Below are positions 1 through 64,000 of a stretch of 64,000 bases of DNA, piece after piece. The DNA lies in IMG/VR virus record IMGVR_UViG_3300027896_000014, positions 81,244 through 145,243 of that record. One strand, given 5' to 3'. The stretch's first letter is position 1. Each line of letters begins with the position of its first letter. Under the pieces are notes generated by a model. That model saw nothing but the letters and a program-made list of their open reading frames with translations, had not been told where the DNA came from and made no database searches. The position numbers were made by a program, and so were the translations under genes. This DNA is from a virus.

Positions 1-628
1 CTTTCAATTTCTCTGGATCAGTTGTTGTTCCAGGAGGGAAAAAGTCTCCCTTCAATTCTTTTCGGCCTTCCTCACCTATATATTTTCCGAACGGAAGCTG
101 AGATTCTACCATTTCCAATGCGGTAGCTGGAATAGCAGCCAGATAGGGATGACGAGCAGCAAATGGAGAAGTGACAACTTTGGGTTCAACAACGGGAGGC
201 ACCTTGAGAGTCGGCCTTACTGGCTCATGAGAAGGGATGGGTTCCTCTTTCGGAAACCCCGACAAATCAACTCCTGGTTGTGCAGGTGTTTCACGTGCCA
301 CTTCAGCTGGCACTGGAGAAGGCTTCGGTCTCTCCATCGGTCTCATGAGATTCGGGTTAATCAGACCGGGAGGGGTGATGGGTGACACTGTTCGTTCCGG
401 GACAAGAGGGGTAGGGGACTTCTCAACAATCGGTTTAGGCAAGGCTTCCTGTACGGTAGGCTTTGCTTCGACACTCTTTTGAGGAGCGAGGTAGTTAATG
501 ATATCCTTGTGTGAGAATCCTGCTTTTATATGTTTTTGGAGGTCAAAATTTCTCGTCGAAGCAAGGTATTCTGCTATCTGCTCATCGGTTGCACCTTTAT
601 CTCGTGCCCACTGTATATCGTATGGCAT
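1..628 (-). CDS. Internal virion protein, 3' end outside window
   Basis: Reads leftwards from ATG at 628 and is open to the window edge (209 residues visible). Residues 1-50 hold two copies of a short motif (DKGATDEQIAEYLA, then KAGFSHKDIINYLA), followed by a proline-rich low-complexity stretch to about residue 150. The start overlaps the stop of the upstream gene by one base (TAATG), so the two are probably translationally coupled. The same short N-terminal motif occurs in the next gene and in the protein at 28-29.5 kb. Its place at the end of the virion module suggests an internal or ejected protein; that is inference. Confidence 0.7.
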   Translation of the reverse strand, partial: MPYDIQWARDKGATDEQIAEYLASTRNFDLQKHIKAGFSHKDIINYLAPQKSVEAKPTVQEALPKPIVEKSPTPLVPERTVSPITPPGLINPNLMRPMERPKPSPVPAEVARETPAQPGVDLSGFPKEEPIPSHEPVRPTLKVPPVVEPKVVTSPFAARHPYLAAIPATALEMVESQLPFGKYIGEEGRKELKGDFFPPGTTTDPEKLK

Positions 629-2715
629 TACCGTTCTCCACCAGAAAGATCGAGCGAAGACCGTTCCCGCTGTATTGCTCCAGGCATCGTGGGTTCAGTC
701 GTTCCTAACCCAAGACCAGGAGGCAATATCTTTCTTGTTTCGGTTGGGACATTGCCTTTCCTATTTAGTAAATCTACATTTGCATGTGTTCCCGCTATAG
801 CGGCAGATTTTATGGCATTGGTAAGAATATCCTTAATCAGAGGAGATTTTTGAATTCCCGTTGTCATATATCTGAATCCAGAAGGAGAAGTCATAAATTT
901 AGCAACGGCATAAGGACCTCCAAACAAAAAAACAACCCCCATTGCCGTAGAAGCAGGACGGTTCTTCCATGCTCCATAACTGACCAGCCCTCCTCCGGTA
1001 ATTATTTGGATCGTATGAAGTGTTTGAGCTGTGCCGGATGGATTCCCTGCTATCTTCTCAGCCATTCCAATATGTCGAGATAACTTTCTAAAGTCATCAA
1101 TCATTTTAAATTCTTTTTCATTAAATAAAGTTTTTAGGTATTTATCCCCAAATTTGTCTAACTCTATTCCCGTGGATGGGGCATCAAGAATTTTTACGAT
1201 ACCCGCCGGTGTTGTTAAATTTCTTTGGTGGCGGCTAAATAAATCAGTCAACCAAGCCTGCTTAACGCTCTGGAGTGTCGATTCCGGCAATACCTTTTTG
1301 ATGTCTTGTAATTCCGTAAGATTGCCCTTTGATATGATGTTTAAAAAATCCTCATTTTGAACCGTTGAAATTCTGCTACCTATGGAAGGTTTGCCTAAAG
1401 GTGTTTTCCCTTTAAATACCCCGAATATCTCTTCCCTCTGCCATTTCCGTGCATCATCAAGTGCAGATTTGGCAAGTGTTCCCGCTTGAGTGGCCGCTAA
1501 GTCCATATCTTTATCTATTGCTTTAAGCACTTGAGCAGCAATCCTATTCCCTACATCCCCAGATATTTCTTTATGGAAAGATAATTTAGATATAGCCCTT
1601 CTGATAGACTCAAGCTCAGAGAAATCCATTGTTTTTGCTATGCCCTGGCCTTGTAATTTGGCCAGAACATCTATGGGCATTCCTCCATATCTCGTGCCTG
1701 CCGTAACATTTGGAATCGGGCTAATATCTGAGAAAATCTTTTTCAGGACTGACTTTATTGGGGCTGGCAAATATTGAAAGTCTTTAGAATTTCTAATTTC
1801 ATTTACCAACTTGCTGGTGCTGGTTACCGTTGTCGGAGTCCCCGTCGCTTCCTTAGCGGCAATGTCATAGAGGTTATTTCCAAACTTTTCTATTGGGTCA
1901 AATTTTACTGCCATTCCTTCTCTCGCCACCTCACCCATAACGGTCTTGTCAAATGGACCTCCAAGACCAGCCAAAACTCTTTCACTATAAGCATTCATGT
2001 CTTGAATAGTTTTTGCTGCGGCTTTTTGGGTCACTCCTGCCCCCCCTATTGCCTTATCAGCCGCATTAAAAAGTAGAGCCTGTGTCTTATTCCCCGTGAT
2101 ATCTGGAGCAAGAACCGATACGTTCTCTCTCTTCGCCAAATCAATGATTCCTTGCATCTCCTTGGTCGTAGCTTTTGCGGTTCCAGGCAAAAGCTTATTA
2201 ATAAAACTTTGTCCAGCCTCTATTGCCATAGGAGCTGCTTTTTCTACAGGGATAGTTTTTTCTAAGGTCTTGGCTCCAAAACCAGGAATTATATTTGAAA
2301 CGCCCTTGTAAACACTTTTGGCAAGAGTAGGGACATTATAAGTTGCCCAATCCAATGCTTCTTTCCCTACGGCGGGTGTCAATTTACCTCCCGTTTTCAA
2401 TAATCCAAGAGTTCCCCCGGTCAAAACATTTTGTGCTGTTTCTACTGGATTAAATAAATATCCTTGAGGAAACCCTGGAGGTTCAAGACCAGGTTCCTTC
2501 TTTGGCCCCTCTACCGGAGGAGGAGTGATATATTGTTTCTCTTTGACTCCTAATTTTCCAAGGAGACCGAAAATACCACCAGCGGGTTCCTCTCCAACCT
2601 GAATAGGTGCTTCGGTGGCGGATGTTTTCTTCTCCTCTATCGCTCCACCGGATTTAATATGCTGAGATATCTCGTCCTCAGAAAATCCCGCTTGTCTTAG
2701 CTGTTCAGCATTCAT
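628..2715 (-). CDS. Large internal virion protein (695 aa)
   Basis: Starts at ATG 2715 behind GGAGGGTAAAAA. Residues 1-25 carry the motif QAGFSEDEISQHI shared with its neighbours, then a linker, then a long alanine- and lysine-rich, mainly helical region. Near residues 565-610 there are hydrophobic glycine-rich stretches that could insert in membranes. I recognise no enzymatic motif. Size, helical content, hydrophobic patches and position beside other giant structural genes fit the ejected internal proteins of short-tailed phages, but this rests on context. Confidence 0.6.
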   Translation of the reverse strand: MNAEQLRQAGFSEDEISQHIKSGGAIEEKKTSATEAPIQVGEEPAGGIFGLLGKLGVKEKQYITPPPVEGPKKEPGLEPPGFPQGYLFNPVETAQNVLTGGTLGLLKTGGKLTPAVGKEALDWATYNVPTLAKSVYKGVSNIIPGFGAKTLEKTIPVEKAAPMAIEAGQSFINKLLPGTAKATTKEMQGIIDLAKRENVSVLAPDITGNKTQALLFNAADKAIGGAGVTQKAAAKTIQDMNAYSERVLAGLGGPFDKTVMGEVAREGMAVKFDPIEKFGNNLYDIAAKEATGTPTTVTSTSKLVNEIRNSKDFQYLPAPIKSVLKKIFSDISPIPNVTAGTRYGGMPIDVLAKLQGQGIAKTMDFSELESIRRAISKLSFHKEISGDVGNRIAAQVLKAIDKDMDLAATQAGTLAKSALDDARKWQREEIFGVFKGKTPLGKPSIGSRISTVQNEDFLNIISKGNLTELQDIKKVLPESTLQSVKQAWLTDLFSRHQRNLTTPAGIVKILDAPSTGIELDKFGDKYLKTLFNEKEFKMIDDFRKLSRHIGMAEKIAGNPSGTAQTLHTIQIITGGGLVSYGAWKNRPASTAMGVVFLFGGPYAVAKFMTSPSGFRYMTTGIQKSPLIKDILTNAIKSAAIAGTHANVDLLNRKGNVPTETRKILPPGLGLGTTEPTMPGAIQRERSSLDLSGGER

Positions 2716-2718
2716 TTT

Positions 2719-5589
2719 TTACCCTCCAGTCCTTTTCAGATACTGCTGGATGGTTTCTCCGGGTAAACGTGACGCAACTTCTCCCGCCTGCCCTTGCTCT
2801 CCCACTGGATCAATTTTGTTCGCATCAATTCCAATGCCTTTGAGAATTTCACGGGATTTTTGGGATAAAAGTCTAAAATCTTTTGGCTTTCCCATTCCTG
2901 TCTCATATTGTGACTGTAAGGCTCCCAATCTTGATCCCATAAGTTCAATCGAACCGTCAATAAAAGCCTTCCACATTGTAGGAGTTGCAGTCGAGGGGTC
3001 GGTAATGGTATCGGCCCACGCCTTTATTGCCGGATCTGTAGCTCCACTTCTTTTGAATATACCTGCCATTTCATCCTTAACTGCATTAAACTTTGTCTTC
3101 ACACCCGCCACTGTTCCTTGTCTTGCAACCAATCCAGGGGTTACAGGAAAATATTTAGCCAATAAATTTACTGCAGCATTGCCTGTTACCCAATTACTAT
3201 TGGCAAGATCTTTCTGGGCATTAACTAAAGAATTAATATGTCCAACCGCAGTATTTAGGCCCAATATATTTTTTGCAGCAGTCCCAGAAGTAAAATCAAT
3301 CCTCAATCTCTGACGGACCGGATATTGAGTAGAATCGAAACTTGGATCATACAAGGCCGCCCTTGCAATAATATTTTTCCATTGTGGCGACCGTAAGGCG
3401 AACGAACTTGGATATGGGATTTTATAATCCACTAAATTTTTAATCACTGCTGCATCACTGGAGCTAAGCCCTTCCAATGCTGCTTCATTCCTTTGTCCGG
3501 GAAGACCAGGCGGAATTTCTCCAATTTCTGGTACTGCTACTCCTCCGCTTTGAATATCTATCTTCCTTTTTTTCTCGGCATCCAGTGTTCTCTGCGCCAC
3601 AATGGCCTCCGCAGTTGGTTTTCCATCCGGCCCCTTCTCTCCAGCTTTTGCAATAAGACCTAATTCGGTAGGAGATGGAACTGGCCTTTCTGCTCTCTTT
3701 ATTTCTGCTTGTTTGTCTAAAATTTCCTGATAGGTAGGTCTTCTATCAATCCCCTGCCTTTTAAGATCTTCCACGACTGCTCCTTTTGCTAATTCAAATT
3801 CGGTTGGAGATACCGCTCTTCCTTGACCTCTAGCCTCAACCGCAGCAACTCTCTCTTCTGATCCAAAGATTTTTTCTGGTATTCCCGCACTAATCCCGGT
3901 TAGGCGTGCTAACTGTTCCGTGAGCATTGGAATGTTTTTTAATGCCTCATCTCGCTGTATCCTTGCTGTCTTGGGGTTCTGAGACAACCCAAACCCCTGG
4001 GCTATATTTTTGTATTGGTCAAGCGATTTCTGGATTGCATCTATCGAAGGTTTAGTCTCTTCTCTGGCAACATCCATGATGCGCTCTTCAGGATGGACAT
4101 CGTAGTAGGTTGGTTTTGGACCCAATGAAGCCAGAGCTTGCTCTCGTCTGGTTTTTGCCCCCCCCTCTAACGTTGGCCTTAATGTCTCCAATGCCTCTTC
4201 CTGGGTAGGACGAACCCATCCTTTAGGAGTTGTAATTCCACCTTGACCTTCTGCACCGCGTATGGAATAACGGGTTTCTCCAGAGGGAAGAACTTCTTTA
4301 TTAATATCAGAAAGATTTCCCGATATACCGCCCTCTACCGGTTTGGTGGGTTCAGTCCCTGCGATCGGTGTCTGTTCCACCTTTTGAGCCTTGGGAACAG
4401 TCACAGTTGGCACACGAGAAGAAGCAAGAGATTCTATCGGAAACGCTGTTTTTAGCAGTTCCGCACGTCTTTTGCGCTCCTCTTCCGAAAGACCTTCAAG
4501 AGGATCAGGAGAAACTGCTCCTCCCTCTTGCCTTGACAATAGTGGTGTCATGCCAGGAGCCCCCGATGCCGCTTTTAAACGCTCGTATAAATCTGGCTCC
4601 TGAGCAATTCCATACTTCTTATTGTAAGCAGCCAACTGATCGGAACGAAACACGGGGGATCTCGTATTCTCCCTAAATGGAGGAGGATTTAATCCCTCCG
4701 TAACAGCAGGGGGTGGCGGAGGTGGTGGCGTTGCCGTATCGGTATCCGCCTGATCCGCATTACGCTGAGGAGCGTATGAGGCTAAAGAAAGTGTGGATGT
4801 CAGTGGTAGAGGCTTCGGTTCTAACGACTCCAAATTAGAAACCCATGGCGAGACATGGATAGGAGTAGACTTTAATAATGATGTGTTACGTCCCGCTTCA
4901 ATTCCTTGTTGGGTGGAAGCTCCCAAATTTTCATAAGAGGTCTCTTTAAAAAGGCTTGGATTAACTTCTCCACCCTCTTGCTTCGGGACAAGTGGAATTG
5001 TTGATCCAGCTTCCGTAGGGGTTGTCGTTAATGTTTGCTTCCCTTCCGGGGCAAAAGAACTCAACCCTCCCTCCGATGGGATATATTTACCCCCCTCCCA
5101 CCTACCAGCTTTCATTCCGGGTCTATAGTATATTGATTGATCGCTGAAAGACGGGTGCCCTGGTAACTTATAGGTATCTGGTAAATGTTCCGTTATACTC
5201 CTATGCCCTTTTAGCCAAGCTCCTCGGGTGTCATAAAAGTGTCTCGGATCATCTGGGTTTGGATTAAGTCCCATATTCTTTGCACGCTCTGCATACCATC
5301 CCTGGAAATTCTGCTCCATTTCAGGTGTAAACAAAGATTTCCAGTCCGGGGGTTGCCCTCCAGGGCTTACTTCTCCCCCGTCTTGTCTTGATTCCAACGG
5401 TATGACATTACCTTTTTTTGCAGGGAAGTATACTCCAGGGGCCGTCACTACTTCCGGCGCCCTCTCGGCTATCGTATAACCATGTGTCGGCTTCTGCACT
5501 TTCGGAGATCTTGGCTCCTTCAGGATATCCGAGAGGATATCAACCAGCCTCACATTCGTCCGTTTGTGCCAATCCTGTGATAGTTCCAT
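2719..5589 (-). CDS. Giant virion-associated protein with QEGGxV repeats (956 aa)
   Basis: Starts at ATG 5589 after GGAGAAAATC. The N-terminal two thirds are proline-, serine- and glutamate-rich and apparently disordered. The short phrase Q-[DE]-G-G-[EA]-V-[SN]-P recurs at least three times (SRQDGGEVSP, PKQEGGEVNP, SRQEGGAVSP). The C-terminal 280 residues look folded and helical. No catalytic residues are evident. It lies four bases upstream of the 628..2715 gene and is probably co-expressed. Likely an internal or ejection protein. Confidence 0.6.
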   Translation of the reverse strand: MELSQDWHKRTNVRLVDILSDILKEPRSPKVQKPTHGYTIAERAPEVVTAPGVYFPAKKGNVIPLESRQDGGEVSPGGQPPDWKSLFTPEMEQNFQGWYAERAKNMGLNPNPDDPRHFYDTRGAWLKGHRSITEHLPDTYKLPGHPSFSDQSIYYRPGMKAGRWEGGKYIPSEGGLSSFAPEGKQTLTTTPTEAGSTIPLVPKQEGGEVNPSLFKETSYENLGASTQQGIEAGRNTSLLKSTPIHVSPWVSNLESLEPKPLPLTSTLSLASYAPQRNADQADTDTATPPPPPPPAVTEGLNPPPFRENTRSPVFRSDQLAAYNKKYGIAQEPDLYERLKAASGAPGMTPLLSRQEGGAVSPDPLEGLSEEERKRRAELLKTAFPIESLASSRVPTVTVPKAQKVEQTPIAGTEPTKPVEGGISGNLSDINKEVLPSGETRYSIRGAEGQGGITTPKGWVRPTQEEALETLRPTLEGGAKTRREQALASLGPKPTYYDVHPEERIMDVAREETKPSIDAIQKSLDQYKNIAQGFGLSQNPKTARIQRDEALKNIPMLTEQLARLTGISAGIPEKIFGSEERVAAVEARGQGRAVSPTEFELAKGAVVEDLKRQGIDRRPTYQEILDKQAEIKRAERPVPSPTELGLIAKAGEKGPDGKPTAEAIVAQRTLDAEKKRKIDIQSGGVAVPEIGEIPPGLPGQRNEAALEGLSSSDAAVIKNLVDYKIPYPSSFALRSPQWKNIIARAALYDPSFDSTQYPVRQRLRIDFTSGTAAKNILGLNTAVGHINSLVNAQKDLANSNWVTGNAAVNLLAKYFPVTPGLVARQGTVAGVKTKFNAVKDEMAGIFKRSGATDPAIKAWADTITDPSTATPTMWKAFIDGSIELMGSRLGALQSQYETGMGKPKDFRLLSQKSREILKGIGIDANKIDPVGEQGQAGEVASRLPGETIQQYLKRTGG

Positions 5590-5606
5590 GATTTTCTCCT
5601 TTAACC

Positions 5607-7328
5607 CTATGTGCTGGATATGGTCTCAGTCGCACTCGCACTGTCGCTACGGCTCATTGATGCAGCCGCATGGATACTCGACAATGCACCGGCCACTTCT
5701 TGGGCAACGATGGCTCCCATAGCCTTGACAACCTCAATCCTTAATCCGGTGAGAGCTTCGTACTCGTTGATCTGGATTTCAGCATTTTTTTGATAGAGCC
5801 CTGCCCTCGAAATGGCAAGATTCGTTTGCGTCTTCAAGATCTCAATCGCAACGCTACTTAATGCCTGATATGCCTGAATATTAGCCCTGTATGCATCAAC
5901 TTCCGCATTAAAGGTCTTAACCAAGGCATCAATTCTGGCCGATTCTGCCTCAACCCCTACTCTAAACGCCGTTACTTCAGCCACATATGAATCCACAAGG
6001 GTTCTGGCTTCAGCTATCTTTACGTTTGAAACGGCTTGATACACTTTTATGGGAGCGTCTACCCTCGCTATCTCTGCATCGACCCCTACTCTGTACGCTC
6101 CCACCTCAGCTACGTATGTATCCACAAGGGTTCTGGCTTCAGCTATCTTTACGTTTGAAACGGCTTGATACACTTTTATGGGAGCGTCTACCCTCGCTAT
6201 CTCTGCATCGACCCCTACTCTGTACGCTCCCACCTCAGCTGTATAAATATCGACAGAATTCTTTGCTTCAGCTATCTTCACGTTTGAAACCACTTGATAA
6301 ATATCGGTCATAATTCGATATTTTCCGATTTCAATATTATAAACTTGAATTTTGGCCTCAACGGTCGCTCTCGAGGCCTCAAAAAGTCTCTGCTGAGTCG
6401 TTTGAAGGAAGTTCATCAAAATGCTTTCGAGTTGGGTAGCCTGAGCGATTGCTGACTGCCGAACCTGGATGGCAAGGTTTGACTCTTCAATTGCAATTTG
6501 GCCGCTTCTGTCATCATACGCATTTGCATATCTGATGTCCTCAGATTCAACTGCTGCCGATAAAGCTCCATCCGGCAAAGGTAAACCGCTCTTGGACCAC
6601 TCGGCACGTTTCTGGGCCAACATATCCTGATGGAGCAGTAAATCCCTTGCTCTCGCCCTATTCCACTTTGCGGTTTCGACAGATGGTCTATCTATGTCCG
6701 TCTGGACATCAGCTAATAAACGTGCCTTGAGAGCTGTCAGCAATGGTGATTCATACGTTACCGCAGCAGGATTGATGGGATCGGTTTGAACAACAAGGCC
6801 ACTGATGTCTGGAATGGCTAAGCCGCTGAGATCAATGGTTTTAAGATTACCTTTATCCGGGGGCAATCCAATGTTAAAAGTTATATCAGGAGCAGGCAGA
6901 TCAAGACTAAAAGTTTGTCTGACCGGAGGCGATCCAAAATTCATCGTGCTGTCAGGAACAGACAGATCAAGACTAATGGCTTGTCTGACCGGAGGCGATC
7001 CAATGTTCATCGCGCTATCAGGAACAGGCAGATCAAGACTAAAGGTTTGTATGACCGGAGGCGATCCAATGTTCATTGAGGTATCAGGTTTTGTAGGTGT
7101 CGTCTCGGTGAATGGAGTAATGGAATAATCGGCACCCTCAAGCGCGACGTTTGTATCAATTTGCTTGATTTGACCGGAGATGGTCGCAAGATTATTCAAG
7201 AGTCCTTCAGCCAAATTTCTTGCCTGCGTCACATAGTCTCGGGCCAGATCGAATTGTTTTTCAACCTCGACCATCGCCACTTCATAAATAGGGACACCGC
7301 CAACGGTGCCAGGGGTGCCATTAGACAT
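5607..7328 (-). CDS. Repeat-rich alpha-helical virion protein (573 aa)
   Basis: ATG at 7328 follows AAGGAGGCTACA. Residues 80-170 hold three or four copies of a short unit (NIGSPPVxQxxSLDLPxPD). Residues 330-480 are built of about 43-residue helical repeats (VKIAEARTLVDxYVAEVGAYRVGVDAE). Two of these are exact at DNA level with a period of 129 bp (5991-6240), so duplication is recent. The rest is helical, with many alanines and few cysteines. The profile suits an elongated structural protein; the function is not recognised. Confidence 0.6.
   Translation of the reverse strand: MSNGTPGTVGGVPIYEVAMVEVEKQFDLARDYVTQARNLAEGLLNNLATISGQIKQIDTNVALEGADYSITPFTETTPTKPDTSMNIGSPPVIQTFSLDLPVPDSAMNIGSPPVRQAISLDLSVPDSTMNFGSPPVRQTFSLDLPAPDITFNIGLPPDKGNLKTIDLSGLAIPDISGLVVQTDPINPAAVTYESPLLTALKARLLADVQTDIDRPSVETAKWNRARARDLLLHQDMLAQKRAEWSKSGLPLPDGALSAAVESEDIRYANAYDDRSGQIAIEESNLAIQVRQSAIAQATQLESILMNFLQTTQQRLFEASRATVEAKIQVYNIEIGKYRIMTDIYQVVSNVKIAEAKNSVDIYTAEVGAYRVGVDAEIARVDAPIKVYQAVSNVKIAEARTLVDTYVAEVGAYRVGVDAEIARVDAPIKVYQAVSNVKIAEARTLVDSYVAEVTAFRVGVEAESARIDALVKTFNAEVDAYRANIQAYQALSSVAIEILKTQTNLAISRAGLYQKNAEIQINEYEALTGLRIEVVKAMGAIVAQEVAGALSSIHAAASMSRSDSASATETISST
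5991..6240. repeat. Tandem 129-bp duplication inside a virion gene
   Basis: Bases 5991-6111 and 6120-6240 are identical over 121 bp with an offset of 129 bp, that is 43 codons in frame. A third, diverged copy lies on either side. The exact copies indicate a recent in-frame expansion of the helical repeat. Confidence 0.9.
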
Positions 7329-7338
7329 TGTAGCCTCC

Positions 7339-7839
7339 TTATTTTAAACCCGTATCGGTTATTGTTTTTATTCCCATATCGGCCTTCATTCCACCTTGCC
7401 AATCTGGATTCGCTTCAGACATTCGCTGTACCATAAACATTTCTGATTTCTCCGTTTTAAACCCACATCCCATCGGTTTTCCTGTAAAAGGCCCAAATTC
7501 TTCGCATGAATACATCGTATGATACTTTCCTCCTTCTGAATCAGTACAAGATGGACATATAGATTTAAGTGATAATCCACCCTTACGTCCACATTGAGGA
7601 CAGTCCTTACGAGGGATAATAAATTCCCCAGTCTTTTCGTTCACCATTTCATGAGGTGCCGGCAATCTGGCCGTTTGCGCAGAATTTATCTGTTTTACGA
7701 AAACACCCAAAATCGGTGCGGTTTCATTAAAAAGAATCGTAATATTCTTTTCCTCTGGCAGTCCCTTAGCCTTTCGGATTTCTTTCGCCGCTTCAATCAC
7801 AATCTGTCTAATTTGATGATCACAAGCATCAAAAACCAT
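7339..7839 (-). CDS. Zinc-finger protein of unknown function (166 aa)
   Basis: ATG at 7839 after AAAGGAAGAAGAA. Residues 80-100 contain CPQCGRKG and about 15 residues later CPSC, a four-cysteine zinc ribbon; further cysteines (YSCEE, GCGF) may form a second site. The N-terminal 60 residues are helical. It sits between two virion genes on the same strand, so it may be a minor structural or assembly factor. I do not recognise the family. Confidence 0.6.
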   Translation of the reverse strand: MVFDACDHQIRQIVIEAAKEIRKAKGLPEEKNITILFNETAPILGVFVKQINSAQTARLPAPHEMVNEKTGEFIIPRKDCPQCGRKGGLSLKSICPSCTDSEGGKYHTMYSCEEFGPFTGKPMGCGFKTEKSEMFMVQRMSEANPDWQGGMKADMGIKTITDTGLK

Positions 7840-7850
7840 TTCTTCTTCCT

Positions 7851-9818
7851 TTAAGAATAGGGTAATCCAGTTAACGGATTAAGTGGACAGCACCCGTTTT
7901 GTTTCATAGCATCCGTCCGTGCATCAACTATTGAACCGCATGGAATTGCACAGTCTGAACCTGAATTACAACCCCCTCCCTCCGCCCTGCAACCAATCCA
8001 AGGGCTACTCCCAGTTCCAGGCTCATCACACAACTTGCACGGACATCCAGAATCACATCCCTGACCATCACCAGAATAGAAACAAGTCATCTGTTTTGTT
8101 CCACAATCTTGGTTAAAGCTGGAAAGAAGTGTTCCATCACAACTCCACTCTTTTCCGTTATATATTATTTTACAATAATTTGCATAACCACACTCAGGAA
8201 CCCATCCAGTGCTTACAGTACATGGTATACATAAGGTCCAATCACCCCACCCAAGAGCATATGCGGTTGAAGGAGGATAACAATTAATCGCCAAACTTAT
8301 TGAGGCGCTATTTCCGCAACAATCTGTAACCGTAATGGTCGGGTTATCTACACAATTTACATTTGTGGCTGGAGCCGTATATATTACCGGATTACCACGT
8401 GCGTTTTCTACCGTTAATGTACCTCCCCCACTGGTTATTGCCCATGTATAGGGACCACATCCTTGTTCCGCCATTAATTCCTGGCTTGTGCCACACCCCA
8501 TAAGAAGGGAGGTATATAGAATATACATTCCCGATACTATCCCGCAACATGGGGCAGCATGAACCGTAGCAACTGTCCCACACCGATCCGTAACGTCGAT
8601 AGTAATCTCACTGTGACAGTCCGCCTCCGCACAGTTATAATACCCAATTTCAGAAAAATTTCCCCCAGTTGTCCACCTTCCAGGACCAATTAGCTCCCAC
8701 TTATACGGAAGACAGCTTCCGTTAATTTGGGGAAGAACATAAAATCCAACTGGCTTCACTGGAGTACACGCCATTGTGAGCAAGTCGTCAAGTGATATTT
8801 CAGACGGAACCTCACACATCTTCATGGCTCCGTAATTCATAAAAGGCTGATTAAAACAATTTTGAGGAAAAGAACCTGATTCTGATTCCCACCACAATCC
8901 AGACATACCTGGTCTATCTGGTTGCTTTATACTTCTTCGACTTATATCCTTTTTACAGCAATCTACCTTTACAATAGATTCAAACTTACAAAGGTCTCTT
9001 CCTTGAAATTGAACGAATGCCTTTAAAAAAAGATATCCTAATCCAGTCCTTGAAAAGGTGATAGATGTAGGAGGATATACCCCCCACTCTGTATAGGCTT
9101 TCCATAGAAAATACGAACCTTGGGAATCTGAACCAAACCTTATAATCTCCGCCTGACCAGAATCATATAAACTATAGATAAGATGATTCTTGGGATCAGG
9201 GAGTACCGGAGGAACCTTTAATGGAAATCCCTGAAAATAGGGAACAGGCTCGCCCAGGTAAAGAAGTTTCGTAGCATCGTAGGTATACGGATGGCATATA
9301 GGTAAGGCTAATTCATCTGATTTACAAATTGAAAAATCAATAGGGGCACAATCATTGCAATCCCTTAAATTCAATCTATAATAAGTCTTGATATAGTCAA
9401 CACCCTCTACCTCAGGTTTCCCATCGGGTGCCGTTATTACCCATCCACCTCCAACTTTTGTAAACGTTTCTTTTCCGAGAGCGTACCATTTCATTGGTGG
9501 AATAGCATCAGGAAGATCAAGGATTGTAATCGAACAGGAAGGGAGTCCTGCCCTACCTGCATCAATTTCAATAAAGTCCTGACCAAATATTGAACTCACA
9601 ATGATAGTTGTTCCAGGTACGGGCGAACGTTTGTCTTGAAGCGATTTCAATTTTGGAACAGCTATGTTCATCCTGTTTTTCAACTGATAGAGCATATTCT
9701 TGGCTTCCCCAACAAACTGTTGGCAATAGGCCGGATCTCCGGTAAGGTTCCACGAGACTTCTGCGGAAGGGTATCTGTATCTCCAATCATCTAACTGCGT
9801 ATCGTCTTTCTTTGCCAT
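7851..9818 (-). CDS. Cysteine-rich tail or fibre-like protein (655 aa)
   Basis: ATG at 9818 behind GAGGAATCGTA. The protein holds 41 cysteines, strikingly many for a phage virion protein, most in the last 350 residues. The middle has Ig-like beta segments with a recurring edge (TITVTDCCGNSASI, EITIDVTDRCGTVATV). The last 100 residues carry close cysteine pairs (CDSGCPCKLC). Disulphides or metal sites would make it very stable outside the cell. Tail spike or fibre is the likeliest role from position and beta content. Confidence 0.55.
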   Translation of the reverse strand: MAKKDDTQLDDWRYRYPSAEVSWNLTGDPAYCQQFVGEAKNMLYQLKNRMNIAVPKLKSLQDKRSPVPGTTIIVSSIFGQDFIEIDAGRAGLPSCSITILDLPDAIPPMKWYALGKETFTKVGGGWVITAPDGKPEVEGVDYIKTYYRLNLRDCNDCAPIDFSICKSDELALPICHPYTYDATKLLYLGEPVPYFQGFPLKVPPVLPDPKNHLIYSLYDSGQAEIIRFGSDSQGSYFLWKAYTEWGVYPPTSITFSRTGLGYLFLKAFVQFQGRDLCKFESIVKVDCCKKDISRRSIKQPDRPGMSGLWWESESGSFPQNCFNQPFMNYGAMKMCEVPSEISLDDLLTMACTPVKPVGFYVLPQINGSCLPYKWELIGPGRWTTGGNFSEIGYYNCAEADCHSEITIDVTDRCGTVATVHAAPCCGIVSGMYILYTSLLMGCGTSQELMAEQGCGPYTWAITSGGGTLTVENARGNPVIYTAPATNVNCVDNPTITVTDCCGNSASISLAINCYPPSTAYALGWGDWTLCIPCTVSTGWVPECGYANYCKIIYNGKEWSCDGTLLSSFNQDCGTKQMTCFYSGDGQGCDSGCPCKLCDEPGTGSSPWIGCRAEGGGCNSGSDCAIPCGSIVDARTDAMKQNGCCPLNPLTGLPYS

Positions 9819-10696
9819 TACGATTCCTCTGTCACATTCTTAAGGCGGACCCTTTGATAAGCAAAACTTCCCTCTGGCGCTTGATCTGGCATCTTTAAGG
9901 AGGTTTTCTCATAAGCAAAATCTCCTTCTTTTCCAGGTTCACCAGGTCTCAATTTTAAAAATTGATATCCGAATTTCTCTAGAACTTTCGCTTTGACCTG
10001 AAATACGCTAATTGCATCAATTCTATGAAGGTGTTGAAGTGCCTGGACGATAAGAAAATGGTTTTGAGATAAATCTACTGTCCCCAAAGAATGGCTATGG
10101 ATTAGATCCTCTACCACCAAAATGAATGAAATAAGAAGAGCAACATTCCCTATCCCGTGAGCGTGTGCTAAACTATCCACAAGAAGGTTATGAACCTGGG
10201 AAAGGCTAACTCCACCCAAGGCGTGTGAATGATTTATGGCTTGGACGACAAGCTGATGGATCTGTGTCAGCGTAGGTGCATCGATAGAGTGGGTGTGGGA
10301 GAGAACTTGGACAATCAGATTATGGATCTGCGTAAGCGCAATATTATCGATCGTATTCGCGTGGGCAAGGTTCGCCACCGCAAGGTTATGAACCTGGGAA
10401 AGGCTAACTCCACCCAAGGCGTGTGAATGATTTATGGCTTGGACGACAAGCTGATGGATCTGAAATAAGGTCAGTCCACCATCAATGGCATGCGCATGGG
10501 AAAGAGCCTCCACTACCAAGAGATGAATCTGGGTTAGAACAATATTGTCAATGGCGTTGGCGTGGCTTAGAGCATCAACCGTAAGATTATGGACCTGCGT
10601 GAGCGCAACACCATCAATAGCGTTGGCATGGGCTAAATTGTCCACGGCCAACTGAAACTCTCCGCAAATAATAGGAACTATCCAATTAGGAAGCAT
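9818..10696 (-). CDS. Histidine-repeat structural protein (292 aa)
   Basis: I place the start at ATG 10696, which forms TGATG with the upstream stop and has GGAG nine bases before it; a longer reading from 10756 is possible. Residues 15-235 are ten tandem units of about 22 residues, each of the form L-[VA]-V-x-x-[AL]-x-H-[SA]-[HN]-x-[IL]-[DG]-x-x-x-L-[ST]-Q-[IV]-H. The regular HxH spacing suggests a beta-solenoid, possibly with metal along one face. The C-terminal 60 residues are charged. Such repeats occur in phage tail proteins. Confidence 0.6.
   Translation of the reverse strand: MLPNWIVPIICGEFQLAVDNLAHANAIDGVALTQVHNLTVDALSHANAIDNIVLTQIHLLVVEALSHAHAIDGGLTLFQIHQLVVQAINHSHALGGVSLSQVHNLAVANLAHANTIDNIALTQIHNLIVQVLSHTHSIDAPTLTQIHQLVVQAINHSHALGGVSLSQVHNLLVDSLAHAHGIGNVALLISFILVVEDLIHSHSLGTVDLSQNHFLIVQALQHLHRIDAISVFQVKAKVLEKFGYQFLKLRPGEPGKEGDFAYEKTSLKMPDQAPEGSFAYQRVRLKNVTEES
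10184..10462. repeat. 81-bp exact direct repeat within the histidine-repeat gene
   Basis: Bases 10184-10264 and 10382-10462 are identical, offset by 198 bp (three 22-residue units). Protein units four and seven are therefore identical, showing recent recombination within the array. Confidence 0.9.
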
Positions 10697-11181
10697 CAGA
10701 TTGGCTCCACATATATCGTAACGGTTCCAGAAGAAATACTTTGTACCAGAGGCCAAACCCAGTTCGCCTTGCCGCAGTCAAAAATGTATCGGGCCGAATA
10801 ATATCGAGTTCCGTCTGTAAGTGCTGAATCTCCAATAAATGTAATTGATTCAGTTAAGCCAAGGGCAATCGGAGTACCAGCCGCATCATGCATAACCAAG
10901 CAGATTTTAGCATTTGCTGAGGCCACCGAGAAGGTCGCATAAACCTCAACTAAACTTGAATTTCCGAGAGCCTTTGCCGAACCATTTTTGGTATGAACGT
11001 CTCCACTATCTGCCGAAGCAACAGCGGATCGGAGGGCAGCACCATAATTGGCCTTCTTGCTAACCATGTACCCTGCGGGGGAAATATTGGCAGTCGCTGA
11101 TACCAGATTATTTTGGATTGCCAAAATATCTACCCCAGCATCAGCCGCAAGCGTGTGAAGTACCTCATCTCCTACTGCCAT
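10696..11181 (-). CDS. Small structural protein, probably tail or decoration (161 aa)
   Basis: ATG at 11181 after GAAGGAGGTAGTT. Alanine-, valine- and threonine-rich with alternating beta pattern and no charged low-complexity tracts. Residues 95-130 (CLVMHDAAGTPIALGLTESITFIGD) resemble a beta-sandwich edge. It lies between the fibre-like 608-residue protein and the histidine-repeat protein. Function unknown. Confidence 0.55.
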   Translation of the reverse strand: MAVGDEVLHTLAADAGVDILAIQNNLVSATANISPAGYMVSKKANYGAALRSAVASADSGDVHTKNGSAKALGNSSLVEVYATFSVASANAKICLVMHDAAGTPIALGLTESITFIGDSALTDGTRYYSARYIFDCGKANWVWPLVQSISSGTVTIYVEPI

Positions 11182-11183
11182 AA

Positions 11184-13010
11184 CTACCTCCTTCTGCCAT
11201 ACGCATGAACAGGTTGTGTTCTTGCAAGAACTCCCCTCCTATTCATTGCCGAAATGTTTGGATAGTGAATCAGCTTAAAGTTTTCAGATGAATATTTATC
11301 CTCATATGCCCCAAGGCCCAGTGGGAGTGATTTCGTAGGGTCCCATGACGCACTCAAGGCTGCTCCAGGCTTATAGGCCCAAGCCCCCGTATATTCCCAA
11401 CGAGTAGCAAATTCCGTCTGGAGAGTTGTATCAAGGAATGCACTGATATAAGCCACATTCCCAGAAACTCCCCCACCCGATATCGCTCCATAGAGCGGAG
11501 TCCTAACTGTCGGGGTTGTATACGCAAAGGCAGTCGGATAGACCAAATTTATATGAGTACCATCTGGAATGGAGAAAATTCTGTTTAGCTCCCTATGGGC
11601 GGCATCTCCGATGCAAACTATTTCCCATTGTACAAATGGAGCACTGCTTGTTACCGGAATTGATGTTACTCCGGCGGCAACGCTGCTCGCCGCAGTCGTC
11701 TTGGTTGCATCATTTGCAATTATTGGGTTGGATGGATCTGGCGTAAAATTTTTCCAATCTCTTGATCTATATATTCCCGTTTGATAAACCCCTCCAGATT
11801 TCTCCCCTTGACCATAGAGGGTAATTTCTCCTCTCTGAACAAAAATATCTCCTGGTGCTACTACTGTATCGTTCCACGATCCACCTGCACCAACTAAAAT
11901 TATCGGGTTAGCTGGATCTGCAACCCAGGGACCAGAGACAGAGCCCGATGTAAAATGTCCAATTTGCCATACCGATGATACATTGACCCCCCCAACATAC
12001 ATATGCCATGTTCTTGAGGCCAAATCATAGGTAACGGCAGAAAATCCATGTCCATTAACATCCCATGTCCCCGCAGCTCCCGGGGTATCCATATAGCCCA
12101 CATCGGTAAATGTCGCCCCAAGATCTGCCGAGTAAGCAAGGCGAATTCTATATTTTGCATCACCGTTCCGGTAGGCTGTGTAAAAAAGATAAATCTTTCC
12201 ATTGAACCAAATAGGATTAGGAGCATAGACCGTATTTTCTCCACTCAGGGCAGCAATCGAAGCATTATATCCATCCCATCGGTGAAATTTAACTCCGCTA
12301 TCATAAGAAAGCGCTCTAAAAATATATTGAGTTGTGCTCACCTGCCCGTTGTAAAAAGCAATCATCACGGGGTCATTCGAAAATTTGCAAAAGTCGGTTT
12401 TCATTGAAGTAATATAATAATAATCCGTCCATGGTTCACCCCAGTAAAGATAAAGGGTTGTATAGGCTTTTATACCTGAAAAGGCAACGGGGAGAGTTTC
12501 AGCTATTGACATGGTATCCCCAAATGCCCTAATAGAAATTCTAAAGGAGCCTCCCTTGACAATTAATGAAATGTCTATCCAATAAGCCTGTCCTATGGAA
12601 AAACCGGTAGAAGATGTGCTCCAAGTACTACCGGTCCAATAATAAACCGTACCGGTAGTTACCTGTTTATATTCTATGTAAACTTTCCCAGCGCTCTGAA
12701 CGTAGTAAACCACAACGGGAGTTTTTGCGTTTTGATTAGTAAATGTGTCACATGCCGGGGTTCCATCTTCGAGACAGAGCAAATGGACATAGCCATTAAC
12801 CGTGCCATCCATCAAATGCCGCATCGTGTAGACAAAATCCTTTGTCGTGTCTATGGCGGACTTGACATAAACCAATGCCCCGTTAGCTGCTGCAGCGGAC
12901 ATTGTAATATTACACGAACCCCCAGCATTGGAGACAGCTCCATCTCCGGCTACGGATGTTCCGAAGACATTGGTATCGAGTGTGCTATCAAAATTATCAA
13001 GCCAACTCAT
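11184..13010 (-). CDS. Tail fibre or depolymerase-like protein with beta-propeller region (608 aa)
   Basis: The start at 13010 overlaps the upstream stop (ATGA). Residues 1-200 form a concanavalin/LamG-like beta-sandwich region. Residues 215-600 show recurring blade-like signatures (KIYLFYTAYRN, AYSADLGATF, TWHMYVGGVN), as in five-bladed propellers of glycoside hydrolase families 43/32-like. A glycan-binding or glycan-cleaving tail protein is the best reading; I cannot confirm catalytic acids without a structure. Confidence 0.6.
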   Translation of the reverse strand: MSWLDNFDSTLDTNVFGTSVAGDGAVSNAGGSCNITMSAAAANGALVYVKSAIDTTKDFVYTMRHLMDGTVNGYVHLLCLEDGTPACDTFTNQNAKTPVVVYYVQSAGKVYIEYKQVTTGTVYYWTGSTWSTSSTGFSIGQAYWIDISLIVKGGSFRISIRAFGDTMSIAETLPVAFSGIKAYTTLYLYWGEPWTDYYYITSMKTDFCKFSNDPVMIAFYNGQVSTTQYIFRALSYDSGVKFHRWDGYNASIAALSGENTVYAPNPIWFNGKIYLFYTAYRNGDAKYRIRLAYSADLGATFTDVGYMDTPGAAGTWDVNGHGFSAVTYDLASRTWHMYVGGVNVSSVWQIGHFTSGSVSGPWVADPANPIILVGAGGSWNDTVVAPGDIFVQRGEITLYGQGEKSGGVYQTGIYRSRDWKNFTPDPSNPIIANDATKTTAASSVAAGVTSIPVTSSAPFVQWEIVCIGDAAHRELNRIFSIPDGTHINLVYPTAFAYTTPTVRTPLYGAISGGGVSGNVAYISAFLDTTLQTEFATRWEYTGAWAYKPGAALSASWDPTKSLPLGLGAYEDKYSSENFKLIHYPNISAMNRRGVLARTQPVHAYGRRR

Positions 13011-13363
13011 GTCGGGTCCGCTATTTCTTCTTTAAAGGCCGGGATTGTGACGGTATTGCCGGCTGTTAAGACTTGGGATGTGCAGGTGGTTGTAAGTTTG
13101 ATCACACCGCCCAAACTTAAAACAATGTGCAGAGCAGTTCCGCTCCCCGTCACAGATACGCCAGCCTTTTGTGCCGTAGTTATTTTACGGCCAGATGAAT
13201 CCCCTTCTGCGATTGCATAATCCCCAGGGGCCATCGCAACATAAGCGAGGGTATTAGTTAAGTCGGTTGGAGTAGTTACATCACTGGTTACATCCACACG
13301 AGTGCAGGCTTGGACTACGCCAAGAGCTGCATCCAATACAGCATCTGCTACCGATTTACCCAT
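13007..13363 (-). CDS. Small structural protein (118 aa)
   Basis: The start is best placed at ATG 13363 (MGKSVADAVLD), which overlaps the stop of the upstream 33-residue gene. It has a short helix followed by beta strands rich in threonine and valine. It runs into the fibre-like gene with an ATGA overlap, implying coupled expression. I see no family signature. Confidence 0.55.
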   Translation of the reverse strand: MGKSVADAVLDAALGVVQACTRVDVTSDVTTPTDLTNTLAYVAMAPGDYAIAEGDSSGRKITTAQKAGVSVTGSGTALHIVLSLGGVIKLTTTCTSQVLTAGNTVTIPAFKEEIADPT

Positions 13364-13457
13364 TTTCTTCCTCCTCAATTTTTATTCCGTGACTGATGAT
13401 TACGTCCTGGACCTCAAGGACGATATCCTTTTTCTCCTCTTTCTTTTCCTCTTCCAT
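13356..13457 (-). CDS. Tiny charged protein (33 aa)
   Basis: ATG at 13457 with an AGGAGG six bases upstream. The peptide starts with eleven nearly all acidic or lysine residues, then a hydrophobic strand and an acidic end. It overlaps the next gene's start, so it may serve mainly in translational coupling, or be a small chaperone-like factor. Confidence 0.45.
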   Translation of the reverse strand: MEEEKKEEKKDIVLEVQDVIISHGIKIEEEENG

Positions 13458-13466
13458 CGAATCCTC

Positions 13467-14609
13467 CTATCGTTTTCTATGTGTTATTGGATCAACCATT
13501 GCCCTGAATGATTCTAGGTCAAAGTCGGCTCCATCAAGGTTTCTTATCACGAAGGACATAAATCTGTTCTTCAATCCCCGTGGAAATTTGACCCTTTCTT
13601 CCCCGGAAAAAGTCCCATTTGTATTCAGGACCCTTGTTATCGGATCTATTCTTCCCTCATCAAGGATAAGTTGTATGGAAATTGGCCCCCCTCTTTTTAC
13701 GATCCATCCTTCTCGAAGTCGCTTTATGACATCCCTCCACAAATCCTCAGTCCCAGTTTGGATTGCGCTATCAATCCTGACCCCAGCATCATCATCTCCA
13801 TCTAAAAGAAAAATCCCTTGCTCAGAGGCTCCAATGTACATACCGAGTCCATGATAGTCGCAAAAGGAGTTAAAAGAATATCCAGAGTAGTCTGTAACCC
13901 CAAAATGGCTCAAATTCATCACAAATCCCTTTCGAGTCGAAACAAATGCCGGGATGTCAAGTGCGACATTGAATGCCTGAAACTCCTTTATTTCAAGCCA
14001 TGGGTCAATAAATGGGATATCCAGGGCAAATACCAGTTGATTCTGGTGAACAAAGGTAGCAGAAAGCGTTAGGGCAGGAATTTCAATCGCCCCACTGAGA
14101 ATACCACCAGATATTAAGGTTCCTGATAATTCTAAAGTTGGAACCTTAATCGCTCCACTGACTAAACTCCCCGATATAACGGTTCCAGATAATTTCAGGG
14201 CCGGGATGTCAATCTCTCCCCTGAATATATTTCCAGATTTAATGCCCCCAGATAATCTCAGGGCTGGAATGACAAGTGCGGCATCAATCTTAGTATGAAT
14301 AATCTGAAGAGAAACCTCTATTGCCGGAATGTCAAGCGAGGCATCCATCTCGTTACGAGGAGCAATCCTAAAAGAAAGCTTTACTGCCGGCATGGGGAGA
14401 GAAGCAGATAGCTTCTCCCCGCTTTTTATGGTAGCAGAGACTTCCAGAACAGGGACTTCAAGTGGAAAGTTGAGTACCGCTCCCTGCGAGATACTGGCAC
14501 CCAATTCTATGGCAGGGATATCTAGATTAACCGAAATGACACTCCCACTAATATCAAGTTCGGTCTCTATGGCAGGTAAATTAAGTGCAAACCACAGGGT
14601 ATTGGCCAT
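13467..14609 (-). CDS. Beta-repeat virion protein with IPAIE-type repeats (380 aa)
   Basis: ATG at 14609 after AAGGTGGGTGA. Residues 1-215 are about nine units of 20-26 residues built on h-[DEK]-[IVM]-P-[AT]-[IL]-x-[LV]-S-[GA]-x-[IVF] (DIPALKLSGTVISG, KVPTLELSGTLISG, EIPALTLSATF), a probable beta-solenoid. Residues 225-380 form a separate domain (FGVTDYSGYSFNSFCDYHG). The last residues of the neighbouring 15442..16443 protein carry one copy of the same unit, suggesting exchange or assembly by strand complementation. Confidence 0.6.
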   Translation of the reverse strand: MANTLWFALNLPAIETELDISGSVISVNLDIPAIELGASISQGAVLNFPLEVPVLEVSATIKSGEKLSASLPMPAVKLSFRIAPRNEMDASLDIPAIEVSLQIIHTKIDAALVIPALRLSGGIKSGNIFRGEIDIPALKLSGTVISGSLVSGAIKVPTLELSGTLISGGILSGAIEIPALTLSATFVHQNQLVFALDIPFIDPWLEIKEFQAFNVALDIPAFVSTRKGFVMNLSHFGVTDYSGYSFNSFCDYHGLGMYIGASEQGIFLLDGDDDAGVRIDSAIQTGTEDLWRDVIKRLREGWIVKRGGPISIQLILDEGRIDPITRVLNTNGTFSGEERVKFPRGLKNRFMSFVIRNLDGADFDLESFRAMVDPITHRKR

Positions 14610-14618
14610 TCACCCACC

Positions 14619-15410
14619 TTATGTCTTGGAAGTGGGTAACGTCAGTGAGAACGTATTGACGGTTGAGACGGCCGCAGCGGTAATCGTCGATGGATCAATC
14701 GTTGCGTCTCCACCCACGGTAGCAAGTGTTCCCTGAACCCGTTTGAGAACGTAGGTTGAGTCAAGAGCTCCGGTATCGTCTGGCGTACAGACGGTGAAGT
14801 AGCCAGCGACGCCAGTGGCCAGATTGCTTGAGCACTGCCAGGTATCTCCGGTAGGTTTGGAAATCACGCCCGCAACCGGTGCGCCGAACTGAAGAGTATT
14901 CACTCTTGCGGCACTGACCTTCGCTGTCACGGTGATGGCGTAACTGTTACCTCCCAATGTTGCATCAGCAATCGTTAGGGCAAGTCCAGCGATCCGACAT
15001 TGTGCCCAGATATTTACGGAGTCACCTTCACAAATAGCTTGAATCTGAGGAATGTCGTTGAGCATTCGAGCAACCCCGACTGCAACTGTCTGATCCGATT
15101 CAGCTGCCCCACATGTGTAGGTGTGAAGCGTAAGCACACTCTCCACCGTTACGTTGATATTGATGGTATAGCCTACCGCGTGACCAGTCGCAGGAACAAG
15201 CTTGTAGACTCTTGGGGTACTTCGGTCAGTTACGGCAACAGTACCCCCCGAGAGGGTGTATCGTGCCAGTTTTGTCCCGGTCCGTGCGTCCTCGGGATTC
15301 GTTGGACAAACCCCCTCATAAGCATCAAGCACGAAGTCCTCGAGGTTCCCTCTTACCCCTCTTCCTCCCATGATTGCATTCAAAAAAGCCTGCGAATATT
15401 TTACTGTCAT
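14619..15410 (-). CDS. Virion structural protein (263 aa)
   Basis: ATG at 15410 behind AAGGAGGACAGGAAG. Starts with a helix (SQAFLNAIMGGRG), then is almost entirely beta, threonine- and valine-rich with two cysteines. A copy of the 14-bp palindrome lies just upstream of its ribosome site. Position between two tail-type genes suggests a tail or capsid accessory protein. No family recognised. Confidence 0.55.
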   Translation of the reverse strand: MTVKYSQAFLNAIMGGRGVRGNLEDFVLDAYEGVCPTNPEDARTGTKLARYTLSGGTVAVTDRSTPRVYKLVPATGHAVGYTININVTVESVLTLHTYTCGAAESDQTVAVGVARMLNDIPQIQAICEGDSVNIWAQCRIAGLALTIADATLGGNSYAITVTAKVSAARVNTLQFGAPVAGVISKPTGDTWQCSSNLATGVAGYFTVCTPDDTGALDSTYVLKRVQGTLATVGGDATIDPSTITAAAVSTVNTFSLTLPTSKT

Positions 15411-15425
15411 CTTCCTGTCCTCCTT

Positions 15426-15439
15426 TACGCAAATGCGTG
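15426..15439. promoter_or_regulatory. Palindrome TACGC-N4-GCGTA, copy 1
   Basis: TACGCAAATGCGTG, one mismatch from the consensus. It lies 16 bases upstream of the start codon at 15410, touching the ribosome-binding region, so a bound protein would block transcription passing through rather than initiation. Confidence 0.6.
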
Positions 15440-15441
15440 AT

Positions 15442-16443
15442 TTAAGTTGTGGTTATACGCCCACTGACCTCTATTGCCGGAATTTCTAATGCTATCTCTG
15501 TTCCACCATAGCCAGGTATTAGGTCATAGGTCCCTAGAAATTGCCGGATCTTTACCTGATTCTTAAGGATCCGGTAAAGAACTATCGCTCTTCCTCTAGC
15601 CGCTCCATCTATCCAGAAATGATCTCCCGTAACTCGATTGACTTGCCCACCCGGAAGTCCCATGTAGCAACCGTCTTGCGTAGCCCAGAGCACGATCTTC
15701 TCTGTCCGCCCACCGACGAGGGCCGTTCCAGATGTCTGGTGTACGATTGAGATGGCCATTCCCTCGATGGCCGGAAAATCGCACACTTCGGTATAATTGA
15801 ATTTAGGTGGATCTCCCGCACCTCCCTGAAGGAATCCGCATCGCTTGGTATCACTTACATAAAGGCCATCTTTAACCGCCTTCAACATCCTTCCCCTTCC
15901 TACGAACGAGACAAAATTATGCCTTTCGTCCCTGACCCATGGTTCCGTAGCATCGGAATAAATAAGAAGACCGTTCTGAAACACCCAGAGTCGGGAATCC
16001 CAATATTCCATCAGGTGTCCGGCTACCATTCTTTTTTTGAATTCCTGATCAACTTCTGGAATACCATGAGCCACGTGTTCTCTGATGTATCCAAATTTCT
16101 CGACGTTTGAGAAAAATACCATGTCCCCAACATCCTGGAAGATCATCTCTGTATCACCCACATTTGAAAGAATGGTGGTGTAGGTGAAGGTCATGGTGTT
16201 AAAATTTAGAGTCGCTTCTTTAAGATCTCCCGCCTGTACGCAAAGGCAAATGGAGGCGTTTGACCACATGCTGTGGGTGCTTTCGTCATCAAGTAGCGTC
16301 CTTCCTCTGCGCCGATGCAATTTCTTGTCATTATCGGAATCGATGTTCATGGCATAAGGCACATAGCCAGCTGGGATCCTGGTTGGATCCCGCTTCTTCG
16401 AAACACCCACAATATTTTTATATTCAAAATTTGGCTGAGGCAT
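15442..16443 (-). CDS. Tail or neck protein with propeller-like body (333 aa)
   Basis: ATG at 16443 behind AGGGATAAACG. The N-terminal region (NIVGVSKKRDPTRIPAGYVPYAMNID) and later repeated turns (RLWVFQNGLLIYSD, KDGLYVSDTK, GCYMGLPGGQ) resemble the beta-propeller tail nozzle/stopper proteins of short-tailed phages. Residues 318-330 (ALEIPAIEVSGRI) match the repeat unit of the 13467..14609 protein. It follows the adaptor-like gene closely, as expected for a neck or tail tube component. Confidence 0.6.
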   Translation of the reverse strand: MPQPNFEYKNIVGVSKKRDPTRIPAGYVPYAMNIDSDNDKKLHRRRGRTLLDDESTHSMWSNASICLCVQAGDLKEATLNFNTMTFTYTTILSNVGDTEMIFQDVGDMVFFSNVEKFGYIREHVAHGIPEVDQEFKKRMVAGHLMEYWDSRLWVFQNGLLIYSDATEPWVRDERHNFVSFVGRGRMLKAVKDGLYVSDTKRCGFLQGGAGDPPKFNYTEVCDFPAIEGMAISIVHQTSGTALVGGRTEKIVLWATQDGCYMGLPGGQVNRVTGDHFWIDGAARGRAIVLYRILKNQVKIRQFLGTYDLIPGYGGTEIALEIPAIEVSGRITTT

Positions 16444-16452
16444 CGTTTATCC

Positions 16453-17433
16453 CTAATAACTCTTCCAGATTCCAGATCTACCGGATCGAACCTGCCTTTC
16501 CGATCGATCCAAGAAGATCAGGTCTTTCTTGACCTTCGCCTTAAGCAATTCGAACCGTTTCCCGTTTTTATCTGACGATGCTGGGTCGAGAGTCTGTGTA
16601 TCTTCTTTCAGAAAGGCCTCCCTGCCTATTCCATAGATCAATTCCCGGTGATATATTGTCTTGATTTCCGGGGCTACAGGAGGATTCGCAGTGATATCAG
16701 CAGTGGTGAATGGAGCCAGGGGTAAGCGATTGACCACCGTAATGAGAGTGTTACAGACCTTCCGAAGCGTAGCGCTCGTCAGGAATTCATCGAACAAAGT
16801 TTGGTTGATGGTGATCTCGGATGCGGTGAGCGAAGCGACCGTTACATAACCATTGTTTTTGACCGTCCCGGAAATATTGATCTCGTCCCCTACATCATAG
16901 TGGGTCGTGAAGTTCCATGGATTTCCGTCTTCATCCACTCCAGTTATTGAAATCTGACTCGTTGCTGCCGTAAATGAAATACTCAAAACCCCTACTACCT
17001 CTCCCTTTCTGTGGTATTTTGGGTATATGTAGAAGTACCCCCTACCACATTCCGGGATATACCGTTCCGGGGTGTGCCATTCCCCTCCATGATGATGCTC
17101 TTCTCTCCAACCCCTTCGGAGTTGATCCATATAAGCCTCAGATGTTCTTATCAAAGTTCTATGACGATGATTTTCATGATGATGCAAGAGGTAGGCACCT
17201 TCTTTGATGTTGAGTATTCGATCATCAATGGTGTACAGGCCCATATTACTGAGCAATTTAAACTGAGTAAGAGAAACCGTAGATCGATCTTCTACCAGTA
17301 ATGTTTCCCGGTAGAGTTCTTCGGTAATAATATTCAGATAATGGATAATCTCATCGTTTCCCCACAAAAAGGGCTCAATTGTATCGTCAAGGACCGTGCT
17401 TCGCGTAAGGTTAATTATTTCACCGACATTCAT
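16453..17433 (-). CDS. Portal-to-tail adaptor-like protein (326 aa)
   Basis: ATG at 17433 behind GGGGAAAGTC. The helical N-terminal part (INLTRSTVLDD, NDEIIHYLNIITEELYRETL) and a C-terminal helical region (YHRELIYGIGREAFLKED) resemble head-completion adaptors, with a beta insertion near residues 150-220. A histidine-rich loop (HHHENHRHR and EEHHHGGEWH) is unusual and could bind metal. Order capsid, small protein, adaptor, nozzle is normal for a short-tailed virion. Confidence 0.55.
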   Translation of the reverse strand: MNVGEIINLTRSTVLDDTIEPFLWGNDEIIHYLNIITEELYRETLLVEDRSTVSLTQFKLLSNMGLYTIDDRILNIKEGAYLLHHHENHRHRTLIRTSEAYMDQLRRGWREEHHHGGEWHTPERYIPECGRGYFYIYPKYHRKGEVVGVLSISFTAATSQISITGVDEDGNPWNFTTHYDVGDEINISGTVKNNGYVTVASLTASEITINQTLFDEFLTSATLRKVCNTLITVVNRLPLAPFTTADITANPPVAPEIKTIYHRELIYGIGREAFLKEDTQTLDPASSDKNGKRFELLKAKVKKDLIFLDRSERQVRSGRSGIWKSY

Positions 17434-17442
17434 GACTTTCCC

Positions 17443-17793
17443 CTACTTCAGACCCTTTTTTGACTTCTCGATCACGCCAATGAGAGTATCTTTTTTGCCC
17501 GAAGGTTCCTGAATCCCAACTTTCTTCAATTGAAACTCCACCGTGTACCTCTTCTTGCCTTCCTTCTGTTCGTTCATCCGAATTTCGGTAACTTCCCCTA
17601 CTCCCTGAATGGTGAGCTCTTCACCGATTTTCACCTTTTCAAGCTGAGGTAGCTTCGCAACCTGTTCGGATTCAAACCGAATTTGAAGGCCATACGGATA
17701 TTTCGGGCCTTCGCCTCCAATAGGGGTAGGCATCGTTTCGGCCTTTAGTTCCTTTTTCGTTTTCTTTGGAAGTTCGAGACTGACCATTTCCAT
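17443..17793 (-). CDS. Small capsid-cluster protein (116 aa)
   Basis: ATG at 17793 after AAAGGAGATAAATCAA. Lysine- and glutamate-rich ends enclose a beta barrel-like middle (YPYGLQIRFESEQ, VKIGEELTIQGVGEVTEIRM). Resembles small capsid-stabilising proteins found beside adaptor genes, but I cannot assign it firmly. Confidence 0.5.
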   Translation of the reverse strand: MEMVSLELPKKTKKELKAETMPTPIGGEGPKYPYGLQIRFESEQVAKLPQLEKVKIGEELTIQGVGEVTEIRMNEQKEGKKRYTVEFQLKKVGIQEPSGKKDTLIGVIEKSKKGLK

Positions 17794-17814
17794 TTGATTT
17801 ATCTCCTTTCTTTC

Positions 17815-17843
17815 TTGACAATCAAATTACGCAAATGTATACT
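17815..17843 (+). promoter_or_regulatory. Sigma70-type promoter for the plus-strand zinc-ribbon gene
   Basis: TTGACA at 17815-17820, 17-base spacer, TATACT at 17838-17843. The predicted start site falls at or one base before the ATG at 17851, so the message would be leaderless. A diverged copy of the 14-bp palindrome fills the spacer. Confidence 0.8.
17828..17841. promoter_or_regulatory. Palindrome copy 2 (diverged) within a promoter
   Basis: TACGCAAATGTATA has a perfect left arm and a degenerate right arm that has become part of the TATACT -10 box. It occupies the same place relative to -35 and -10 as copies 9 and 12. Confidence 0.5.
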
Positions 17844-17850
17844 TATAAGT

Positions 17851-17997
17851 ATGAAAATCAAACTACCTCCTCGGCTAAAGTGCAAACGTTGCGGATACAC
17901 ATGGACTCCGCGACAAACCGACGTAAGAATCTGCCCACGGTGCAAATCGGCTTTGTGGGACAAAGTGAAGAAGGAGAAGCATGAAAACATGGACTGA
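17851..17997 (+). CDS. Small zinc-ribbon protein (48 aa), likely leaderless
   Basis: ATG at 17851 lies at the predicted transcription start. The protein has two CxxC pairs (CKRCGYTW at residues 10-17 and CPRC at 28-31), with a basic tail: a rubredoxin-like zinc ribbon. It overlaps the HNH endonuclease gene by 17 bases and shares its promoter. The pair runs against all neighbouring phage genes, so it probably arrived as a unit. Could be a DNA-binding or antitoxin-like regulator. Confidence 0.6.
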   Translation: MKIKLPPRLKCKRCGYTWTPRQTDVRICPRCKSALWDKVKKEKHENMD

Positions 17998-18745
17998 ATC
18001 TGAGTTGGAGATTCTTCGCAAATATTTCCCCACCGATTCCAAGGAGTCCCTTTCTGCTATGTTCAACAGAACCTTTGACACAATCCGCACCAAAGCCACA
18101 AGGATGGGGATTCGTAGAATTCTCGGGGCTCAGTGGACGAAGGAAGAATTTGACATTCTTCGCAAATTTTATCCAACTGGTTCCGAGGATGAACTTGTTA
18201 CATTGCTTCACAGATCGTTCAACACAATCAGTTGTCAGGCTCAGAGATTGGGTATTCGTAGGCTTGGAATCTGGTGCAGACAAAAACTTGAGGATAGATT
18301 TGAAAATTTTGTTATACCCGAACCTAACAGTGGGTGTTGGCTCTGGATGGGAGGAGAAAATAGACAAGGGTATGGACAAATTGGGAATGGTAACGGAAAA
18401 GATGTTCGTGCCCATCGTGTTTCTTGGGAAATTCATAATGGTCCTATTCCACAGGGCTTTTGGGTACTTCATTCCTGTGACAACCCATCTTGCGTAAATC
18501 CTCAGCACCTCTTTCTTGGAACACCTCAGGATAATATGGACGACTGTTGCAAGAAAAAGAGGCAAACTTATGGATCTCGCAATTGTAAGGCCAAACTTAC
18601 TGATGCTGACGTAATCAAAATCAGGCAAGATCCTCGATCCCCAAAAGAAATAGGTATATCCTTTGGTATATCCAGGGCTACGATATACAACATTAAAGAC
18701 AGTAGAACTTGGAAACATATTCCAAGTAACTCCACAATCTCCTAG
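17981..18745 (+). CDS. HNH homing-type endonuclease with HTH repeats (254 aa)
   Basis: Residues 1-45 and 48-92 are two copies of a SANT/Myb-like helix-turn-helix (WTESELEILRKYFPT; WTKEEFDILRKFYPT). Residues 105-190 form an HNH nuclease of the HNH_3 type (GCWLWMGG, AHRVSWEIHNG, VLHSCDNPSCVNPQHLFLGT). Residues 200-240 give a further HTH (SPKEIGISFGISRATIYNI). Modular DNA-reading domains around HNH are typical of mobile homing endonucleases. Opposite strand to the virion genes supports recent insertion. Confidence 0.85.
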   Translation: MKTWTESELEILRKYFPTDSKESLSAMFNRTFDTIRTKATRMGIRRILGAQWTKEEFDILRKFYPTGSEDELVTLLHRSFNTISCQAQRLGIRRLGIWCRQKLEDRFENFVIPEPNSGCWLWMGGENRQGYGQIGNGNGKDVRAHRVSWEIHNGPIPQGFWVLHSCDNPSCVNPQHLFLGTPQDNMDDCCKKKRQTYGSRNCKAKLTDADVIKIRQDPRSPKEIGISFGISRATIYNIKDSRTWKHIPSNSTIS

Positions 18746-18755
18746 GCTCTTCCTT

Positions 18756-18911
18756 CTAATTCTCATCTTCCCACCTAAATCCACAAAAGGGGCAGCATCC
18801 CGCCCAATCTGGGTCATCGAGGAAGATCTGTCCACACTTTTTACAGTGAATTACATAAGTATTTCCTGGGTTGGGATCAATAGACCCTTCGCTTACGGTT
18901 TGATCGGCCAT
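18756..18911 (-). CDS. Zinc-ribbon protein (51 aa)
   Basis: ATG at 18911 to TAG at 18756. Cysteine pairs CKKC (residues 23-26) and CCPFC (39-43) form a ribbon. It follows another zinc-ribbon gene by two bases, so both are in one transcript. No function known to me. Confidence 0.6.
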   Translation of the reverse strand: MADQTVSEGSIDPNPGNTYVIHCKKCGQIFLDDPDWAGCCPFCGFRWEDEN

Positions 18912-18913
18912 AC

Positions 18914-19027
18914 CTAATCCTCCTTAATGTGCCCACAGACCTTACACACCTTAAAGGTTCTCCGGCCCTTCTTCACCTTTTTCCAACTGCATTCTCCACA
19001 GGATGGGCATTTATCTGGGGACCCCAT
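18914..19027 (-). CDS. Zinc-ribbon micro-protein (37 aa)
   Basis: ATG at 19027 overlaps the stop region of the upstream gene. Contains CPSCGEC and CKVCG, enough for a single zinc site, with basic residues between. Likely a tiny nucleic-acid or protein-binding accessory. Confidence 0.55.
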   Translation of the reverse strand: MGSPDKCPSCGECSWKKVKKGRRTFKVCKVCGHIKED

Positions 19028-19509
19028 TAAACGTTAATACCCATCTCTTTTAGCACGCTTGGTCCCTTGTCTATTTTAGGTCTCCCAGAGGTGCGTTTCG
19101 ACTCCTTAATATCCTTCGGCTTCTCTGCCTTTCCGGTTACCGCCTCAGCCGCTTCCTCTGGCCCCGTGGGCTCCTCATCTTCCATCAATTCGGCTTGTGC
19201 CTGCAGGAACTGAATCTGGACCAGCAATTCCGCCTTTGTCATCTTCTTGCCAGCGGGCGGTGCTTCTTCCTCTTTCCCCACCCCTCCGAATTTCTGATCC
19301 CACCACGCCAGCGCCTTCTGCTTGTGGTAGTCAGGAATAAGCTCAAGAAGTGATCTGTCCTCTACCAGTTCACCGTTCAGAAGAATGTAGTCCCCACCCG
19401 TCGTCTCGAGGACATTGCCTTGTTCCGTCGTGAAATTGTGAATCGTCCAAAACTCCTTTCCGTTCAACACCATTCTCGATCCTTCCGGTACTGCTGGTTT
19501 TGGTAACAT
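19027..19509 (-). CDS. Virion-cluster protein with acidic tail (160 aa)
   Basis: ATG at 19509 after GAAAGGAGAGTCTTT. The first 80 residues mix beta strands and a helix (GKEFWTIHNFTTEQGNVLETTGGDYILLNG). The rest is a coiled coil and an acidic, then basic, low-complexity tail. Located between capsid and adaptor genes; role unknown. Confidence 0.5.
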   Translation of the reverse strand: MLPKPAVPEGSRMVLNGKEFWTIHNFTTEQGNVLETTGGDYILLNGELVEDRSLLELIPDYHKQKALAWWDQKFGGVGKEEEAPPAGKKMTKAELLVQIQFLQAQAELMEDEEPTGPEEAAEAVTGKAEKPKDIKESKRTSGRPKIDKGPSVLKEMGINV

Positions 19510-19553
19510 AAAGACTCTCCTTTCTAATTTAGTTTTGTGTAAATCCTTCTGCT

Positions 19554-19931
19554 CTATCTAAACATAGCAATGAGAGCCGCCCTGGTTTTGCTGCCATCAG
19601 CAAAAATTCCCCAAAGAGATACTCTCGCCCATTCTCCCTGCCCCATGTCAACAAAACCACATGACATAATTCTGTTAACACCGGCCACTTGGTCGGCAGT
19701 CAAAGCCCCCCATTCTCCCCCATCAATACAATTTCCTATTTTACAGGTTGGGATGAGGTTGGCGAATACGGCATCATACGCTTTAATCGAATCCGCCACT
19801 ATCTTGTTTTGAGCCGCATAATACTGAATCACTTCTAATATGTCTGAAGTAACCTTTTTCCCCTCACATAAAGTACAGATTTTTTCTCCAATCAGTCCGC
19901 TTCCTCCACACAATGGGCAAGTTATTTCCAT
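19554..19931 (-). CDS. DnaJ-type zinc-finger protein (125 aa)
   Basis: ATG at 19931 after GGGAGGATTAG. Residues 5-24 read CPLCGGSGLIGEKICTLCEG, the CxxCxGxG zinc finger seen in DnaJ. The remaining 100 residues are alpha/beta with CKIGNC. It may act as an assembly chaperone or decoration; position supports a role in virion maturation. Confidence 0.5.
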   Translation of the reverse strand: MEITCPLCGGSGLIGEKICTLCEGKKVTSDILEVIQYYAAQNKIVADSIKAYDAVFANLIPTCKIGNCIDGGEWGALTADQVAGVNRIMSCGFVDMGQGEWARVSLWGIFADGSKTRAALIAMFR

Positions 19932-19940
19932 CTAATCCTC

Positions 19941-19981
19941 CCTACAAAAATAAAACGGAGGGGACAAAGCCCCCCCGTTAG
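19941..19981 (-). terminator. Intrinsic terminator after the beta-helix gene
   Basis: On the minus strand a G/C-rich stem (AACGGGGGGG paired with CCCCTCCGTT, one mismatch) is followed by TTTTATTTTT. It separates the capsid/decoration genes from 19554..19931. Confidence 0.75.
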
Positions 19982-19984
19982 ACG

Positions 19985-21001
19985 TTAACTGCCAACTGCA
20001 GCCGTAGGTATCCTTCCCAATCCACCGCCAGTAGCAGTAATTGGCATGGCAGTAACTACACACTCCCCAGTACCTGCTGCTTGCCAATAAGTATAGCCAA
20101 CTCCAGTACAATTTTCGAGAACGTGACTTTGGGTGGCAATAGAGCTACCCCATTTAAAAACTGATGTGCACTTGTTTCCCCAGTTTGTCCAGAAATTGTA
20201 GAACAGACAATCTTTATATCTTTCCAAATGGTCCGCTCCCCATGTATTGGGTATATAAATCATTGGTACACCAGCCGTTTCAGCCCAGGACTTAAAAATA
20301 CAGTTGCGGAACTCAACCTCTGAAGGACCATTGCCCCCAGCGCCACTGTACAATAAGTGTCCCTGTGTAATAGATGTCCTTGCCCCCCACGCCATCTGTC
20401 CGATTGTGCAATCCTCGAAGATAGAGTAAGCACCATTGGCACCAATTTCGAGTGAAGAACAACCAGCAGTAGCAATCTGGGTAGAGTTCATAATTCCGAG
20501 GAAAGCAGTTTTAAAGAAACTGTTCCCATAGCTGTTTACCTTGACTGGCGATAAACAGGCTGCATTGGCCCCATAATTATTGATACAGAGATTATGGAAC
20601 GTGTTGCGCTTGCCCGTCAGGTTAATGACATAATCAATGGCTATTCCCGTGGTATAGATTGTAGTCCCTAACAGACTCCAATCGCTGAAGAAATTTGATC
20701 CACCAACCCCAACAAGATGGACAAAATTCTTTGTCCAGAGGAGTGTAGCTGTTTCAAGATAATTTCCAGGGAACACACAAATCACATCATTCCTGTAATC
20801 GGTCACGGCAGCATAGGCATCTGCCAAAGTAGCAAAGATGTGAGCCCCATCAACTCCCTGGTTTACCAACCACTGCCGATAATTGCTCGTAGCCGAGGCA
20901 GCCGGGCAGAGATAGAACACATCTCCTATTCCCGGTCCCAACTGAAGGGTACTCATGAGCCACATTTTAAGATCCCTTGCAAGATTTCCTCTTTTTATCA
21001 T
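19985..21001 (-). CDS. Right-handed beta-helix decoration protein (338 aa)
   Basis: Starts at ATG 21001 behind GGGAGGAAAAAACC. After a 40-residue head, a long series of short beta strands with asparagine/cysteine turns (FHNLCINNYG, SIFEDCTIGQ, VEFRNCIFKS, ENCTGVGYTY) describes a pectate-lyase-like beta-helix. It lies two genes from the major capsid protein. A glycan-interacting capsid decoration or spike is plausible. Confidence 0.6.
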   Translation of the reverse strand: MIKRGNLARDLKMWLMSTLQLGPGIGDVFYLCPAASATSNYRQWLVNQGVDGAHIFATLADAYAAVTDYRNDVICVFPGNYLETATLLWTKNFVHLVGVGGSNFFSDWSLLGTTIYTTGIAIDYVINLTGKRNTFHNLCINNYGANAACLSPVKVNSYGNSFFKTAFLGIMNSTQIATAGCSSLEIGANGAYSIFEDCTIGQMAWGARTSITQGHLLYSGAGGNGPSEVEFRNCIFKSWAETAGVPMIYIPNTWGADHLERYKDCLFYNFWTNWGNKCTSVFKWGSSIATQSHVLENCTGVGYTYWQAAGTGECVVTAMPITATGGGLGRIPTAAVGS

Positions 21002-21176
21002 GGTTTTTTCCTCCCATAGTTTTCCCCTACAGAAGTAGGATACTGGTTAAATTGTTAAAGGAATGAAGCGTGTTGCTTCGCCAATTAGCCTCCTTTCTCG
21101 ACCACCCTAAGAGGACACAATTGTCCCGATGAGCATCGGAGATATGGGGAGAGGAAAATCCCCTCCCCAGTTTAGT
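21002..21176 (-). other. 175-base leader between decoration genes
   Basis: No gene found. It contains a G/C-rich hairpin (about 21148-21172) just after the 21177 gene's stop, and a smaller hairpin near 21128-21140. The first lacks a clear T-run on the minus strand, so partial termination or transcript processing is possible. Confidence 0.4.
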
Positions 21177-21635
21177 TTATGCACTCTGGAGGAAGTTGCT
21201 GTTGTTAGCCTTGACTTCCGGCCTTGGATATGCCTCGAACCAGGGTCTCCACATCATGGAGCCTCCACCACTATTAGCGGTGAACACCAATTCATCGCCA
21301 GCATTGAGCTTTACGGGAGCAACGACTACTACTCCGGCAACTGTGGAGTGACAATTCTTCCAGACAATCTTCCCTAATGGAGTCAGGGTCGGAATGGTGA
21401 TTACAGCCACCGCCGTTGCCGTTGCATCACCACCGGTGCCTGGAATCAATCTCCTGGTGACGGTAATGATAGCAGCAGCTGTATCAAGTGTAACCAGGAT
21501 CTTGGCCCCGACTGCAAAAAGATCGCAGGCCTGATTTACCCTGCAAAGAACCACTGCGCTTGCGGCAAAAGTGCCAACATCAGCTGATACCACTGCTTCG
21601 TTAATCGCCTGAATTTTTGAATCGGTATAAGCCAT
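21177..21635 (-). CDS. Head decoration-like protein (152 aa)
   Basis: ATG at 21635 behind AAGGAGGTAACAAAAA. Mostly beta, alanine/valine/threonine-rich, with a C-terminal GGGSMMWRPWFEAYPRP segment. It sits directly downstream of the capsid gene, the usual place for a decoration protein. Confidence 0.6.
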   Translation of the reverse strand: MAYTDSKIQAINEAVVSADVGTFAASAVVLCRVNQACDLFAVGAKILVTLDTAAAIITVTRRLIPGTGGDATATAVAVITIPTLTPLGKIVWKNCHSTVAGVVVVAPVKLNAGDELVFTANSGGGSMMWRPWFEAYPRPEVKANNSNFLQSA

Positions 21636-21724
21636 TTTTTGTTACCTCCTTGTTTTTGAACTACATTAAATTCATGTTGGGAAATAGGATGGGCCATATT
21701 CGACCCATCCCTATAACTAATCGC

Positions 21725-21738
21725 TACGCAGATGCGTA
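21725..21738. promoter_or_regulatory. Palindrome copy 3, end of capsid gene
   Basis: TACGCAGATGCGTA with perfect arms, immediately after the stop codon of the major capsid gene. No convincing promoter boxes flank it, which favours a roadblock role over initiation control. Confidence 0.65.
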
Positions 21739-22698
21739 TTACGAGCTGGAAATATAGCAACCTTTTACCTTACCAGCTGTCGCTGTAAGGGGCCAAACGA
21801 GTCCGAGGCCAATGACTCCGTACCAGGCCGCTGAATTTAATCGCCCATGATCCTGTCCGAAGTTGACCTGCACTCTGACCTCCGGCGTTTCCGCCTCGAT
21901 CATGGCTGCGAAGTCGTCTCCGAAGATGATCCCCTCACCAAGAACCGATCCTGTCCCCTTGTTGTTGGCGAGACAGATCGTATCCTTGATCTCGATACAC
22001 CGGATGCTCTCAATCTTTCCAACCTCGGAGTTGTGGAAGACATCCCCTTCACGGAGATATTGCTTCCAGGTTTCAAAGTTATCGTCATTCTTGACCCCCC
22101 TCATCGCCTTTGTGGCGAGCAACCCAATATAGTCATCACCCTCATAGGGATCGACGATATAGGTGTCAGAAAAGGCATCCCTAATTGCTCCCAGGTGAGC
22201 GATGTTTACGTTCACAAGAGCCGGTGTGTCGGGTGCTGCAACTGCCGAGAAGGCTCCACCAGTCAGAGATGTCGGTTGATAGACGAGGTAGGTGGTCTTC
22301 ATAACGGTTGCCGCAAGTCGGTCCAGAGCCTTTGTCATCTGCTTTCTGAGGGCCTTCTGAATCGGGTCCTGCGGGTCGAATTTTCCAAGTAACTGGCTCA
22401 TGTGGCTAAACGTCACCGCACGGCCATACTCTGCCACGGTAATCGCCGTGGTGGACAAAGCAAAGTCATCCACGGGGATCCGATCGTGCTCCGAAAGAGC
22501 AGCACTTGTGGGCTGGGTCAAAAGATCAGCCCGGGTAAGGGTTTGTGACTCGCCGCGTTTCTTCCCGAAGCCAGGTTCGGTCCTGACGAAATCCATGAAC
22601 TTGGACTCGACAATAGACTGTTCCCGAAGCTTCGCGCTCAAAGCATTATTCTTGTAGACGCCTGTGGGAGCACTGAACTCCCAGGTGAAGTCTGCCAT
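21739..22698 (-). CDS. Major capsid protein, N4-gp56 family (319 aa)
   Basis: ATG at 22698 behind AAGGAGGAATAAACC. The protein has the N4-gp56 layout: N-terminal arm (GVYKNNALSAKLREQSIVESKFMDFV is its core), a spine helix, then DPYEGDDYIGLLATKAMRG and near residues 228-242 SEVGKIESIRCIEI, followed by GIIFGDDFAAMI. The scaffold-like gene lies just upstream. Two other genes in the window (32930..33712 and 31718..32023) repeat parts of its C-terminal half. Confidence 0.85.
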   Translation of the reverse strand: MADFTWEFSAPTGVYKNNALSAKLREQSIVESKFMDFVRTEPGFGKKRGESQTLTRADLLTQPTSAALSEHDRIPVDDFALSTTAITVAEYGRAVTFSHMSQLLGKFDPQDPIQKALRKQMTKALDRLAATVMKTTYLVYQPTSLTGGAFSAVAAPDTPALVNVNIAHLGAIRDAFSDTYIVDPYEGDDYIGLLATKAMRGVKNDDNFETWKQYLREGDVFHNSEVGKIESIRCIEIKDTICLANNKGTGSVLGEGIIFGDDFAAMIEAETPEVRVQVNFGQDHGRLNSAAWYGVIGLGLVWPLTATAGKVKGCYISSS

Positions 22699-22711
22699 GG
22701 TTTATTCCTCC

Positions 22712-23746
22712 TTATGGTGAGTGACGGAGTTTCCTCCTTTCCAGAGCTGCTCGTTGAGCATCGCCCATCGTATGAGAGGCCTCCGGTTCTTTTTTGGTTG
22801 TTACCTTCGCACCGCGCCCGATAACTTCGAGATTCTCTTGATTCTCCTTTTCCTTACGGGCACGTTCCCTTTCCTCGCCTCTGAGTTCATCAACGAAGTC
22901 TTTGCATAACTTGGCGGTTTCTTTGATCTGGTCTTCCATAGGAAGTGATTTTGAGACGTCCGTCGAGAAGTCCCAGAACAGTCGAAGAATACGTTCCTTC
23001 TCCTTCGGACTGGTCTTGTCAGAAATCAATCCAGCCTCTTCCAGGGCAGTGTCAACAGCGGATATAACGGCCTCCTTGTTTCTCTTGGCTTCTTCACGCT
23101 CCTCGAATGCGAGATTGGCAATCTCGGTTTGTGCATCGGCCCAAACAAGGGCTACCTTTCCGTTATATTCCCCCATCTTCTTCTGGTAGTCGGCCCACTT
23201 GGTATCAAACTCCGGATCCTCTCGATCCTGTGGCGGTACGGGAGATGGTATGGCTGCGGCCTTGGCAATGGTATCATCGGCAATCTTCTGACGTTTCACA
23301 TCCCATGGGTTTTCGGCAGCGGCTGTGACCGGGGCTTTACTGGCGGCTTCGTCCACGCGCTTTTGAAGATCTGAAACAACGGTTTCCAGCTTCTTAGCCT
23401 TTGTGGTAGCCTCCGTCATCTTCTTTTTGGCTTCTTTGACAGCCTTCTCGGCGGCTGCTTGGTCCTTGTACTCGAGCTGGGTTTCTTCGTCTGTCTTTCC
23501 CTTGTCTTCACCTTCCACCTTCGCCAGCTCTTCAGCCGCTCGATCCTCCTCAGCCTTTTTCTGCCTTGCCTTTTTTTCCTCCACTTCCTTTTCGACCGCT
23601 TCTGCGCCTATTTCTCCGTGTTCGGGAGATCCCTTAAACTTGGCTTCGGACGAATCCTCACCGGGGCCCTTGCCAGTCGTGATCTCCTCCTCTTCCTCGT
23701 ACCCGTCGTCCAGATTCAAATCTTTTGCCGTCAATTGCTTTCCCAT
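22712..23746 (-). CDS. Scaffolding-like coiled-coil protein (344 aa)
   Basis: I choose ATG 23746 (MGKQLTAKD) because the longer reading crosses a terminator and an operator. Composition is extreme: glutamate, lysine and alanine dominate and there are no cysteines, with long helices (residues 60-150, 215-320). Position just before the capsid gene and this profile are typical of capsid scaffolds. I see no protease motif. Confidence 0.7.
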   Translation of the reverse strand: MGKQLTAKDLNLDDGYEEEEEITTGKGPGEDSSEAKFKGSPEHGEIGAEAVEKEVEEKKARQKKAEEDRAAEELAKVEGEDKGKTDEETQLEYKDQAAAEKAVKEAKKKMTEATTKAKKLETVVSDLQKRVDEAASKAPVTAAAENPWDVKRQKIADDTIAKAAAIPSPVPPQDREDPEFDTKWADYQKKMGEYNGKVALVWADAQTEIANLAFEEREEAKRNKEAVISAVDTALEEAGLISDKTSPKEKERILRLFWDFSTDVSKSLPMEDQIKETAKLCKDFVDELRGEERERARKEKENQENLEVIGRGAKVTTKKEPEASHTMGDAQRAALERRKLRHSP

Positions 23747-23817
23747 CGTTTTCACCCTCTCCAAGAATCCCTTTAAGGGGTTGGAGCCTTTCTTGTATTT
23801 CCAAGTGCGAATCCTTA

Positions 23818-23831
23818 TACGCATTTGCGTA
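23818..23831. promoter_or_regulatory. Palindrome copy 4 upstream of scaffold gene
   Basis: TACGCATTTGCGTA. On the minus strand its last TA begins a good -10 box (TATAAG), though the -35 is weak. It follows a terminator, so it probably marks the start of the capsid transcription unit. Confidence 0.65.
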
Positions 23832-23864
23832 TTCAGGGGCACTGTGGATGCTGTGTGGGCAACA

Positions 23865-23915
23865 AAAAAGGCGGTCAAACATGAGTGTCGTGGCACCCAC
23901 GAATGCCGCCTTTTT
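23865..23915. terminator. Bidirectional intrinsic terminator
   Basis: AAAAAGGCGG at 23865-23874 pairs with CCGCCTTTTT at 23906-23915, giving T-runs on both strands. It separates the tRNA gene from the scaffold/capsid unit. Confidence 0.8.
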
Positions 23916-23984
23916 CCAGTATGTCTGCCCGCTAAGTGATCAGCTTAGGGGGTTGCCTTTTTATTTCCTATCCAAATCTATATA

Positions 23985-24063
23985 TGGTAGCGGGGGTTAG
24001 ATTTGAACTAACGAATTTTCTGGGTATGAGCCAGACGCCCTAACCAGACTGGGCCACCCCGCA
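23985..24063 (-). tRNA. tRNA with CAU anticodon (Met, or Ile2 if lysidine-modified)
   Basis: A 79-nt cloverleaf with encoded CCA. D stem GCCC/GGGC, anticodon stem TCTGG/CCAGA with loop CTCATAC, T stem GTTAG/CTAAC with loop TTCAAAT, acceptor GCGGGG/CCCCGC at pairs 2-7. Position 1 is T facing T at 72, so the end pair is unpaired, as in bacterial initiators (C1xA72). The anticodon stem lacks the three G-C pairs of an initiator, and 11:24 is of elongator type. It lies between a terminator and a divergent HNH gene. Confidence 0.85.
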
Positions 24064-24080
24064 TTTTTCTAAATACTTTG

Positions 24081-24109
24081 TTGACACGTCCCTTCATTAC
24101 TGATATATT
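24081..24109 (+). promoter_or_regulatory. Promoter for the HNH gene at 24137
   Basis: TTGACA at 24081-24086, 17-base spacer, TATATT at 24104-24109; AAGGAG lies ahead of the ATG at 24137. It fires away from the tRNA. Confidence 0.8.
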
Positions 24110-24136
24110 TAATAAAATCCATAACAAGGAGAATTT

Positions 24137-24730
24137 ATGCTTACACTTAAAGGAAGGCAGCTCGGCGGCAGGGCCGCCAATAAAGTTTGTTACGAACGTG
24201 CCAAAGTACTGTATTACGCCTCTCCAAATCACTGCCAATACTGCGGTAAAATAATTCAAATAGTGAGAGTAATTCAAGAAGCTCGAAGAAAGAAATTTTG
24301 TAATAAGTCTTGTGTGGCTTCCTTTCAGCATGAGAAGTTTAGGAACCGCCCGATTGCCCCTAACCGCATTTGTCCAGATTGCGGAGGTAAAAAGGAAAAA
24401 GCGAGTAACAAAAGATGCTTGGCTTGTTACCGTCTCAGCCACCGTATGAGTCCAGAAAGAACCAAGGCATCTTTGATTTCTGGAAGGAAGACTTGGCAAT
24501 CCTTTAGAAACGCCATCTCCAAACACGCCCGATTGGTATTTCTTGAAGCCAATATTAAAAAGTCTTGCTATGTGTGCGACTATGACAAACATACGGACGT
24601 TGCCCATAATAAACGTGTCTCGGAGTTTCCGGACAGTGCTACGATAGCCGAAATAAATTCCTTGGATAACCTTTTTGCACTTTGCCCGAACCACCATTTC
24701 GAACATGATCATGGTCTCCTAAAACTTTAA
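24137..24730 (+). CDS. HNH endonuclease with zinc fingers, next to tRNA (197 aa)
   Basis: Has its own promoter and SD. Residues 33-60 (CQYCGKI, CNKSC) and 77-95 (CPDCGG, CLAC) are two zinc knuckles. Residues 140-190 hold the nuclease core (CYVCDYD, THTDVAHNKRV-like histidines, NLFALCPNHHFEHDHG). Stand-alone HNH genes beside tRNAs and capsid genes are common mobile intruders. The opposite orientation to phage genes supports that. Confidence 0.8.
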   Translation: MLTLKGRQLGGRAANKVCYERAKVLYYASPNHCQYCGKIIQIVRVIQEARRKKFCNKSCVASFQHEKFRNRPIAPNRICPDCGGKKEKASNKRCLACYRLSHRMSPERTKASLISGRKTWQSFRNAISKHARLVFLEANIKKSCYVCDYDKHTDVAHNKRVSEFPDSATIAEINSLDNLFALCPNHHFEHDHGLLKL

Positions 24731-24739
24731 TCCCGCAAT

Positions 24740-25096
24740 CTATTCTATATTTGGTATTTCCCTTGCCTGCCTTCCCAATCTTATCCGCGTCAACCTTTTG
24801 GCTGCCGCCTCTCCAATCTGGATATCTCGTCCAAGTTTATCAAGCATTCGAATGCATGTCTGAGTTCGAGGATTAGTATTCACAAATTCCTCTATTAGTT
24901 GCTGGAGTTCCTCTTCGACCATAGCCACAAAAAACTTTCCGGCCCTCGTCTTTAGCTTCTGTTCGGCCTCTATGCCAGCAGAGGCATCCGCTTCAAGCTG
25001 GCCCTCCAATAGTTTTTCTCTCTCTGTAGGACTACGATCTCTTGGCCTTCCACTTCTAATATCAACCGCCATCCCGCCAATGATGATATCGCTCAT
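24740..25096 (-). CDS. Small helical protein of the virion cluster (118 aa)
   Basis: Start overlaps the upstream stop (ATGA). Mostly one or two long helices (residues 35-110) with charged surface and a single cysteine. Could be a head-assembly or DNA-packaging accessory. No family recognised. Confidence 0.5.
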   Translation of the reverse strand: MSDIIIGGMAVDIRSGRPRDRSPTEREKLLEGQLEADASAGIEAEQKLKTRAGKFFVAMVEEELQQLIEEFVNTNPRTQTCIRMLDKLGRDIQIGEAAAKRLTRIRLGRQAREIPNIE

Positions 25097-25338
25097 TTCT
25101 TCCTCTTCTTGGTCGGTGCATACGAACTCAGAGACGATCCCTGACCGATTGATGGAAATTTGGCCTTTACCGCAGCTCTAACCCTACCCGCAACCGGTTT
25201 ACCAGAGGCGCGAGCCAATGCGTTCTTACCATGTGCAATATCAGGAATCGGATAGGACCCTGCCCCTGGAGCCTTGCTCGGTATTGCGAATTGACTCTTG
25301 GAAAGTCTTTTTCTTTCGGAATAACTTAGCTTTGCCAT
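25093..25338 (-). CDS. Small basic protein of DUF6582-like type (81 aa)
   Basis: ATG at 25338. The pattern LSYSERKRLSKSQFA...YPIPDIAHGKNALARASG...VRAAVKAKFPSIG matches a widespread small phage family often annotated DUF6582. The last residues (SLSSYAPTKKRKK) resemble the tails of the next three genes. Confidence 0.65.
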   Translation of the reverse strand: MAKLSYSERKRLSKSQFAIPSKAPGAGSYPIPDIAHGKNALARASGKPVAGRVRAAVKAKFPSIGQGSSLSSYAPTKKRKK

Positions 25339-25364
25339 TTCATTCCTCCTGAGGAATATTGAAA

Positions 25365-25658
25365 TTAAACAGGAACTCGCCTCATCCTTTTTTTCGCCCT
25401 CTTTGCCTTCTTGCCTCCCGCCGGCATAAATCCCGCCAAAGGCGTACCCTTCATTTTCATAACCTTTGATCTCCCGGGAGAGACAGGCCCCCCTTTAGCC
25501 CTTGGAGTTAATGGAACATCTCTCCACGGACGTGGACCTATCCATGGACGAGCAACCCCGCCTTGTGCAACACGTTCTCCCTTGCCGTAGGGCACCTTTG
25601 GCTTAGGAGCGGTAATGCCTGCGGCCTCTTCCATTTTTTCAATATAGCTTTTCGCCAT
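25365..25658 (-). CDS. Small basic protein with PLAGFMP tail (97 aa)
   Basis: ATG at 25658. Proline/glycine/lysine-rich and probably disordered; ends MKGTPLAGFMPAGGKKAKR and a further basic run. The KGxPLxxFMP phrase recurs in the two genes upstream. A nucleic-acid-binding or packaged protein is possible. Confidence 0.55.
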   Translation of the reverse strand: MAKSYIEKMEEAAGITAPKPKVPYGKGERVAQGGVARPWIGPRPWRDVPLTPRAKGGPVSPGRSKVMKMKGTPLAGFMPAGGKKAKRAKKRMRRVPV

Positions 25659-25680
25659 CGTCTTTTCCCTTCACTTAAAA

Positions 25681-25929
25681 TTAGACTGCAAGCCTCTTCT
25701 GGCCCTTCTTCCCCCGCTTAGACTTGGGTGAAGGCATGAACGCAGAAAGCGGCCTTCCCTTCATCTTCAATGGAGACGTGGTTGCTCTCCTGGTTCCGGG
25801 TGGAGGTCCCATCCCGGGTGCCACAGGTGCCACGGGTGGAATTCCAGTCCTCGGTCCAGGTCCAACCATCTGTTTTGGCATTGACTTCATTTTCTTAGTA
25901 TCAAAAGGATCTCCTTTTCCTCTAGCCAT
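25681..25929 (-). CDS. Small basic protein with PLSAFMP tail (82 aa)
   Basis: Start at ATG 25929 behind AAAGGGAGGTAATT. Rich in proline, glycine, arginine and lysine; ends KMKGRPLSAFMPSPKSKRG plus basic residues. Tandem arrangement with its two neighbours and shared tail point to duplication or to a common partner. Confidence 0.55.
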   Translation of the reverse strand: MARGKGDPFDTKKMKSMPKQMVGPGPRTGIPPVAPVAPGMGPPPGTRRATTSPLKMKGRPLSAFMPSPKSKRGKKGQKRLAV

Positions 25930-25931
25930 AA

Positions 25932-26141
25932 TTACCTCCCTTTCTTTTTTTTTGGTGTGAACGAGCTTAATGGAACTCCCCTTTGTTTTCGCCATCCACC
26001 TTTGGGAGTAATTCCATGCTCCTTCATGTTTAAAAGTCTCTCTTGTGCAAGAGCTTTTTTCTTGGTTGTACTCTTGCTTTTTACGCCCGAAGGCGTACTG
26101 ACTCTATACCCATCAATCTTTTTGACTCTAACTGGGCTCAT
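25932..26141 (-). CDS. Small basic protein with PLSSFTP tail (69 aa)
   Basis: ATG at 26141 is seven bases after GGGAGG. The core (VKKIDGYRVSTPSGVKSKSTTKKKALAQERLLN is its middle) resembles a common small phage protein; it ends KQRGVPLSSFTPKKKKGR. The start overlaps the end of the LAGLIDADG gene. Confidence 0.6.
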   Translation of the reverse strand: MSPVRVKKIDGYRVSTPSGVKSKSTTKKKALAQERLLNMKEHGITPKGGWRKQRGVPLSSFTPKKKKGR

Positions 26142-26636
26142 CAAAAATCCTCCCTGTTTGATTTAGTTCCTTTACTTGTTGCCATAATTTTTCTTCAATG
26201 CCAGTATAGGTATTTTTGCTACTACCCTTCATAAATTTACCCTGACCATCTTTTAAAATAACTTTATTTTCAATCGCTTTTTTTCTAATATCGCAAAATT
26301 CTATAACCAATTGTGCCTGCTTTTTCTTTATCTTTAAATGGGGTTGTATCACTCTTAAAAAGTTCGATACTGTTTTATTCCCGTAAAATCCCCATCTATA
26401 TACAGGCTTATGATTATTATTTTGTGCTTACTTATTCCGTTACTTCCACCGAAAAAAATTCTAATAAAATCAACCGCCTCTGGTTGGGCTTGGGTAACTA
26501 CGACCATCGGCTTATAATTTTCAGTTATACTACCTCTACGTCTATTCTCTTTTTGCCTTCCCAATCCAACATATCCATCACTATCAATAACCCCAGCGAT
26601 GTATCCTAAGTCTTCAGGATTGATCTTTACTGGCAT
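26128..26636 (-). pseudogene. LAGLIDADG homing endonuclease interrupted by a -1 frameshift
   Basis: The N-terminal frame (ATG 26636) reads EDLGYIAGVIDSDGYVGLG, a LAGLIDADG helix with catalytic aspartates, and stops at 26355. The C-terminal frame continues the fold (NKTVSNFLRVIQPHLKIKKK, then KQAQLVIEFC) down to 26128. The frames join by a single -1 step near CACAAAATAA (about 26420), an A-run. Either a one-base deletion or a slippery site. The gene sits between two structural genes as a free-standing intruder. Confidence 0.8.
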
Positions 26637-26639
26637 ATC

Positions 26640-26945
26640 TCACCTCGCTTGAAAATTCCTCACTCCAATATTTCCACGACTCACCAACCTCATCGGTCTC
26701 CAGATAGGTAATGACCGCACTTGCCCATCGGTGTTTCGCATCTTCATCACCCGGTCAAATTTTGGTTTCTCTTTGGACAGATTAGATAAATCCTCTTTTT
26801 CCTTTTCCCTTTGGAGCTGAGTAAGAGTAAGAAGCAAACGGTCCAGTTGATTATTGTTCGCCCCGTCCGTGCTTGTCGTGGAGCCGGCGCTCGGCAAATA
26901 AGTGGCCGTGGTCCGGTCCGATGTTACTATGTATAGAGGCACCAT
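26640..26945 (-). CDS. Small virion-cluster protein (101 aa)
   Basis: Start at ATG 26945 behind GGGAGGAAGAAG. A short hydrophobic beginning, a serine/threonine/asparagine linker, a helix (LDRLLLTLTQLQREKEKEDL) and a basic C-terminus. Position suggests a minor head protein. Confidence 0.5.
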   Translation of the reverse strand: MVPLYIVTSDRTTATYLPSAGSTTSTDGANNNQLDRLLLTLTQLQREKEKEDLSNLSKEKPKFDRVMKMRNTDGQVRSLPIWRPMRLVSRGNIGVRNFQAR

Positions 26946-26986
26946 CTTCTTCCTCCCCTCCATTGGAGTATATTACTTGAAATACC

Positions 26987-27751
26987 TCACTTATAATAAA
27001 TCGTGACGTAGGCCGTGCCACCAATTGGGTAATAATGTGCTGTCACACCCCCGTCGTTCAAATTGGATGTGCCTTCTACAAACCCTCCAGATACCGTTGA
27101 CATCACGGTGACGTATCCCATGTCTGCCGATGATGCCGGGAGAGCTGATAGGGCTGCGATAGCAAGAGCTTCGGAGTCATAACCGGTCCCGTTGGCCGAT
27201 CCAGGGGTTACAGTTATTGTTCCGGCAGCAACGATTGAAAATCTGTAGATACCCCATTTGTTTTGAGGGATAGTCCCTACTGCCAGAGCAGTTCCGGCTG
27301 CCGCACCTTTCGAATATCCCGTTCCTGCAATATTGAAGTTAAAAGCACCATTCGCTACAGTCGTTGTCGGGCTCCCGATAGCCAGAGCGGTCCCTCCTGG
27401 TGCCCCAGCCAAGGTTAGAGTAACCACGCACCCCTCGAAGATTGGATAGTCAGCATCATTCGTCTCACCAGCTTCCCTATCCTTTAGCAAAGCAGGAGGT
27501 GAAATCTGATTTTGCGTTAAAGATGACTTAACATACATCGTGTTACCGTTTGGGTCGGCAACTTTGAATTCTGTCGCAACCGTATTTGCCCAGTTTGGGA
27601 TCTCGATCAGAGTTACGACCGCTTTCCCAGGAGATACCGAATAACTGGGAGGACCGACTCCCCCTTTGATGATAAAGTTTTTTGTGGTGTCAGTCGGAAC
27701 AAACACCAATGCGTGCCTTGGAATATCCCGAAGTCTTTTATTGGCGCCCAT
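26987..27751 (-). CDS. Beta-rich structural protein (254 aa)
   Basis: ATG at 27751 behind ATAGGAGGCAAAA. Glycine-, threonine- and alanine-rich with repeats of the kind GTALAIGSPTTTVANG and GTALAVGTIPQ. Probably a head or tail beta protein, between the portal module and the capsid module. Confidence 0.55.
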   Translation of the reverse strand: MGANKRLRDIPRHALVFVPTDTTKNFIIKGGVGPPSYSVSPGKAVVTLIEIPNWANTVATEFKVADPNGNTMYVKSSLTQNQISPPALLKDREAGETNDADYPIFEGCVVTLTLAGAPGGTALAIGSPTTTVANGAFNFNIAGTGYSKGAAAGTALAVGTIPQNKWGIYRFSIVAAGTITVTPGSANGTGYDSEALAIAALSALPASSADMGYVTVMSTVSGGFVEGTSNLNDGGVTAHYYPIGGTAYVTIYYK

Positions 27752-27760
27752 TTTTGCCTC

Positions 27761-28120
27761 CTATTTTATTGAAGCCATACCCTGATTCTTCCCACCATAC
27801 CAATCTTGTTTTCCCCAAAATTGGTCGGCCCTTCCGCAACTAACTATGAACTCTAAAACGTTGGCGATATTGTGAGTAGCATCGGAGAGAAATTTAAACA
27901 GGATACAATGTGTTTTCTTCAAGTCTCCGAGAATCCTACAGATAATAAACCACTCGAACATCTCGTGGACCGCCACACCAATCTGTTTCAATTTCTCCTG
28001 GCCAGGAGTCCATATGTAAATGTCGCCTCCGGATGTCCACCAGCCCATTTCCTCACTGAGCCATGCCTCCTGATATTCGTCCTTGAAGTATTGATCTTGA
28101 TCGGTAAAGATGAATTTCAA
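27761..28120 (-). CDS. Metal-binding-like protein with HEMFE motif (119 aa)
   Basis: ATG at 28120. Residues 52-60 read VHEMFEWFI, an HExxE-type pattern on a helix, followed by a second histidine-bearing helix (THNIANVLEF). This is the layout of small phage metallopeptidase-like proteins, though a third ligand is not certain. It lies just downstream of the ATP-grasp-like gene. Confidence 0.45.
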   Translation of the reverse strand: MKFIFTDQDQYFKDEYQEAWLSEEMGWWTSGGDIYIWTPGQEKLKQIGVAVHEMFEWFIICRILGDLKKTHCILFKFLSDATHNIANVLEFIVSCGRADQFWGKQDWYGGKNQGMASIK

Positions 28121-28129
28121 GTTTCCCCC

Positions 28130-29548
28130 CTAAAACCTAAAGTCGTCTCCCTTCATGGCATTCACTTCTTTGATAATTTGAAGCACGTCCGTCTCGAACT
28201 TTGCAGGAAAGGAGCTATTGGCCATTTCGATCTGGGAAGCAATCTTACTGGCCGCATCTACTGCGGCTTTCGGAGTTTTCCCGTATCCCATCGCCGTCGC
28301 TACGACGTGATCACCCGGATCGAACCAATGGTCTCCTGCCTTTTGTACGATACGCCTGAATCCCATGTCTTTTCTTATTTCTTTCGGGAAATGAATCACT
28401 TCCCACGTCTTAATGTCATCGGTATAAACTCCGACCTGGGTGACATAGCCGGGCTCCACTTCCGCTCGGACGTTCTGACCGGCCGCAATCTTATAGGTAT
28501 ATTCTGGAAAGTTCTTTATGTATCTTGACTGAATCGCACCGCAGGGCCAGGCATCACGAGACGTTGGATCGTGGACTCTAACTTTCTTTCCGTCCCAAAA
28601 GAACTCAAAGCTGATATTGCCGTGATAACCGGATTTGATGAGAGAAGGCTTTATTTTGTTTAGGATATGCTCATCGATCCCATTCTCCTCCACCCAAACT
28701 CCGATTGTTCCCTCTCCTTTCACTTCTATCGTGTAGAGGAAAGGCCGGATATAATCCCTTCCATTGAAACCGACATCGACACCCAATTCTTTGCCTGGGC
28801 ATGATCGCTGAATCAAAATCTCAAGGTCCTCACGGAATGGCCCAAAACCGGCCTGTTCGAGCGCCACGGCCATCTGTACTCGATTTTTCACGCCCTTCCC
28901 TGTCTCTTTATTGCCTCTATACTCTCCAACTTTTGGGAAGAAGAGAGTCTTGCCATCGGTGTGTTTATCCATGTACTCAAAAGCCTCATCAAAACCATGG
29001 ACAACATCTCCATCGGGGACGCCGACGCCCATCTCTTGAAGCCGCTGCCATCCCTTCACACGGTTATTTTCATTCTCGGTCCACCAGAAGGAAGGACCAT
29101 AAACGATTTTCCCCTCATCACGCCAGATATCGGCATCCTTCCCGAAACAACAATCCGAGATATAAATAAAATCCTTTTGGGCAGCTTCCATCATGCTGTG
29201 GATCTTGTGAAGCCCCTTAAAGCCATATCCCGAGATTTGGTTCTCGATCGACGGGTAGGCTGCGGCACCGGCAATAAAGTAATACACTTCAAACTCCCTC
29301 ATGAGTGCCAGGGCGTGATCAATCCCTAAATTGGTGTCGATGAAGCCAACGGTCCGTGGCATTCCATGTTCCCGCTTAGGCATAGAAATAGCCTTGGTCG
29401 CTTTTGCCGTCTGATAATTGGCGATTTCTGCATAGGAATATCCCTCTTTGTGTGCCTCTTCGACCTTAAAACCCGTAAATCCAGCGAGATAAAAGGCTAT
29501 CTCCCGGTATGAATGACCCTCTTTTCTTTGGGCCTCGACATCGTACAT
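28130..29548 (-). CDS. ATP-grasp-like ligase in the portal region (472 aa)
   Basis: The start overlaps the portal stop (TAATG). Residues 8-45 hold two copies of the G-[HY]-S-Y-x-E-I-A motif (KEGHSYREIAFYLA, KEGYSYAEIANYQ). Residues 60-380 resemble the GARS/CarB class of ATP-grasp folds: ELGVDVGFNGRDYIRPF, TIEVKGEGTIGVWVEENG, and the metal-binding strand FEFFWDGKKVRVHDPTSR. Substrate unknown; phage versions are uncharacterised as far as I know. A peptide-tagging role is only a guess. Confidence 0.6.
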   Translation of the reverse strand: MYDVEAQRKEGHSYREIAFYLAGFTGFKVEEAHKEGYSYAEIANYQTAKATKAISMPKREHGMPRTVGFIDTNLGIDHALALMREFEVYYFIAGAAAYPSIENQISGYGFKGLHKIHSMMEAAQKDFIYISDCCFGKDADIWRDEGKIVYGPSFWWTENENNRVKGWQRLQEMGVGVPDGDVVHGFDEAFEYMDKHTDGKTLFFPKVGEYRGNKETGKGVKNRVQMAVALEQAGFGPFREDLEILIQRSCPGKELGVDVGFNGRDYIRPFLYTIEVKGEGTIGVWVEENGIDEHILNKIKPSLIKSGYHGNISFEFFWDGKKVRVHDPTSRDAWPCGAIQSRYIKNFPEYTYKIAAGQNVRAEVEPGYVTQVGVYTDDIKTWEVIHFPKEIRKDMGFRRIVQKAGDHWFDPGDHVVATAMGYGKTPKAAVDAASKIASQIEMANSSFPAKFETDVLQIIKEVNAMKGDDFRF

Positions 29549-31356
29549 TATTGTCCCTCAAATGCGGAAAGGGGTCTACGCGTAGGTTCCCCTTCACCGG
29601 GGGCCAAAGCCCCGGGAACCAAACCAGCTCCACCGGCAGTCGGCGGAGGCGCCTGATCAAGTGCCTCTGCCTGGTCATCCGTCATAATGAAGTCCGGGTC
29701 ATGAAACCCGAACGCATTAACTTCGTGTTTTAGAAGCTTATACGGCTTAAAATACTTACCGAATGTGGAGCTTTCTGCCTGCTTAAGAAAGGCTTGATAC
29801 ATTTGAATAAGCTGACTATTCTTGATTGCGGCAGATATCCCCATGATCTTAATATCGCAATTGGCCTTCAACATCTCCTTGCGTTGTTCAATGGACATCT
29901 GAGCGAACTTTTGAGCATTCGGATTGTTTTTCATAACACGGGAAATACTGGGATCTGAGTATTCATTCCAGTTCAGGACCACTACCTCTAAAGCAGCTCT
30001 AATCGTATTGACCGCACCTTCTTCTATATCCTCACCTATTGAATCGAAGACTGTCATGGACTGACCGAGCAATATCTCAGCCTCTCCCTTTGTTTTTTGG
30101 CTTTTAGTTCCACGTTGGCCAGCTGCTAATTGAGTAAGCATTGAGGAAGCTTCCCGGCGTTGGTCCCAGTGTTGAAGCGTGGCCAGCGTTTCGTTGCTTG
30201 AGGGACTCGTGTAAACCTCCTTAACCACCGGTTGGCCAGGTGGCGCATCTTGCCTACGAAAGACCGTCTTACCAGGAAACATGGCAACATCCGTAGGGTC
30301 CTCGAGATCCATCCGGTTTAGTTCTCGAAGTTTATTGACCCGCCACGAGAGATCGTCGATATGGAGGCTCATTAAGTTGCAGCTATTAAGCCACAGAAGA
30401 AGAGAGGTCTCAATAACTCCGTGTCCCTCAAACGTAAATAAATCTGGAAGGGGGGAAAAAGATATGCCTGGCCATCGCATCGTCACGAAAGGATTTGGTT
30501 CAGGATTTCGGATCAAAACATCTCCTGCCACGGTAAACCTGGCATTATCGAGGAGAAGTTCTCCCGATTTATCCAAAATAACGCCCCAATGCTCGATCAA
30601 CCTCACGGCTTTTCTAAAACTGCTTCGTTGATAATATTGACCTTTCCTGCGGGCCCGTTTTTCCGCAGTTTCCTGGCCCCAGCTCGATTCATTGGCCGTG
30701 ACCTCATTCAACCTCACATACCGTCCACCGAGTTTTTTGACCTTCCATAAATCAAGCCACTCCACATGATCCCAGTAATCTCCCGACCATGGCTCCCGTG
30801 GCGATGCATCCGAATCCCGATAGATCTGCCATGGAGGAACGAGAGAAAAAACCAACCCCTTTCCTGGAACCCACCTCGGAATCATCTCATGGGATTGACC
30901 GATCGCAAAACCGAGTTCTGTTCCATCAGAAAACGCAGTATCTAGGTGGGCGTGTTGAGGATTGAACCAAAACTCAGAAGCATCTCTAAGGAAAGAGGCA
31001 ATCCATTTTTCATTCTCATCATCTGGATTCACCGCCTCGATTTTATACCAATCTGGCTGGCGAAGTGCTTTTCGGATAATCGCCACTCCCTGTTTAACCG
31101 TGGAGGTCATATCCCCAGTTGTCATTTTGGCCTGCCAATCTTCTTTCTCCGAATAATCAATATCTGCCTTGTAAGCCCTATAGCACTGATCCCAGAGATA
31201 TCTAACTTCTAAGTTGGCTTGCTCTGACTCCGTAATGCAGCTATGAGCGAAGTCAACAAATGTGTCAGGATCTTCGACACCATAAGCCGATGCTGCCTCT
31301 TCACGTTCCGCCAGCTCTTGATCATCCCACCCCTGGGTCCCTGCATCATTCGCCAT
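29548..31356 (-). CDS. Portal protein, podovirus type (602 aa)
   Basis: ATG at 31356. Features: STVKQGVAIIRKALRQPDWYKIEAVNPDDE, a central wing and stem (ASSMLTQLAAGQRGTKSQKTKGEAEIL around residues 395-425), and a long C-terminal helical region. The order terminase ... portal ... scaffold, capsid is standard. Its last residues (RRPLSAFEGQ) echo the PLSxF tails of small downstream genes. A palindrome and a terminator precede it, so it opens a transcription unit. Confidence 0.85.
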   Translation of the reverse strand: MANDAGTQGWDDQELAEREEAASAYGVEDPDTFVDFAHSCITESEQANLEVRYLWDQCYRAYKADIDYSEKEDWQAKMTTGDMTSTVKQGVAIIRKALRQPDWYKIEAVNPDDENEKWIASFLRDASEFWFNPQHAHLDTAFSDGTELGFAIGQSHEMIPRWVPGKGLVFSLVPPWQIYRDSDASPREPWSGDYWDHVEWLDLWKVKKLGGRYVRLNEVTANESSWGQETAEKRARRKGQYYQRSSFRKAVRLIEHWGVILDKSGELLLDNARFTVAGDVLIRNPEPNPFVTMRWPGISFSPLPDLFTFEGHGVIETSLLLWLNSCNLMSLHIDDLSWRVNKLRELNRMDLEDPTDVAMFPGKTVFRRQDAPPGQPVVKEVYTSPSSNETLATLQHWDQRREASSMLTQLAAGQRGTKSQKTKGEAEILLGQSMTVFDSIGEDIEEGAVNTIRAALEVVVLNWNEYSDPSISRVMKNNPNAQKFAQMSIEQRKEMLKANCDIKIMGISAAIKNSQLIQMYQAFLKQAESSTFGKYFKPYKLLKHEVNAFGFHDPDFIMTDDQAEALDQAPPPTAGGAGLVPGALAPGEGEPTRRPLSAFEGQ

Positions 31357-31366
31357 AAATCGTCCC

Positions 31367-31380
31367 TACGCATTTGCGTA
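31367..31380. promoter_or_regulatory. Palindrome copy 5 upstream of the portal gene
   Basis: TACGCATTTGCGTA, 11-24 bases ahead of the portal ATG and just after a strong terminator. The flank after it on the minus strand (TAGGGA) is the same as at copy 8. Confidence 0.7.
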
Positions 31381-31391
31381 TGTTCAGAAAT

Positions 31392-31436
31392 AAAAAAACC
31401 CCTTGCTCAAGGACTTTCGATCCTCAAACAAGGGGT
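31392..31436 (-). terminator. Strong intrinsic terminator before the portal gene
   Basis: A 16-base near-perfect stem (ACCCCTTG... with ...CAAGGGGT) followed on the minus strand by seven T residues. It ends the transcript of the small-gene region to the right. Confidence 0.9.
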
Positions 31437-31467
31437 CTCAAATATCTCATTGAAATGAGGTTGGAGA

Positions 31468-31710
31468 CTATCCTTTCAGATTAATTCTCTTCCTCAGTCC
31501 CTTTTCGTTTTTCTCGTAATCACTGATCCCTCCCTGATTTAGGTGAATGGTTACTGATCCCGTAAAACTACTTCCGATGATTCCGAGCATTGAGAGAGAA
31601 TTTACGATGTTCTGTTCGTATTCATCTCTCCCATTTTGAATTCTGTGATTTGTATACTCTAAACCAATTGGTTTGTCAAGCCTTTTTTTAATTGGGGTGG
31701 ATTTTACCAT
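31468..31710 (-). CDS. Unknown small protein (80 aa)
   Basis: ATG at 31710; last gene before the terminator. Basic N-terminus, a threonine/glycine strand region (GIIGSSFTGSVTIHLNQGG), then a lysine-rich end. No family recognised. Confidence 0.5.
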   Translation of the reverse strand: MVKSTPIKKRLDKPIGLEYTNHRIQNGRDEYEQNIVNSLSMLGIIGSSFTGSVTIHLNQGGISDYEKNEKGLRKRINLKG

Positions 31711-31717
31711 CGGGGTT

Positions 31718-32023
31718 CTATCCTATTTCAATGGATCTAATTGATTCTATCCTTCCAACTTCGCCATTAAAAGGTGACATGCTTCTTAAATATTTAGCAT
31801 CGGCAGTCTGTTCATATCTTCGCTTTGACTGCTCATAATAATATTTCACTTTAGCATAGCTTTGTCCTTTCGTAGCTCTCCAAATCTTTCTCGATACCAC
31901 CCATAGCTTGATCCAGCTCATGTTACCCCCTTTCAAACAGCATCCCTTCATCACCGGCATCCGGTTCATGGTTTGAAAGCTGAAAGTCTTTTCGTAACGT
32001 TTAATCCGATCTGCGAGTGACAT
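31718..32023 (-). CDS. Small protein ending in a capsid-protein-like signature (101 aa)
   Basis: ATG at 32023 (MSLADRIKRYEKTF); an internal ATG at residue 54 (MSWIKLW) also has its own GGGGG ribosome site, so two products are possible. The last 17 residues, FNGEVGRIESIRSIEIG, align closely with residues around 228-242 of the major capsid protein (SEVGKIESIRCIEI). The body is basic and aromatic, unlike capsid protein. It may be a truncated paralogue or a capsid-interface mimic. Confidence 0.55.
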   Translation of the reverse strand: MSLADRIKRYEKTFSFQTMNRMPVMKGCCLKGGNMSWIKLWVVSRKIWRATKGQSYAKVKYYYEQSKRRYEQTADAKYLRSMSPFNGEVGRIESIRSIEIG

Positions 32024-32156
32024 CTTTGTGCCTAAACCTCCTGCCCTTGTAGGCCTTGCGGTCCCGTAACCGTCTCTCACGCATTAACTTCGTGAATGTT
32101 TTGGCCTCGGAGAGGCAACGACCCACATACTTTTCAGTCTCTCTTTGATTAGACAT
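32001..32156 (-). CDS. Small basic protein (51 aa)
   Basis: ATG at 32156, TAA at 32001, overlapping the next gene. Highly basic (RERRLRDRKAYKGRRFRHK) after a short helix. RNA or DNA binding is likely by charge; nothing more can be said. Confidence 0.5.
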   Translation of the reverse strand: MSNQRETEKYVGRCLSEAKTFTKLMRERRLRDRKAYKGRRFRHKDVTRRSD

Positions 32157-32170
32157 TTTGCCTCACTCTT

Positions 32171-32377
32171 TTACAACTTTACAATATTCATTGCGATAAA
32201 GGTCAACCCCGTGAACCGAAAAGTCAAGGTATTCGGATCAACCTGGAAGTTCGGAACGTAGGCACACGAATATTTCTTAACCATAGCTTCAAATTCTTCC
32301 TTACAGGCTTGAGACCGCTGCATATCCGAGAGCGCCCCTTCCACTCCCCGGCCTTCGACATTGATAATACCTTCCAT
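32171..32377 (-). CDS. Unknown small protein (68 aa)
   Basis: ATG at 32377 after AAAAGGAGGGTAAGAAC. Short, with a helix (DMQRSQACKEEFEAMVKKY) and a beta C-terminus. The ORF is open further upstream but the ribosome site fixes this start. Confidence 0.5.
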   Translation of the reverse strand: MEGIINVEGRGVEGALSDMQRSQACKEEFEAMVKKYSCAYVPNFQVDPNTLTFRFTGLTFIAMNIVKL

Positions 32378-32393
32378 GTTCTTACCCTCCTTT

Positions 32394-32699
32394 TTAATTA
32401 ATTTTAGATGCTTTTTCATTCTCGCATGTTTTCGCCTCTGCGCATTCCTTCCCATTTTCCTTTGCCTCTCCAAAAATGTAAGCCCCACCGGTGGGACAGT
32501 CAGGATCAATTCTAACCACCATTCCATGTACTTCGAGCACCATTTTGTGGTTCCTTCCTTCGGCTCGGTTGACCTCGTTCAATAGGGTCTCATTAGCCAG
32601 AGGAGACAGATATACCCATTTGGGCGTAAGGCCCAAATCTTCCAGCTTTCGTTTCGCTGTTAGGATCGTGTCACGAATTGAAGTTGTCACCTTATGCAC
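32394..32699 (-). CDS. Unknown phage protein, GTG start (101 aa)
   Basis: GTG at 32699 behind AAGGTGTGATCG. Alpha/beta beginning (TSIRDTILTAKRKLEDLGLTPKWVYLSP) and a beta hairpin (MVLEVHGMVVRIDPDCPTGGAYIFG), then a charged tail with three cysteines. No known family to me. Confidence 0.5.
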   Translation of the reverse strand: MHKVTTSIRDTILTAKRKLEDLGLTPKWVYLSPLANETLLNEVNRAEGRNHKMVLEVHGMVVRIDPDCPTGGAYIFGEAKENGKECAEAKTCENEKASKIN

Positions 32700-32729
32700 C
32701 GATCACACCTTTTCATGCGTCCTCCATTT

Positions 32730-32933
32730 TTAGTCGGCCGTTAATGGAATAATTACTTTCATATGACTCGGCCATCCAAAAATAAGCCTCTTCCTAGAAT
32801 TGTACTCCCAAATACAGTCAGAATCTTCTATACGCTCCCATCCTTCAATCCTACGGGCATCTGCGTAAACCTCATCGAGGGAGCGCTTTCTCCTGCATAG
32901 ACGACCAAAGGAAATTCCGAGTCCGAAACTCAT
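32730..32933 (-). CDS. Unknown small basic protein (67 aa)
   Basis: ATG at 32933 after GAGAGGAAAGA, overlapping the capsid-paralogue stop by four bases (ATGA). Basic start, then WERIEDSDCIWEYNSRKRLIFGWPS, possibly one small beta sheet. Confidence 0.45.
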   Translation of the reverse strand: MSFGLGISFGRLCRRKRSLDEVYADARRIEGWERIEDSDCIWEYNSRKRLIFGWPSHMKVIIPLTAD

Positions 32934-33712
32934 TCTTTCCTCTCCGGGATGTGAAGGACGTTCTGGCCACCAAATGCCAGTACGCCAAACCAGGCGATCA
33001 TCGGCATCAATAATCGGAGCTTCGGAGTTTGGACCTCCCTGAATATCAAGCCCTGATCACCGAAAACCACGCCATCACCTGAGAAACAACTTGGATCGGT
33101 ACACTTGATCCAACGAATATTATTATTGGTCTGTCCAACCTCTCCTTGGTACAAAACATCCCCTTCTTTTAGATATTTGCTCCAATTGAAAATCTTGGCA
33201 AACTGCTTGATCCTGCGTATCAGTCTTGAGCCACCGATACCGATGTAACTCATCCCATCGTAGGGTTCTGTTACGGAGTCCATATATCCGGAGACGATAG
33301 CCAGAGTCGCTTCCATCTCGGACCATTTAGCTCGAGGAATCAATCTCTTTATTAAAACTCTGGATCTGGTAATGTCCACGGAACCTAATCTCAAGGCATG
33401 GGCGCAACAACGGTCAAGAACAGTTCTTAGTTGTCGGATCAAGCGCTTTTGTATTGGATTTGCTGAATCAAATACTATAAACGGTGTGAAATTGGCCGGC
33501 AGGTTAAGGCCACGCCCTACCTCAGCTACTTTAATAGGAATCTTTCTTATCCTTCTCGTCGTCTTGTCAAATCGCTTTACCACTTCCTTTTTAGGATCGA
33601 CGGCGGCCGCAAACTGGACTATTTCGGCCTGCCTAATAGCCGCATACCTTAACGCTGAAGATGCAGGATTACACTCAAAATAGCCTTCTCCATATTCCCA
33701 TCTCCAAGTCAT
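32930..33712 (-). CDS. Paralogue of the major capsid protein (260 aa)
   Basis: ATG at 33712 behind AGGAGGGTGAAGAA. The C-terminal 120 residues follow the N4-gp56 capsid pattern in order: EPYDGMSYIGIGGS (capsid: DPYEGDDYIGLLAT), SKYLKEGDVLYQGEVGQ (QYLREGDVFHNSEVGK), GDGVVFGDQGLIF (GEGIIFGDDFAAM), MIAWFGVLAFG (AAWYGVIGLG). The N-terminal arm differs and is shorter. It could be a minor capsid subunit or a decoy; it is 11 kb away from the capsid gene, so not a simple tandem copy. Confidence 0.7.
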   Translation of the reverse strand: MTWRWEYGEGYFECNPASSALRYAAIRQAEIVQFAAAVDPKKEVVKRFDKTTRRIRKIPIKVAEVGRGLNLPANFTPFIVFDSANPIQKRLIRQLRTVLDRCCAHALRLGSVDITRSRVLIKRLIPRAKWSEMEATLAIVSGYMDSVTEPYDGMSYIGIGGSRLIRRIKQFAKIFNWSKYLKEGDVLYQGEVGQTNNNIRWIKCTDPSCFSGDGVVFGDQGLIFREVQTPKLRLLMPMIAWFGVLAFGGQNVLHIPERKE

Positions 33713-33739
33713 TTCTTCACCCTCCTCGCACTCCCATCC

Positions 33740-34129
33740 TCAGCTATGCGATCCCTGCGCCCGATATCCAAAGATAAAATTTGGCTTCTCATCAGCACGA
33801 TCACAAAAGGTCTTCCAAAAAGTTATTCTCCAAATCTTTTCGCCCGGAACACCACTTTTATTAACTTGCCAAAGCAATGACACATCACGAACCGGAAGAC
33901 CATAATCATGCAAAGCTGCCAGTGCCCCAAATCCATTCGCATCGTCAGCCGTTGCGATAAGGTCTATCGTCGGCCTATCATAGCTGTGTCCCTTACCTCC
34001 CTGACAAGATTGACATGTCTCAAAACACTTTGCATGGAGAACCCGCACGGCAAATCTAATCCCTTGATCAAGCTCCTGATACCAAGCCTCTGACGCCATA
34101 TGGTCTCTAATCGGAACCTTATTTTCCAT
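33740..34129 (-). CDS. Conserved phage protein with CxxC (129 aa)
   Basis: ATG at 34129, overlapping the upstream stop. Contains IRFAVRVLHAKCFETCQSCQGGKGHSY, a small CxxC motif in a pattern I have seen in many phage hypotheticals, then TIDLIATADDANGFGALAALHDYGLPVRDVS. Function unknown. Confidence 0.55.
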   Translation of the reverse strand: MENKVPIRDHMASEAWYQELDQGIRFAVRVLHAKCFETCQSCQGGKGHSYDRPTIDLIATADDANGFGALAALHDYGLPVRDVSLLWQVNKSGVPGEKIWRITFWKTFCDRADEKPNFIFGYRAQGSHS

Positions 34130-34304
34130 CTTTCACTCTTCTTAAGCTCCCATCCTCAGCCACATAGTATTCCTGACCGTTCATATCAGTCCAGGTTTCT
34201 CCCGGCTTTAAGAACTTACATTTATCCCTGAAGTCCAAGGTGCAACCCTTCTCATGTGGGTCGTGGCTATGGGGATGGAATGGCTTTTTGTCCCGTGGTA
34301 GCAT
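34119..34304 (-). CDS. Unknown small protein (61 aa)
   Basis: ATG at 34304 behind GAAGGGAAGGATAACC. Histidine-rich start (FHPHSHDPHEKG), two cysteines, then GETWTDMNGQEYYVAEDGSLRRV, a small beta unit. Overlaps both neighbours. Confidence 0.45.
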   Translation of the reverse strand: MLPRDKKPFHPHSHDPHEKGCTLDFRDKCKFLKPGETWTDMNGQEYYVAEDGSLRRVKDGK

Positions 34305-34527
34305 GGTTATCCTTCCCTTCGTCCTCTTGTTTAACGATCCTCAGTATTTTTTCTTCGGCAATTCGCATAAATAGGTGAAATTTGGATTCGAAGTCATCTG
34401 CCGGCACTCTCATTTCAAAGTTGTGTTCTATCTTCCCACCAACCTTGGCTTTAACAGAGCAACGTATGTGCCCTGCAGGAAATTCTTCCGGTCTGACTCT
34501 CACGATAATATCATCAAGAATTCTCAT
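34267..34527 (-). CDS. Unknown small protein (86 aa)
   Basis: ATG at 34527 after TAAGGAGATGAA. Begins with beta strands (DDIIVRVRPEEFPAGHIRCSVKAKVGGK), then a helix. Typical short phage accessory protein. Confidence 0.45.
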   Translation of the reverse strand: MRILDDIIVRVRPEEFPAGHIRCSVKAKVGGKIEHNFEMRVPADDFESKFHLFMRIAEEKILRIVKQEDEGKDNHATTGQKAIPSP

Positions 34528-34536
34528 TTCATCTCC

Positions 34537-34854
34537 TTATAGTAAGACGTTCGCCAAATAGACCAGAATGCTAAGATGGATCGCCTGATCAAAGCCAATG
34601 AGAACAAAGAACCAATGCATCTCTCCTTTTTGCCAGAGGTATGCAGTTCCCCTGGAAGTAATTCCGTCCACGATGAGATGCGTGGCTCCAATGATGATTG
34701 CAAAGAGGACCCCACACCACACAAAGCACGAGGTGTAGACCAACGCATGAAAGCTCAACCACTTAAGGCTCTTGCTTTTGTTCATAGCCATTGTGTGGCT
34801 TTGGAACAGTAGATCTCCCACGAAATGTACCCAAATGAATAGAAGAATAATCAT
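34537..34854 (-). CDS. DUF3307-like membrane protein (105 aa)
   Basis: ATG at 34854 behind AGGAGGCAATAAC. Three or four hydrophobic segments (MIILLFIWVHFVGDLLFQS, SFHALVYTSCFVWCGVLFA, FFVLIGFDQAIHLSIL). The pattern HFVGDLLFQSHTMAMNKSKSL with conserved H/D residues matches DUF3307 family inner-membrane proteins, found in many phages; role unknown. Confidence 0.65.
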   Translation of the reverse strand: MIILLFIWVHFVGDLLFQSHTMAMNKSKSLKWLSFHALVYTSCFVWCGVLFAIIIGATHLIVDGITSRGTAYLWQKGEMHWFFVLIGFDQAIHLSILVYLANVLL

Positions 34855-34855
34855 G

Positions 34856-34993
34856 TTATTGCCTCCTGGCATTCACGATCTCTTCAAGCGTCCCGATCGG
34901 TGGACCGAGCCTTTCTGATACAACCTTGGAAATGTGCTCTACGAACCTAGCATACCACTTATCCCCAAACTTCTCCTTGAATCGTTTAATCAT
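34856..34993 (-). CDS. Small protein (45 aa)
   Basis: ATG at 34993, TAA at 34856, followed by the DUF3307 gene one base later. Basic helix (MIKRFKEKFGDKWYARFVEHISK) and a second helix. The 14-bp palindrome sits three bases before its start codon. Confidence 0.5.
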   Translation of the reverse strand: MIKRFKEKFGDKWYARFVEHISKVVSERLGPPIGTLEEIVNARRQ

Positions 34994-34995
34994 TT

Positions 34996-35009
34996 TACGC
35001 CTTTGCGTA
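34996..35009. promoter_or_regulatory. Palindrome copy 6
   Basis: TACGCCTTTGCGTA. On the minus strand it leads into TAAAAT, a fair -10, and ends three bases before the ATG of the 45-residue gene, so binding would also cover the ribosome site. Confidence 0.6.
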
Positions 35010-35205
35010 TTACTGTATGACAAACTACTCCTCCAAATATTTTAATGCTCTATCAATTTTATTTCTTTGATTTTCAACATATCCAACAATCCTATTGCAT
35101 TGTGCATGTAAAAGCCCCCTGACTCTTCCAGTTATATGGTCATGATCTATGTGAGTCGAACGGTCTGTCGTAAGTTCTTTATCGCAGATAGGACATAAAT
35201 TCTTT

Positions 35206-35331
35206 CAGAAATCCATCGATGCCCTTGCCAAAGCGATAAGAGATTTGAGAAGTATCTTAGAGGTTATTTCAACCAACCTCCAGCACGTCTCTGGGGCTAT
35301 CGATCGCTCTTCTGGTTCAAAGAAAGAGTAA
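35206..35331 (+). pseudogene. 5'-truncated coiled-coil protein fragment
   Basis: Plus-strand frame from 35206 to TAA at 35331 reads QKSIDALAKAIRDLRSILEV... and ends RSSGSKKE. There is no start codon; the coding sequence begins at the insertion edge. It looks like the tail of a phage coiled-coil protein carried in with the cassette. Confidence 0.45.
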
Positions 35332-35461
35332 GGCGCAAAAAAACCGCATCTATCAGATCTAATGTCCCATGAAGGATCTCATATGCATCTTTGGCGTTCA
35401 TCCCATCGAAAAGGGGGGCCAGCTTGTTCTTGATGAAAGCAATTCTTTGTTTGTCTGTCAT
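35297..35461 (-). CDS. Small helical protein (54 aa)
   Basis: ATG at 35461 behind AAGGAGAAAAATT, a strong ribosome site. Three predicted helices (KQRIAFIKNKLAPLFDGM, AKDAYEILHGTLDLIDAV). It lies inside the inserted cassette, downstream of DUF3800 on the same strand. Could be a partner of DUF3800; unproven. Confidence 0.55.
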   Translation of the reverse strand: MTDKQRIAFIKNKLAPLFDGMNAKDAYEILHGTLDLIDAVFLRLTLSLNQKSDR

Positions 35462-35499
35462 AATTTTTCTCCTTTCAGAAGATTGAGAAGGTGTAAAAC

Positions 35500-35658
35500 A
35501 TAGAAACTACAATCTGGATCTGCACGGCAATTATTTGCACTGTCATTGGCTTTTTAGCTTACGCAGTAGTCGGTGATATCACTAAAGCCCTGCGTCGTAT
35601 CGAAATAGTGTTGGACGAAATCCTCAAAAATATGATGGATAAGAGATCTCGCATATGA
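35500..35658 (+). pseudogene. Membrane protein with lost or non-standard start (ATA)
   Basis: An open frame begins at ATA 35500, seven bases after AAGGTG, and encodes a membrane segment (WICTAIICTVIGFLAYAVVG) followed by an amphipathic helix. The normal ATG appears to have become ATA. Its TGA overlaps ATG of a 17-residue hydrophobic ORF (35655-35708, MKILHTFYLLFLSLAIN), perhaps a truncated lipoprotein. Reads opposite to DUF3800. Confidence 0.4.
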
Positions 35659-35674
35659 AGATCCTACACACTTT

Positions 35675-36730
35675 CTATCTCCTTTTTTTAAGTCTGGCTA
35701 TAAATTGATTTAAAAATTTTCGATCAATTTCAAGAGTTCTTGATTTAATGTTTGAGAGATAAATGTCCGCCGCATTCCACATCTGAATTCTGGAAGAGGC
35801 TCCACGGCGAATCCATGAAGCATACATATCGGCGGCTTGTAACGGAGGAAATTGTTTGTCATCCCAATGATCACATTTTCCAAGTCTTGGGAGGTCTGGT
35901 AGTTGCGATTTTATATAGTCATCAAAGATAATCCTAAACCGTCTTCCAACTTTTCCCTGTTCATCGAAAATAAAATCTATCGGATTGGCTCTCTTACCTA
36001 TTCCTGGAAATAAAAACACACATTGAAAACACACCCAAGCAACAACCAAAGCTGCACATATAAAATAAGGATCATTGGACGGGAAGAGAGAATTAAAAGA
36101 GTAAAATTCCTTGATTATCTTAAGATCACTTTTTGAGAGATATGCCGCAATACCATAGCAGTTTTCAGTTGGAATAACGCTTGCCAGCTTAGCAATTTTT
36201 TGATTTCTAACATCCCGGTCAAAATTTGAAAAGCATCGTTTTAGTCCAATCGCATCATTGGTTCTATAGTATCCAATAACTGGAGGCTCCTTACATACAT
36301 TAACCCAATCAGAAGAAAACTTGTCCCATACTATAATCGGTGCTATGAAACCACCCAAGACGAAGGTGCTTTCGTCTCCGCTATCATCTATGACAGCTTT
36401 GAGGGTTATCATTAATCTCCCATTTTTATATTCGGGAGCCAGTCCGCAATAATACCGTTGTATGCAGATCGCAGCAAGCTCTAACTGATCGAGTATACTC
36501 CTTTTCTTGCTGCTTTGTAAAGTTAATAATTCCGAATTCTTTTGTGAAAGTCTAAGCTCTCCCAAACTTTCGAAGGTCAGCCCATATCTTTTTTTGAGTA
36601 TATGTCTTCTCCGTAAAAGACGCCATCGGTCTGGATTCTTTTCTCTCCACTTTTTCTCCGCTAAGTACGCTTGAGCTTTATGGTTTTGTTTATACTTACG
36701 AGATGCTCTGCGAGCTGATTCCTTGCTCAT
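35675..36730 (-). CDS. DUF3800 protein, fused in frame to an endonuclease fragment
   Basis: The frame is open from 36730, but the DUF3800 part probably starts at its own ATG 36412 (MITLKAVIDDSGDE) behind GGGAG, giving 245 residues. Hallmarks: the N-terminal acidic motif DDSGDES followed by FVLGGFIAP, the middle DFIFDEQGKVG, and the C-terminal PLQAADMYASWI. Family members occur in phages and defence-type islands; I know of no established activity. A promoter within the insertion should express it independently of phage regulation. Confidence 0.75.
   Translation of the reverse strand: MSKESARRASRKYKQNHKAQAYLAEKKWREKNPDRWRLLRRRHILKKRYGLTFESLGELRLSQKNSELLTLQSSKKRSILDQLELAAICIQRYYCGLAPEYKNGRLMITLKAVIDDSGDESTFVLGGFIAPIIVWDKFSSDWVNVCKEPPVIGYYRTNDAIGLKRCFSNFDRDVRNQKIAKLASVIPTENCYGIAAYLSKSDLKIIKEFYSFNSLFPSNDPYFICAALVVAWVCFQCVFLFPGIGKRANPIDFIFDEQGKVGRRFRIIFDDYIKSQLPDLPRLGKCDHWDDKQFPPLQAADMYASWIRRGASSRIQMWNAADIYLSNIKSRTLEIDRKFLNQFIARLKKRR
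36492..36521 (-). promoter_or_regulatory. Promoter of the DUF3800 cassette
   Basis: On the minus strand TTTACA (36521-36516), 18-base spacer, TATACT (36497-36492). It lies inside the inserted DNA and so travelled with the cassette. No palindrome overlaps it. Confidence 0.65.
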
Positions 36731-36745
36731 TCCAAAAGTCGCCTC

Positions 36746-36949
36746 TCAATCATGCCCAAAAATAGCTCGATAATTCTCCCGATACGCCTCGGAGGCGGTC
36801 TTCCCTGTGCAGGCTGGACACTTACAGAGAGAGTTGGGAGGGCCTTCACTATGGCTGCCGTCGTATTGTGCTCCACAGCCAGTACAGGCAAAAGCCTCAG
36901 ATTCTTTGGTCCGTCTCTTACTTCGGTAAACCGCTTTCCACTTGGACAT
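36746..36949 (-). CDS. Zinc-ribbon protein (67 aa)
   Basis: ATG at 36949 behind AAGGAGTACGAG. CTGCGAQYDG and CKCPAC pairs form a ribbon. It begins MSKWKAVYRS, close to the start of its neighbour at 37274 (MSEGWKAVYRR), hinting at a duplicated N-terminal module. Confidence 0.55.
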   Translation of the reverse strand: MSKWKAVYRSKRRTKESEAFACTGCGAQYDGSHSEGPPNSLCKCPACTGKTASEAYRENYRAIFGHD

Positions 36950-36959
36950 CTCGTACTCC

Positions 36960-37274
36960 TTAGACTATTAAGCCTGTTTTCCGATATACCCACTCTGAAA
37001 ACTTATGCAACCAGTTATTAAGTGGACAATCCCGACCCCCAATTTCGTAAGCTATCCAATGAATGAGTTCATGTAGTACACCATACCAGCAACTTCTCTG
37101 AAGCCAAATCTCCTTTTTCGGATAATAGTAAAGACCGCGATAACGGCCCCTGATCTCCATAGGTGTACTATAATTAAGTTCTGGAAATTCCCAAACATGG
37201 TCTGGGAACTTGTCACAAAAGAATATTTTAGGGAAAAACCTTCTCCGATAAACTGCCTTCCACCCCTCGCTCAC
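36960..37274 (-). CDS. HExxH metallopeptidase-like protein (104 aa)
   Basis: GTG start at 37274 overlapping the previous stop (GTGA). Residues 68-78 read LHELIHWIAYE, a zinc-peptidase HExxH helix; cysteines and tryptophans surround it. Size fits SprT-like minimal metallopeptidases. Substrate unknown; possibly host protein processing. Confidence 0.6.
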   Translation of the reverse strand: MSEGWKAVYRRRFFPKIFFCDKFPDHVWEFPELNYSTPMEIRGRYRGLYYYPKKEIWLQRSCWYGVLHELIHWIAYEIGGRDCPLNNWLHKFSEWVYRKTGLIV

Positions 37275-37432
37275 TTGTTATCCCCTTTCACGTCCGATAC
37301 CCATTCCCATACCTTCTTTGCCTCGTTCAGAATATCTTTCGTGGTCGGTCTCGGTCGTTTCTCCCTCATAATGTTAACAGCTACGTAGAAACAGTTAAGT
37401 CTCTGCTCTGCCCTTTCCTTTGCCGTCATCAT
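37271..37432 (-). CDS. Small helical protein (53 aa)
   Basis: ATG at 37432 (a second ATG follows), TGA at 37271. Charged helices (KERAEQRLNCFYVAVNIMREK, KDILNEAKKVWEWV). Coupled to the HExxH gene by the GTGA overlap. Confidence 0.5.
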   Translation of the reverse strand: MMTAKERAEQRLNCFYVAVNIMREKRPRPTTKDILNEAKKVWEWVSDVKGDNK

Positions 37433-37488
37433 TGGTTATCACCTCCTCCCCTCACCTCTGGCCTATAATTCCAACCCGCCCCATACCT

Positions 37489-37785
37489 CTAAACTTTGAC
37501 ACTTACGTTAACCGTATGAAGTGTTACCATGCCCGGTTCAGAGGGATTTGGCACTACGAACTGTCCGCCGGCGACCATTTCGGCCTCTTTCAGGGTCATT
37601 TTCCGGTAGGCTCGCTCAAAGGTCTCCTTGGGGGACCAAGAGACATATCCGTCTTCGTACCGAACCCGATAACCGACTCGGTTTGGCTGAGTTTCATCCC
37701 AAGCTTGGCCTTTCGAGAATACGAAATCTCTCTCGTCCAGAGGCTCAGCTGCTATGATCTTGGTGCCAATATAGATTTCTTCCAT
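37489..37785 (-). CDS. Conserved phage protein (98 aa)
   Basis: ATG at 37785 after AAAGGAGGATCTG. Begins MEEIYIGTKIIAAEPLDERDF and contains GYRVRYEDGYVSWSPKETFE and a helix RKMTLKEAEMV. I know this pattern from many phage hypothetical proteins; no function is established. Confidence 0.6.
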   Translation of the reverse strand: MEEIYIGTKIIAAEPLDERDFVFSKGQAWDETQPNRVGYRVRYEDGYVSWSPKETFERAYRKMTLKEAEMVAGGQFVVPNPSEPGMVTLHTVNVSVKV

Positions 37786-37797
37786 CAGATCCTCCTT

Positions 37798-38058
37798 TCA
37801 CAATTTTTTCACGGTTCGTTCACAGTCAAAGCAATAAGACCTCTTCTTTCCATTATCGTCATCAATTACCTGCACATTCCCATGCCTCCCAAGCCGGCAA
37901 CCTGTCTGTCTATACCAATATTTACCAAACGAATCATGCCAGAGGTAGGAATTCTTCCAAAATCTTCGATGGAAGAGCCTCCAGCCACACCAATTACCCG
38001 CGGGGTAACGATGAAACAAACTCCACCAGATATCAGCATTTTCACGACAAGCACCCAT
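37798..38058 (-). CDS. Unknown protein rich in tryptophan and cysteine (86 aa)
   Basis: ATG at 38058, overlapping the upstream gene's end. Many aromatic and basic residues (WWSLFHRYPAGNWCGWRLFHRRFWKN) and a C-terminal CFDCERTVKK that may bind zinc with upstream cysteines. Function unknown. Confidence 0.45.
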   Translation of the reverse strand: MGACRENADIWWSLFHRYPAGNWCGWRLFHRRFWKNSYLWHDSFGKYWYRQTGCRLGRHGNVQVIDDDNGKKRSYCFDCERTVKKL

Positions 38059-38269
38059 GGCCTATCCTCCTCTTGATCCATTCCTTCACCCGGATCAAAG
38101 CAACCCCAACTTTCCTTGTCCAGAATAGCCTAAAAAGCTGCCGATAGGTCGGAGTTGGTCTCTGCATCTGGTAAAGCCGAATCTCATTCTTAATCTTATT
38201 AAACTCCTGCTTTTTTAGTTTGACCCTGACCCGCCTTCCACTCGGGAGAACCAGCTCCATTGATAACAT
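38042..38269 (-). CDS. Unknown basic protein (75 aa)
   Basis: ATG at 38269 behind AGGAGGGAAG. Beta hairpin beginning (MELVLPSGRRVRVKLKK) followed by basic helices. DNA binding is possible by charge only. Confidence 0.45.
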   Translation of the reverse strand: MLSMELVLPSGRRVRVKLKKQEFNKIKNEIRLYQMQRPTPTYRQLFRLFWTRKVGVALIRVKEWIKRRIGHGCLS

Positions 38270-38282
38270 CTTCCCTCCTCAA

Positions 38283-38450
38283 TTATTTTTCAAACCTACA
38301 ATTCTCGAATTTAATGACCTTTATATCCGAGCCAATCCAAAATCCACATTCGCTAAAACAATGTGGACATCTCATAATCTGAGAAATCAATGTATCGAAT
38401 TCCCAACTTTTATTGCAATAACGACAAATCATATGTTGCATTTTTACCAT
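38283..38450 (-). CDS. Zinc-ribbon protein (55 aa)
   Basis: ATG at 38450, overlapping the upstream stop. CRYCNKSW and CPHCFSECG cysteine pairs define one zinc ribbon. One of a series of such proteins in this block. Confidence 0.5.
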   Translation of the reverse strand: MVKMQHMICRYCNKSWEFDTLISQIMRCPHCFSECGFWIGSDIKVIKFENCRFEK

Positions 38451-38716
38451 TTTGGAAGTTTCGCCCTCCTCTTCGCCTCCGGTACGACCCGATGCACCAG
38501 TAGGCACTCTATGTCAAGGATCGACCAACCAGAAAGCATCTTCAGGATGCGTACCTCCATCTTGTCGAGTTTGGTAGGTGCCAACCGTTTCTGTTCACTT
38601 GCCGTTGAAATGCTCCGCAAAGCCCCTGCTGTCAATTCGGCTGAGACAGATCCAAGATGTTTCAATGTTCCAGCATTTAGCCTTTTCACTTCACGAGCAT
38701 ATTTAGTAAGCTTCAT
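38444..38716 (-). CDS. Unknown helical protein (90 aa)
   Basis: I place the start at ATG 38716 (MKLTKYAREVKRL), which overlaps the zinc-ribbon stop (ATGA). Helical and basic with leucine repeats. No family seen. Confidence 0.5.
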   Translation of the reverse strand: MKLTKYAREVKRLNAGTLKHLGSVSAELTAGALRSISTASEQKRLAPTKLDKMEVRILKMLSGWSILDIECLLVHRVVPEAKRRAKLPKW

Positions 38717-38907
38717 TTTCTTCTCCCCTGGTAATCCAGATTCACCACATACGACTTTGCCAAATTCTGGGGTTCTACTCGGTCCACCGAGGATGGTACT
38801 TGCCCACACTTCGAACACTTGTAGGGGAATGGATTCTTCTTATCCACCACCAGAGCCTCGAGCTGACCGCCACAATAATTACAGAAGGCTTGAACCTCAT
38901 CGTCCAC
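38713..38907 (-). CDS. Zinc-ribbon protein sharing a C-terminal tail with terminase (64 aa)
   Basis: GTG at 38907 lies seven bases after AGGAG; a TTG at 38934 is the alternative. CNYCGG and CSKCGQ pairs form the ribbon. The end (PQNLAKSYVVN, then QGRRK) closely matches the end of the terminase large subunit (PQKLAQSYAVN, then QGRR), although the two codings differ. Position just downstream of terminase makes a functional link or duplication plausible. Confidence 0.55.
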   Translation of the reverse strand: MDDEVQAFCNYCGGQLEALVVDKKNPFPYKCSKCGQVPSSVDRVEPQNLAKSYVVNLDYQGRRK

Positions 38908-38975
38908 TCTCAAACTCCTATTTCTCTCCCACAACGCTTGCAGACTAAATAATAATTTTCTGTATCCAACATAGC

Positions 38976-39149
38976 TTAGATCACAGAGCTACACTTACAC
39001 TTCTTAAGCTCCTTCTCTTTAAAAGCATGGCAGTCTTCGATGGGGAGCGCTATAAAAGTTTTTCCAATCTCTGGATTCCATTCACGAATATGTCCTTGAG
39101 CACAATTCACTCTGTTTTTGTCAAACTTGCATGTCGTGCAATCTCTCAT
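38976..39149 (-). CDS. Small cysteine-rich protein (57 aa)
   Basis: ATG at 39149 directly after the previous stop. CTTC at residues 4-7 and further cysteines (NCAQG, EDCHAF, KCKC) could bind zinc. Function unknown. Confidence 0.5.
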   Translation of the reverse strand: MRDCTTCKFDKNRVNCAQGHIREWNPEIGKTFIALPIEDCHAFKEKELKKCKCSSVI

Positions 39150-39365
39150 TTAACCCCCCGCTATCTTTCGCCACCTCTTGACCATTTCTAAAACTTTCAA
39201 AACTTCATCATTCCATTCCTTTCTAATGGCTTCTTCACGCCCCCACATTTTAAAGAGCCAGGTAAAGCTAAGATAGTCTTCCTGGTCCTGAATTGGTATT
39301 AATCTCCCAAATAATTGATTGAACCATCGATACGGTGTTCTCCATTTTTTAACGAGAATAACCAT
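39150..39365 (-). CDS. Unknown small protein (71 aa)
   Basis: ATG at 39365, one base after the terminase stop. Basic and tryptophan-rich (WRTPYRWFNQLFGRL, VLEMVKRWRKIAGG). Translationally coupled with terminase by spacing. Confidence 0.5.
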   Translation of the reverse strand: MVILVKKWRTPYRWFNQLFGRLIPIQDQEDYLSFTWLFKMWGREEAIRKEWNDEVLKVLEMVKRWRKIAGG

Positions 39366-39366
39366 C

Positions 39367-40977
39367 TCATCGTCTCCCTTGGCTTTTATGCAATCCGATA
39401 TTGACAGCGTAGGATTGAGCTAATTTTTGGGGCGGCGGCATATCCGCGGGCTTTGTACGCCTTTGCGTAACCATTGAACAATAAACGACCGCCTCACCTT
39501 TGTCGGGGGATCTTCCCAGCCTCCTCTTGAGTCCGGCAATCTTCACCCCATCAGCCCCGATCTTATCCTCTTTTGACTCGATCAGAATCCCCCCAGGAGT
39601 CAACATCCAGAGTGGAGCACATAGATCAGCTTTCAGTTCAGGGTCTGAAGGTAGAGCCACTTTGTCACCCATCAAAGGGTCCAAACTCTCCCGAAATCTC
39701 CACCACATATAGGACCGCATATTACGGAAACGATACTTCTGGGTGGCCTTGTCGGTCTTTCCCTCGAGTCCCTTTGTCCCGCCAGAATCTATTGCAATTA
39801 CTTGTACTTTAACGTTTGTCTTTAGAAAGTCTACCACGGCTCCGCCTACTCCAATTCCATCAACATGGATCGGTGCCCCATCACGCATAGCTTCAATAAC
39901 CTTACCGGCCGCTGATTGGCCATCGGGCGTCTGTACTCCGGGATAGCAGATTAAAGGAGAGTACCAAGTGCCATATCTCGTGGAGATCACGGTTCGGTCA
40001 GTCCCACCTCGAGCCACATCAACCCCTATAGAATCCATGGCCCCCTTCTTCCCATCCTCTTTCCAGCGAGCCTGGGCTGCCTCAACCCATAATGTGGGGA
40101 TGACCTGCCACTCTGAGTCTTTAATACCGGCCTGAAAGTTCCCCTCACGCATTTGGGAACGGAGGGGCTCAGGAGATGCATTGAGCACCACTTCATAGTT
40201 CGTGCCCAGCAAGAAAGGATTATCTTCTAACTTTGAGGGGATAAAGGTTCGAGACATCGGCTTAACCATGACGCCTTTGACCCGGATCGGATTCCCACTT
40301 GGAAGCTCTACGTCCTTCCCATCGATGGTGGTATACCAACGGAGCTCGCCAGGTTTGGCAGGGTGTGGATGCTTTGAATCGATCCAGGGACCCCAAAACT
40401 GGATAACCCACCTTCCTTGTTCGTCCACAGGAGGGTTACCCGTACAAACGATTCGGCAGCGTTGGCCCTGGACGGTTGTTCTAAGCCAAAGGGAAAGGAA
40501 GCGGAACTGATGCTCAATGAAGTTACAAATTTCGTCAAAGCCGAGGAAGTCATGAGGGCGCCCTTGCCATCGTGTCTCATCACCAGGGTCCTTACAGCTA
40601 CCAAATTCTATCTGCCGGTCCGGAAGTCTCCAGATCAGTTGCTGAGAATTCCAACCATCCCGGGTGGCCAAGATCTCTGCCAATCGATCAACCAGTGCCA
40701 CCGTCTGCGTTGCCTCACGCCTAAAGATAATCGACCGCCTATGTTCGGTGAGGCTAAGGCCAAGAAGAAGATCGCTCTTGGACCCGCCGGCAGCTCCCCC
40801 AAAGAATAGGATATCTGCGGGGTTCTCCAGAGCATCCATCTGCGTCCCAGGAATCGGCGTCCACAATGGATGCTTCAGGCTTACCAAAACCTCCCGTTGC
40901 AGATCCTGGAGTTCGTCGGAATTCAACCGCTCTAAAATATGCGAGAGTTCAATTATTTGTTTGGCTGAGGATTGCAA
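39367..40977 (-). CDS. Terminase large subunit (536 aa)
   Basis: TTG start at 40977 behind AGGGGATATC. The ATPase shows a Walker A-like loop GGAAGGSKSD (residues 60-69) and Walker B FLGFDE (D148, E149); the nuclease half has VDVARGGTDRT (D320) and HVDGIGVGGAVVD. It cuts and pumps DNA into the prohead through the portal. Length is normal. A copy of the 14-bp palindrome lies inside its 3' coding region, where it encodes part of VTQRRTK. Confidence 0.9.
   Translation of the reverse strand: MQSSAKQIIELSHILERLNSDELQDLQREVLVSLKHPLWTPIPGTQMDALENPADILFFGGAAGGSKSDLLLGLSLTEHRRSIIFRREATQTVALVDRLAEILATRDGWNSQQLIWRLPDRQIEFGSCKDPGDETRWQGRPHDFLGFDEICNFIEHQFRFLSLWLRTTVQGQRCRIVCTGNPPVDEQGRWVIQFWGPWIDSKHPHPAKPGELRWYTTIDGKDVELPSGNPIRVKGVMVKPMSRTFIPSKLEDNPFLLGTNYEVVLNASPEPLRSQMREGNFQAGIKDSEWQVIPTLWVEAAQARWKEDGKKGAMDSIGVDVARGGTDRTVISTRYGTWYSPLICYPGVQTPDGQSAAGKVIEAMRDGAPIHVDGIGVGGAVVDFLKTNVKVQVIAIDSGGTKGLEGKTDKATQKYRFRNMRSYMWWRFRESLDPLMGDKVALPSDPELKADLCAPLWMLTPGGILIESKEDKIGADGVKIAGLKRRLGRSPDKGEAVVYCSMVTQRRTKPADMPPPQKLAQSYAVNIGLHKSQGRR
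39456..39469. promoter_or_regulatory. Palindrome copy 7, inside the terminase gene
   Basis: TACGCCTTTGCGTA with perfect arms within coding sequence near the terminase 3' end. One of two copies in coding DNA; a roadblock role is possible. Confidence 0.5.
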
Positions 40978-41057
40978 TAGATATCCCCTATAAGTTGACG
41001 GCCAACAGGAACGATCTCAGAACTCATCTCACTTTGGGTACTATGTCCGGCTTGCAT
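40953..41057 (-). CDS. Possible leader peptide overlapping the terminase start (34 aa)
   Basis: ATG at 41057 to TAA at 40953; an internal ATG gives 24 residues (MSSEIVPVGRQLIGDIYC...). No strong ribosome site. It overlaps the terminase start and may simply be chance. Confidence 0.25.
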   Translation of the reverse strand: MQAGHSTQSEMSSEIVPVGRQLIGDIYCNPQPNK

Positions 41058-41125
41058 CAGCAGAGGCTATATTTCCCTACTCGGTAATTGATCATTCTTA
41101 TCGACCACTCGACCATTGGCCACCC

Positions 41126-41139
41126 TACGCATTTGCGTA
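41126..41139. promoter_or_regulatory. Palindrome copy 8 upstream of terminase
   Basis: TACGCATTTGCGTA. On the minus strand TAGACA precedes it and TAGGGT follows at a 17-base spacing: a weak promoter with the same geometry as copies 9 and 12. Confidence 0.65.
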
Positions 41140-41175
41140 ATACTTGTCTAAAATTATTTTATTTTTAGTTTTACG

Positions 41176-41388
41176 TTAGGCCACTTCCACATTCCAAGCC
41201 CAACCTTCAATTTCGCCAAAATCAAATTTTGCTCGGTGATAAGTGAGTGAATCATCTTTACCGCTCAACTCTTTATCCCATCCGAGGAATGTCCCTGTCA
41301 TTTCTCCACTCACGCAACAGTCTTCAAATTTGATTAAATATCTTATCCCTATTTGCAAATCTTTAAGTTCCATGATGGTTCTACCCAT
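41176..41388 (-). CDS. Unknown small protein (70 aa)
   Basis: ATG at 41388 (MGRTIMELKD) overlaps the end of the small terminase gene. Beta pattern (IGIRYLIKFEDCCVSGEMTG, EGWAWNVEV). No family recognised. Confidence 0.5.
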   Translation of the reverse strand: MGRTIMELKDLQIGIRYLIKFEDCCVSGEMTGTFLGWDKELSGKDDSLTYHRAKFDFGEIEGWAWNVEVA

Positions 41389-42007
41389 CTTCCCCCTTTT
41401 CCCCCTCAATTTCCTTCTTCCTCTCAACCGCCAGTTTTACCAAATACACTATTTTTGCAGAAAGTTCAAGCGTTGTTAGTACCCTGCCGATCCCCTCCTC
41501 CTCCTCATCCTCGTCCCGGTGCTTCCCGTTGCCGATGATCCCGAGGTGTTTACTGAGAAGTTCGAGGGCTCTAACCTTATCATAGGTACGGACCTTCTTG
41601 GTGTGCCCAATGAGAGTCCGTTTCTTCCCCTTGCCAGTATATTCCTCAAGAACCTCCACACCTGCAACTGCGGCAGCTGCTTCATCTGACCACTCATGAG
41701 GAAGCTTCAAGCTTCCATCTTCATTGTAAAGATTCCGAAGGTCTGAGAGAGCAACTCTGGCAACTTCAGTTAAAACTCTTTCAGAATGGACGCCAATTTT
41801 CTGAAGATGGTGCTCAGTAAGTCTTTCAACCGCAGCCTTCACTTGAGGAACCTTGAGAAGCTGTGACGCCATTTCCCATGCGCTTTGGTCGTCCTTGACA
41901 CGATAGCCAGCTCCCTTTACGGCTTCACCGGCAACCCATCTAACTTTTGGAAGTAAAGCCACAAAAGTCTTCTGTTTTATCGTGAGTTTACGAACTTTGG
42001 TTTTCAT
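41381..42007 (-). CDS. Terminase small subunit (208 aa)
   Basis: ATG at 42007 behind AAGGATATCTTAT. The N-terminal HTH region (LTIKQKTFVALLPKVRWVAGEAVKGAGYR) and the pattern SQLLKVPQVKAAVERL match the small-terminase DNA-recognition domain. Then ALSDLRNLYNEDGSLKLPHEW and a coiled coil for oligomerisation. Immediately precedes the large subunit as usual. Confidence 0.85.
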   Translation of the reverse strand: MKTKVRKLTIKQKTFVALLPKVRWVAGEAVKGAGYRVKDDQSAWEMASQLLKVPQVKAAVERLTEHHLQKIGVHSERVLTEVARVALSDLRNLYNEDGSLKLPHEWSDEAAAAVAGVEVLEEYTGKGKKRTLIGHTKKVRTYDKVRALELLSKHLGIIGNGKHRDEDEEEEGIGRVLTTLELSAKIVYLVKLAVERKKEIEGEKGEDG

Positions 42008-42136
42008 ATAAGATATCCTTGTAATCACAATTGGGGAAACAGGGAGTTCTGGTCGGTGAGGTATCGTTGGTAGAACCGCCAGTTGCTTTGCTTCCCTTAA
42101 ATAATATCAATATACTCCAAATTGTTTTACTTTAAG

Positions 42137-42643
42137 CTAAATCTGTATCTTCCACTCTTTATCATATCCTGCAATCTTAAAAACCAAAGTGCCAAATTGT
42201 TTATTCACTTTTGCCTGTAAAAGCTCGATGTCACTAAGTTCTTTGTTCGGGCAAATCCAACTACGAAAGATCTGATCCTTATCAACGTGGATCTGAGTAG
42301 ATTCGTCTGACCACTTTTTCGATTTAACCTCTTGAGTTCGCCATTTTAATTCAGTTGGATGGCCTTGCTGCAAGGGAATGCCTGGTTCTATTATAGCGGT
42401 GGATTGTATATCAAGGTTTTGTTGCGTGTCATTTCGAAAGATAATTCTGATTTTAGGCTTGAATGTAACATCTTGTCTTGTAGTATACTCTGGGCGTATC
42501 TCCAATATTGTTAAAAGGATTTTAAACAACGGCTCAGGAATATGCCTTTTGAAAATGTCGTGTAGATATCTTATAAATCCATAAAGAGTGATTCCAAATG
42601 AAACAATAAAAATAACCTGTATTGAGTTCGAGATATAATTCAT
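42137..42643 (-). CDS. Membrane-anchored protein of unknown function (168 aa)
   Basis: ATG at 42643 behind GGGAGCATT is preferred over the longer reading from 42760, which has no ribosome site. One N-terminal membrane helix (QVIFIVSFGITLYGFIRYL), the rest a soluble beta domain. AT-rich relative to neighbours. An inverted repeat and a plus-facing terminator lie upstream. Looks like an accessory (moron-type) gene. Confidence 0.55.
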   Translation of the reverse strand: MNYISNSIQVIFIVSFGITLYGFIRYLHDIFKRHIPEPLFKILLTILEIRPEYTTRQDVTFKPKIRIIFRNDTQQNLDIQSTAIIEPGIPLQQGHPTELKWRTQEVKSKKWSDESTQIHVDKDQIFRSWICPNKELSDIELLQAKVNKQFGTLVFKIAGYDKEWKIQI

Positions 42644-42719
42644 AATGCTCCCAATTTTAAATTTTTCAATTAGAGTTATTATTCCCGATATCAAATCCCT
42701 GCTCCATAGAAAATCAACC

Positions 42720-42739
42720 AGTTGCAGTTGATTGCAACT
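42720..42739. promoter_or_regulatory. Inverted repeat AGTTGCA-N6-TGCAACT, copy A
   Basis: Perfect 7-bp arms, 20 bp overall, about 77 bases upstream of the membrane-protein start. Two similar copies lie at 51186 and 56964; the similarity includes the central bases. Confidence 0.65.
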
Positions 42740-42774
42740 CCACGAGATCTCCGACTGCATTATTTAAAGGAGAA

Positions 42775-42802
42775 GGCAGGGATTTTTAGCCCTGCCCTTT
42801 TT
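42775..42802 (+). terminator. Plus-facing intrinsic terminator
   Basis: GGCAGGG pairs with CCCTGCC around a nine-base loop, with TTTTT following on the plus strand. No plus gene lies upstream, so it would stop antisense transcription or is a relic of an inserted unit. Confidence 0.6.
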
Positions 42803-42925
42803 GTTAATGGTCTTGCTGAACAAATCAGTGTGGACGATTAAGCACCCCCTTAAACGTCCATTACAAGTTAGAAAAAAAATAATTAGAATTGACCTCTTCC
42901 CCTCTGATTGCTTTTGCCCCATTTG

Positions 42926-43369
42926 TTACAAACCCAAAGCCGTAACATATGGCAATATCTTAGCCATTACAGCAGGGAAGAACGTTTGCATGATCTGAGA
43001 CACCCCACTCTTTACCATGCTACCCCAAATCCATCCCCACAGAATAACTGTTTGTCCCATGTCTTGATCTGTAAGCTCCTCGCAAGTAGGAATCCCATTC
43101 ACATCCTTTTTGATACATTTAGCCGCAATGGTGTCAAGAGTTTTAATGTCCGTATCACAGTCACACGGCAGAAGACCCTTAAACTTAACCAGTACGACCG
43201 AAAGAGCACTTGAATTAAGTGGCCATGTAGAGGCAATCTCTCTGGCCGCAATGCGGGTCGTGGCAGCATTTTGCTGATCCATTTGTGCGACATCAATGAC
43301 GGTTTTCTGCCATGCCGCACAGCCCACCAAAAGAAACAGAGCGAGTAAAGAAATCAGGAATAGTTTCAT
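42926..43369 (-). CDS. Lipoprotein (147 aa)
   Basis: ATG at 43369 (MKLFLISLLALFLLVGCAA): signal peptide with lipobox LVGC. The mature part has an alpha-helical stretch, a cysteine pair and a C-terminal hydrophobic region. In the lysis-like block it could be an outer-membrane spanin subunit, or a host-surface factor. Confidence 0.6.
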   Translation of the reverse strand: MKLFLISLLALFLLVGCAAWQKTVIDVAQMDQQNAATTRIAAREIASTWPLNSSALSVVLVKFKGLLPCDCDTDIKTLDTIAAKCIKKDVNGIPTCEELTDQDMGQTVILWGWIWGSMVKSGVSQIMQTFFPAVMAKILPYVTALGL

Positions 43370-43373
43370 ATTT

Positions 43374-44078
43374 TCACCTCCTTTCAAATGGAATGATGTT
43401 CCCCTCCTCAATCAAAAATCCCTTCAATGGAGATTCATAACCTGCACCGGAATTGTGATTATTTCCAACGTCTTTGAAAGCGTGGGTGTGTCCGTAGAGA
43501 AAATCCCATCCTGGATTTGCGTCTGCAAGTTCCTGTCGCATCTGTTTAACTGCCAGATGTCTATTTGGATTTGAAGGATGAGGAGAGGTTTCTGGGTCAA
43601 TTCCAAGTTTGTCGGCTGCCCTGACAGCGAATCTTCCTATCTTCCAACCCTCGCAATTTGGCCAATCGTAAAGCCAACCATGATCCAGAAATATCTTTTT
43701 ACCAAAACCCTCAAAGACGTAGGCAACCGGACGATCAATTTCTGGAAGATCAAGTCCATCCTTTTCATGGTTTCCAAGAACCCAACAAAGCTCTCCATAA
43801 GAACAGATTGCACTTACTAAATTGGGATGAGCCTTTTCTATGGCTATGGCATCAAAGCCTCTCCAAAGATCGTAGAACTCGCTTCCCAAGAGTGCATATC
43901 CTCTATCCCGATGATCTCTTAAAGTGTCAATAAGTAGTTTTTCATTACCGCTCGACTTGAGAGGGTCATGGTCGTCCCCAGCAGCAGCGTGAAGATCGGA
44001 GAGATTAAGGCATTTCGGAGGTAATGGGAGATGTGGAAGCGTTTTGATTAGATACTCAAACTTTTCTTGAAGGCTCAT
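43374..44078 (-). CDS. Metallophosphoesterase (234 aa)
   Basis: ATG at 44078 overlaps the previous stop. Motifs in order: NLSDLHAA (DxH), LLGSEFYDLWRG in place of the usual GDxxD, VLGNHEKDG (GNHE), LDHGWLYD, YGHTHAF (GHxH). Calcineurin-like fold; similar to LpxH-like enzymes in motif two. Substrate unknown, perhaps a nucleotide or cell-envelope phosphate ester. Confidence 0.75.
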   Translation of the reverse strand: MSLQEKFEYLIKTLPHLPLPPKCLNLSDLHAAAGDDHDPLKSSGNEKLLIDTLRDHRDRGYALLGSEFYDLWRGFDAIAIEKAHPNLVSAICSYGELCWVLGNHEKDGLDLPEIDRPVAYVFEGFGKKIFLDHGWLYDWPNCEGWKIGRFAVRAADKLGIDPETSPHPSNPNRHLAVKQMRQELADANPGWDFLYGHTHAFKDVGNNHNSGAGYESPLKGFLIEEGNIIPFERR

Positions 44079-44857
44079 GATGTCACCTCCTTTAAATATT
44101 GCTCCAACTTGGGGATATCAAGCGGAGAATTACTCCCAAGCCACTTATCCTTATTGTCTACAACAGCATAAATTTCGTCACAATATTTTTCCAAGAAATA
44201 CCAGCTCATCCACCACTTCATTCCCCATGTCACACATTGAACACCCTCTTTGAAGTAAGCACACAAATAAACGCAGTGTCCACCCCAAGTACCTGGAACG
44301 CCATCTGCCCCACCAATATCATACCAATGGCTCGCAGATTGTAATTGAGAGTAAGCTGAGAGGGGAAGCTGAAGACCGATATAAAGGCCGTTCAGGAGAT
44401 ACATTGCAGCCTTTACCATTTTCAGGTCTTGAACATTTATTGAACCATAGGCATCAATCGTATAGTTCTTTCTGGCCGCCGTCCATCCCTTTTGTCTCCA
44501 CTCATTCAAAGAATCGAGCATGACAAGACCATTATCCTGCCCGCCACTTTCCTTGAAGTATTCGGCCTCAACTTCTTTATCAGAAATCGGGATCACTTTT
44601 CCCTGTTCGTATCCCTCAAATCTCAAGGTCTGATGGGCTCTTCCTGCCATTACACAATCCCCATAAACATCATTCCCAAATATAGGCGTAGGAATTTTCA
44701 GAGACATCAAAGGTTTATTTGTGTCGATAAACCATTTATCGGGTATTGGAGGAAGTACCCTCATAATATCTCTCAACATCAGTGTTCTTGGATCTACCTT
44801 GGCTGGAGCTTTCCCAAGACAAAATTTTGGGTTAGTGTGAATACCTTTTGCCTTCAT
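44075..44857 (-). CDS. Papain-like cysteine peptidase (260 aa)
   Basis: ATG at 44857. Candidate catalytic cysteine in YGDCVMAG (C68) after an N-terminal propeptide-like region, and histidine in WGGHCVYL (H194), followed by WGMKWWMSW. This is the order of C1-type peptidases. No signal peptide. Perhaps a lysis or virion-maturation enzyme. Confidence 0.6.
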   Translation of the reverse strand: MKAKGIHTNPKFCLGKAPAKVDPRTLMLRDIMRVLPPIPDKWFIDTNKPLMSLKIPTPIFGNDVYGDCVMAGRAHQTLRFEGYEQGKVIPISDKEVEAEYFKESGGQDNGLVMLDSLNEWRQKGWTAARKNYTIDAYGSINVQDLKMVKAAMYLLNGLYIGLQLPLSAYSQLQSASHWYDIGGADGVPGTWGGHCVYLCAYFKEGVQCVTWGMKWWMSWYFLEKYCDEIYAVVDNKDKWLGSNSPLDIPKLEQYLKEVTS

Positions 44858-45870
44858 AATGCATCCTCCTTTCTCTCAAGGAAATACCTTTGGACATCTC
44901 TTCGTAACTGAGGACTTCTGTCGCTTAGGACATAAAGTCCCTGCCAATCCCTCTTTAAATCCGTATCAGGGTTAAACTGACACTTTACCAAAATGTTTTC
45001 TCTGGTTGAATAGTGTCTTTCAGCTTTTGACCCATGCCAGTGATGAAGGCAAACACCCTTTACAACCCCCACATTCCCGCAAATAGCTCTCTCCTGCCAT
45101 AAGCTTTGCTTTGCACGATTCTCCCATTCAAAGAGTCGAGCCGTGAAGCGGGGATGATATTTTCTTTGTAAATAATAATCGAGATGACCAATCAATGCAT
45201 AGGCCATATAACTGTCTCCGGCTCCAAGGATACAGTAGTCAATCAACCCCCCCAACTGATCCCAGGCTTCTCTTCGCATGGCCCACGCAAGACCTGGTGC
45301 TCCAGGATAGAAAGGCTTTCTCTCGATGCCTGGATACGGATAGGGATAAGGATAACCCGTTTTTATGGTATGGATTGTCTTCTCTGGATTTCCGTTCACC
45401 CACCAATCAATAAAGCTCCTAATCGTTCCTTTCAAATTGTAGTCCGAATCAAGATCATGCATTTGAGTCCACATCTGCACAACGGGCCAATGTTGGAGAG
45501 CATGAATCGTCTCATCTGCCCAGTCGGAACGGACGAAGTGAGTATCTGCATCCACCCAGGCCACATAGCTCCAGTCCTGCGGGAGCCTCTGGACTCCAAG
45601 ATTGATAGCATTCTCCTTATACCAAAGCTCATGATGCGTCCTCAGTTGCAGGTGTCGCGGATTGTCGGGTTGCGTGACAGCAAATTCTCTTTCTCCGAAT
45701 GCGATCTCTACCGTGTAGAGGATCGCACCTGTGTTCTCACAGGATAGGCAAAAATCTTCATATAATTTCCAACGAGATCTGTACCTGGGAGAGTTGAATA
45801 CGGTGGTGATAACGTAGAGAGGCTTGCTAATTTTATCTGGTCTTTGGAATAACGTATTGATATGTGCCAT
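44854..45870 (-). CDS. Glycosyltransferase-like protein (338 aa)
   Basis: ATG at 45870 directly follows the HNH stop. Residues 100-115 hold VAWVDADTHFV, a DxD-type nucleotide-sugar site, and LYVITTVFNSPRYRSRW is a typical GT-A beginning. Later PGAPGLAWAMRREAWDQLGGL resembles the acceptor region of family 2-like enzymes. Likely modifies virion or host glycans. Close to the lysis genes. Confidence 0.65.
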   Translation of the reverse strand: MAHINTLFQRPDKISKPLYVITTVFNSPRYRSRWKLYEDFCLSCENTGAILYTVEIAFGEREFAVTQPDNPRHLQLRTHHELWYKENAINLGVQRLPQDWSYVAWVDADTHFVRSDWADETIHALQHWPVVQMWTQMHDLDSDYNLKGTIRSFIDWWVNGNPEKTIHTIKTGYPYPYPYPGIERKPFYPGAPGLAWAMRREAWDQLGGLIDYCILGAGDSYMAYALIGHLDYYLQRKYHPRFTARLFEWENRAKQSLWQERAICGNVGVVKGVCLHHWHGSKAERHYSTRENILVKCQFNPDTDLKRDWQGLYVLSDRSPQLRRDVQRYFLERKEDAL

Positions 45871-45871
45871 T

Positions 45872-46450
45872 TTAACCCCCAAATTTATTCTTAATTCGAT
45901 TCTCATACTTCCATAAAGGCTGTAAATTGCTGTAATGAAAACAAGTTCTCTGTTGTTCTATCTCTTTCAAATTAAAGTGGTAGCATGGAATGACATGATC
46001 TATTTCCCATTCCCCGTAATTTCTCCAAGACATTCCAGTCTTAAACAATTCTTGAAAATGTTGTTTAAGAGCAAATACAGAACAGCCAACCAACTTAAAA
46101 GTTGATTCCGATTTTTGTGTTTTCTGCTGTTGCAACGCTCTCCAAAGCCTTCTTCGCAAATTGTTTTTAATTCTACTGTTTATTTCTTTTCTTTTTTCTC
46201 TCGCAGTTTTAGTATTCCAATACCTTCCTTTCTTCATAAGTTTGTTGGCTCGTTCCATCTCTTTGGCACGTTCTTCTTTTGTAAGTCTTAAACGTCTGTC
46301 TCGTGCCCATTTAGCTTTCCGTAATTTAACTACTTCATCTTTATTCTTTTTTAGAGTACAACATACGCAGTTTCGGCTGGATTTATAGCGTTTGCCGTTA
46401 CCGCACTTTGGGCATTGTTTTCCTATATAAAATAAATTTTGCTTTACCAT
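45872..46450 (-). CDS. HNH endonuclease with zinc knuckle (192 aa)
   Basis: ATG at 46450. N-terminal CPKCGNGKRYKSSRNCVCC zinc site, a long basic helix, then EWEIDHVIPCYHFN with the DH-type core and SNLQPLWKYENRIK at the end. The layout is of a free-standing homing nuclease inserted between lysis genes. Confidence 0.75.
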   Translation of the reverse strand: MVKQNLFYIGKQCPKCGNGKRYKSSRNCVCCTLKKNKDEVVKLRKAKWARDRRLRLTKEERAKEMERANKLMKKGRYWNTKTAREKRKEINSRIKNNLRRRLWRALQQQKTQKSESTFKLVGCSVFALKQHFQELFKTGMSWRNYGEWEIDHVIPCYHFNLKEIEQQRTCFHYSNLQPLWKYENRIKNKFGG

Positions 46451-46465
46451 ATAGGATTGATTCTA

Positions 46466-46783
46466 TCAGCCCTCAAAGCTATAAATATGCCAAGACTGTT
46501 CGGGCTTTCCTCCCATGGCCGTCCATTGGGTATGCCAGTAATCCCATCCCTTTACGGGATCACAACGGTTCCCACTTACATCCCAAAAGAAGATGTATGC
46601 AGCCAGACCCAACTGATAGGGGGATAGGGCACTAATACCATCATACGCAGTCAGACCCAACTCAAACAGGATTCTTACGGCCAGTCGTGACTGCCGGACG
46701 AAATCGAGTACAGGTCTTTCCCCTTCGGTGACCATTTGTTGAACTAATGCAGAAATCTTTGACGTAAATTCTACTCTATCCAT
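46466..46783 (-). CDS. Unknown phage protein (105 aa)
   Basis: ATG at 46783 after AAAGGAGGTAGAAAA. Helical (EFTSKISALVQQMVTEGERP, DGISALSPYQLGLAAYIFFWD), no motif known to me. Lies in the lysis-like block. Confidence 0.5.
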   Translation of the reverse strand: MDRVEFTSKISALVQQMVTEGERPVLDFVRQSRLAVRILFELGLTAYDGISALSPYQLGLAAYIFFWDVSGNRCDPVKGWDYWHTQWTAMGGKPEQSWHIYSFEG

Positions 46784-46797
46784 TTTTCTACCTCCTT

Positions 46798-47430
46798 TCA
46801 TTCGATAATCTTGCCAGATTTCAGCCCAGCTTGATATATATGCTCTGGGGCTGTGTTAGAAATATCTACTTCTGAACCAAGAAAGTCTCTATTAGCAGTT
46901 CTGTAACAATATCTTGCAAATTGAGAGCAAAACATACTGTTTCTACCGATGAAGGGATTGGGTTCCCATAGTCGATTAACAGCAATCTTGAGCCAAACTT
47001 CCGCTAAACCAAGAATAGGGAAACTTACCTGCTCATCAACCAATTGCAGAGCTGTGGCCAATACATTGTCCCTCTCCGCTTCTGACAAATTGAAGTCCAC
47101 GACACAGGCTTGATCGGTTTGATTATCACACCAATTTCCTATCCAGTTTTCCTGGACTCCATTTCTTATCTGGGCTGTAGAAGGGTAAATATCAAAACTA
47201 CTTTCAAAAATATGCAGACTTGGGACCATAGAGAAATCATTGGAATCAGGATTATGTCTATCTAACCTCAATCCCCCAAAAATAAGGGCATGACACCATC
47301 GCGAAGGTAGACCATCCAGAGTGAACGATTTCTGTGCCTCCCTAATGGCTCTACCCATCAGATCAGTTGTTCCTACCAAACCGATAGCTCCAGGTTTAAA
47401 ATTTGATGTAAAAAACTCAAGCACATTCAT
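46798..47430 (-). CDS. Permuted NlpC/P60-like amidase or peptidase (210 aa)
   Basis: ATG at 47430 overlaps the holin-like stop (ATGA). The pattern SRWCHALIFGG (histidine), then NSMFCSQFARYCYR (cysteine nucleophile) and NTAPEHIYQ at the end matches YiiX/C92-like permuted papain folds. Could cleave peptidoglycan cross-links or lipid-linked amides at lysis. Confidence 0.65.
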   Translation of the reverse strand: MNVLEFFTSNFKPGAIGLVGTTDLMGRAIREAQKSFTLDGLPSRWCHALIFGGLRLDRHNPDSNDFSMVPSLHIFESSFDIYPSTAQIRNGVQENWIGNWCDNQTDQACVVDFNLSEAERDNVLATALQLVDEQVSFPILGLAEVWLKIAVNRLWEPNPFIGRNSMFCSQFARYCYRTANRDFLGSEVDISNTAPEHIYQAGLKSGKIIE

Positions 47431-47597
47431 GGTTTCATTCCTACATTCTTAGATGATGCCCCTAAGTACCCAAGTAGCCCTCCCAAAATCGTGTTAACCA
47501 TTGGAGCGGCTTGCTCTTTTGACATGTAAATCCAGAACGCTGTGATCACTATGACGCCAGCTATTACCAAGGAATCCTTATCAAATATCTTATCCAC
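47427..47597 (-). CDS. Holin-like small membrane protein (56 aa)
   Basis: GTG start at 47597 behind AAAGGAGGCGAGACAC. One clear membrane helix (SLVIAGVIVITAFWIYM) and a second glycine-rich hydrophobic stretch (TILGGLLGYLGASS). Size, two segments and position ahead of the amidase-like gene fit a class II-type holin. Confidence 0.6.
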   Translation of the reverse strand: MDKIFDKDSLVIAGVIVITAFWIYMSKEQAAPMVNTILGGLLGYLGASSKNVGMKP

Positions 47598-47647
47598 GTG
47601 TCTCGCCTCCTTTCATTGCTCATTCGCTACGGGAGAAGCACTTCAGT

Positions 47648-47830
47648 TCAAAGCTTCGCCTTGGCATGGTTCCGGATTTTCGCATCCAGTCGAATCAGAT
47701 CCGGACTAATCTTTTCATACAGCGCGAACATTTGAGCAGTGTCTTCCTTATTGCCGACATGGTAAAGTTTCTTCCGCTCGATCCCAAGGAGTGAGATTAT
47801 TAAAATGATAAATCCCCTTTTCCTTGTCAT
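47648..47830 (-). CDS. Small membrane-anchored protein (60 aa)
   Basis: ATG at 47830 behind AAAGGAGACTTTTACG. Starts MTRKRGFIILIISLLGIERKK, a membrane anchor, followed by a helix. Could be an inner-membrane spanin-type or holin-associated protein. Confidence 0.5.
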   Translation of the reverse strand: MTRKRGFIILIISLLGIERKKLYHVGNKEDTAQMFALYEKISPDLIRLDAKIRNHAKAKL

Positions 47831-47879
47831 CGTAAAAGTCTCCTTTCAAAAAATTTATACCTCTTTAATTTCCTCATCA

Positions 47880-48308
47880 TTAGCTCTGGAAAACCTCAAT
47901 CCGACTTGGAACATTGAACACGTCGGCGTGAACCCAATCGACCTTGTCCTCGATCCGATTAATCAGGCTAAAAATCTCGTCATCCTTGTGGTCTATAATT
48001 ATCCCTCTCACCTCAACCGCAGACATCCCTTCTACATCAAAATCCATTGCGGCTCCTAAAGAATGGGCGGAGTAAGGGGAATAAATGTTTGTGTCTTTTG
48101 GATTAAGGATTCTTAATCCCCTTTCGGAGAACAGCCCTTTCTCGTGCCAGTTATTCACCGTGATCGGCTTATTAAAATAGTCCCTCATCTTGTCGAGTGA
48201 AATGAGAATGTCGGGGTGGAAAAACTGCCACGCGGCTTCTCCAAATTTAACAAAGGTAGGTTGATCTACGAGTTCAAAGATTCCAAAGTGATGACATTTG
48301 TAAAACAT
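47880..48308 (-). CDS. M15-type peptidase endolysin (142 aa)
   Basis: ATG at 48308. Zinc ligands and catalytic residues of the D-Ala-D-Ala peptidase family are visible: SAHSLGAAMDF (H82, D89) and DWVHADV (H127). PITVNNWHEKG precedes them as in family members. It cuts peptidoglycan peptides for host lysis. First gene after the promoter and terminator at 48.4 kb. Confidence 0.8.
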   Translation of the reverse strand: MFYKCHHFGIFELVDQPTFVKFGEAAWQFFHPDILISLDKMRDYFNKPITVNNWHEKGLFSERGLRILNPKDTNIYSPYSAHSLGAAMDFDVEGMSAVEVRGIIIDHKDDEIFSLINRIEDKVDWVHADVFNVPSRIEVFQS

Positions 48309-48329
48309 GGTGACCCGCTATGCCTCCCC

Positions 48330-48374
48330 AAAAAAAGAAAAGGCACACCCATGAATTGCAACTGAGTGCGCCTT
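48330..48374 (-). terminator. Intrinsic terminator in the leader of the lysis block
   Basis: Minus-strand stem AAGGCGCAC / GTGTGCCTT followed by TTCTTTTTTT. The loop includes AGTTGCAATTCA, the same as half of the inverted repeat at 56964. It lies 40-50 bases downstream of the promoter at 48424-48451. Confidence 0.8.
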
Positions 48375-48423
48375 ATCTACAAAAAAGTCTATTCGGTCTG
48401 AGCGTTTTTATCACTGCCCTAAA

Positions 48424-48451
48424 TCTATACGCAAATGCGTAATCTTGTCAA
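48424..48451 (-). promoter_or_regulatory. Promoter ahead of the lysis block
   Basis: Minus strand: TTGACA (48451-48446), 16-base spacer, TATAGA (48429-48424). Palindrome copy 9 occupies the spacer and the first two bases of the -10. Confidence 0.8.
48428..48441. promoter_or_regulatory. Palindrome copy 9, inside a promoter
   Basis: TACGCAAATGCGTA, perfect. A protein bound here would exclude RNA polymerase; the clearest operator in the set. Confidence 0.8.
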
Positions 48452-48503
48452 GAAAAATCTTTAGAACATGACCCTCCAAAACCTTCAATTAAAGCTTTCT
48501 CTA

Positions 48504-49205
48504 TCATTGAGGGACTCCTTCTAACCTTTCCAAATTCTTTTTTTGTCGGATCTCAATGCCCTCTTCTCCGAGTGCAGCAATTAACTTTTCGACTTTCCCC
48601 CATGGAGGCTCGACCAAACCATGTCCCTTGCTATCAGCTCCAATGGTGATGAAGTCTGGATTCATCGCCTTAATACATTCAAGAAAAACTTCCAGGTTAA
48701 ACTGCATAATCGGTTCGATGGTTACAAAGATTTTCATTCCAAGTTGACTCAGTTGTGCAATGGTGTCCCCCCTGGATGCAATAGAAGGAGCGTTCGTCTG
48801 AAATCCATTCGGGTATCCGTCTGTTTCTATAGTCGTTCCAAGATAAACAGTGCTTGAATTTCTTAACCAGGGGAGGAATTTTAAGAATCGCGCTGGATTT
48901 TTACTTTGAAAGACATGGGTATTCAGAGGAAACTGGAAGCATCTTCCTAAAACTCGCTCGATCCACTCATCCTCGACCCACGGTCCCCACATATCCCCCA
49001 TCGACCCAACGAAGATAATCCTATCCTTACCCAAATTTGTTGTCAGTTCTTTCTCGTCGAGATAACAGGGAACTTCCCATTTCTTAAATCTATCTATGCT
49101 CTTCACATAGCAGTAAGAACATTCAAATTGACAGCGTCCCTTGATTGGATTCCAAGTAAAATCGACCCACGGATACATATTACCCTTTGATTTGGTTAAC
49201 GCCAT
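48504..49205 (-). CDS. Radical SAM protein, DUF5131/Gp37-like (233 aa)
   Basis: ATG at 49205. Begins MYPWVDFTWNPIKGRCQFECSYCYV: cysteines C25, C29, C32 form the iron-sulphur cluster that cleaves S-adenosylmethionine. Further FVGSMGDMWGPWVEDEW and TTIETDGYP match the phage family annotated DUF5131 (Gp37/Gp68). The substrate is unknown; a role in DNA or nucleotide modification is often suspected. Confidence 0.8.
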   Translation of the reverse strand: MALTKSKGNMYPWVDFTWNPIKGRCQFECSYCYVKSIDRFKKWEVPCYLDEKELTTNLGKDRIIFVGSMGDMWGPWVEDEWIERVLGRCFQFPLNTHVFQSKNPARFLKFLPWLRNSSTVYLGTTIETDGYPNGFQTNAPSIASRGDTIAQLSQLGMKIFVTIEPIMQFNLEVFLECIKAMNPDFITIGADSKGHGLVEPPWGKVEKLIAALGEEGIEIRQKKNLERLEGVPQ

Positions 49206-49452
49206 AATACCTCCTTCTTTTTAACAGGACCTCAATATGATCTCTGGTTAAAGAATGATGGTCATTAGCTCCCAAGTATCCTTCCACGGTTTCCCGCAAC
49301 ATTTGCTCCCGAAAGCTTTTCTTCAGCATCTCTTCTACCAATCGTTGGTTGGATAGGCTGCGTTTATACTCTTCCCAATAGGCAAGAATCTCTTTACGGG
49401 AGAGCTTTTTGCCGATTTCGCGGGCTTCTTCTGTGTTCTTAGGTATGAGCAA
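49180..49452 (-). CDS. Unknown helical protein, TTG start (90 aa)
   Basis: TTG at 49452 with GGAG eight bases before. Fully helical and charged (EEAREIGKKLSRKEILAYWEEY, LVEEMLKKSFREQMLRE). Lies between the two radical SAM genes, overlapping one. Confidence 0.5.
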   Translation of the reverse strand: MLIPKNTEEAREIGKKLSRKEILAYWEEYKRSLSNQRLVEEMLKKSFREQMLRETVEGYLGANDHHSLTRDHIEVLLKRRRYYGVNQIKG

Positions 49453-49454
49453 AG

Positions 49455-50315
49455 CTAACTCTCCTTTACGCTTTTGCGTATTCTTAGATAAAATCGGCCT
49501 TCAAGGCCGGGAACCGAGGTCTGGGGTGCTTTTCGATAAGCCGCAGGCCTGCTCCATTTGCGATTTAGCTTTTTCCAATCCATCGGGTAAGATTCATTCC
49601 ACTCCGATCGATAAAGCTGAGAGAACGGCAAAAAACCAAGTTCATACACTCTTTCAAGTCTTCTCTCGGCCGCAGAGAGATTTTCCTTGTACCCAATCAT
49701 CACGTAGCAGCGCTTCTTGAGTATCGGAAAATCGGAGAGCAGTTCACTCGCTCTTTCGAGTTGGTGCAGTTGAGCATCGTGATCGCACGCAACCCATATT
49801 TCGGAGAGCCTTATCTTTTTTAACAAATCAACGTGCCACGCCTGAAGAAAACCGATATCGAGACCTCCCTTAAACTCGATCCCCTGCTTTTGTTTGCGGA
49901 GCATTTCAAAGACCTTCTCAATGTGCCCACGAGAGCACGCAAGAAGGTTATTGTCCTGAACGATATGACCCGGCACAATGTAAGACAATTCCCTGATCGT
50001 TCCTTCTCGCCCTGGCACAAAGCACCAGGGACAGGCACGGCGACAACCCCGACTCGTAATCGTTACGCCAAGCTTCAAAAATCGGCCGGCAACGAACTCG
50101 CCTCCCGGATCTCCCCAAGCCGGTCCGCCAATTCTCACGTCTGAATAGAACTGACTCCACGCTCTTCTCAGCCTTTCACCTTCGTGGATATCCCATGTTA
50201 ATGTGACAGAAATAAGAACCGGCCGTTCGGCCGGCCTAAATAGTGGCGGATCTCCGACAAAAACCAAATCATCATCGGGAGTCCATTTGGTTCGTCGAGG
50301 GAAAACTCTTATCAT
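49455..50315 (-). CDS. Radical SAM protein (286 aa)
   Basis: ATG at 50315. GCRRACPWCFV gives cysteines C91, C95, C98, the CxxxCxxC cluster site. Before it lies a Rossmann-like region (DDDLVFVGDPPLF, SVTLTWDIHEGERL), after it a partial TIM barrel (LLACSRGHIEKVFEML, EFKGGLDIGFLQAWHVDLL). Second such enzyme in this block. Its last codons contain palindrome copy 10. Confidence 0.8.
   Translation of the reverse strand: MIRVFPRRTKWTPDDDLVFVGDPPLFRPAERPVLISVTLTWDIHEGERLRRAWSQFYSDVRIGGPAWGDPGGEFVAGRFLKLGVTITSRGCRRACPWCFVPGREGTIRELSYIVPGHIVQDNNLLACSRGHIEKVFEMLRKQKQGIEFKGGLDIGFLQAWHVDLLKKIRLSEIWVACDHDAQLHQLERASELLSDFPILKKRCYVMIGYKENLSAAERRLERVYELGFLPFSQLYRSEWNESYPMDWKKLNRKWSRPAAYRKAPQTSVPGLEGRFYLRIRKSVKES
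49467..49480. promoter_or_regulatory. Palindrome copy 10
   Basis: TACGCTTTTGCGTA within the last codons of the radical SAM gene, just ahead of the TTG start at 49452. No promoter boxes are evident. Confidence 0.5.
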
Positions 50316-50325
50316 CTAAGAACCT

Positions 50326-51096
50326 CTATTTTCTGTAATTCCATCTTTTTTGCCACTCAGAATACATTCTCATTTGGTTATTAGCGAACTTGAAAATGAG
50401 GGCGACTACGGCCTCGGTATCCGGCTTGCTTTCCTCTCCATCCTCAAAGTCCCGAAGAGCCTTTCCAAAAAAGTTTCCCAGTTTTACGTTGAAATGAGTA
50501 AACATTTGGGAGAGATTCAGACGGATGCCTGCGTTTGTAGGACCTTCCTTGTGTGCTTTGATCCATGCTTTAATTTTTTCTTCTGGGATGTTGAGTGCCT
50601 TAGAGACAGCTGGAACTGTAGACCCCCTACTGATAAGATCCAAAACTTCATTTTTCTGTTTATTGATAATTTTCCAGCTTGCGGCTTGATAGCATGCGCG
50701 AATTAGACCTCCTAGAAGGATTTCTTTAAACTCTTCTAAGATTCTCTTCCTTGAATAGTTTTTGTTAATCAGCATCATCATCGTTCGAGTTATATCGTTT
50801 TTGGTTGGAGGAAGTGCACCGCCGACATTTGAACTAAGAGCTAGCTTGATGATCTCAATTGTGCTATCCTCATCAATAACTTGGGCCTCAATGGATTCAG
50901 CACCGCTATCCCTGTATGCCTCAACACGATGCCTGCCGTCGATAATCTCTAAATTTTTTGTAATTTTGATGGGGGGTAGCGGTACTCCTCCATCAATAAG
51001 ACTCCAAAGATACAACTCATGCTCATGGTTAATGATTGTTCTTATTCCAAACTTATCTTTCAACTCTGAGACTTTTACCAAAATGATCTTACCCAT
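50326..51096 (-). CDS. ParB-like nuclease-domain protein with DGRHR (256 aa)
   Basis: ATG at 51096 behind AAAGGAGAAAAGGTA. Residues 50-57 read EIIDGRHR, the ParB/Sulfiredoxin-type motif, followed by RVEAYRDSGAESIEAQVID. Residues 100-190 include an HTH (STVPAVSKALNIPEEKIKAWI). Paired with a PAPS-reductase-like protein, as in the IbrA/IbrB systems. CTP or DNA-linked activity is possible. Confidence 0.75.
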   Translation of the reverse strand: MGKIILVKVSELKDKFGIRTIINHEHELYLWSLIDGGVPLPPIKITKNLEIIDGRHRVEAYRDSGAESIEAQVIDEDSTIEIIKLALSSNVGGALPPTKNDITRTMMMLINKNYSRKRILEEFKEILLGGLIRACYQAASWKIINKQKNEVLDLISRGSTVPAVSKALNIPEEKIKAWIKAHKEGPTNAGIRLNLSQMFTHFNVKLGNFFGKALRDFEDGEESKPDTEAVVALIFKFANNQMRMYSEWQKRWNYRK

Positions 51097-51185
51097 TACC
51101 TTTTCTCCTTTCGTTTAATTTAGCGTATCGTATATTTTAAGCCCTACCACAAAATTATATCTCACCTCCCTTTTTCTCTGATAAG

Positions 51186-51206
51186 AGTTGCAACTCAATT
51201 GCAAGT
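51186..51206. promoter_or_regulatory. Inverted repeat AGTTGCA-N7-TGCAAGT, copy B
   Basis: 21 bp, upstream of the ParB-like gene. On the minus strand a TATAAT lies about 32 bases further on, so the repeat could act from -35 to -60 as an activator or repressor site. Confidence 0.6.
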
Positions 51207-51211
51207 CCCCC

Positions 51212-52924
51212 TCAATTCTTCAGGAATAAGGCCTCTCCAGCTTTAACCTTACCATCTCTGGTTTCTGCCAGTCCGTTGCGCCGGAGAGTTCCCAAATAGG
51301 CCCCGAATGTTCCTGAATTCGCTGTAAGCTCTGCATGTTCGGCCAATTCCTCTTTGGGTATCGAGTCGGGATATGCTTCAACCAATATGTCAAGGAGCTT
51401 CCTTTCCCCAGCCCTTAAAGAGTTTCTCCACATATCGATTATTTCGTCAGTCGTTTGAGGAACGGATTTAATCCCTCCATGAACGTAAAGGCCAAGCTCT
51501 GAAACTTGAATCCCATTATGGCCTTCGTCAATAAGATTGGCTCTTTTGAGCGTCCCGTAATAAGCCGAAAAGGTTCCACTGGTAACTCTTAACCTTGAAA
51601 GAGTGGCAAGCTGGGCCTTTGTCAATCGGGCAGGATACCATCGGCACAAAACATCCAGCATCCTACGCTCCCCAAGGCGTAGAGTTTGAGGAGTATCGTC
51701 TTCTTTCACAATCCGTTTATCAAGAATTGGGTTAGTTCTTGGCTCAATCTTTGGCATAGGTTTCGGAGTTAACGTGGAGTATTTCTTAATGGCTTCCGTT
51801 ATTTCGATACCTTGCTTTGCCATCCGATCTACTGGAGCCTCAAGCTGATCACTGATCTTCCTGAGTCTCTCTACAAGTATTTCCAATCTCTCTATCTGAC
51901 TATCTTTAAGGATTGGTACTTCTTTGGTTTTGGTCTCAACGGTTTTAATCGGCATGGGTGTGTTTCGCAACTGTTTTTCAAGTTCCGAAATCTTCTTTCG
52001 GAGTTCCCGGGGATCCTCCTGCTTAACTCTTTCGATCGTGGCCGCAATTCGACCTTTCAACTTCTCAAGATCGACTTCTGCAAGGGATTTCGGAGCAGAC
52101 ACTTTCTCCCCAACTTTCGGAGTGGCACTGCTATCAAACGTCTCTCTGAGTCGAATCGTTACTCGCTTAAAGATATTTCTTGCCGGTGCCCATACCCACT
52201 TCTCTTTTGTGGACAAGGAGGCAAGGGATTCCCAAAAGGCTTCCTTCTGGTGTTCCGTGCCATGGGCATCAATCCAGGCCTGGACCGCCTTACGATCCTG
52301 GGGAGAGATCATCCGACCAACAATCAGGGTAGATGCCTGCGTCAAAATATTTTTATTCAGGGTAGCTGGCCTCTGTGTCACCATCGTAATGCCAATCCCT
52401 CTTGCTCTACCCCGACGTACCAAAACTTCCATGGCTCTCAGCGTTCGAGCCTCTTCCCTGAATGGGCGTTGCGGGGCCCATTCGTCCGCCTCATCTATAA
52501 ATAAATGCATGGCATTTCGGTTCATTTGGAAGAGCCGTGCAAGAAAATCCAGAACAAACCGGGAGGCTTCGCCTTTTGTGAATTCTGAGATATCCAAGAC
52601 CGCCGGCTGCCGTTCACCTACTATCCAGTCCGCAATGACCTTCCCGGCCATTGACTCGAGAGGGACATCTCCGTGAGCTCCACCCAGGATCACAATAGGC
52701 AGGCCTGGCGATTTACCGTCTATTGAGGAACGCAAGCCCCAACACACTCCCATGGTGTCTATGACGACCGCAGGAAGGTTGCGTTTCACCATTTCCTCAA
52801 CCAATGTAAGGAAGGCATAAGTTTTCCCAGATCCCTTTATTGCCAATATCCCAATGGTATCAGTCACTATGTCTAAGGGAAGTGCCAAACTATCCGATAT
52901 CCGAAGCTCGTTTCCTTTTTCCAT
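51212..52924 (-). CDS. HerA-like ATPase with two C-terminal winged helices (570 aa)
   Basis: ATG at 52924. Walker A KGSGKT (residues 30-35), Walker B HLFIDEADEW (D144-E145), and a sensor region VTQRPATLNKNIL: a HerA/VirB4-type DUF87 motor. A coiled coil follows (residues 300-390). The last 150 residues hold two copies of a small domain (LGERRMLDVLCRWYPARLTK and AGERKLLDILVEAYPDSIPK, each ending SGTFxAYxGTLxR). DNA translocation or recombination is likely. Confidence 0.8.
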   Translation of the reverse strand: MEKGNELRISDSLALPLDIVTDTIGILAIKGSGKTYAFLTLVEEMVKRNLPAVVIDTMGVCWGLRSSIDGKSPGLPIVILGGAHGDVPLESMAGKVIADWIVGERQPAVLDISEFTKGEASRFVLDFLARLFQMNRNAMHLFIDEADEWAPQRPFREEARTLRAMEVLVRRGRARGIGITMVTQRPATLNKNILTQASTLIVGRMISPQDRKAVQAWIDAHGTEHQKEAFWESLASLSTKEKWVWAPARNIFKRVTIRLRETFDSSATPKVGEKVSAPKSLAEVDLEKLKGRIAATIERVKQEDPRELRKKISELEKQLRNTPMPIKTVETKTKEVPILKDSQIERLEILVERLRKISDQLEAPVDRMAKQGIEITEAIKKYSTLTPKPMPKIEPRTNPILDKRIVKEDDTPQTLRLGERRMLDVLCRWYPARLTKAQLATLSRLRVTSGTFSAYYGTLKRANLIDEGHNGIQVSELGLYVHGGIKSVPQTTDEIIDMWRNSLRAGERKLLDILVEAYPDSIPKEELAEHAELTANSGTFGAYLGTLRRNGLAETRDGKVKAGEALFLKN

Positions 52925-52930
52925 ACCCGT

Positions 52931-53101
52931 TTACCTCGACTTCTCCTTAAAGATATCCTCTAACTTGTCCTCTTGTGCCTCAGTGAGATCCCCGTGAGCC
53001 TTGAAATACCTCTCTACAGATTCAACAAACTTTTCTTCCCAATCGCTGAGGGTATTGAAATCGAGACCCGAGATAATCCAACTAAGTCTATCCTTCGTCA
53101 T
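52931..53101 (-). CDS. Small acidic helical protein (56 aa)
   Basis: ATG at 53101 overlaps the PAPS-reductase stop by one base; TAA at 52931. Two helices (LSDWEEKFVESVERYFKAHG, LTEAQEDKLEDIFKEK). Conserved position between the sulphur-type enzyme and the ATPase suggests a complex subunit, unproven. Confidence 0.55.
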   Translation of the reverse strand: MTKDRLSWIISGLDFNTLSDWEEKFVESVERYFKAHGDLTEAQEDKLEDIFKEKSR

Positions 53102-53859
53102 TATTCAAACATCACCGTTTGATCGGGGTTACCTTTGCCGCCACCCCTGGAAGACAACCACCATTCAAACATTTCCTTACCAGATTTCCATCTTTGCATA
53201 GAAGGTCTACCATGATTTTTTTCATAGAGCTTTATGAACGCTTTCTCAAAAGCTCCCTTCATCCTCGGCCAGCGTTCGGCTTCCCTTGCCCTCGAATAAT
53301 TGTATGGACACATCACGCAACCAATCCGCTTGAATCCCTCATCATAGAGACAACAATATGGAAGATTTCTCTCCTTGATAAATGCCCAAACGTCCTGCTC
53401 GGTCCAATCAATAATTATGTTTACATAGGTTTTGGATGAATCCCTGTAACATTGTTCGACCATTTTACGACCCGCTCGCTTCTGGGATTCGTCAGATCTG
53501 ATGCCAGTCAGAACCCTTCTACCAGATCCAGAATTCTCTTTATACTCCTGGCAGCACCATCGGTTGATACGCATCGGGAAGCCTTTTTCAACCATTCTCG
53601 CAAGGAAAGGCTTTTCTGGTCTTTCCCAAACCACATCGGAATGATGCTTACGAATGAAATAAATCAATTCAGGCGGATCAATGGTGGTCACGTTGTAATG
53701 CCAATCGACCTTAACTCCGACCATTTCAGCCAATTCTTTAATCACACAGGAGTCCTTACCTCCAGAAAAAGCACCAAAGTATCCTTCAGGCGGCTCAAAT
53801 ATCCTCAACCGTTCAATTGTTTCTTTAACCTTGTCGTGGCCGAATAGATCTCTGCTCAT
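53101..53859 (-). CDS. PAPS-reductase-family protein (IbrA/DndC-like, 252 aa)
   Basis: ATG at 53859. PP-loop SGGKDS (residues 32-37) binds ATP. Conserved RWCCQEYK and later GCVMCPYN cysteines may hold an iron-sulphur cluster, as in DndC or IbrA-like members, so adenylation or sulphur transfer is likely. It is too short for assimilatory sulphate reduction to be the obvious role. Phage members usually lie by ParB-like genes, as here. Confidence 0.8.
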   Translation of the reverse strand: MSRDLFGHDKVKETIERLRIFEPPEGYFGAFSGGKDSCVIKELAEMVGVKVDWHYNVTTIDPPELIYFIRKHHSDVVWERPEKPFLARMVEKGFPMRINRWCCQEYKENSGSGRRVLTGIRSDESQKRAGRKMVEQCYRDSSKTYVNIIIDWTEQDVWAFIKERNLPYCCLYDEGFKRIGCVMCPYNYSRAREAERWPRMKGAFEKAFIKLYEKNHGRPSMQRWKSGKEMFEWWLSSRGGGKGNPDQTVMFE

Positions 53860-54320
53860 TTAAACTCCAAGTCTCCAGGCGGCGTCCAGTTCCAGAGACC
53901 CAGGGCACCCTTTGCGGAAATCGGTTCTTTCAGTTTCCGGACATTTTCCAAAAACCACATGAAACGACCCAAGGTATAGTCTCCGAAGGCCTTCTCTTGG
54001 TCTGAGATCAAAAGCGGCCCCTCGTGGATTGGGAAGACAGTCTCAAGTTCACAGATTGCAATGATGTCTCCCCTGGGAAAAGGAAAATAAGCATCAATAA
54101 AAGAAAGATCTGGCGAGTTAAAATAATTTATGATGACCGAATCGAATGGCTCCTTATCGCAGACGTAATACTTCGATCTCATGTCAATATACTTTCTTTC
54201 CTGGCTCGCATGGATAGCCAGTGGACCTCGATACCTTGTTGGCCACGATCGAGTCTCAATTTTCTTCTCTGAAATTGAGATTAGGGTTGCCCAAGGCTGA
54301 TAAAGAGTAAGTGCCTTCAT
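53856..54320 (-). CDS. ASCH-domain protein (154 aa)
   Basis: ATG at 54320 overlapping its neighbour. Starts ALTLYQPWATLI, then KKIETRSWPTRYRGPLAIHAS, the ASCH/PUA-like RNA- or nucleoside-binding core, and ends GALGLWNW. May recognise modified nucleosides or RNA; in this block a link with the modification enzymes is plausible. Confidence 0.75.
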   Translation of the reverse strand: MKALTLYQPWATLISISEKKIETRSWPTRYRGPLAIHASQERKYIDMRSKYYVCDKEPFDSVIINYFNSPDLSFIDAYFPFPRGDIIAICELETVFPIHEGPLLISDQEKAFGDYTLGRFMWFLENVRKLKEPISAKGALGLWNWTPPGDLEFK

Positions 54321-54505
54321 GCTCGGTATGGTCCTTTCAGAGTAAGCGCTTCGAGGAATTTCTCAGGATCTAATTCACTGTCGAGAATCGTACTCCATAT
54401 TTTCCCACCCATGGAGACAAGCACAATGGTGACTTCGGGGGCCTTCGTATCACCAGCAAGGTAGACACCGGGATTCTTAATCATGTGCTCAACTTCTTTT
54501 CTCAT
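54317..54505 (-). CDS. Unknown small protein (62 aa)
   Basis: ATG at 54505, overlapping both neighbours by four bases. Beta-rich (EVTIVLVSMGGKIWSTILD) with a final helix. No family. Confidence 0.5.
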   Translation of the reverse strand: MRKEVEHMIKNPGVYLAGDTKAPEVTIVLVSMGGKIWSTILDSELDPEKFLEALTLKGPYRA

Positions 54506-54765
54506 TTTGGCACCTCTCCGTTTTCATCCATGCAGATATCTACGGCAAACCTCATCCCCATTGCGGCAATCTGAATGGCCTCTTTGAACATCTTTCCATG
54601 GTCTCGCGCCTCTCTTTTCTTTTTAATCTCATCCCATAGTTCATCGTACTCTTCTTTGATAACGGCGATTCCTTCATGAGCTGAATGAAATGAACCATTG
54701 GACAGGACCGCTTCGTTGTATTCCTTCAAAATGGCTTGGATGACAGTATCTTCCGCTAAAATCAT
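54502..54765 (-). CDS. MazG-like small protein (87 aa)
   Basis: ATG at 54765. The pattern EGIAVIKEEYDELWDEIKKK and a second helix KEAIQIAAMGMRFAVDI resembles the EExxE of MazG-type nucleotide pyrophosphohydrolases, in shortened form. Could clean or shape nucleotide pools; moderate trust. Confidence 0.5.
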   Translation of the reverse strand: MILAEDTVIQAILKEYNEAVLSNGSFHSAHEGIAVIKEEYDELWDEIKKKREARDHGKMFKEAIQIAAMGMRFAVDICMDENGEVPK

Positions 54766-55112
54766 TTTGAACCTCCTCCGAATATCACCACCACGTCAAC
54801 CACCTCGATCTTCAACTCATTCCGTTCAACTGCCTCATGATCCTCAATACAGAGTGTAATCGCGTTCCCAGGTGTATCACTTCCAAGCTGAGACCTTTTG
54901 ACCAGATGGTGCGGCGTGAGGGCCTGTCTGGCTCCGCAATGCCGGCACGCCCAGCTATCCCGGGTAAAGATGGACTGGACAAACTTCTTGTACTCGTCGC
55001 CCTCAAGTTTCTCGCGGTGTGTTTTTGGAAAAGATTTATTCGGATGAGGATCAAAACACTCTATTTCACCGTTCTTAACCCGAAGGGCCTTGTGCCCGAC
55101 CTTGCGTTCCAC
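54762..55112 (-). CDS. HNH endonuclease (116 aa, GTG start)
   Basis: GTG at 55112 follows AAGGAGGAAGGAAG; ATG 55157 would overlap the upstream gene by 83 bases. Core CRHCGARQALTPHHLVKRSQ then NAITLCIEDHEAVE. A compact HNH nuclease in a recombination block, so it may be a phage enzyme rather than a selfish one. Confidence 0.7.
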   Translation of the reverse strand: MERKVGHKALRVKNGEIECFDPHPNKSFPKTHREKLEGDEYKKFVQSIFTRDSWACRHCGARQALTPHHLVKRSQLGSDTPGNAITLCIEDHEAVERNELKIEVVDVVVIFGGGSK

Positions 55113-55791
55113 TTTGTCTTCCTTCCTCCTTATTGGTAAAAAATTTCCATTTCCCATCTTCCTTAATCACCTTGATCCCCTCGATCTTTCCCGCCTCGGC
55201 CCATTTGGGAATACAGGATCTTGCCGTGGCAGTGGAGGCGTAATGATGTTTCACATTGTTCAGCACATCTTTGAGACTGCAACCCTCGTTTACCTTCACA
55301 TACCGATAGATTTGGGAGCACGTTTCCTTGAAGGGAGACCAATGCCGGCCCTGGGCATTCCCTGCCTCGGCATAGGTTTTGTGGCCCTCACTCAAAGCAT
55401 TCAAGACGTAGGTCCGTGCATTTCCTGTGTGTCTTCGGAAAGCTGGGTGTTCTACCTCGGCGACGGGAGAACTCCAGTCAAACTCATACTGATTAACCTT
55501 CAAGAGACCTATGCCATAAGTTTTGAGAACACGCCCTGCAAACCCGATACCTCTTTTCCCAGCTGGGACAGCCACAGATACATAGTTGGCCCATGGCAGC
55601 CATTCGTAGGCTTGCCCAATAACTGAAAGGCTGAGGGTCATTTTGGTTTCGATCACCCAGCATACAGGACCTTGTCTGGCCACAATATCGGCGATAGCGC
55701 CACCCGGGAAAACTTGGACTTCCGAATAGCAATCCCACTTTTGGTCATCAAGCCAATCAATTACCTTTTTGGCAAGATCGACTTCCTTCAT
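55075..55791 (-). CDS. PD-(D/E)XK-like nuclease with winged helix (238 aa)
   Basis: ATG 55791 (MKEVDLAKKV) forms ATGA with the upstream stop. Active-site pattern: E24 ... GGAIADIVARQG (D35) ... VIETKM (E48-x-K50). The second half looks like a winged helix (SLKDVLNNVKHHYASTATAR). Similar to MmcB-type repair nucleases. Likely in recombination or host DNA degradation. Confidence 0.65.
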   Translation of the reverse strand: MKEVDLAKKVIDWLDDQKWDCYSEVQVFPGGAIADIVARQGPVCWVIETKMTLSLSVIGQAYEWLPWANYVSVAVPAGKRGIGFAGRVLKTYGIGLLKVNQYEFDWSSPVAEVEHPAFRRHTGNARTYVLNALSEGHKTYAEAGNAQGRHWSPFKETCSQIYRYVKVNEGCSLKDVLNNVKHHYASTATARSCIPKWAEAGKIEGIKVIKEDGKWKFFTNKEEGRQSGTQGRAQGPSG

Positions 55792-55967
55792 CCGATCTTT
55801 CTCTCCAACTCGGTCCACTCCTCATCCGTCAGTGGTTTGCATGGAGGAGTATGGTCGCACTCCAAAATAGACCAGGCTCCAAATTTGAGATCTCTTTTAA
55901 GAGCGTTCAATTCTTCATCTGATTGAAGTGCTTTTCTAAACCGACAAATTGAGATGGGGATGCTCAT
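55788..55967 (-). CDS. Small protein (59 aa)
   Basis: ATG at 55967, TGA at 55788 (overlaps on both sides). Helical start (SICRFRKALQSDEELNALK), then CDHTPPCKPLTDEEW. Function unknown. Confidence 0.5.
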   Translation of the reverse strand: MSIPISICRFRKALQSDEELNALKRDLKFGAWSILECDHTPPCKPLTDEEWTELERKIG

Positions 55968-56953
55968 TTTTCCCCCTCCACAAGAATCTCTCCGGTTTCT
56001 ACGTCGATCACCTCTCCTATGAACTTCACCTTGAGCGCCGCCTCAAGACTCGTCAGTATCCGGTGTAACACCTGGGCTTTCGGCATTGTCAAGTCGTCAG
56101 ACCCCGATGGATACGTGGATAGGAATTCTGGGCAAATAACGCCAGCAAGGAGATGTCCGTCCTTGTCTGAATTAACCATCTTTCTGGCGACATCCAGGGC
56201 TATTTTGACAATCTGCTCTTGTTCTGGGAAGAGATGGAAGGTCATCTTTTTGGTTTGGACTTTTACTTCTTCCGGTGTCTTTTTGCCCAAGGCAACCTGA
56301 ACTTTTCCCCACAGCATATGGACCGTCGTTTTCTTGTTGCGGGCCACATCAATCCAGTGGTCCCTATTCTTCTTCGTAACCACCGGACCAATCTCTTTAA
56401 GCCGGGACCACCCGATTTCTCCGGCAATCTCTCTTCCGATACCGACCTCATCACACTTTTTGCGGGTCATTCGTAAATAATCAATCGCTCTCCACTTGAG
56501 CTCGAGGGGGCCCAAAGCTACTTCACAGAAATCCTTCCAGTTTGTGTAGCCCAAATCGATGTAATGCCGACCCTCGAAGATCTCCTCGAGTATCTTGCCG
56601 AGATCGAACCAACGAACCTCAATTTCAGCCTTTAGGGAAAGGACCTGATCGTAAAGCTGTTGAGCCTTGCTCCTCATCCCCGTGATCGCTAATTGAGCCA
56701 CCAAAGAAGGGAGTGGAGACGGCGGCCTTTCGGTGATTTCTCCCTTAACGTCAGTATCATCACTCTCCTGTACCTGGGGGATATTGGGTTTCACTTCCTC
56801 CTTCTCGGCGGGTCCCGGGGTCTGTTCTGTCCTCACTTTATTGACCGCTCTGTTGAAGGGTTCACACTCCCACTGAATATCACATGGCTTGAGGCATATT
56901 TCTAAATCGACCTTTTTATTATCCCGTTTTGGACATATTACAAATGAGTGCAT
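55964..56953 (-). CDS. Unknown phage protein with N-terminal cysteines (329 aa)
   Basis: ATG at 56953 behind CGGAGGGAGA, with inverted-repeat copy C just ahead. Cysteines in CPKRDNKKVDLEICLKPCDI may form a zinc site; a disordered linker follows; residues 100-230 resemble DNA-binding proteins with helix pairs (RHYIDLGYTNWKDFCEVALG, SRLKEIGPVV). Seen in replication regions; could be a regulator or recombination mediator. Confidence 0.5.
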   Translation of the reverse strand: MHSFVICPKRDNKKVDLEICLKPCDIQWECEPFNRAVNKVRTEQTPGPAEKEEVKPNIPQVQESDDTDVKGEITERPPSPLPSLVAQLAITGMRSKAQQLYDQVLSLKAEIEVRWFDLGKILEEIFEGRHYIDLGYTNWKDFCEVALGPLELKWRAIDYLRMTRKKCDEVGIGREIAGEIGWSRLKEIGPVVTKKNRDHWIDVARNKKTTVHMLWGKVQVALGKKTPEEVKVQTKKMTFHLFPEQEQIVKIALDVARKMVNSDKDGHLLAGVICPEFLSTYPSGSDDLTMPKAQVLHRILTSLEAALKVKFIGEVIDVETGEILVEGEK

Positions 56954-56963
56954 TCTCCCTCCG

Positions 56964-56984
56964 AGTTGCAGTTGAATTGCAACT
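56964..56984. promoter_or_regulatory. Inverted repeat AGTTGCA-N7-TGCAACT, copy C
   Basis: Perfect 7-bp arms, ending one base before the ribosome site of the 329-residue gene. At this location it could act in RNA or as a roadblock. Confidence 0.65.
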
Positions 56985-56989
56985 TTCAG

Positions 56990-57577
56990 TTAAGCCCGCC
57001 CCTCTCCCTTGATCGTGGCACTATGCCCACCCGAAGAGATTGTTACGCTCTCCCCTGGACCAAGGTTTTTCTTCATGTCGTCGTGAAATTCTTTAGCTAT
57101 CTCCTTTAAACCCTGCTCTTTGTTCACAAACAGCTCTCCCTGCGCTCGAATACCGTTAATGTAGTCTTCGGCTTCAGAAATCAGGTCTTCCAGGCGTTGA
57201 ACGCAGTCTTCTGATAGGCACTGCGACTTATCGCCATCCTCAGAATAGGGTTCGGACGGTTTATGAGGGGTATTTAGGTTCAAATTGACATTTGACAGAT
57301 TTAGGGACATTTGGGAAATGATCGTGGCCCCAAGAATTTCTGCTTCTCCGCCATAGGAAAATGAAACACCGGTCACCATGATTCGTTTTCGGTAGTCCTC
57401 CGGCAATTCGCACATAAAAATCACGTCTTCGGAGAGTGCCTGGAGTACGACCTGGAATTCGGGTTTTGGTTCGTTCGAACAAGCCAAAGAGAACTGATCC
57501 CAATCCTTGAGCTTATTTCGGAGTTCGTACTCTATCTTGACCTTCCCTTTACTGTACTTAATCTTTTGAAATCTCAT
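56990..57577 (-). CDS. Conserved phage protein (195 aa)
   Basis: I use ATG 57577 (MRFQKIKYSKGKVKIEYEL) because AAGGAGGTCAGCG precedes it. Beta-rich first half ending GVSFSYGGEAEILGATIIS, then an acidic linker and helix. The first half resembles a widespread phage hypothetical protein; role unknown. Confidence 0.55.
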   Translation of the reverse strand: MRFQKIKYSKGKVKIEYELRNKLKDWDQFSLACSNEPKPEFQVVLQALSEDVIFMCELPEDYRKRIMVTGVSFSYGGEAEILGATIISQMSLNLSNVNLNLNTPHKPSEPYSEDGDKSQCLSEDCVQRLEDLISEAEDYINGIRAQGELFVNKEQGLKEIAKEFHDDMKKNLGPGESVTISSGGHSATIKGEGRA

Positions 57578-57892
57578 CGCTGACCTCCTTTTCAAATAAA
57601 AGACCAATTATTGTCTCATCCTCTTCCGAAAGTTCCTGGGAAAACGTGACGCTTTTGACGTACCTGGCTGAATCATCCTTGAGTAAACCTCCAAGTCTAA
57701 GGCCGTCAATCGCGGCTTTAGCACTGATCCCATCGGGATCTGCGAGCCTCCGGCGTCTTGAATGCACATGGATACGACATTTCTGATCCATTTCTTTATC
57801 CTCATCCGCTCCTGTAATCTCATGGAAAACAGTTGGTTCCATGTCGGGAGTTTGAACGGCAAAATAACCGTGATTTGTTTTACCTCAGCCAC
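57558..57892 (-). CDS. rusA-like: RusA-like Holliday-junction resolvase, coded in two frames
   Basis: The GTG at 57892 (SD GGAGG) starts the RusA N-terminus (VILPFKLPTWNQLFSM). The C-terminus with the key acidic residues (RRLADPDGISAKAAIDGL, LLKDDSARYV) is in the -1 frame and stops at 57558. A -1 step near ATAAAGAAA (about 57790) joins them as about 111 residues, normal for RusA. RusA resolves recombination and replication junctions before packaging. One-base sequence error, mutation or programmed shift are all possible. Confidence 0.6.
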
Positions 57893-57978
57893 TATTGATC
57901 CTCCTCCCTTCCCCGCTCCTGGCCGATGTCCTCAATCACCGGCCTCCAAGGCCGGGAGCGGTCGGCCCATAAAATCAC
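57892..57978 (-). CDS. Possible 28-residue peptide
   Basis: GTG 57978 forms GTGA with the upstream stop; ends at TAG 57892 touching the RusA start. Reads WADRSRPWRPVIEDIGQERG. No clear ribosome site. Possibly only a coupling peptide. Confidence 0.3.
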   Translation of the reverse strand: MILWADRSRPWRPVIEDIGQERGREEDQ

Positions 57979-58136
57979 TCCTTAAAAATAGCCTTCCGCG
58001 GTCGGTTCCGGTGAATGTGCCGCTCCGGAAAGTACCTCCGAACGAACCATCCCAGAAATTCTGCCCTCTGGTCCTGCGTCATCAACCAGTCAAAATCCTC
58101 TCGCTTAAAAATCCACTCGATAATCCTCTTTCTCAT
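57975..58136 (-). CDS. Small basic protein (53 aa)
   Basis: ATG at 58136 behind TAAGGAGGACGT. Contains EWIFKREDFDWLMTQDQRAEF and a basic tail. A hairpin (AACCCC/GGGGTT) and palindrome copy 11 lie upstream. Confidence 0.6.
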   Translation of the reverse strand: MRKRIIEWIFKREDFDWLMTQDQRAEFLGWFVRRYFPERHIHRNRPRKAIFKE

Positions 58137-58182
58137 ACGTCCTCCTTATCTCAACCCCTCACCGGGGTTAAAGTCTTGTCTT

Positions 58183-58196
58183 GACGCTATTGCGTA
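58183..58196. promoter_or_regulatory. Palindrome copy 11
   Basis: GACGCTATTGCGTA, one mismatch in the left arm, between 58218 and the small gene at 58136. TTGACG overlaps on the plus strand but no plus gene follows. Confidence 0.45.
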
Positions 58197-58217
58197 AAGC
58201 GTGGCGTACCTTTATTA

Positions 58218-58790
58218 TCATTCCCCTACCCTATTAAGGGGTCCCCTTGCCAATTCCAACACCTTCTTTGGCTTCCCGATACTAATTGCTTTGGGGATAT
58301 CTTTTTCAAGACCCTTCGCAGCGTTCTCGCCTTCAAATAATCCGATTAGCTTTACGGGTTCAGTGTTTCCAAATCTTAGGTTTGCCAGATATAAAGCATC
58401 AAATTCCTTCTTCCTAAACTTCCACTCTTCGATTGTCCATCGGCTTATCTCAATCCACCCCCCCATCGTCTCAACAGCCCTCCCGATCGCTCCATCTTCG
58501 AAAATAACCGTATCATAATAGCCATGATCTCGAAGGGCGTTCATTAGGGTTTGGTAGGCAATAGCAACCTTATCTTCTGGTTTACCTTGAATTGCTTCTT
58601 CGATCTCGCCCATATTCGGAAGTCCTTTATACTGGCGAGTGCTCATCACCATCTGGCAGGCTGCTTCAAAGTCCTTAAATTCCCAGGATTGGAAAGCATT
58701 AAAATAGACCTTTGTTAGACCGGCCGATGGTTGAGCTCCAAAGTATTCTGCCATAATCCCAAAGGTTGCTGAGAACTCCTCAAGCGTCAT
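58218..58790 (-). CDS. Replication-linked phage protein (190 aa)
   Basis: ATG 58790 (MTLEEFSATFG) overlaps the initiator stop by 11 bases and is preferred to the longer frame. FSATFGIMAEYFGAQPSAGLTKVYFNAFQSWEF begins like a phage domain annotated DUF6475 (I am moderately sure). Position right after the initiator suggests a helicase-loader or co-initiator. Confidence 0.55.
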   Translation of the reverse strand: MTLEEFSATFGIMAEYFGAQPSAGLTKVYFNAFQSWEFKDFEAACQMVMSTRQYKGLPNMGEIEEAIQGKPEDKVAIAYQTLMNALRDHGYYDTVIFEDGAIGRAVETMGGWIEISRWTIEEWKFRKKEFDALYLANLRFGNTEPVKLIGLFEGENAAKGLEKDIPKAISIGKPKKVLELARGPLNRVGE

Positions 58791-59667
58791 GCTTTCCTTC
58801 TTTCCTTTTCTCCGTATCATAAAAATCGGCAATTCCAGGTTGAGGCTTAAAAAGTGGTGCCCTATCACTTCTTGTTGTATATTTACCCTCAAGAACCTTT
58901 AAGGCATTTGTATCATTCTTAATCAGCCAGTCGATATCTGGAGACCACGATTTCCTACCATCTTTTTCGGGAATCAAGACGAGATCTGACATTTCAAAGA
59001 CTTCCTTCCACCAGGTTATATTCGGGTGTTCTTTAATCCTTACCGTTAAGGAATCTCTCCTTGATTTATTTAACTCTTTCGGCCGCCTGAGATTTTTACA
59101 GGTTTCTAAAAACAGGCGGAATAGGTTATCCGGCGTTGCGAGATCTTCGGGATCAGGTAGAGGATTAGGCAGAGGTTCAGGAAGAGGAAGAGGAAGAGGG
59201 ATTCCAGAAGTCTTTAATAAAGGCTTCTGGAAGGCTTGTTGAAAGGCTTTATCAAAGGCTTCTCCGAGATTCTTTATAAATTCTTCTATTATTTGGTAGT
59301 ATTCTACCTTTAATTCGCATTCCGGAATTTGATCAAAATCTTTCGCCCATTTCTTGATCACATTGGGAGATTGTGGATCATCATATCTTAAAACATTAGG
59401 AATTACAATAACTTTTGACTTCCAATCTGCTTTAACCATGCCTTTCTCTAAGAGTTCGGCAAAGACTTTACGAAAGGCTTTAATTGGCCAATTAAGGTTC
59501 TCACAGAGACCCATTTCTCCGATATGAAAGATTCCAGGACAGCCAGTTGAATGAGGGCCAGTTAAGAGATATTGCCACAGGCTTTGACCGTTGGGTTGAG
59601 CCTTTGATAGGGCGCAAAATTTCTCATCTCCCCACATTTTCACGTCGATTTTTCGGTATCTGCTCAC
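58780..59667 (-). CDS. Replication initiator-like protein (295 aa)
   Basis: GTG-type start at 59667 after GAGGGCCACACC. N-terminal winged-helix region (IDVKMWGDEKFCALSKAQPN, LLTGPHSTGCPGIFHIGEM, FAELLEKGMV) as in phage replisome organisers/DnaD-like proteins. A short LPEPLPNPLPDP-type linker precedes a C-terminal domain (LTVRIKEHPNITWWKEVFEM). Likely binds the phage origin, often inside this gene. Confidence 0.65.
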   Translation of the reverse strand: MSRYRKIDVKMWGDEKFCALSKAQPNGQSLWQYLLTGPHSTGCPGIFHIGEMGLCENLNWPIKAFRKVFAELLEKGMVKADWKSKVIVIPNVLRYDDPQSPNVIKKWAKDFDQIPECELKVEYYQIIEEFIKNLGEAFDKAFQQAFQKPLLKTSGIPLPLPLPEPLPNPLPDPEDLATPDNLFRLFLETCKNLRRPKELNKSRRDSLTVRIKEHPNITWWKEVFEMSDLVLIPEKDGRKSWSPDIDWLIKNDTNALKVLEGKYTTRSDRAPLFKPQPGIADFYDTEKRKEGKHDA

Positions 59668-59730
59668 GGTGTGGCCCTCTTTTCCCCAATATTTTTTCGT
59701 CCCGTCAACACTTTAAACACTCAACCCAAC

Positions 59731-59786
59731 AAAAAAGGGGCCTCCGGTTGGGACGATCACTTTTGAGGCGATCCCGGAGAACCCCT
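59731..59786 (-). terminator. Intrinsic terminator between promoter and initiator gene
   Basis: Minus-strand stem AGGGGTTCTCCGG / CCGGAGGCCCCT followed by TTTTTT. Outer bases (AAACTCAACA ... TGTTGGGTTGAG) could form a competing helix, as in attenuators. Confidence 0.8.
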
Positions 59787-59838
59787 AATCTGTTGAGTTT
59801 AATTTTGTCGTCTCGTCCCATAAACCGCCCAGAAACCA

Positions 59839-59867
59839 ATCTTACGCAAGCGCGTAGAAGATGTCAA
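59839..59867 (-). promoter_or_regulatory. Promoter ahead of the replication genes
   Basis: Minus strand: TTGACA (59867-59862), 17-base spacer, TAAGAT (59844-59839). The palindrome overlaps as at 48.4 kb. The transcript would meet the terminator after about 50 bases. Confidence 0.8.
59843..59856. promoter_or_regulatory. Palindrome copy 12, inside a promoter
   Basis: TACGCAAGCGCGTA, perfect outer arms, different centre. Placed identically to copy 9 relative to the -35 and -10. Confidence 0.7.
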
Positions 59868-59870
59868 GCC

Positions 59871-60098
59871 TTATTTTTGTTCGGGCTCCAGCTTTTCATA
59901 TTTGAACCCGCCGTTCTTAATAAGCTGGTTAAAAGACTTCCCAATCGAGTCAGCCTCCATAAGATCGGAATGGACCTGGGGTGGCACCCCAAAATGATGA
60001 TAGATGTGCCCGGATCTGAATTCGGTCTCAAGAGTCTGCGTAGGTTCTTCGTATCCGATCGACGCGATATTCGATGACTTTACTGGCGTTCTTTCCAT
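59871..60098 (-). CDS. KTSC-domain protein (75 aa)
   Basis: ATG at 60098 behind AGGGAGGGGAAAACC. The string VKSSNIASIGYEE...LETEFRSGHIYHHFGVPPQV...EADSIGKSFNQLIK fits the KTSC family, small RNA-binding-like proteins sometimes fused to lysyl-tRNA synthetases. Phage role unknown. It follows the sigma/alpha fusion gene. Confidence 0.8.
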   Translation of the reverse strand: MERTPVKSSNIASIGYEEPTQTLETEFRSGHIYHHFGVPPQVHSDLMEADSIGKSFNQLIKNGGFKYEKLEPEQK

Positions 60099-60113
60099 GG
60101 TTTTCCCCTCCCT

Positions 60114-60617
60114 TTATGTCTTCTCTGTTTTAGCGTAATATCCCCACTTTAATTTCATCCCTAATCGAAGGCCATATTTAGCGAGCCCTCCCTCTAATTC
60201 AGTGAGTGATTTTTTGCCAAAATTACGGATGTCCAAAATTTCCCTGCGTGTCTTCTGCACCACTTCGCCAAGCGTTCTTAGATTCTGGTTTCGCAAGGCA
60301 CTGGCCGATCTTACGGTTAATTCAATGTCCCAGACAGGAGTATCGTAGAGTACCTTATCGATTTGATCGTAGACTTCACCTCGATTGGTATCATCAATTT
60401 GAGGATAACGATTCTTGATATAAGAGATCTTCTCAAGAAACTCTTTAATAAAAGCCTGTTTTTTTTCCTTGTCTTTAAATAACCAAAGTGCTTTTGCTTC
60501 GATCTGCCGTATCCTTTCGAAGGATAGCCCGATCATCGCCGATATCTCCCGTAGCGTTTTCCCCTTCTCTCGTTGTTCCAAAATAAATGTGGCTCTAACC
60601 AAATCAAATGTTTTCAC
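60114..60617 (-). CDS. Sigma region 4 / RNA polymerase alpha-CTD fusion (167 aa)
   Basis: GTG at 60617 behind AGGAGGGGAGCACGGAG. Residues 20-45 are sigma70 region 4.2 (TLREISAMIGLSFERIRQIE, AKAL), which reads the -35 box. Residues 95-155 are an alpha-CTD (WDIELTVRSASALRN, NFGKKSLTELEGGLAKYGL). DNA-contact residues of E. coli alpha map as R265=R103, G296=G134, K298=K136, S299=S137; N268 is S106. A charged helical linker joins them. It could redirect host polymerase or act as a decoy; first gene of the leftward phage operon. Confidence 0.8.
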   Translation of the reverse strand: MKTFDLVRATFILEQREKGKTLREISAMIGLSFERIRQIEAKALWLFKDKEKKQAFIKEFLEKISYIKNRYPQIDDTNRGEVYDQIDKVLYDTPVWDIELTVRSASALRNQNLRTLGEVVQKTRREILDIRNFGKKSLTELEGGLAKYGLRLGMKLKWGYYAKTEKT

Positions 60618-60688
60618 CTCCGTGCTCCCCTCCTTTTCATTGGCGGGAACCCCCCGGTTATTTTTTCCCCTCCATGATCAATTCTCAC
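60614..60688 (-). CDS. Possible 24-residue leader peptide
   Basis: GTG 60688 with GAGG eight bases upstream, ending in GTGA overlap with the fusion gene's start. Reads RIDHGGEKITGGFPPMKRRG. Coupling suggests it could tune translation of the fusion protein. Confidence 0.35.
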   Translation of the reverse strand: MRIDHGGEKITGGFPPMKRRGARR

Positions 60689-60697
60689 GGGTTGACC

Positions 60698-60811
60698 TCA
60701 TTCCTCTCTTTTAATCTTATAACTACCATCTTCCTGTTTTTCCCAAGACAGAACAACCTGGTAGTGGGTCAGTTTGAAAATATTCTCTCTTGCAATGCTT
60801 AACCAGTCATG
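60698..60811 (-). pseudogene. Start-less coding remnant
   Basis: Minus-strand open frame without an ATG reads NIFKLTHYQVVLSWEKQEDG and stops at 60698. The plausible amino-acid pattern suggests a gene whose 5' end was lost at the inverted repeat 60759-60775. Confidence 0.3.
60759..60775 (+). repeat. Left 17-bp inverted repeat of a 3.1-kb segment
   Basis: TGGTAGTGGGTCAGTTT; its exact reverse complement lies at 63859-63875. The next five bases inward match at four positions. Together they bound 60759-63875. Confidence 0.75.
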
Positions 60812-60818
60812 CTACGTT
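60790..60818 (+). promoter_or_regulatory. Promoter of the 79-residue gene
   Basis: TTGCAA at 60790-60795, 17-base spacer, TACGTT at 60813-60818; predicted start at the ATG 60825, so leaderless. Confidence 0.55.
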
Positions 60819-60824
60819 TAGGGC

Positions 60825-61064
60825 ATGATCAAGAAGAAAAGAAACCCCTCTGACATAAGTGTACTTGCTTATCAGATCGTAAAAGACGCCACCGAAGAAG
60901 TCAAAGAAGAAATCCCGATCAAAGAAAAAAACCCTGCTGCTGTTGCTCTTGGTCGCCTTGGAGGGTTAAAGGGTGGGAAAGCAAGGGCGGAAAAGCTTTC
61001 CAAAAAAGAACTTCGAGAATGGGGTCGAAAAGCTGCAAAAGCTCGATGGTCTAAAAAATCATAG
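60825..61064 (+). CDS. Small histone H1-like basic protein (79 aa)
   Basis: ATG at 60825. The second half (NPAAVALGRLGGLKGGKARA and KKAAKARW-type repeats, ending WSKKS) is the small lysine/alanine-rich family common near mobile elements and plasmids. DNA or RNA binding by charge. Lies inside the inverted-repeat segment and opposite to phage genes. Confidence 0.65.
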   Translation: MIKKKRNPSDISVLAYQIVKDATEEVKEEIPIKEKNPAAVALGRLGGLKGGKARAEKLSKKELREWGRKAAKARWSKKS

Positions 61065-61424
61065 TTTTATATCGACCTAAGGGTTATTCCTTCCCAATTA
61101 GAGTTCTAATTTGTCCCGCATTTAAATAATGGAATGTTCGCCAATGTCCTAATCTGAGTTCAAATTAGGACATTACTTATTTCTCTATATTAAGCATCCG
61201 TTATTTAGAGATACAAACAAATTGAAAAATATGATTATCTAAGTCGTTAATCATAAGTATCTAATAATATTAAATAATACCACATTCAATAAACCACATG
61301 AAGTTATGCGTATGACGGTTGAAGGCCAAGTCTAAAATATTCCTTGACATTTGAATATCTATTGTGCCAAAATAGAGTTAAGTGTAATAAGTAATAAGAA
61401 TCCACGTAAAAGGAGGGGCTGAGG
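61065..61424. other. 360-base AT-rich intergenic region with palindromes
   Basis: No gene. Holds AATTAGA/TCTAATT near 61096, a perfect 11-bp stem AATGTCCTAAT/ATTAGGACATT (61143-61174), and TTGACA at 61344-61349 with only a weak -10, which probably serves the gene at 61425. Confidence 0.6.
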
Positions 61425-61973
61425 ATGAGCCAAAAAGATAGACTCTTTGTAGATGCAATTAAAAAGATTGAAGACGATATAGGTGAATTGATTCAAGAGG
61501 TAAATAAAAAAAAGCGGGCAATCAATGCGATTTATGAAACCTTAGGGGAAAAAGCGCCATATGAGATTGAAGGGGAACCGAAGAGTTTTCAATTTAAACG
61601 GTCTCAGTTTTATGGTAAAAACTTTGCAACTGCTGTTCAAGAATTTTTGAAAATTAAGGGAGATGCGTGCACGTCAGAGGAAATTTATAATGGCCTTAGT
61701 GAAGGTGCTTTTGATTTCCCTTGGAAACCAAAAGATCGTCTTCGTATGGTTGCCATCTCACTTTCGACAAATCCGGCAGTGTTTCATAAGTTACCTAATA
61801 ACACATTTGGATTATCGGCTTGGTATTCAGAAATGCACCCAATACGGAAGAGAACCACAAAAGCAAGGAGGAAAAGAATTTCAAAAAATGAAGATCAATT
61901 GAAGGAAAAAGGATCGCCTAAACATATAAAGACAAATCCTGAAGATAGTGAAGTGAAAGGAGGGGATGTATGA
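61425..61973 (+). CDS. HARE-HTH-like winged-helix protein (182 aa)
   Basis: ATG at 61425 after AAAGGAGGGGCTGAGG. Residues 1-40 form a coiled coil; residues 63-135 (FATAVQEFLKIKGDACTSEEIYNGL, NPAVFHKLPNNTFGLSAWY) match the HARE-HTH winged helix found in chromatin and restriction-linked proteins. A basic tail follows. Possibly a DNA-binding regulator of this segment. Confidence 0.65.
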   Translation: MSQKDRLFVDAIKKIEDDIGELIQEVNKKKRAINAIYETLGEKAPYEIEGEPKSFQFKRSQFYGKNFATAVQEFLKIKGDACTSEEIYNGLSEGAFDFPWKPKDRLRMVAISLSTNPAVFHKLPNNTFGLSAWYSEMHPIRKRTTKARRKRISKNEDQLKEKGSPKHIKTNPEDSEVKGGDV

Positions 61974-62023
61974 TGCCACCAAAATCCAGCGCCGCAGCAA
62001 AAATTGCTGAGGGGCGGCGCTAA
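61970..62023 (+). CDS. 17-residue peptide with strong SD
   Basis: ATG overlaps the HARE-HTH stop, with AAAGGAGGGGATGT before it. Reads MMPPKSSAAAKIAEGRR. Its coding sequence is itself a strong hairpin (61988-62021), so function at RNA level is equally possible. Confidence 0.4.
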   Translation: MMPPKSSAAAKIAEGRR

Positions 62024-62103
62024 AACATAAATAAAAAAATGAGGGGAAGCATTCTGCTTGCGAGGCTCTATGCTTCTCCCTCATCCCCAAAAATTTATTT
62101 GGG
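61988..62103 (+). other. Three consecutive hairpins ahead of the tRNA
   Basis: AGCGCCGC/GCGGCGCT (61988-62021), ATGAGGGGAAGCAT/ATGCTTCTCCCTCAT (62039-62084, one bulge), CCCAAA/TTTGGG (62086-62103). They may terminate the upstream transcript or form a structured RNA. Confidence 0.55.
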
Positions 62104-62112
62104 ATATATGAT

Positions 62113-62185
62113 GCCCCTGTAGCTAAAAGGATATAGCAAATGGTTGCTACCCATTTTGTTCCCGGTTCAAGCCCGGGCAGGGGCA
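62113..62185 (+). tRNA. Arginine-type tRNA body with GCU anticodon
   Basis: A 73-nt cloverleaf: acceptor GCCCCTG/CAGGGGC, D stem GCTA/TAGC, anticodon stem AATGG/CCATT with loop TTGCTAC, T stem CCCGG/CCGGG with loop TTCAAGC, discriminator A. All stems pair fully. Anticodon GCT (62146-62148) reads serine AGY, but the variable loop has only five bases, so it is not a serine-type tRNA. A20, C35, U36 and A73 are arginine identity elements. No CCA is encoded. Confidence 0.8.
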
Positions 62186-62280
62186 CACCTATTTACAAAT
62201 GGCACAGATAAACTTTTTTGTCAAGCAAATAATGCTTAACCGGTCACGCAAGTTTTTCTTTTCACAATCTAAAATAATGC

Positions 62281-62309
62281 TTGACAATGCTTATGCGGAC
62301 AAGTATAAT
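62281..62309 (+). promoter_or_regulatory. Transposase promoter
   Basis: TTGACA at 62281-62286, 17-base spacer, TATAAT at 62304-62309: a consensus promoter. The start site would coincide with ATG 62316 (leaderless). Confidence 0.85.
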
Positions 62310-62315
62310 GTCATT

Positions 62316-63143
62316 ATGAATAAGCTGACGAAAGAGAAACAGAGGCAAGTGGTGGCAGCACTCGTCGAGGGTACTTCGATCCGGGCAACATGCCGAATGA
62401 CGGGCGTTGCTAAGAATACGGTCGTTAAGCTCTTGGTGGATCTCGGTAAAGCTTGTGCAGAATATCAAGATAAAGCTTTCCAAAATCTTACCTGTAGTCG
62501 TATCCAGGTCGATGAAATTTGGGCCTTCTGCTATGCCAAAGAAAAGAATGTACCAGAAGACAAAAAAGGTCAGTTTGGATATGGCGATGTTTGGACTTTT
62601 ACGGCGTTGGACGCTGAAACTAAGTTGGTTCCCGTTTTCTCCATCGGAAGACGTGATCTTGAATGTGCCACTGACTTTATGAAAGATTTAGCAAGTCGTC
62701 TTAAAAACCGCATCCAATTAACTACGGATGGGCATAAGATGTATTTAGAGGCTGTAGAAGAAGCTTTCGGTTCTGAAATTGATTTTAGTCAGCTTGTCAA
62801 AATATATGGGAATAGCGAAGAGAGTCAGAAACGATATAGTCCCGCTCAATGTATTGGTATAGAAAAAATAAAGATTAACGGCACCCCTAAAGATGAAAGT
62901 ATCTCAACAAGCTATGTAGAGAGGCAAAACTTAACAATGCGGATGAATATGAGAAGATTTACAAGACTGACAAATGGATTTTCAAAAAAGGTTGAAAATC
63001 TTTACTATGCGGAAGCCTTGTATTTCATGTATTATAATTTCTGTAGGATTCATCAGACCCTAAGAGTAACCCCGGCAATGGCAGCAAAAGTAACGGATCG
63101 GCTTTGGGACATTAAGGATATTATTGCTTTGTTAAAAGGATAA
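62316..63143 (+). CDS. IS1-like transposase (275 aa)
   Basis: ATG 62316 (MNKLTKEKQRQVVAALVEG). HTH RATCRMTGVAKNTVVKLL (residues about 22-39), then the DDE-type core: RIQVDEIWAF (first D), QLTTDGHKMYL (second D), and later a glutamate near NLTMRMNMRRFTRLTNGFSK. The family matches IS1-like single-ORF transposases. Apparently intact. Typical short left and right ends are not certain; TGGTAGTGTGTATCG lies just after the stop. Confidence 0.8.
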   Translation: MNKLTKEKQRQVVAALVEGTSIRATCRMTGVAKNTVVKLLVDLGKACAEYQDKAFQNLTCSRIQVDEIWAFCYAKEKNVPEDKKGQFGYGDVWTFTALDAETKLVPVFSIGRRDLECATDFMKDLASRLKNRIQLTTDGHKMYLEAVEEAFGSEIDFSQLVKIYGNSEESQKRYSPAQCIGIEKIKINGTPKDESISTSYVERQNLTMRMNMRRFTRLTNGFSKKVENLYYAEALYFMYYNFCRIHQTLRVTPAMAAKVTDRLWDIKDIIALLKG

Positions 63144-63202
63144 ATTATGGTAGTGTGTATCGATTTGAAATTTAGAAGAGATAGCAGTATGCTTATTGTC
63201 TT

Positions 63203-63730
63203 TTATATTTGGATTGGTTCCTCGTAGTCCTTTATCTTTGACAATGATTCATAGTAAGTAGTATCTAACCACTTTAGAAGCAAACTAATATATTCTGTGC
63301 AAAGTTTAGACTCCGTGCAGGGAACTTCAATTGTCAGACGAGTCCCTAAGGTGGTAAATAGCGAAGGGACTCGACCACTAAATAGTTGTTTTTCCTTATT
63401 CTCTAAGTCGCTTTCCTTGCTTAATTTTATAATGAGACCGTCGTATAAAACCGCTTTTTCTACTTCAATAAAATAGATAGTCTTATCTGTCGCTGGGCTT
63501 GCTGTAATCTTGGTCTTACCCAAATTCTTCAGGTTTCTTTCTACCGTGCCAGTCGCTACCCCAAAACGTATCTTGAGCAGGTCCCAAGCTTTATCCATAG
63601 TTGTTCCCATAGCTATAATTTTGTCCCGTATATCTGACAATTTGTCACTAACGTCTTTACGAAAGCCCGATAAACCAAAATATACAGCTACGGCTATTGC
63701 TAATAAACCTACAAATAGTCCCCACTCCAT
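63203..63730 (-). CDS. Membrane-anchored protein (175 aa)
   Basis: ATG at 63730. N-terminal helix (WGLFVGLLAIAVAVYFGLSG), then a coiled coil and a mixed soluble domain. No family recognised. Convergent with the transposase and inside the inverted-repeat segment. Confidence 0.55.
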   Translation of the reverse strand: MEWGLFVGLLAIAVAVYFGLSGFRKDVSDKLSDIRDKIIAMGTTMDKAWDLLKIRFGVATGTVERNLKNLGKTKITASPATDKTIYFIEVEKAVLYDGLIIKLSKESDLENKEKQLFSGRVPSLFTTLGTRLTIEVPCTESKLCTEYISLLLKWLDTTYYESLSKIKDYEEPIQI

Positions 63731-63963
63731 TGCTTTTACCTCACCGATTTTGTTTCGTCTGAGTAAATTATACCAATCTTGACCATATTAAACTACCACC
63801 ACCACCACCACCAATCATCCATAGATTACTCCTTTTTATTAATTTGTCAAGATTTTTTAAACTGACCCACTACCAAATTCTCAACAGAGTTGACTGTTTA
63901 TCAATTTCTTATAAAATAAATATATTGTCCGGGGGCCAATGGAATGATAGAAAGGGGGCATCC
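63731..63963. other. Intergenic region with ACC repeats
   Basis: Contains six ACC triplets (63795-63812), the right inverted repeat (63859-63875), and the leader of the response-regulator gene. No further gene seen. Confidence 0.6.
63859..63875 (-). repeat. Right 17-bp inverted repeat of a 3.1-kb segment
   Basis: AAACTGACCCACTACCA, the exact reverse complement of 60759-60775, pointing inward. Confidence 0.75.
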
Positions 63964-64000
63964 GTGGAAGACCGAATTTTGATTGTAGATGATGAAGAAG
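63964..64000 (+). CDS. Response-regulator receiver domain, partial
   Basis: GTG at 63964 behind AAAGGGGG. The 12 visible codons read MEDRILIVDDEE, the start of a CheY-like receiver with its acidic pair. Probably chromosomal, marking host DNA. Runs off the window. Confidence 0.7.
   Translation, partial: MEDRILIVDDEE

Follow-up and report, generated by a model that had tools for sequence, protein, structure and literature searches.

The tRNA gene at positions 62113-62185 (+ strand) of the window, by which we mean the whole stretch of 64,000 nucleotides analysed here, combines an arginine-type body with the anticodon GCU, which reads the serine codons AGC and AGU. Mismatched tRNAs of a similar kind are found again and again next to the same few mobile genes in distant bacteria, so that the gene appears to belong to an undescribed mobile gene cassette and not to be an accident. 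The initial annotation of this DNA recognised the intact arginine-type body and the serine anticodon; the mistranslation that it proposed is not supported as a general rule, and it missed the linkage to a coiled-coil/winged-helix gene (CC-wHTH), a micro-ORF, a stem-loop and a DDE transposase gene.

An arginine-type tRNA with a serine anticodon

ARAGORN calls the gene tRNA-Ser (gct) at 62113-62186 on the + strand, and the Rfam model RF00005 matches 62113-62185 end to end (63.5 bits, E 2e-11); the RNA matches RF00005 only, not the tmRNA model RF00023. Pairing is complete in the acceptor stem (7/7), the T stem (5/5) and the D and anticodon stems (9/9), and the minimum free energy fold is a cloverleaf of -28.9 kcal/mol (z -2.28). 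The variable loop, UUGUU, has five bases, the long arm of seryl-type tRNAs being absent; the D loop, AAAGGAUA, contains A20, the anticodon loop reads UUGCUAC, position 73 is A73, and CCA is not encoded. The perfect cloverleaf, the missing long arm and the GCU anticodon described in the initial annotation are thus all borne out, as is its arginine identity set (A20, C35, U36, and A73) when compared with the bacterial rules, A20, C35, U/G36 and A/G73 (Table 1, PMC9976931). With these four elements and a short variable loop on one side and GCU on the other, the gene is by its sequence a candidate dual-identity (chimeric) tRNA, carrying the identity elements of one amino acid and the anticodon of another. 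For comparison, a type-I Arg-like pattern with the loop UUNCUAC was matched to viral sequences; it is isotype-permissive, which makes the comparison indicative only. Of 97 matches, 93 have U at the wobble position, two have C and two have G; the loop is therefore typical of Arg(UCU), the window tRNA having G in place of U. A difference at the wobble base had been noted before, yet with respect to an Arg(CCU) type, whereas the normal type for such a loop has UCU more frequently than CCU.

The tRNA lies at position 143356 of a phage-like virus record of 145,243 bp, the window being its bases 81244-145243, and is present there in a single copy. It is complete and has no second copy in the record, unlike an attachment-site tRNA fragment, and no integrase lies near it: the two found, at record positions 11237-12421 and 72517-73632 (the latter recognised by sequence), are far away. 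A further tRNA-like gene, of tRNA-Met type (CAU) with a U1/U72 mismatch and an archaeal-looking D arm, lies at 23985-24063 (-) and overlaps the 3' end of an ORF on the same strand (24008-24712).

Neighbouring genes and their recurrence

Upstream of the tRNA, CC-wHTH (61425-61973, +) encodes 182 amino acids, read by eye as an N-terminal coiled coil and a winged-helix-like C-terminal part; no Pfam family was found for it. A promoter-like site, TTGACA-18-CAAAAT (61344-61373, +; consensus match only), precedes its start by 51 nt. A micro-ORF of 17 codons (MMPPKSSAAAKIAEGRR and a stop; 61970-62023, +), with counterparts in relatives, follows a strong Shine-Dalgarno-like AAAGGAGG (61956-61963, +), its start overlapping the CC-wHTH stop codon as ATGA. 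Between micro-ORF and tRNA stands a stem-loop, TGAGGGGAAGCAT...ATGCTTCTCCCTCA (62040-62083, +), found at the same place in nearly all relatives; it has no clear T run and was not called a terminator. CC-wHTH, micro-ORF, stem-loop and tRNA form an apparent operon. Since consensus matching finds the + strand free of promoter-like sites from 61374 up to the tRNA, the latter is predicted from the sequence to be probably co-transcribed with CC-wHTH.

Downstream, 130 nt after the tRNA, an IS1-like DDE transposase gene begins (62316-63143, +; 275 aa; assigned by PF03400 and protein alignment). The enclosing ORF, 62199-63143, passes PF03400 marginally (24.7 bits vs a cut-off of 24.1), pointing to an IS1-type DDE domain. 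A perfect sigma-70-type promoter, TTGACA-17-TATAAT (62281-62309, +), ends 6 nt before its start codon, so that a message from it would be near-leaderless, and TTGAC stands at an equal distance from DDE in about 100 of 165 relatives. Farther upstream, a small basic protein (60825-61064, +) carries the motif LGGLKGGKARA. In 45 of 151 loci this motif is found no more than 2.5 kb upstream of DDE, and in none downstream; a relative of the protein on a Mesorhizobium plasmid is apparently the gene that bears the annotation 'histone H1'. The stretch 60800-63800 has no DNA similarity to phage records. At 60114-60617 (-) lies a phage protein in which a sigma-70 region-4-like helix-turn-helix (PF04545) is fused to an RNA polymerase alpha C-terminal domain (PF03118).

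The association with DDE was approached from both sides. A pattern for an Arg-like tRNA with GCU anticodon and short variable arm gave 13 viral and 45 genome stretches (about 58 loci, numbered with an L here); in four of them (L018, L032, L038, L060) a DDE relative follows on the same strand after 89-182 bp, and L055 has a DDE fragment. Conversely, the DDE protein as query led to 165 distinct loci, of which 18 have a tRNA within 400 nt upstream on the same strand (ARAGORN at default), against 0 on the opposite strand, 2 downstream and 0 in shuffled sequence. Counts of T-arms and fold scans for acceptor plus T-arm agree with this upstream bias; ARAGORN at an 80% threshold was discarded, its matches being equal on both strands. 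Part of the 18 had originally been found through their tRNA, and 16 further DDE loci from other groups were therefore examined: four have a tRNA upstream on the same strand, none on the opposite strand and none downstream. In the majority of DDE loci no tRNA is detectable, nor is there one upstream of DDE in six named plasmid loci. On Mesorhizobium, Methylocapsa, Acidiphilium and Hoeflea plasmids (L351, L352, L353, L354) DDE adjoins XRE-type or RES/Xre toxin-antitoxin genes, again with no tRNA, and a Shedu gene is near DDE once. In L365, two tandem mismatched-looking tRNAs stand just upstream of DDE, with two more tRNA or tRNA-Sec-like matches nearby.

A CC-wHTH-like gene precedes the tRNA or tRNA-like RNA on the same strand in the window and in L255, L256, L263, L018, L321, L230, L305, L030, L338 and L339; in L286 the two genes lie on opposite strands. 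Relatives of CC-wHTH used as query gave four matches in 199 genomes, recovering L030 and adding two new loci, in which CC-wHTH is followed by an Arg-like tRNA with anticodon ACU (L338) or by a tRNA-like RNA (L339). Among the weaker matches of a wider search, L346 (acceptor plus T-arm only) and L350 (large anticodon loop) have tRNA-like RNAs; L342, L343, L344 and L347 have none and may not be true members. No relative was confirmed in viral contigs, a scan for which profile A4 is too diverse. In some loci XRE plus RelE-like pairs, or a DUF-like gene, replace CC-wHTH upstream of the stem-loop and tRNA. Many relatives share a micro-ORF with a strong Shine-Dalgarno sequence between CC-wHTH and the RNA, with peptides such as MQHIVRSS, MTWHITRSSAVA, MWQLARTR, MWQPILLG, MPPPIASASRMGRRYDTK and MSKHRYDTS.

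Two other groups of GCU sequences came to light. In six unrelated bacteria (L029, L035, L036, L041, L049, L063) a tRNA-like sequence with short variable arm and GCU stands upstream of a SPFH/slipin-type-looking gene, a possible second tRNA-like linkage. Ten loci (L010, L023, L027, L034, L037, L039, L040, L043, L044, L053) have Arg-like arms and a GCU loop with an unpaired 3' acceptor; they often end in a CTTGAAAATTA-like sequence and are perhaps a separate tRNA-like or att-derived family.

Proposed charging without the matching codon

Across the linked loci, anticodons are mostly mismatched to the tRNA bodies, the types of which were assigned by eye from identity elements and not from model scores. 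Arg-like bodies found independently of the tRNA carry GCU (L286, L314, L321), ACU (L338, L357) or UGC (L322), that is, serine AGY anticodons in five of six and arginine-codon anticodons in none. Stem identity among L286, L314, L321, L338 and the window is just 38-79%, so the shared AGY anticodon is not simply due to recent copying. Ser-type long-arm bodies with G73 carry UAU (Ile; L323) or UUA (stop; L365), a Leu-like body carries UUA, making it an ochre suppressor (L226), and Glu-like bodies carry AGU and UGC (L164, L239), while L295 and L300, with GUA, are possibly Ser-like (G73) or else ordinary tRNA-Tyr. Five degenerate RNAs (L301, L305, L330, L339, L359) all have G3.U70, the alanine mark, and A73.

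We tentatively favour, at a confidence that stays short of even, a reading of these sequences in which the tRNA is a working part of a mobile accessory cassette, chargeable by the host and uncoupled from its own codons. It would be transcribed together with CC-wHTH and the micro-ORF, released by RNase P and given its CCA by the host, whose ArgRS would charge it through A20, C35 and U36; the GCU anticodon could not then bring arginine back to arginine codons. The rule common to the relatives might be to 'keep a charging identity, lose the matching codon'. Because ArgRS needs C35 and U36, Arg bodies can alter base 34 alone, hence GCU or ACU, whereas SerRS, LeuRS and AlaRS ignore the anticodon, leaving Ser, Leu and Ala bodies with free or broken anticodon loops (identity rules in PMC9976931). 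Most of the cases fit the rule, which is broken by the Glu-like L164 and L239 and by L322. The proposed action is most likely on translation, via the charged acceptor end: the window member would place an occasional arginine at AGC/AGU codons, non-decoding relatives would act more like the tRNA-like domain of tmRNA, and CC-wHTH would be the regulator and DDE the means of mobility. Support comes from the linkage holding both ways, from tRNA pattern to DDE and from DDE or CC-wHTH to tRNA. Against this reading stand the majority of DDE loci, in which no tRNA is detectable, the scatter of tRNA-bearing DDEs over the tree, a mobile unit that seems to start after the tRNA, and the AGY codons of DDE itself.

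Ser-to-Arg mistranslation as a general purpose, as first suggested, finds no support: related cassettes include RNAs with no usable anticodon loop, and several conserved serines of DDE itself, S175 and S199 among them, are encoded by AGY. Because of these serines, and because AGY use in DDE is not reduced, we rejected a recoding of DDE in which AGY is read as arginine. Suppression of in-frame DDE stops by the linked tRNA was also rejected; as such stops occur in loci without a matching tRNA (e.g. TGA in L323, where the tRNA has UAU), they look like decay.

A structural tRNA mimic that needs no charging, serving as a 3' processing signal or as a decoy for RNase P, anticodon nucleases or tRNA-modifying enzymes, would make the anticodon irrelevant. 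Such a role would suit the RNAs that keep the outer fold despite odd loops (roughly 30 nt in L230, 22 nt in L350, 8 nt in L279) or with acceptor and T-arm only (L346), as well as the stem-loop immediately 5' of the tRNA and the lack of promoter space in several loci. Yet A20, C35, U36 and G/A34 would not have persisted under drift in five of the six Arg-like bodies that were not selected for them, nor would G3.U70 in all five degenerate RNAs, and we regard the mimic as unlikely. Less probable still is an addiction pair of the CreT kind, in which the micro-ORF with its strong Shine-Dalgarno sequence and the stem-loop would sequester a tRNA, the linked tRNA giving relief. The anatomy fits the description of CreT (PMC8501985), toxin-antitoxin genes lie beside several loci, and some micro-ORFs have suggestive codons, ATG AGA AGA in L321, ATG AGA AGA AGA in L330, and AGC AGC in L338 and L263 with ACU/GCU tRNAs. 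However, codon and anticodon agree in some loci only (L321 pairs AGA with a GCU tRNA and L255 has no AGY), the AGY excess in micro-ORFs is post hoc, and similarity among the peptides (GRR-YDT; MWQ/ITRSS) suggests that the peptide itself has a function.

About as improbable is that DDE merely inserts downstream of tRNA genes, which then decay as target sites or relics. The mobile unit does appear to begin after the tRNA, and tRNA-bearing members are scattered on the DDE tree; but folds are intact and stems compensated, the anticodons are mismatched and not ordinary, no tRNAs lie on the opposite strand, and CC-wHTH plus tRNA occurs without DDE in L020, L030 and L338. An unexpressed relic, offered earlier as an alternative, is now unlikely, since independent, diverged loci share the same mismatch. 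The same observation leaves scant credibility to the idea that an ordinary tRNA-Arg(UCU) was misread or misassembled at its wobble base: the window comes from a single metagenomic record and UCU is the normal type of its loop, but the mismatch is found in independent genomes including isolates (L038, Bradyrhizobium frederickii).

Known systems, mobility and the record

The closest system in concept is the tRNAProX family with ProRSx of Streptomyces and Kitasatospora (PMC10365949), the precedent invoked in the initial annotation, which does exist. There too, a natural, genomically encoded tRNA has the body of one amino acid and the anticodon of another. The window tRNA differs in its Arg body and Ser anticodon, its mobile or phage setting, the linked CC-wHTH, micro-ORF, stem-loop and DDE, and the other bodies found in the same setting; and no synthetase gene, the counterpart of ProRSx, was found among the flanking ORFs run against Pfam. 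CreT of CreTA, a type VIII toxin-antitoxin system, consists of a strong Shine-Dalgarno sequence, AUG, consecutive minor codons and a stem-loop (PMC8501985). The window has a Shine-Dalgarno sequence, a micro-ORF and a stem-loop, but its micro-ORF lacks consecutive minor codons (L321 and L330 do have AGA runs); in contrast to CreT, a tRNA gene follows, no CRISPR-derived antitoxin is known here, and the codon match is inconsistent. L339, L359 and L330 resemble the tRNA-like domain of tmRNA in G3.U70, A73, a reduced D arm and a weak match to RF00023, below the gathering cut-off, whereas the window RNA is an ordinary cloverleaf with no mRNA-like domain, the short ORF preceding the RNA. DDE, just above the PF03400 cut-off and with relatives annotated as IS1 family transposases, departs from that family in that its relatives mostly number 1-3 per genome and show a strong association with accessory genes.

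The tRNA-bearing DDEs form no clade (19 changes on the tree vs 19.9 in shuffles); vertical inheritance of the tRNA with DDE is therefore not supported, and the RNA has often been gained or lost. Pairwise comparison places the apparent left boundary of the mobile unit ~40-60 bp before the DDE start, leaving the tRNA outside. Given this boundary and the scattered distribution, DDE is probably a unit distinct from the CC-wHTH-micro-ORF-stem-loop-tRNA group, the two often moving together. The candidate terminal motifs of the DDE unit, AAACTGA at the left and (A)ACTGA..CACTACC at the right side, stand in direct and not in inverted orientation.

Overall, these sequences may, though we hold this with more doubt than belief, represent an undescribed class of mobile cassette in phages and in bacteria of several phyla, in which a charged tRNA mimic deliberately uncoupled from its own codons (either a mismatched tRNA or a tRNA domain like that of tmRNA), a winged-helix regulator and a micropeptide would serve as a translation-directed weapon, an addiction device or a counter-defence device. 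Natural mismatched tRNAs are already known; the complete cassette stands a fair chance of being a new kind. Very few systems are known to contain dual-identity tRNAs in nature. A mobile set that recurs and comprises several body types would offer a natural sample of which synthetases tolerate anticodon change, and would bear on whether mobile elements use mistranslation. Anticodon-based annotation mislabels such genes, the window one being called tRNA-Ser; in genomes, they may be sought directly after CC-wHTH genes and just upstream of the IS1-like DDE family.

As for the record, an exact 127-bp repeat stands at its ends (1-127 and 144991-145117, the latter at window 63748-63874), ending in AAACTGACCCACTACC, the motif that closes many DDE units; the last 126 bases, after the right copy, read into the likely start of a response regulator (VEDRILIVDDEE) and are perhaps host DNA. 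Terminases, integrases and RecT/SbcC modules (81% DNA identity over 3 kb) each occur twice in the record, in opposite overall orientation (whole record; window 39367-40977 and L002:17706-19253), which makes it probable that two prophages lie in tandem or that the assembly is a joined one. Direct repeats of 75-89% identity lie inside large genes by a tail-like gene cluster, at window 5944-6299, 6857-7088 and 10184-10597.
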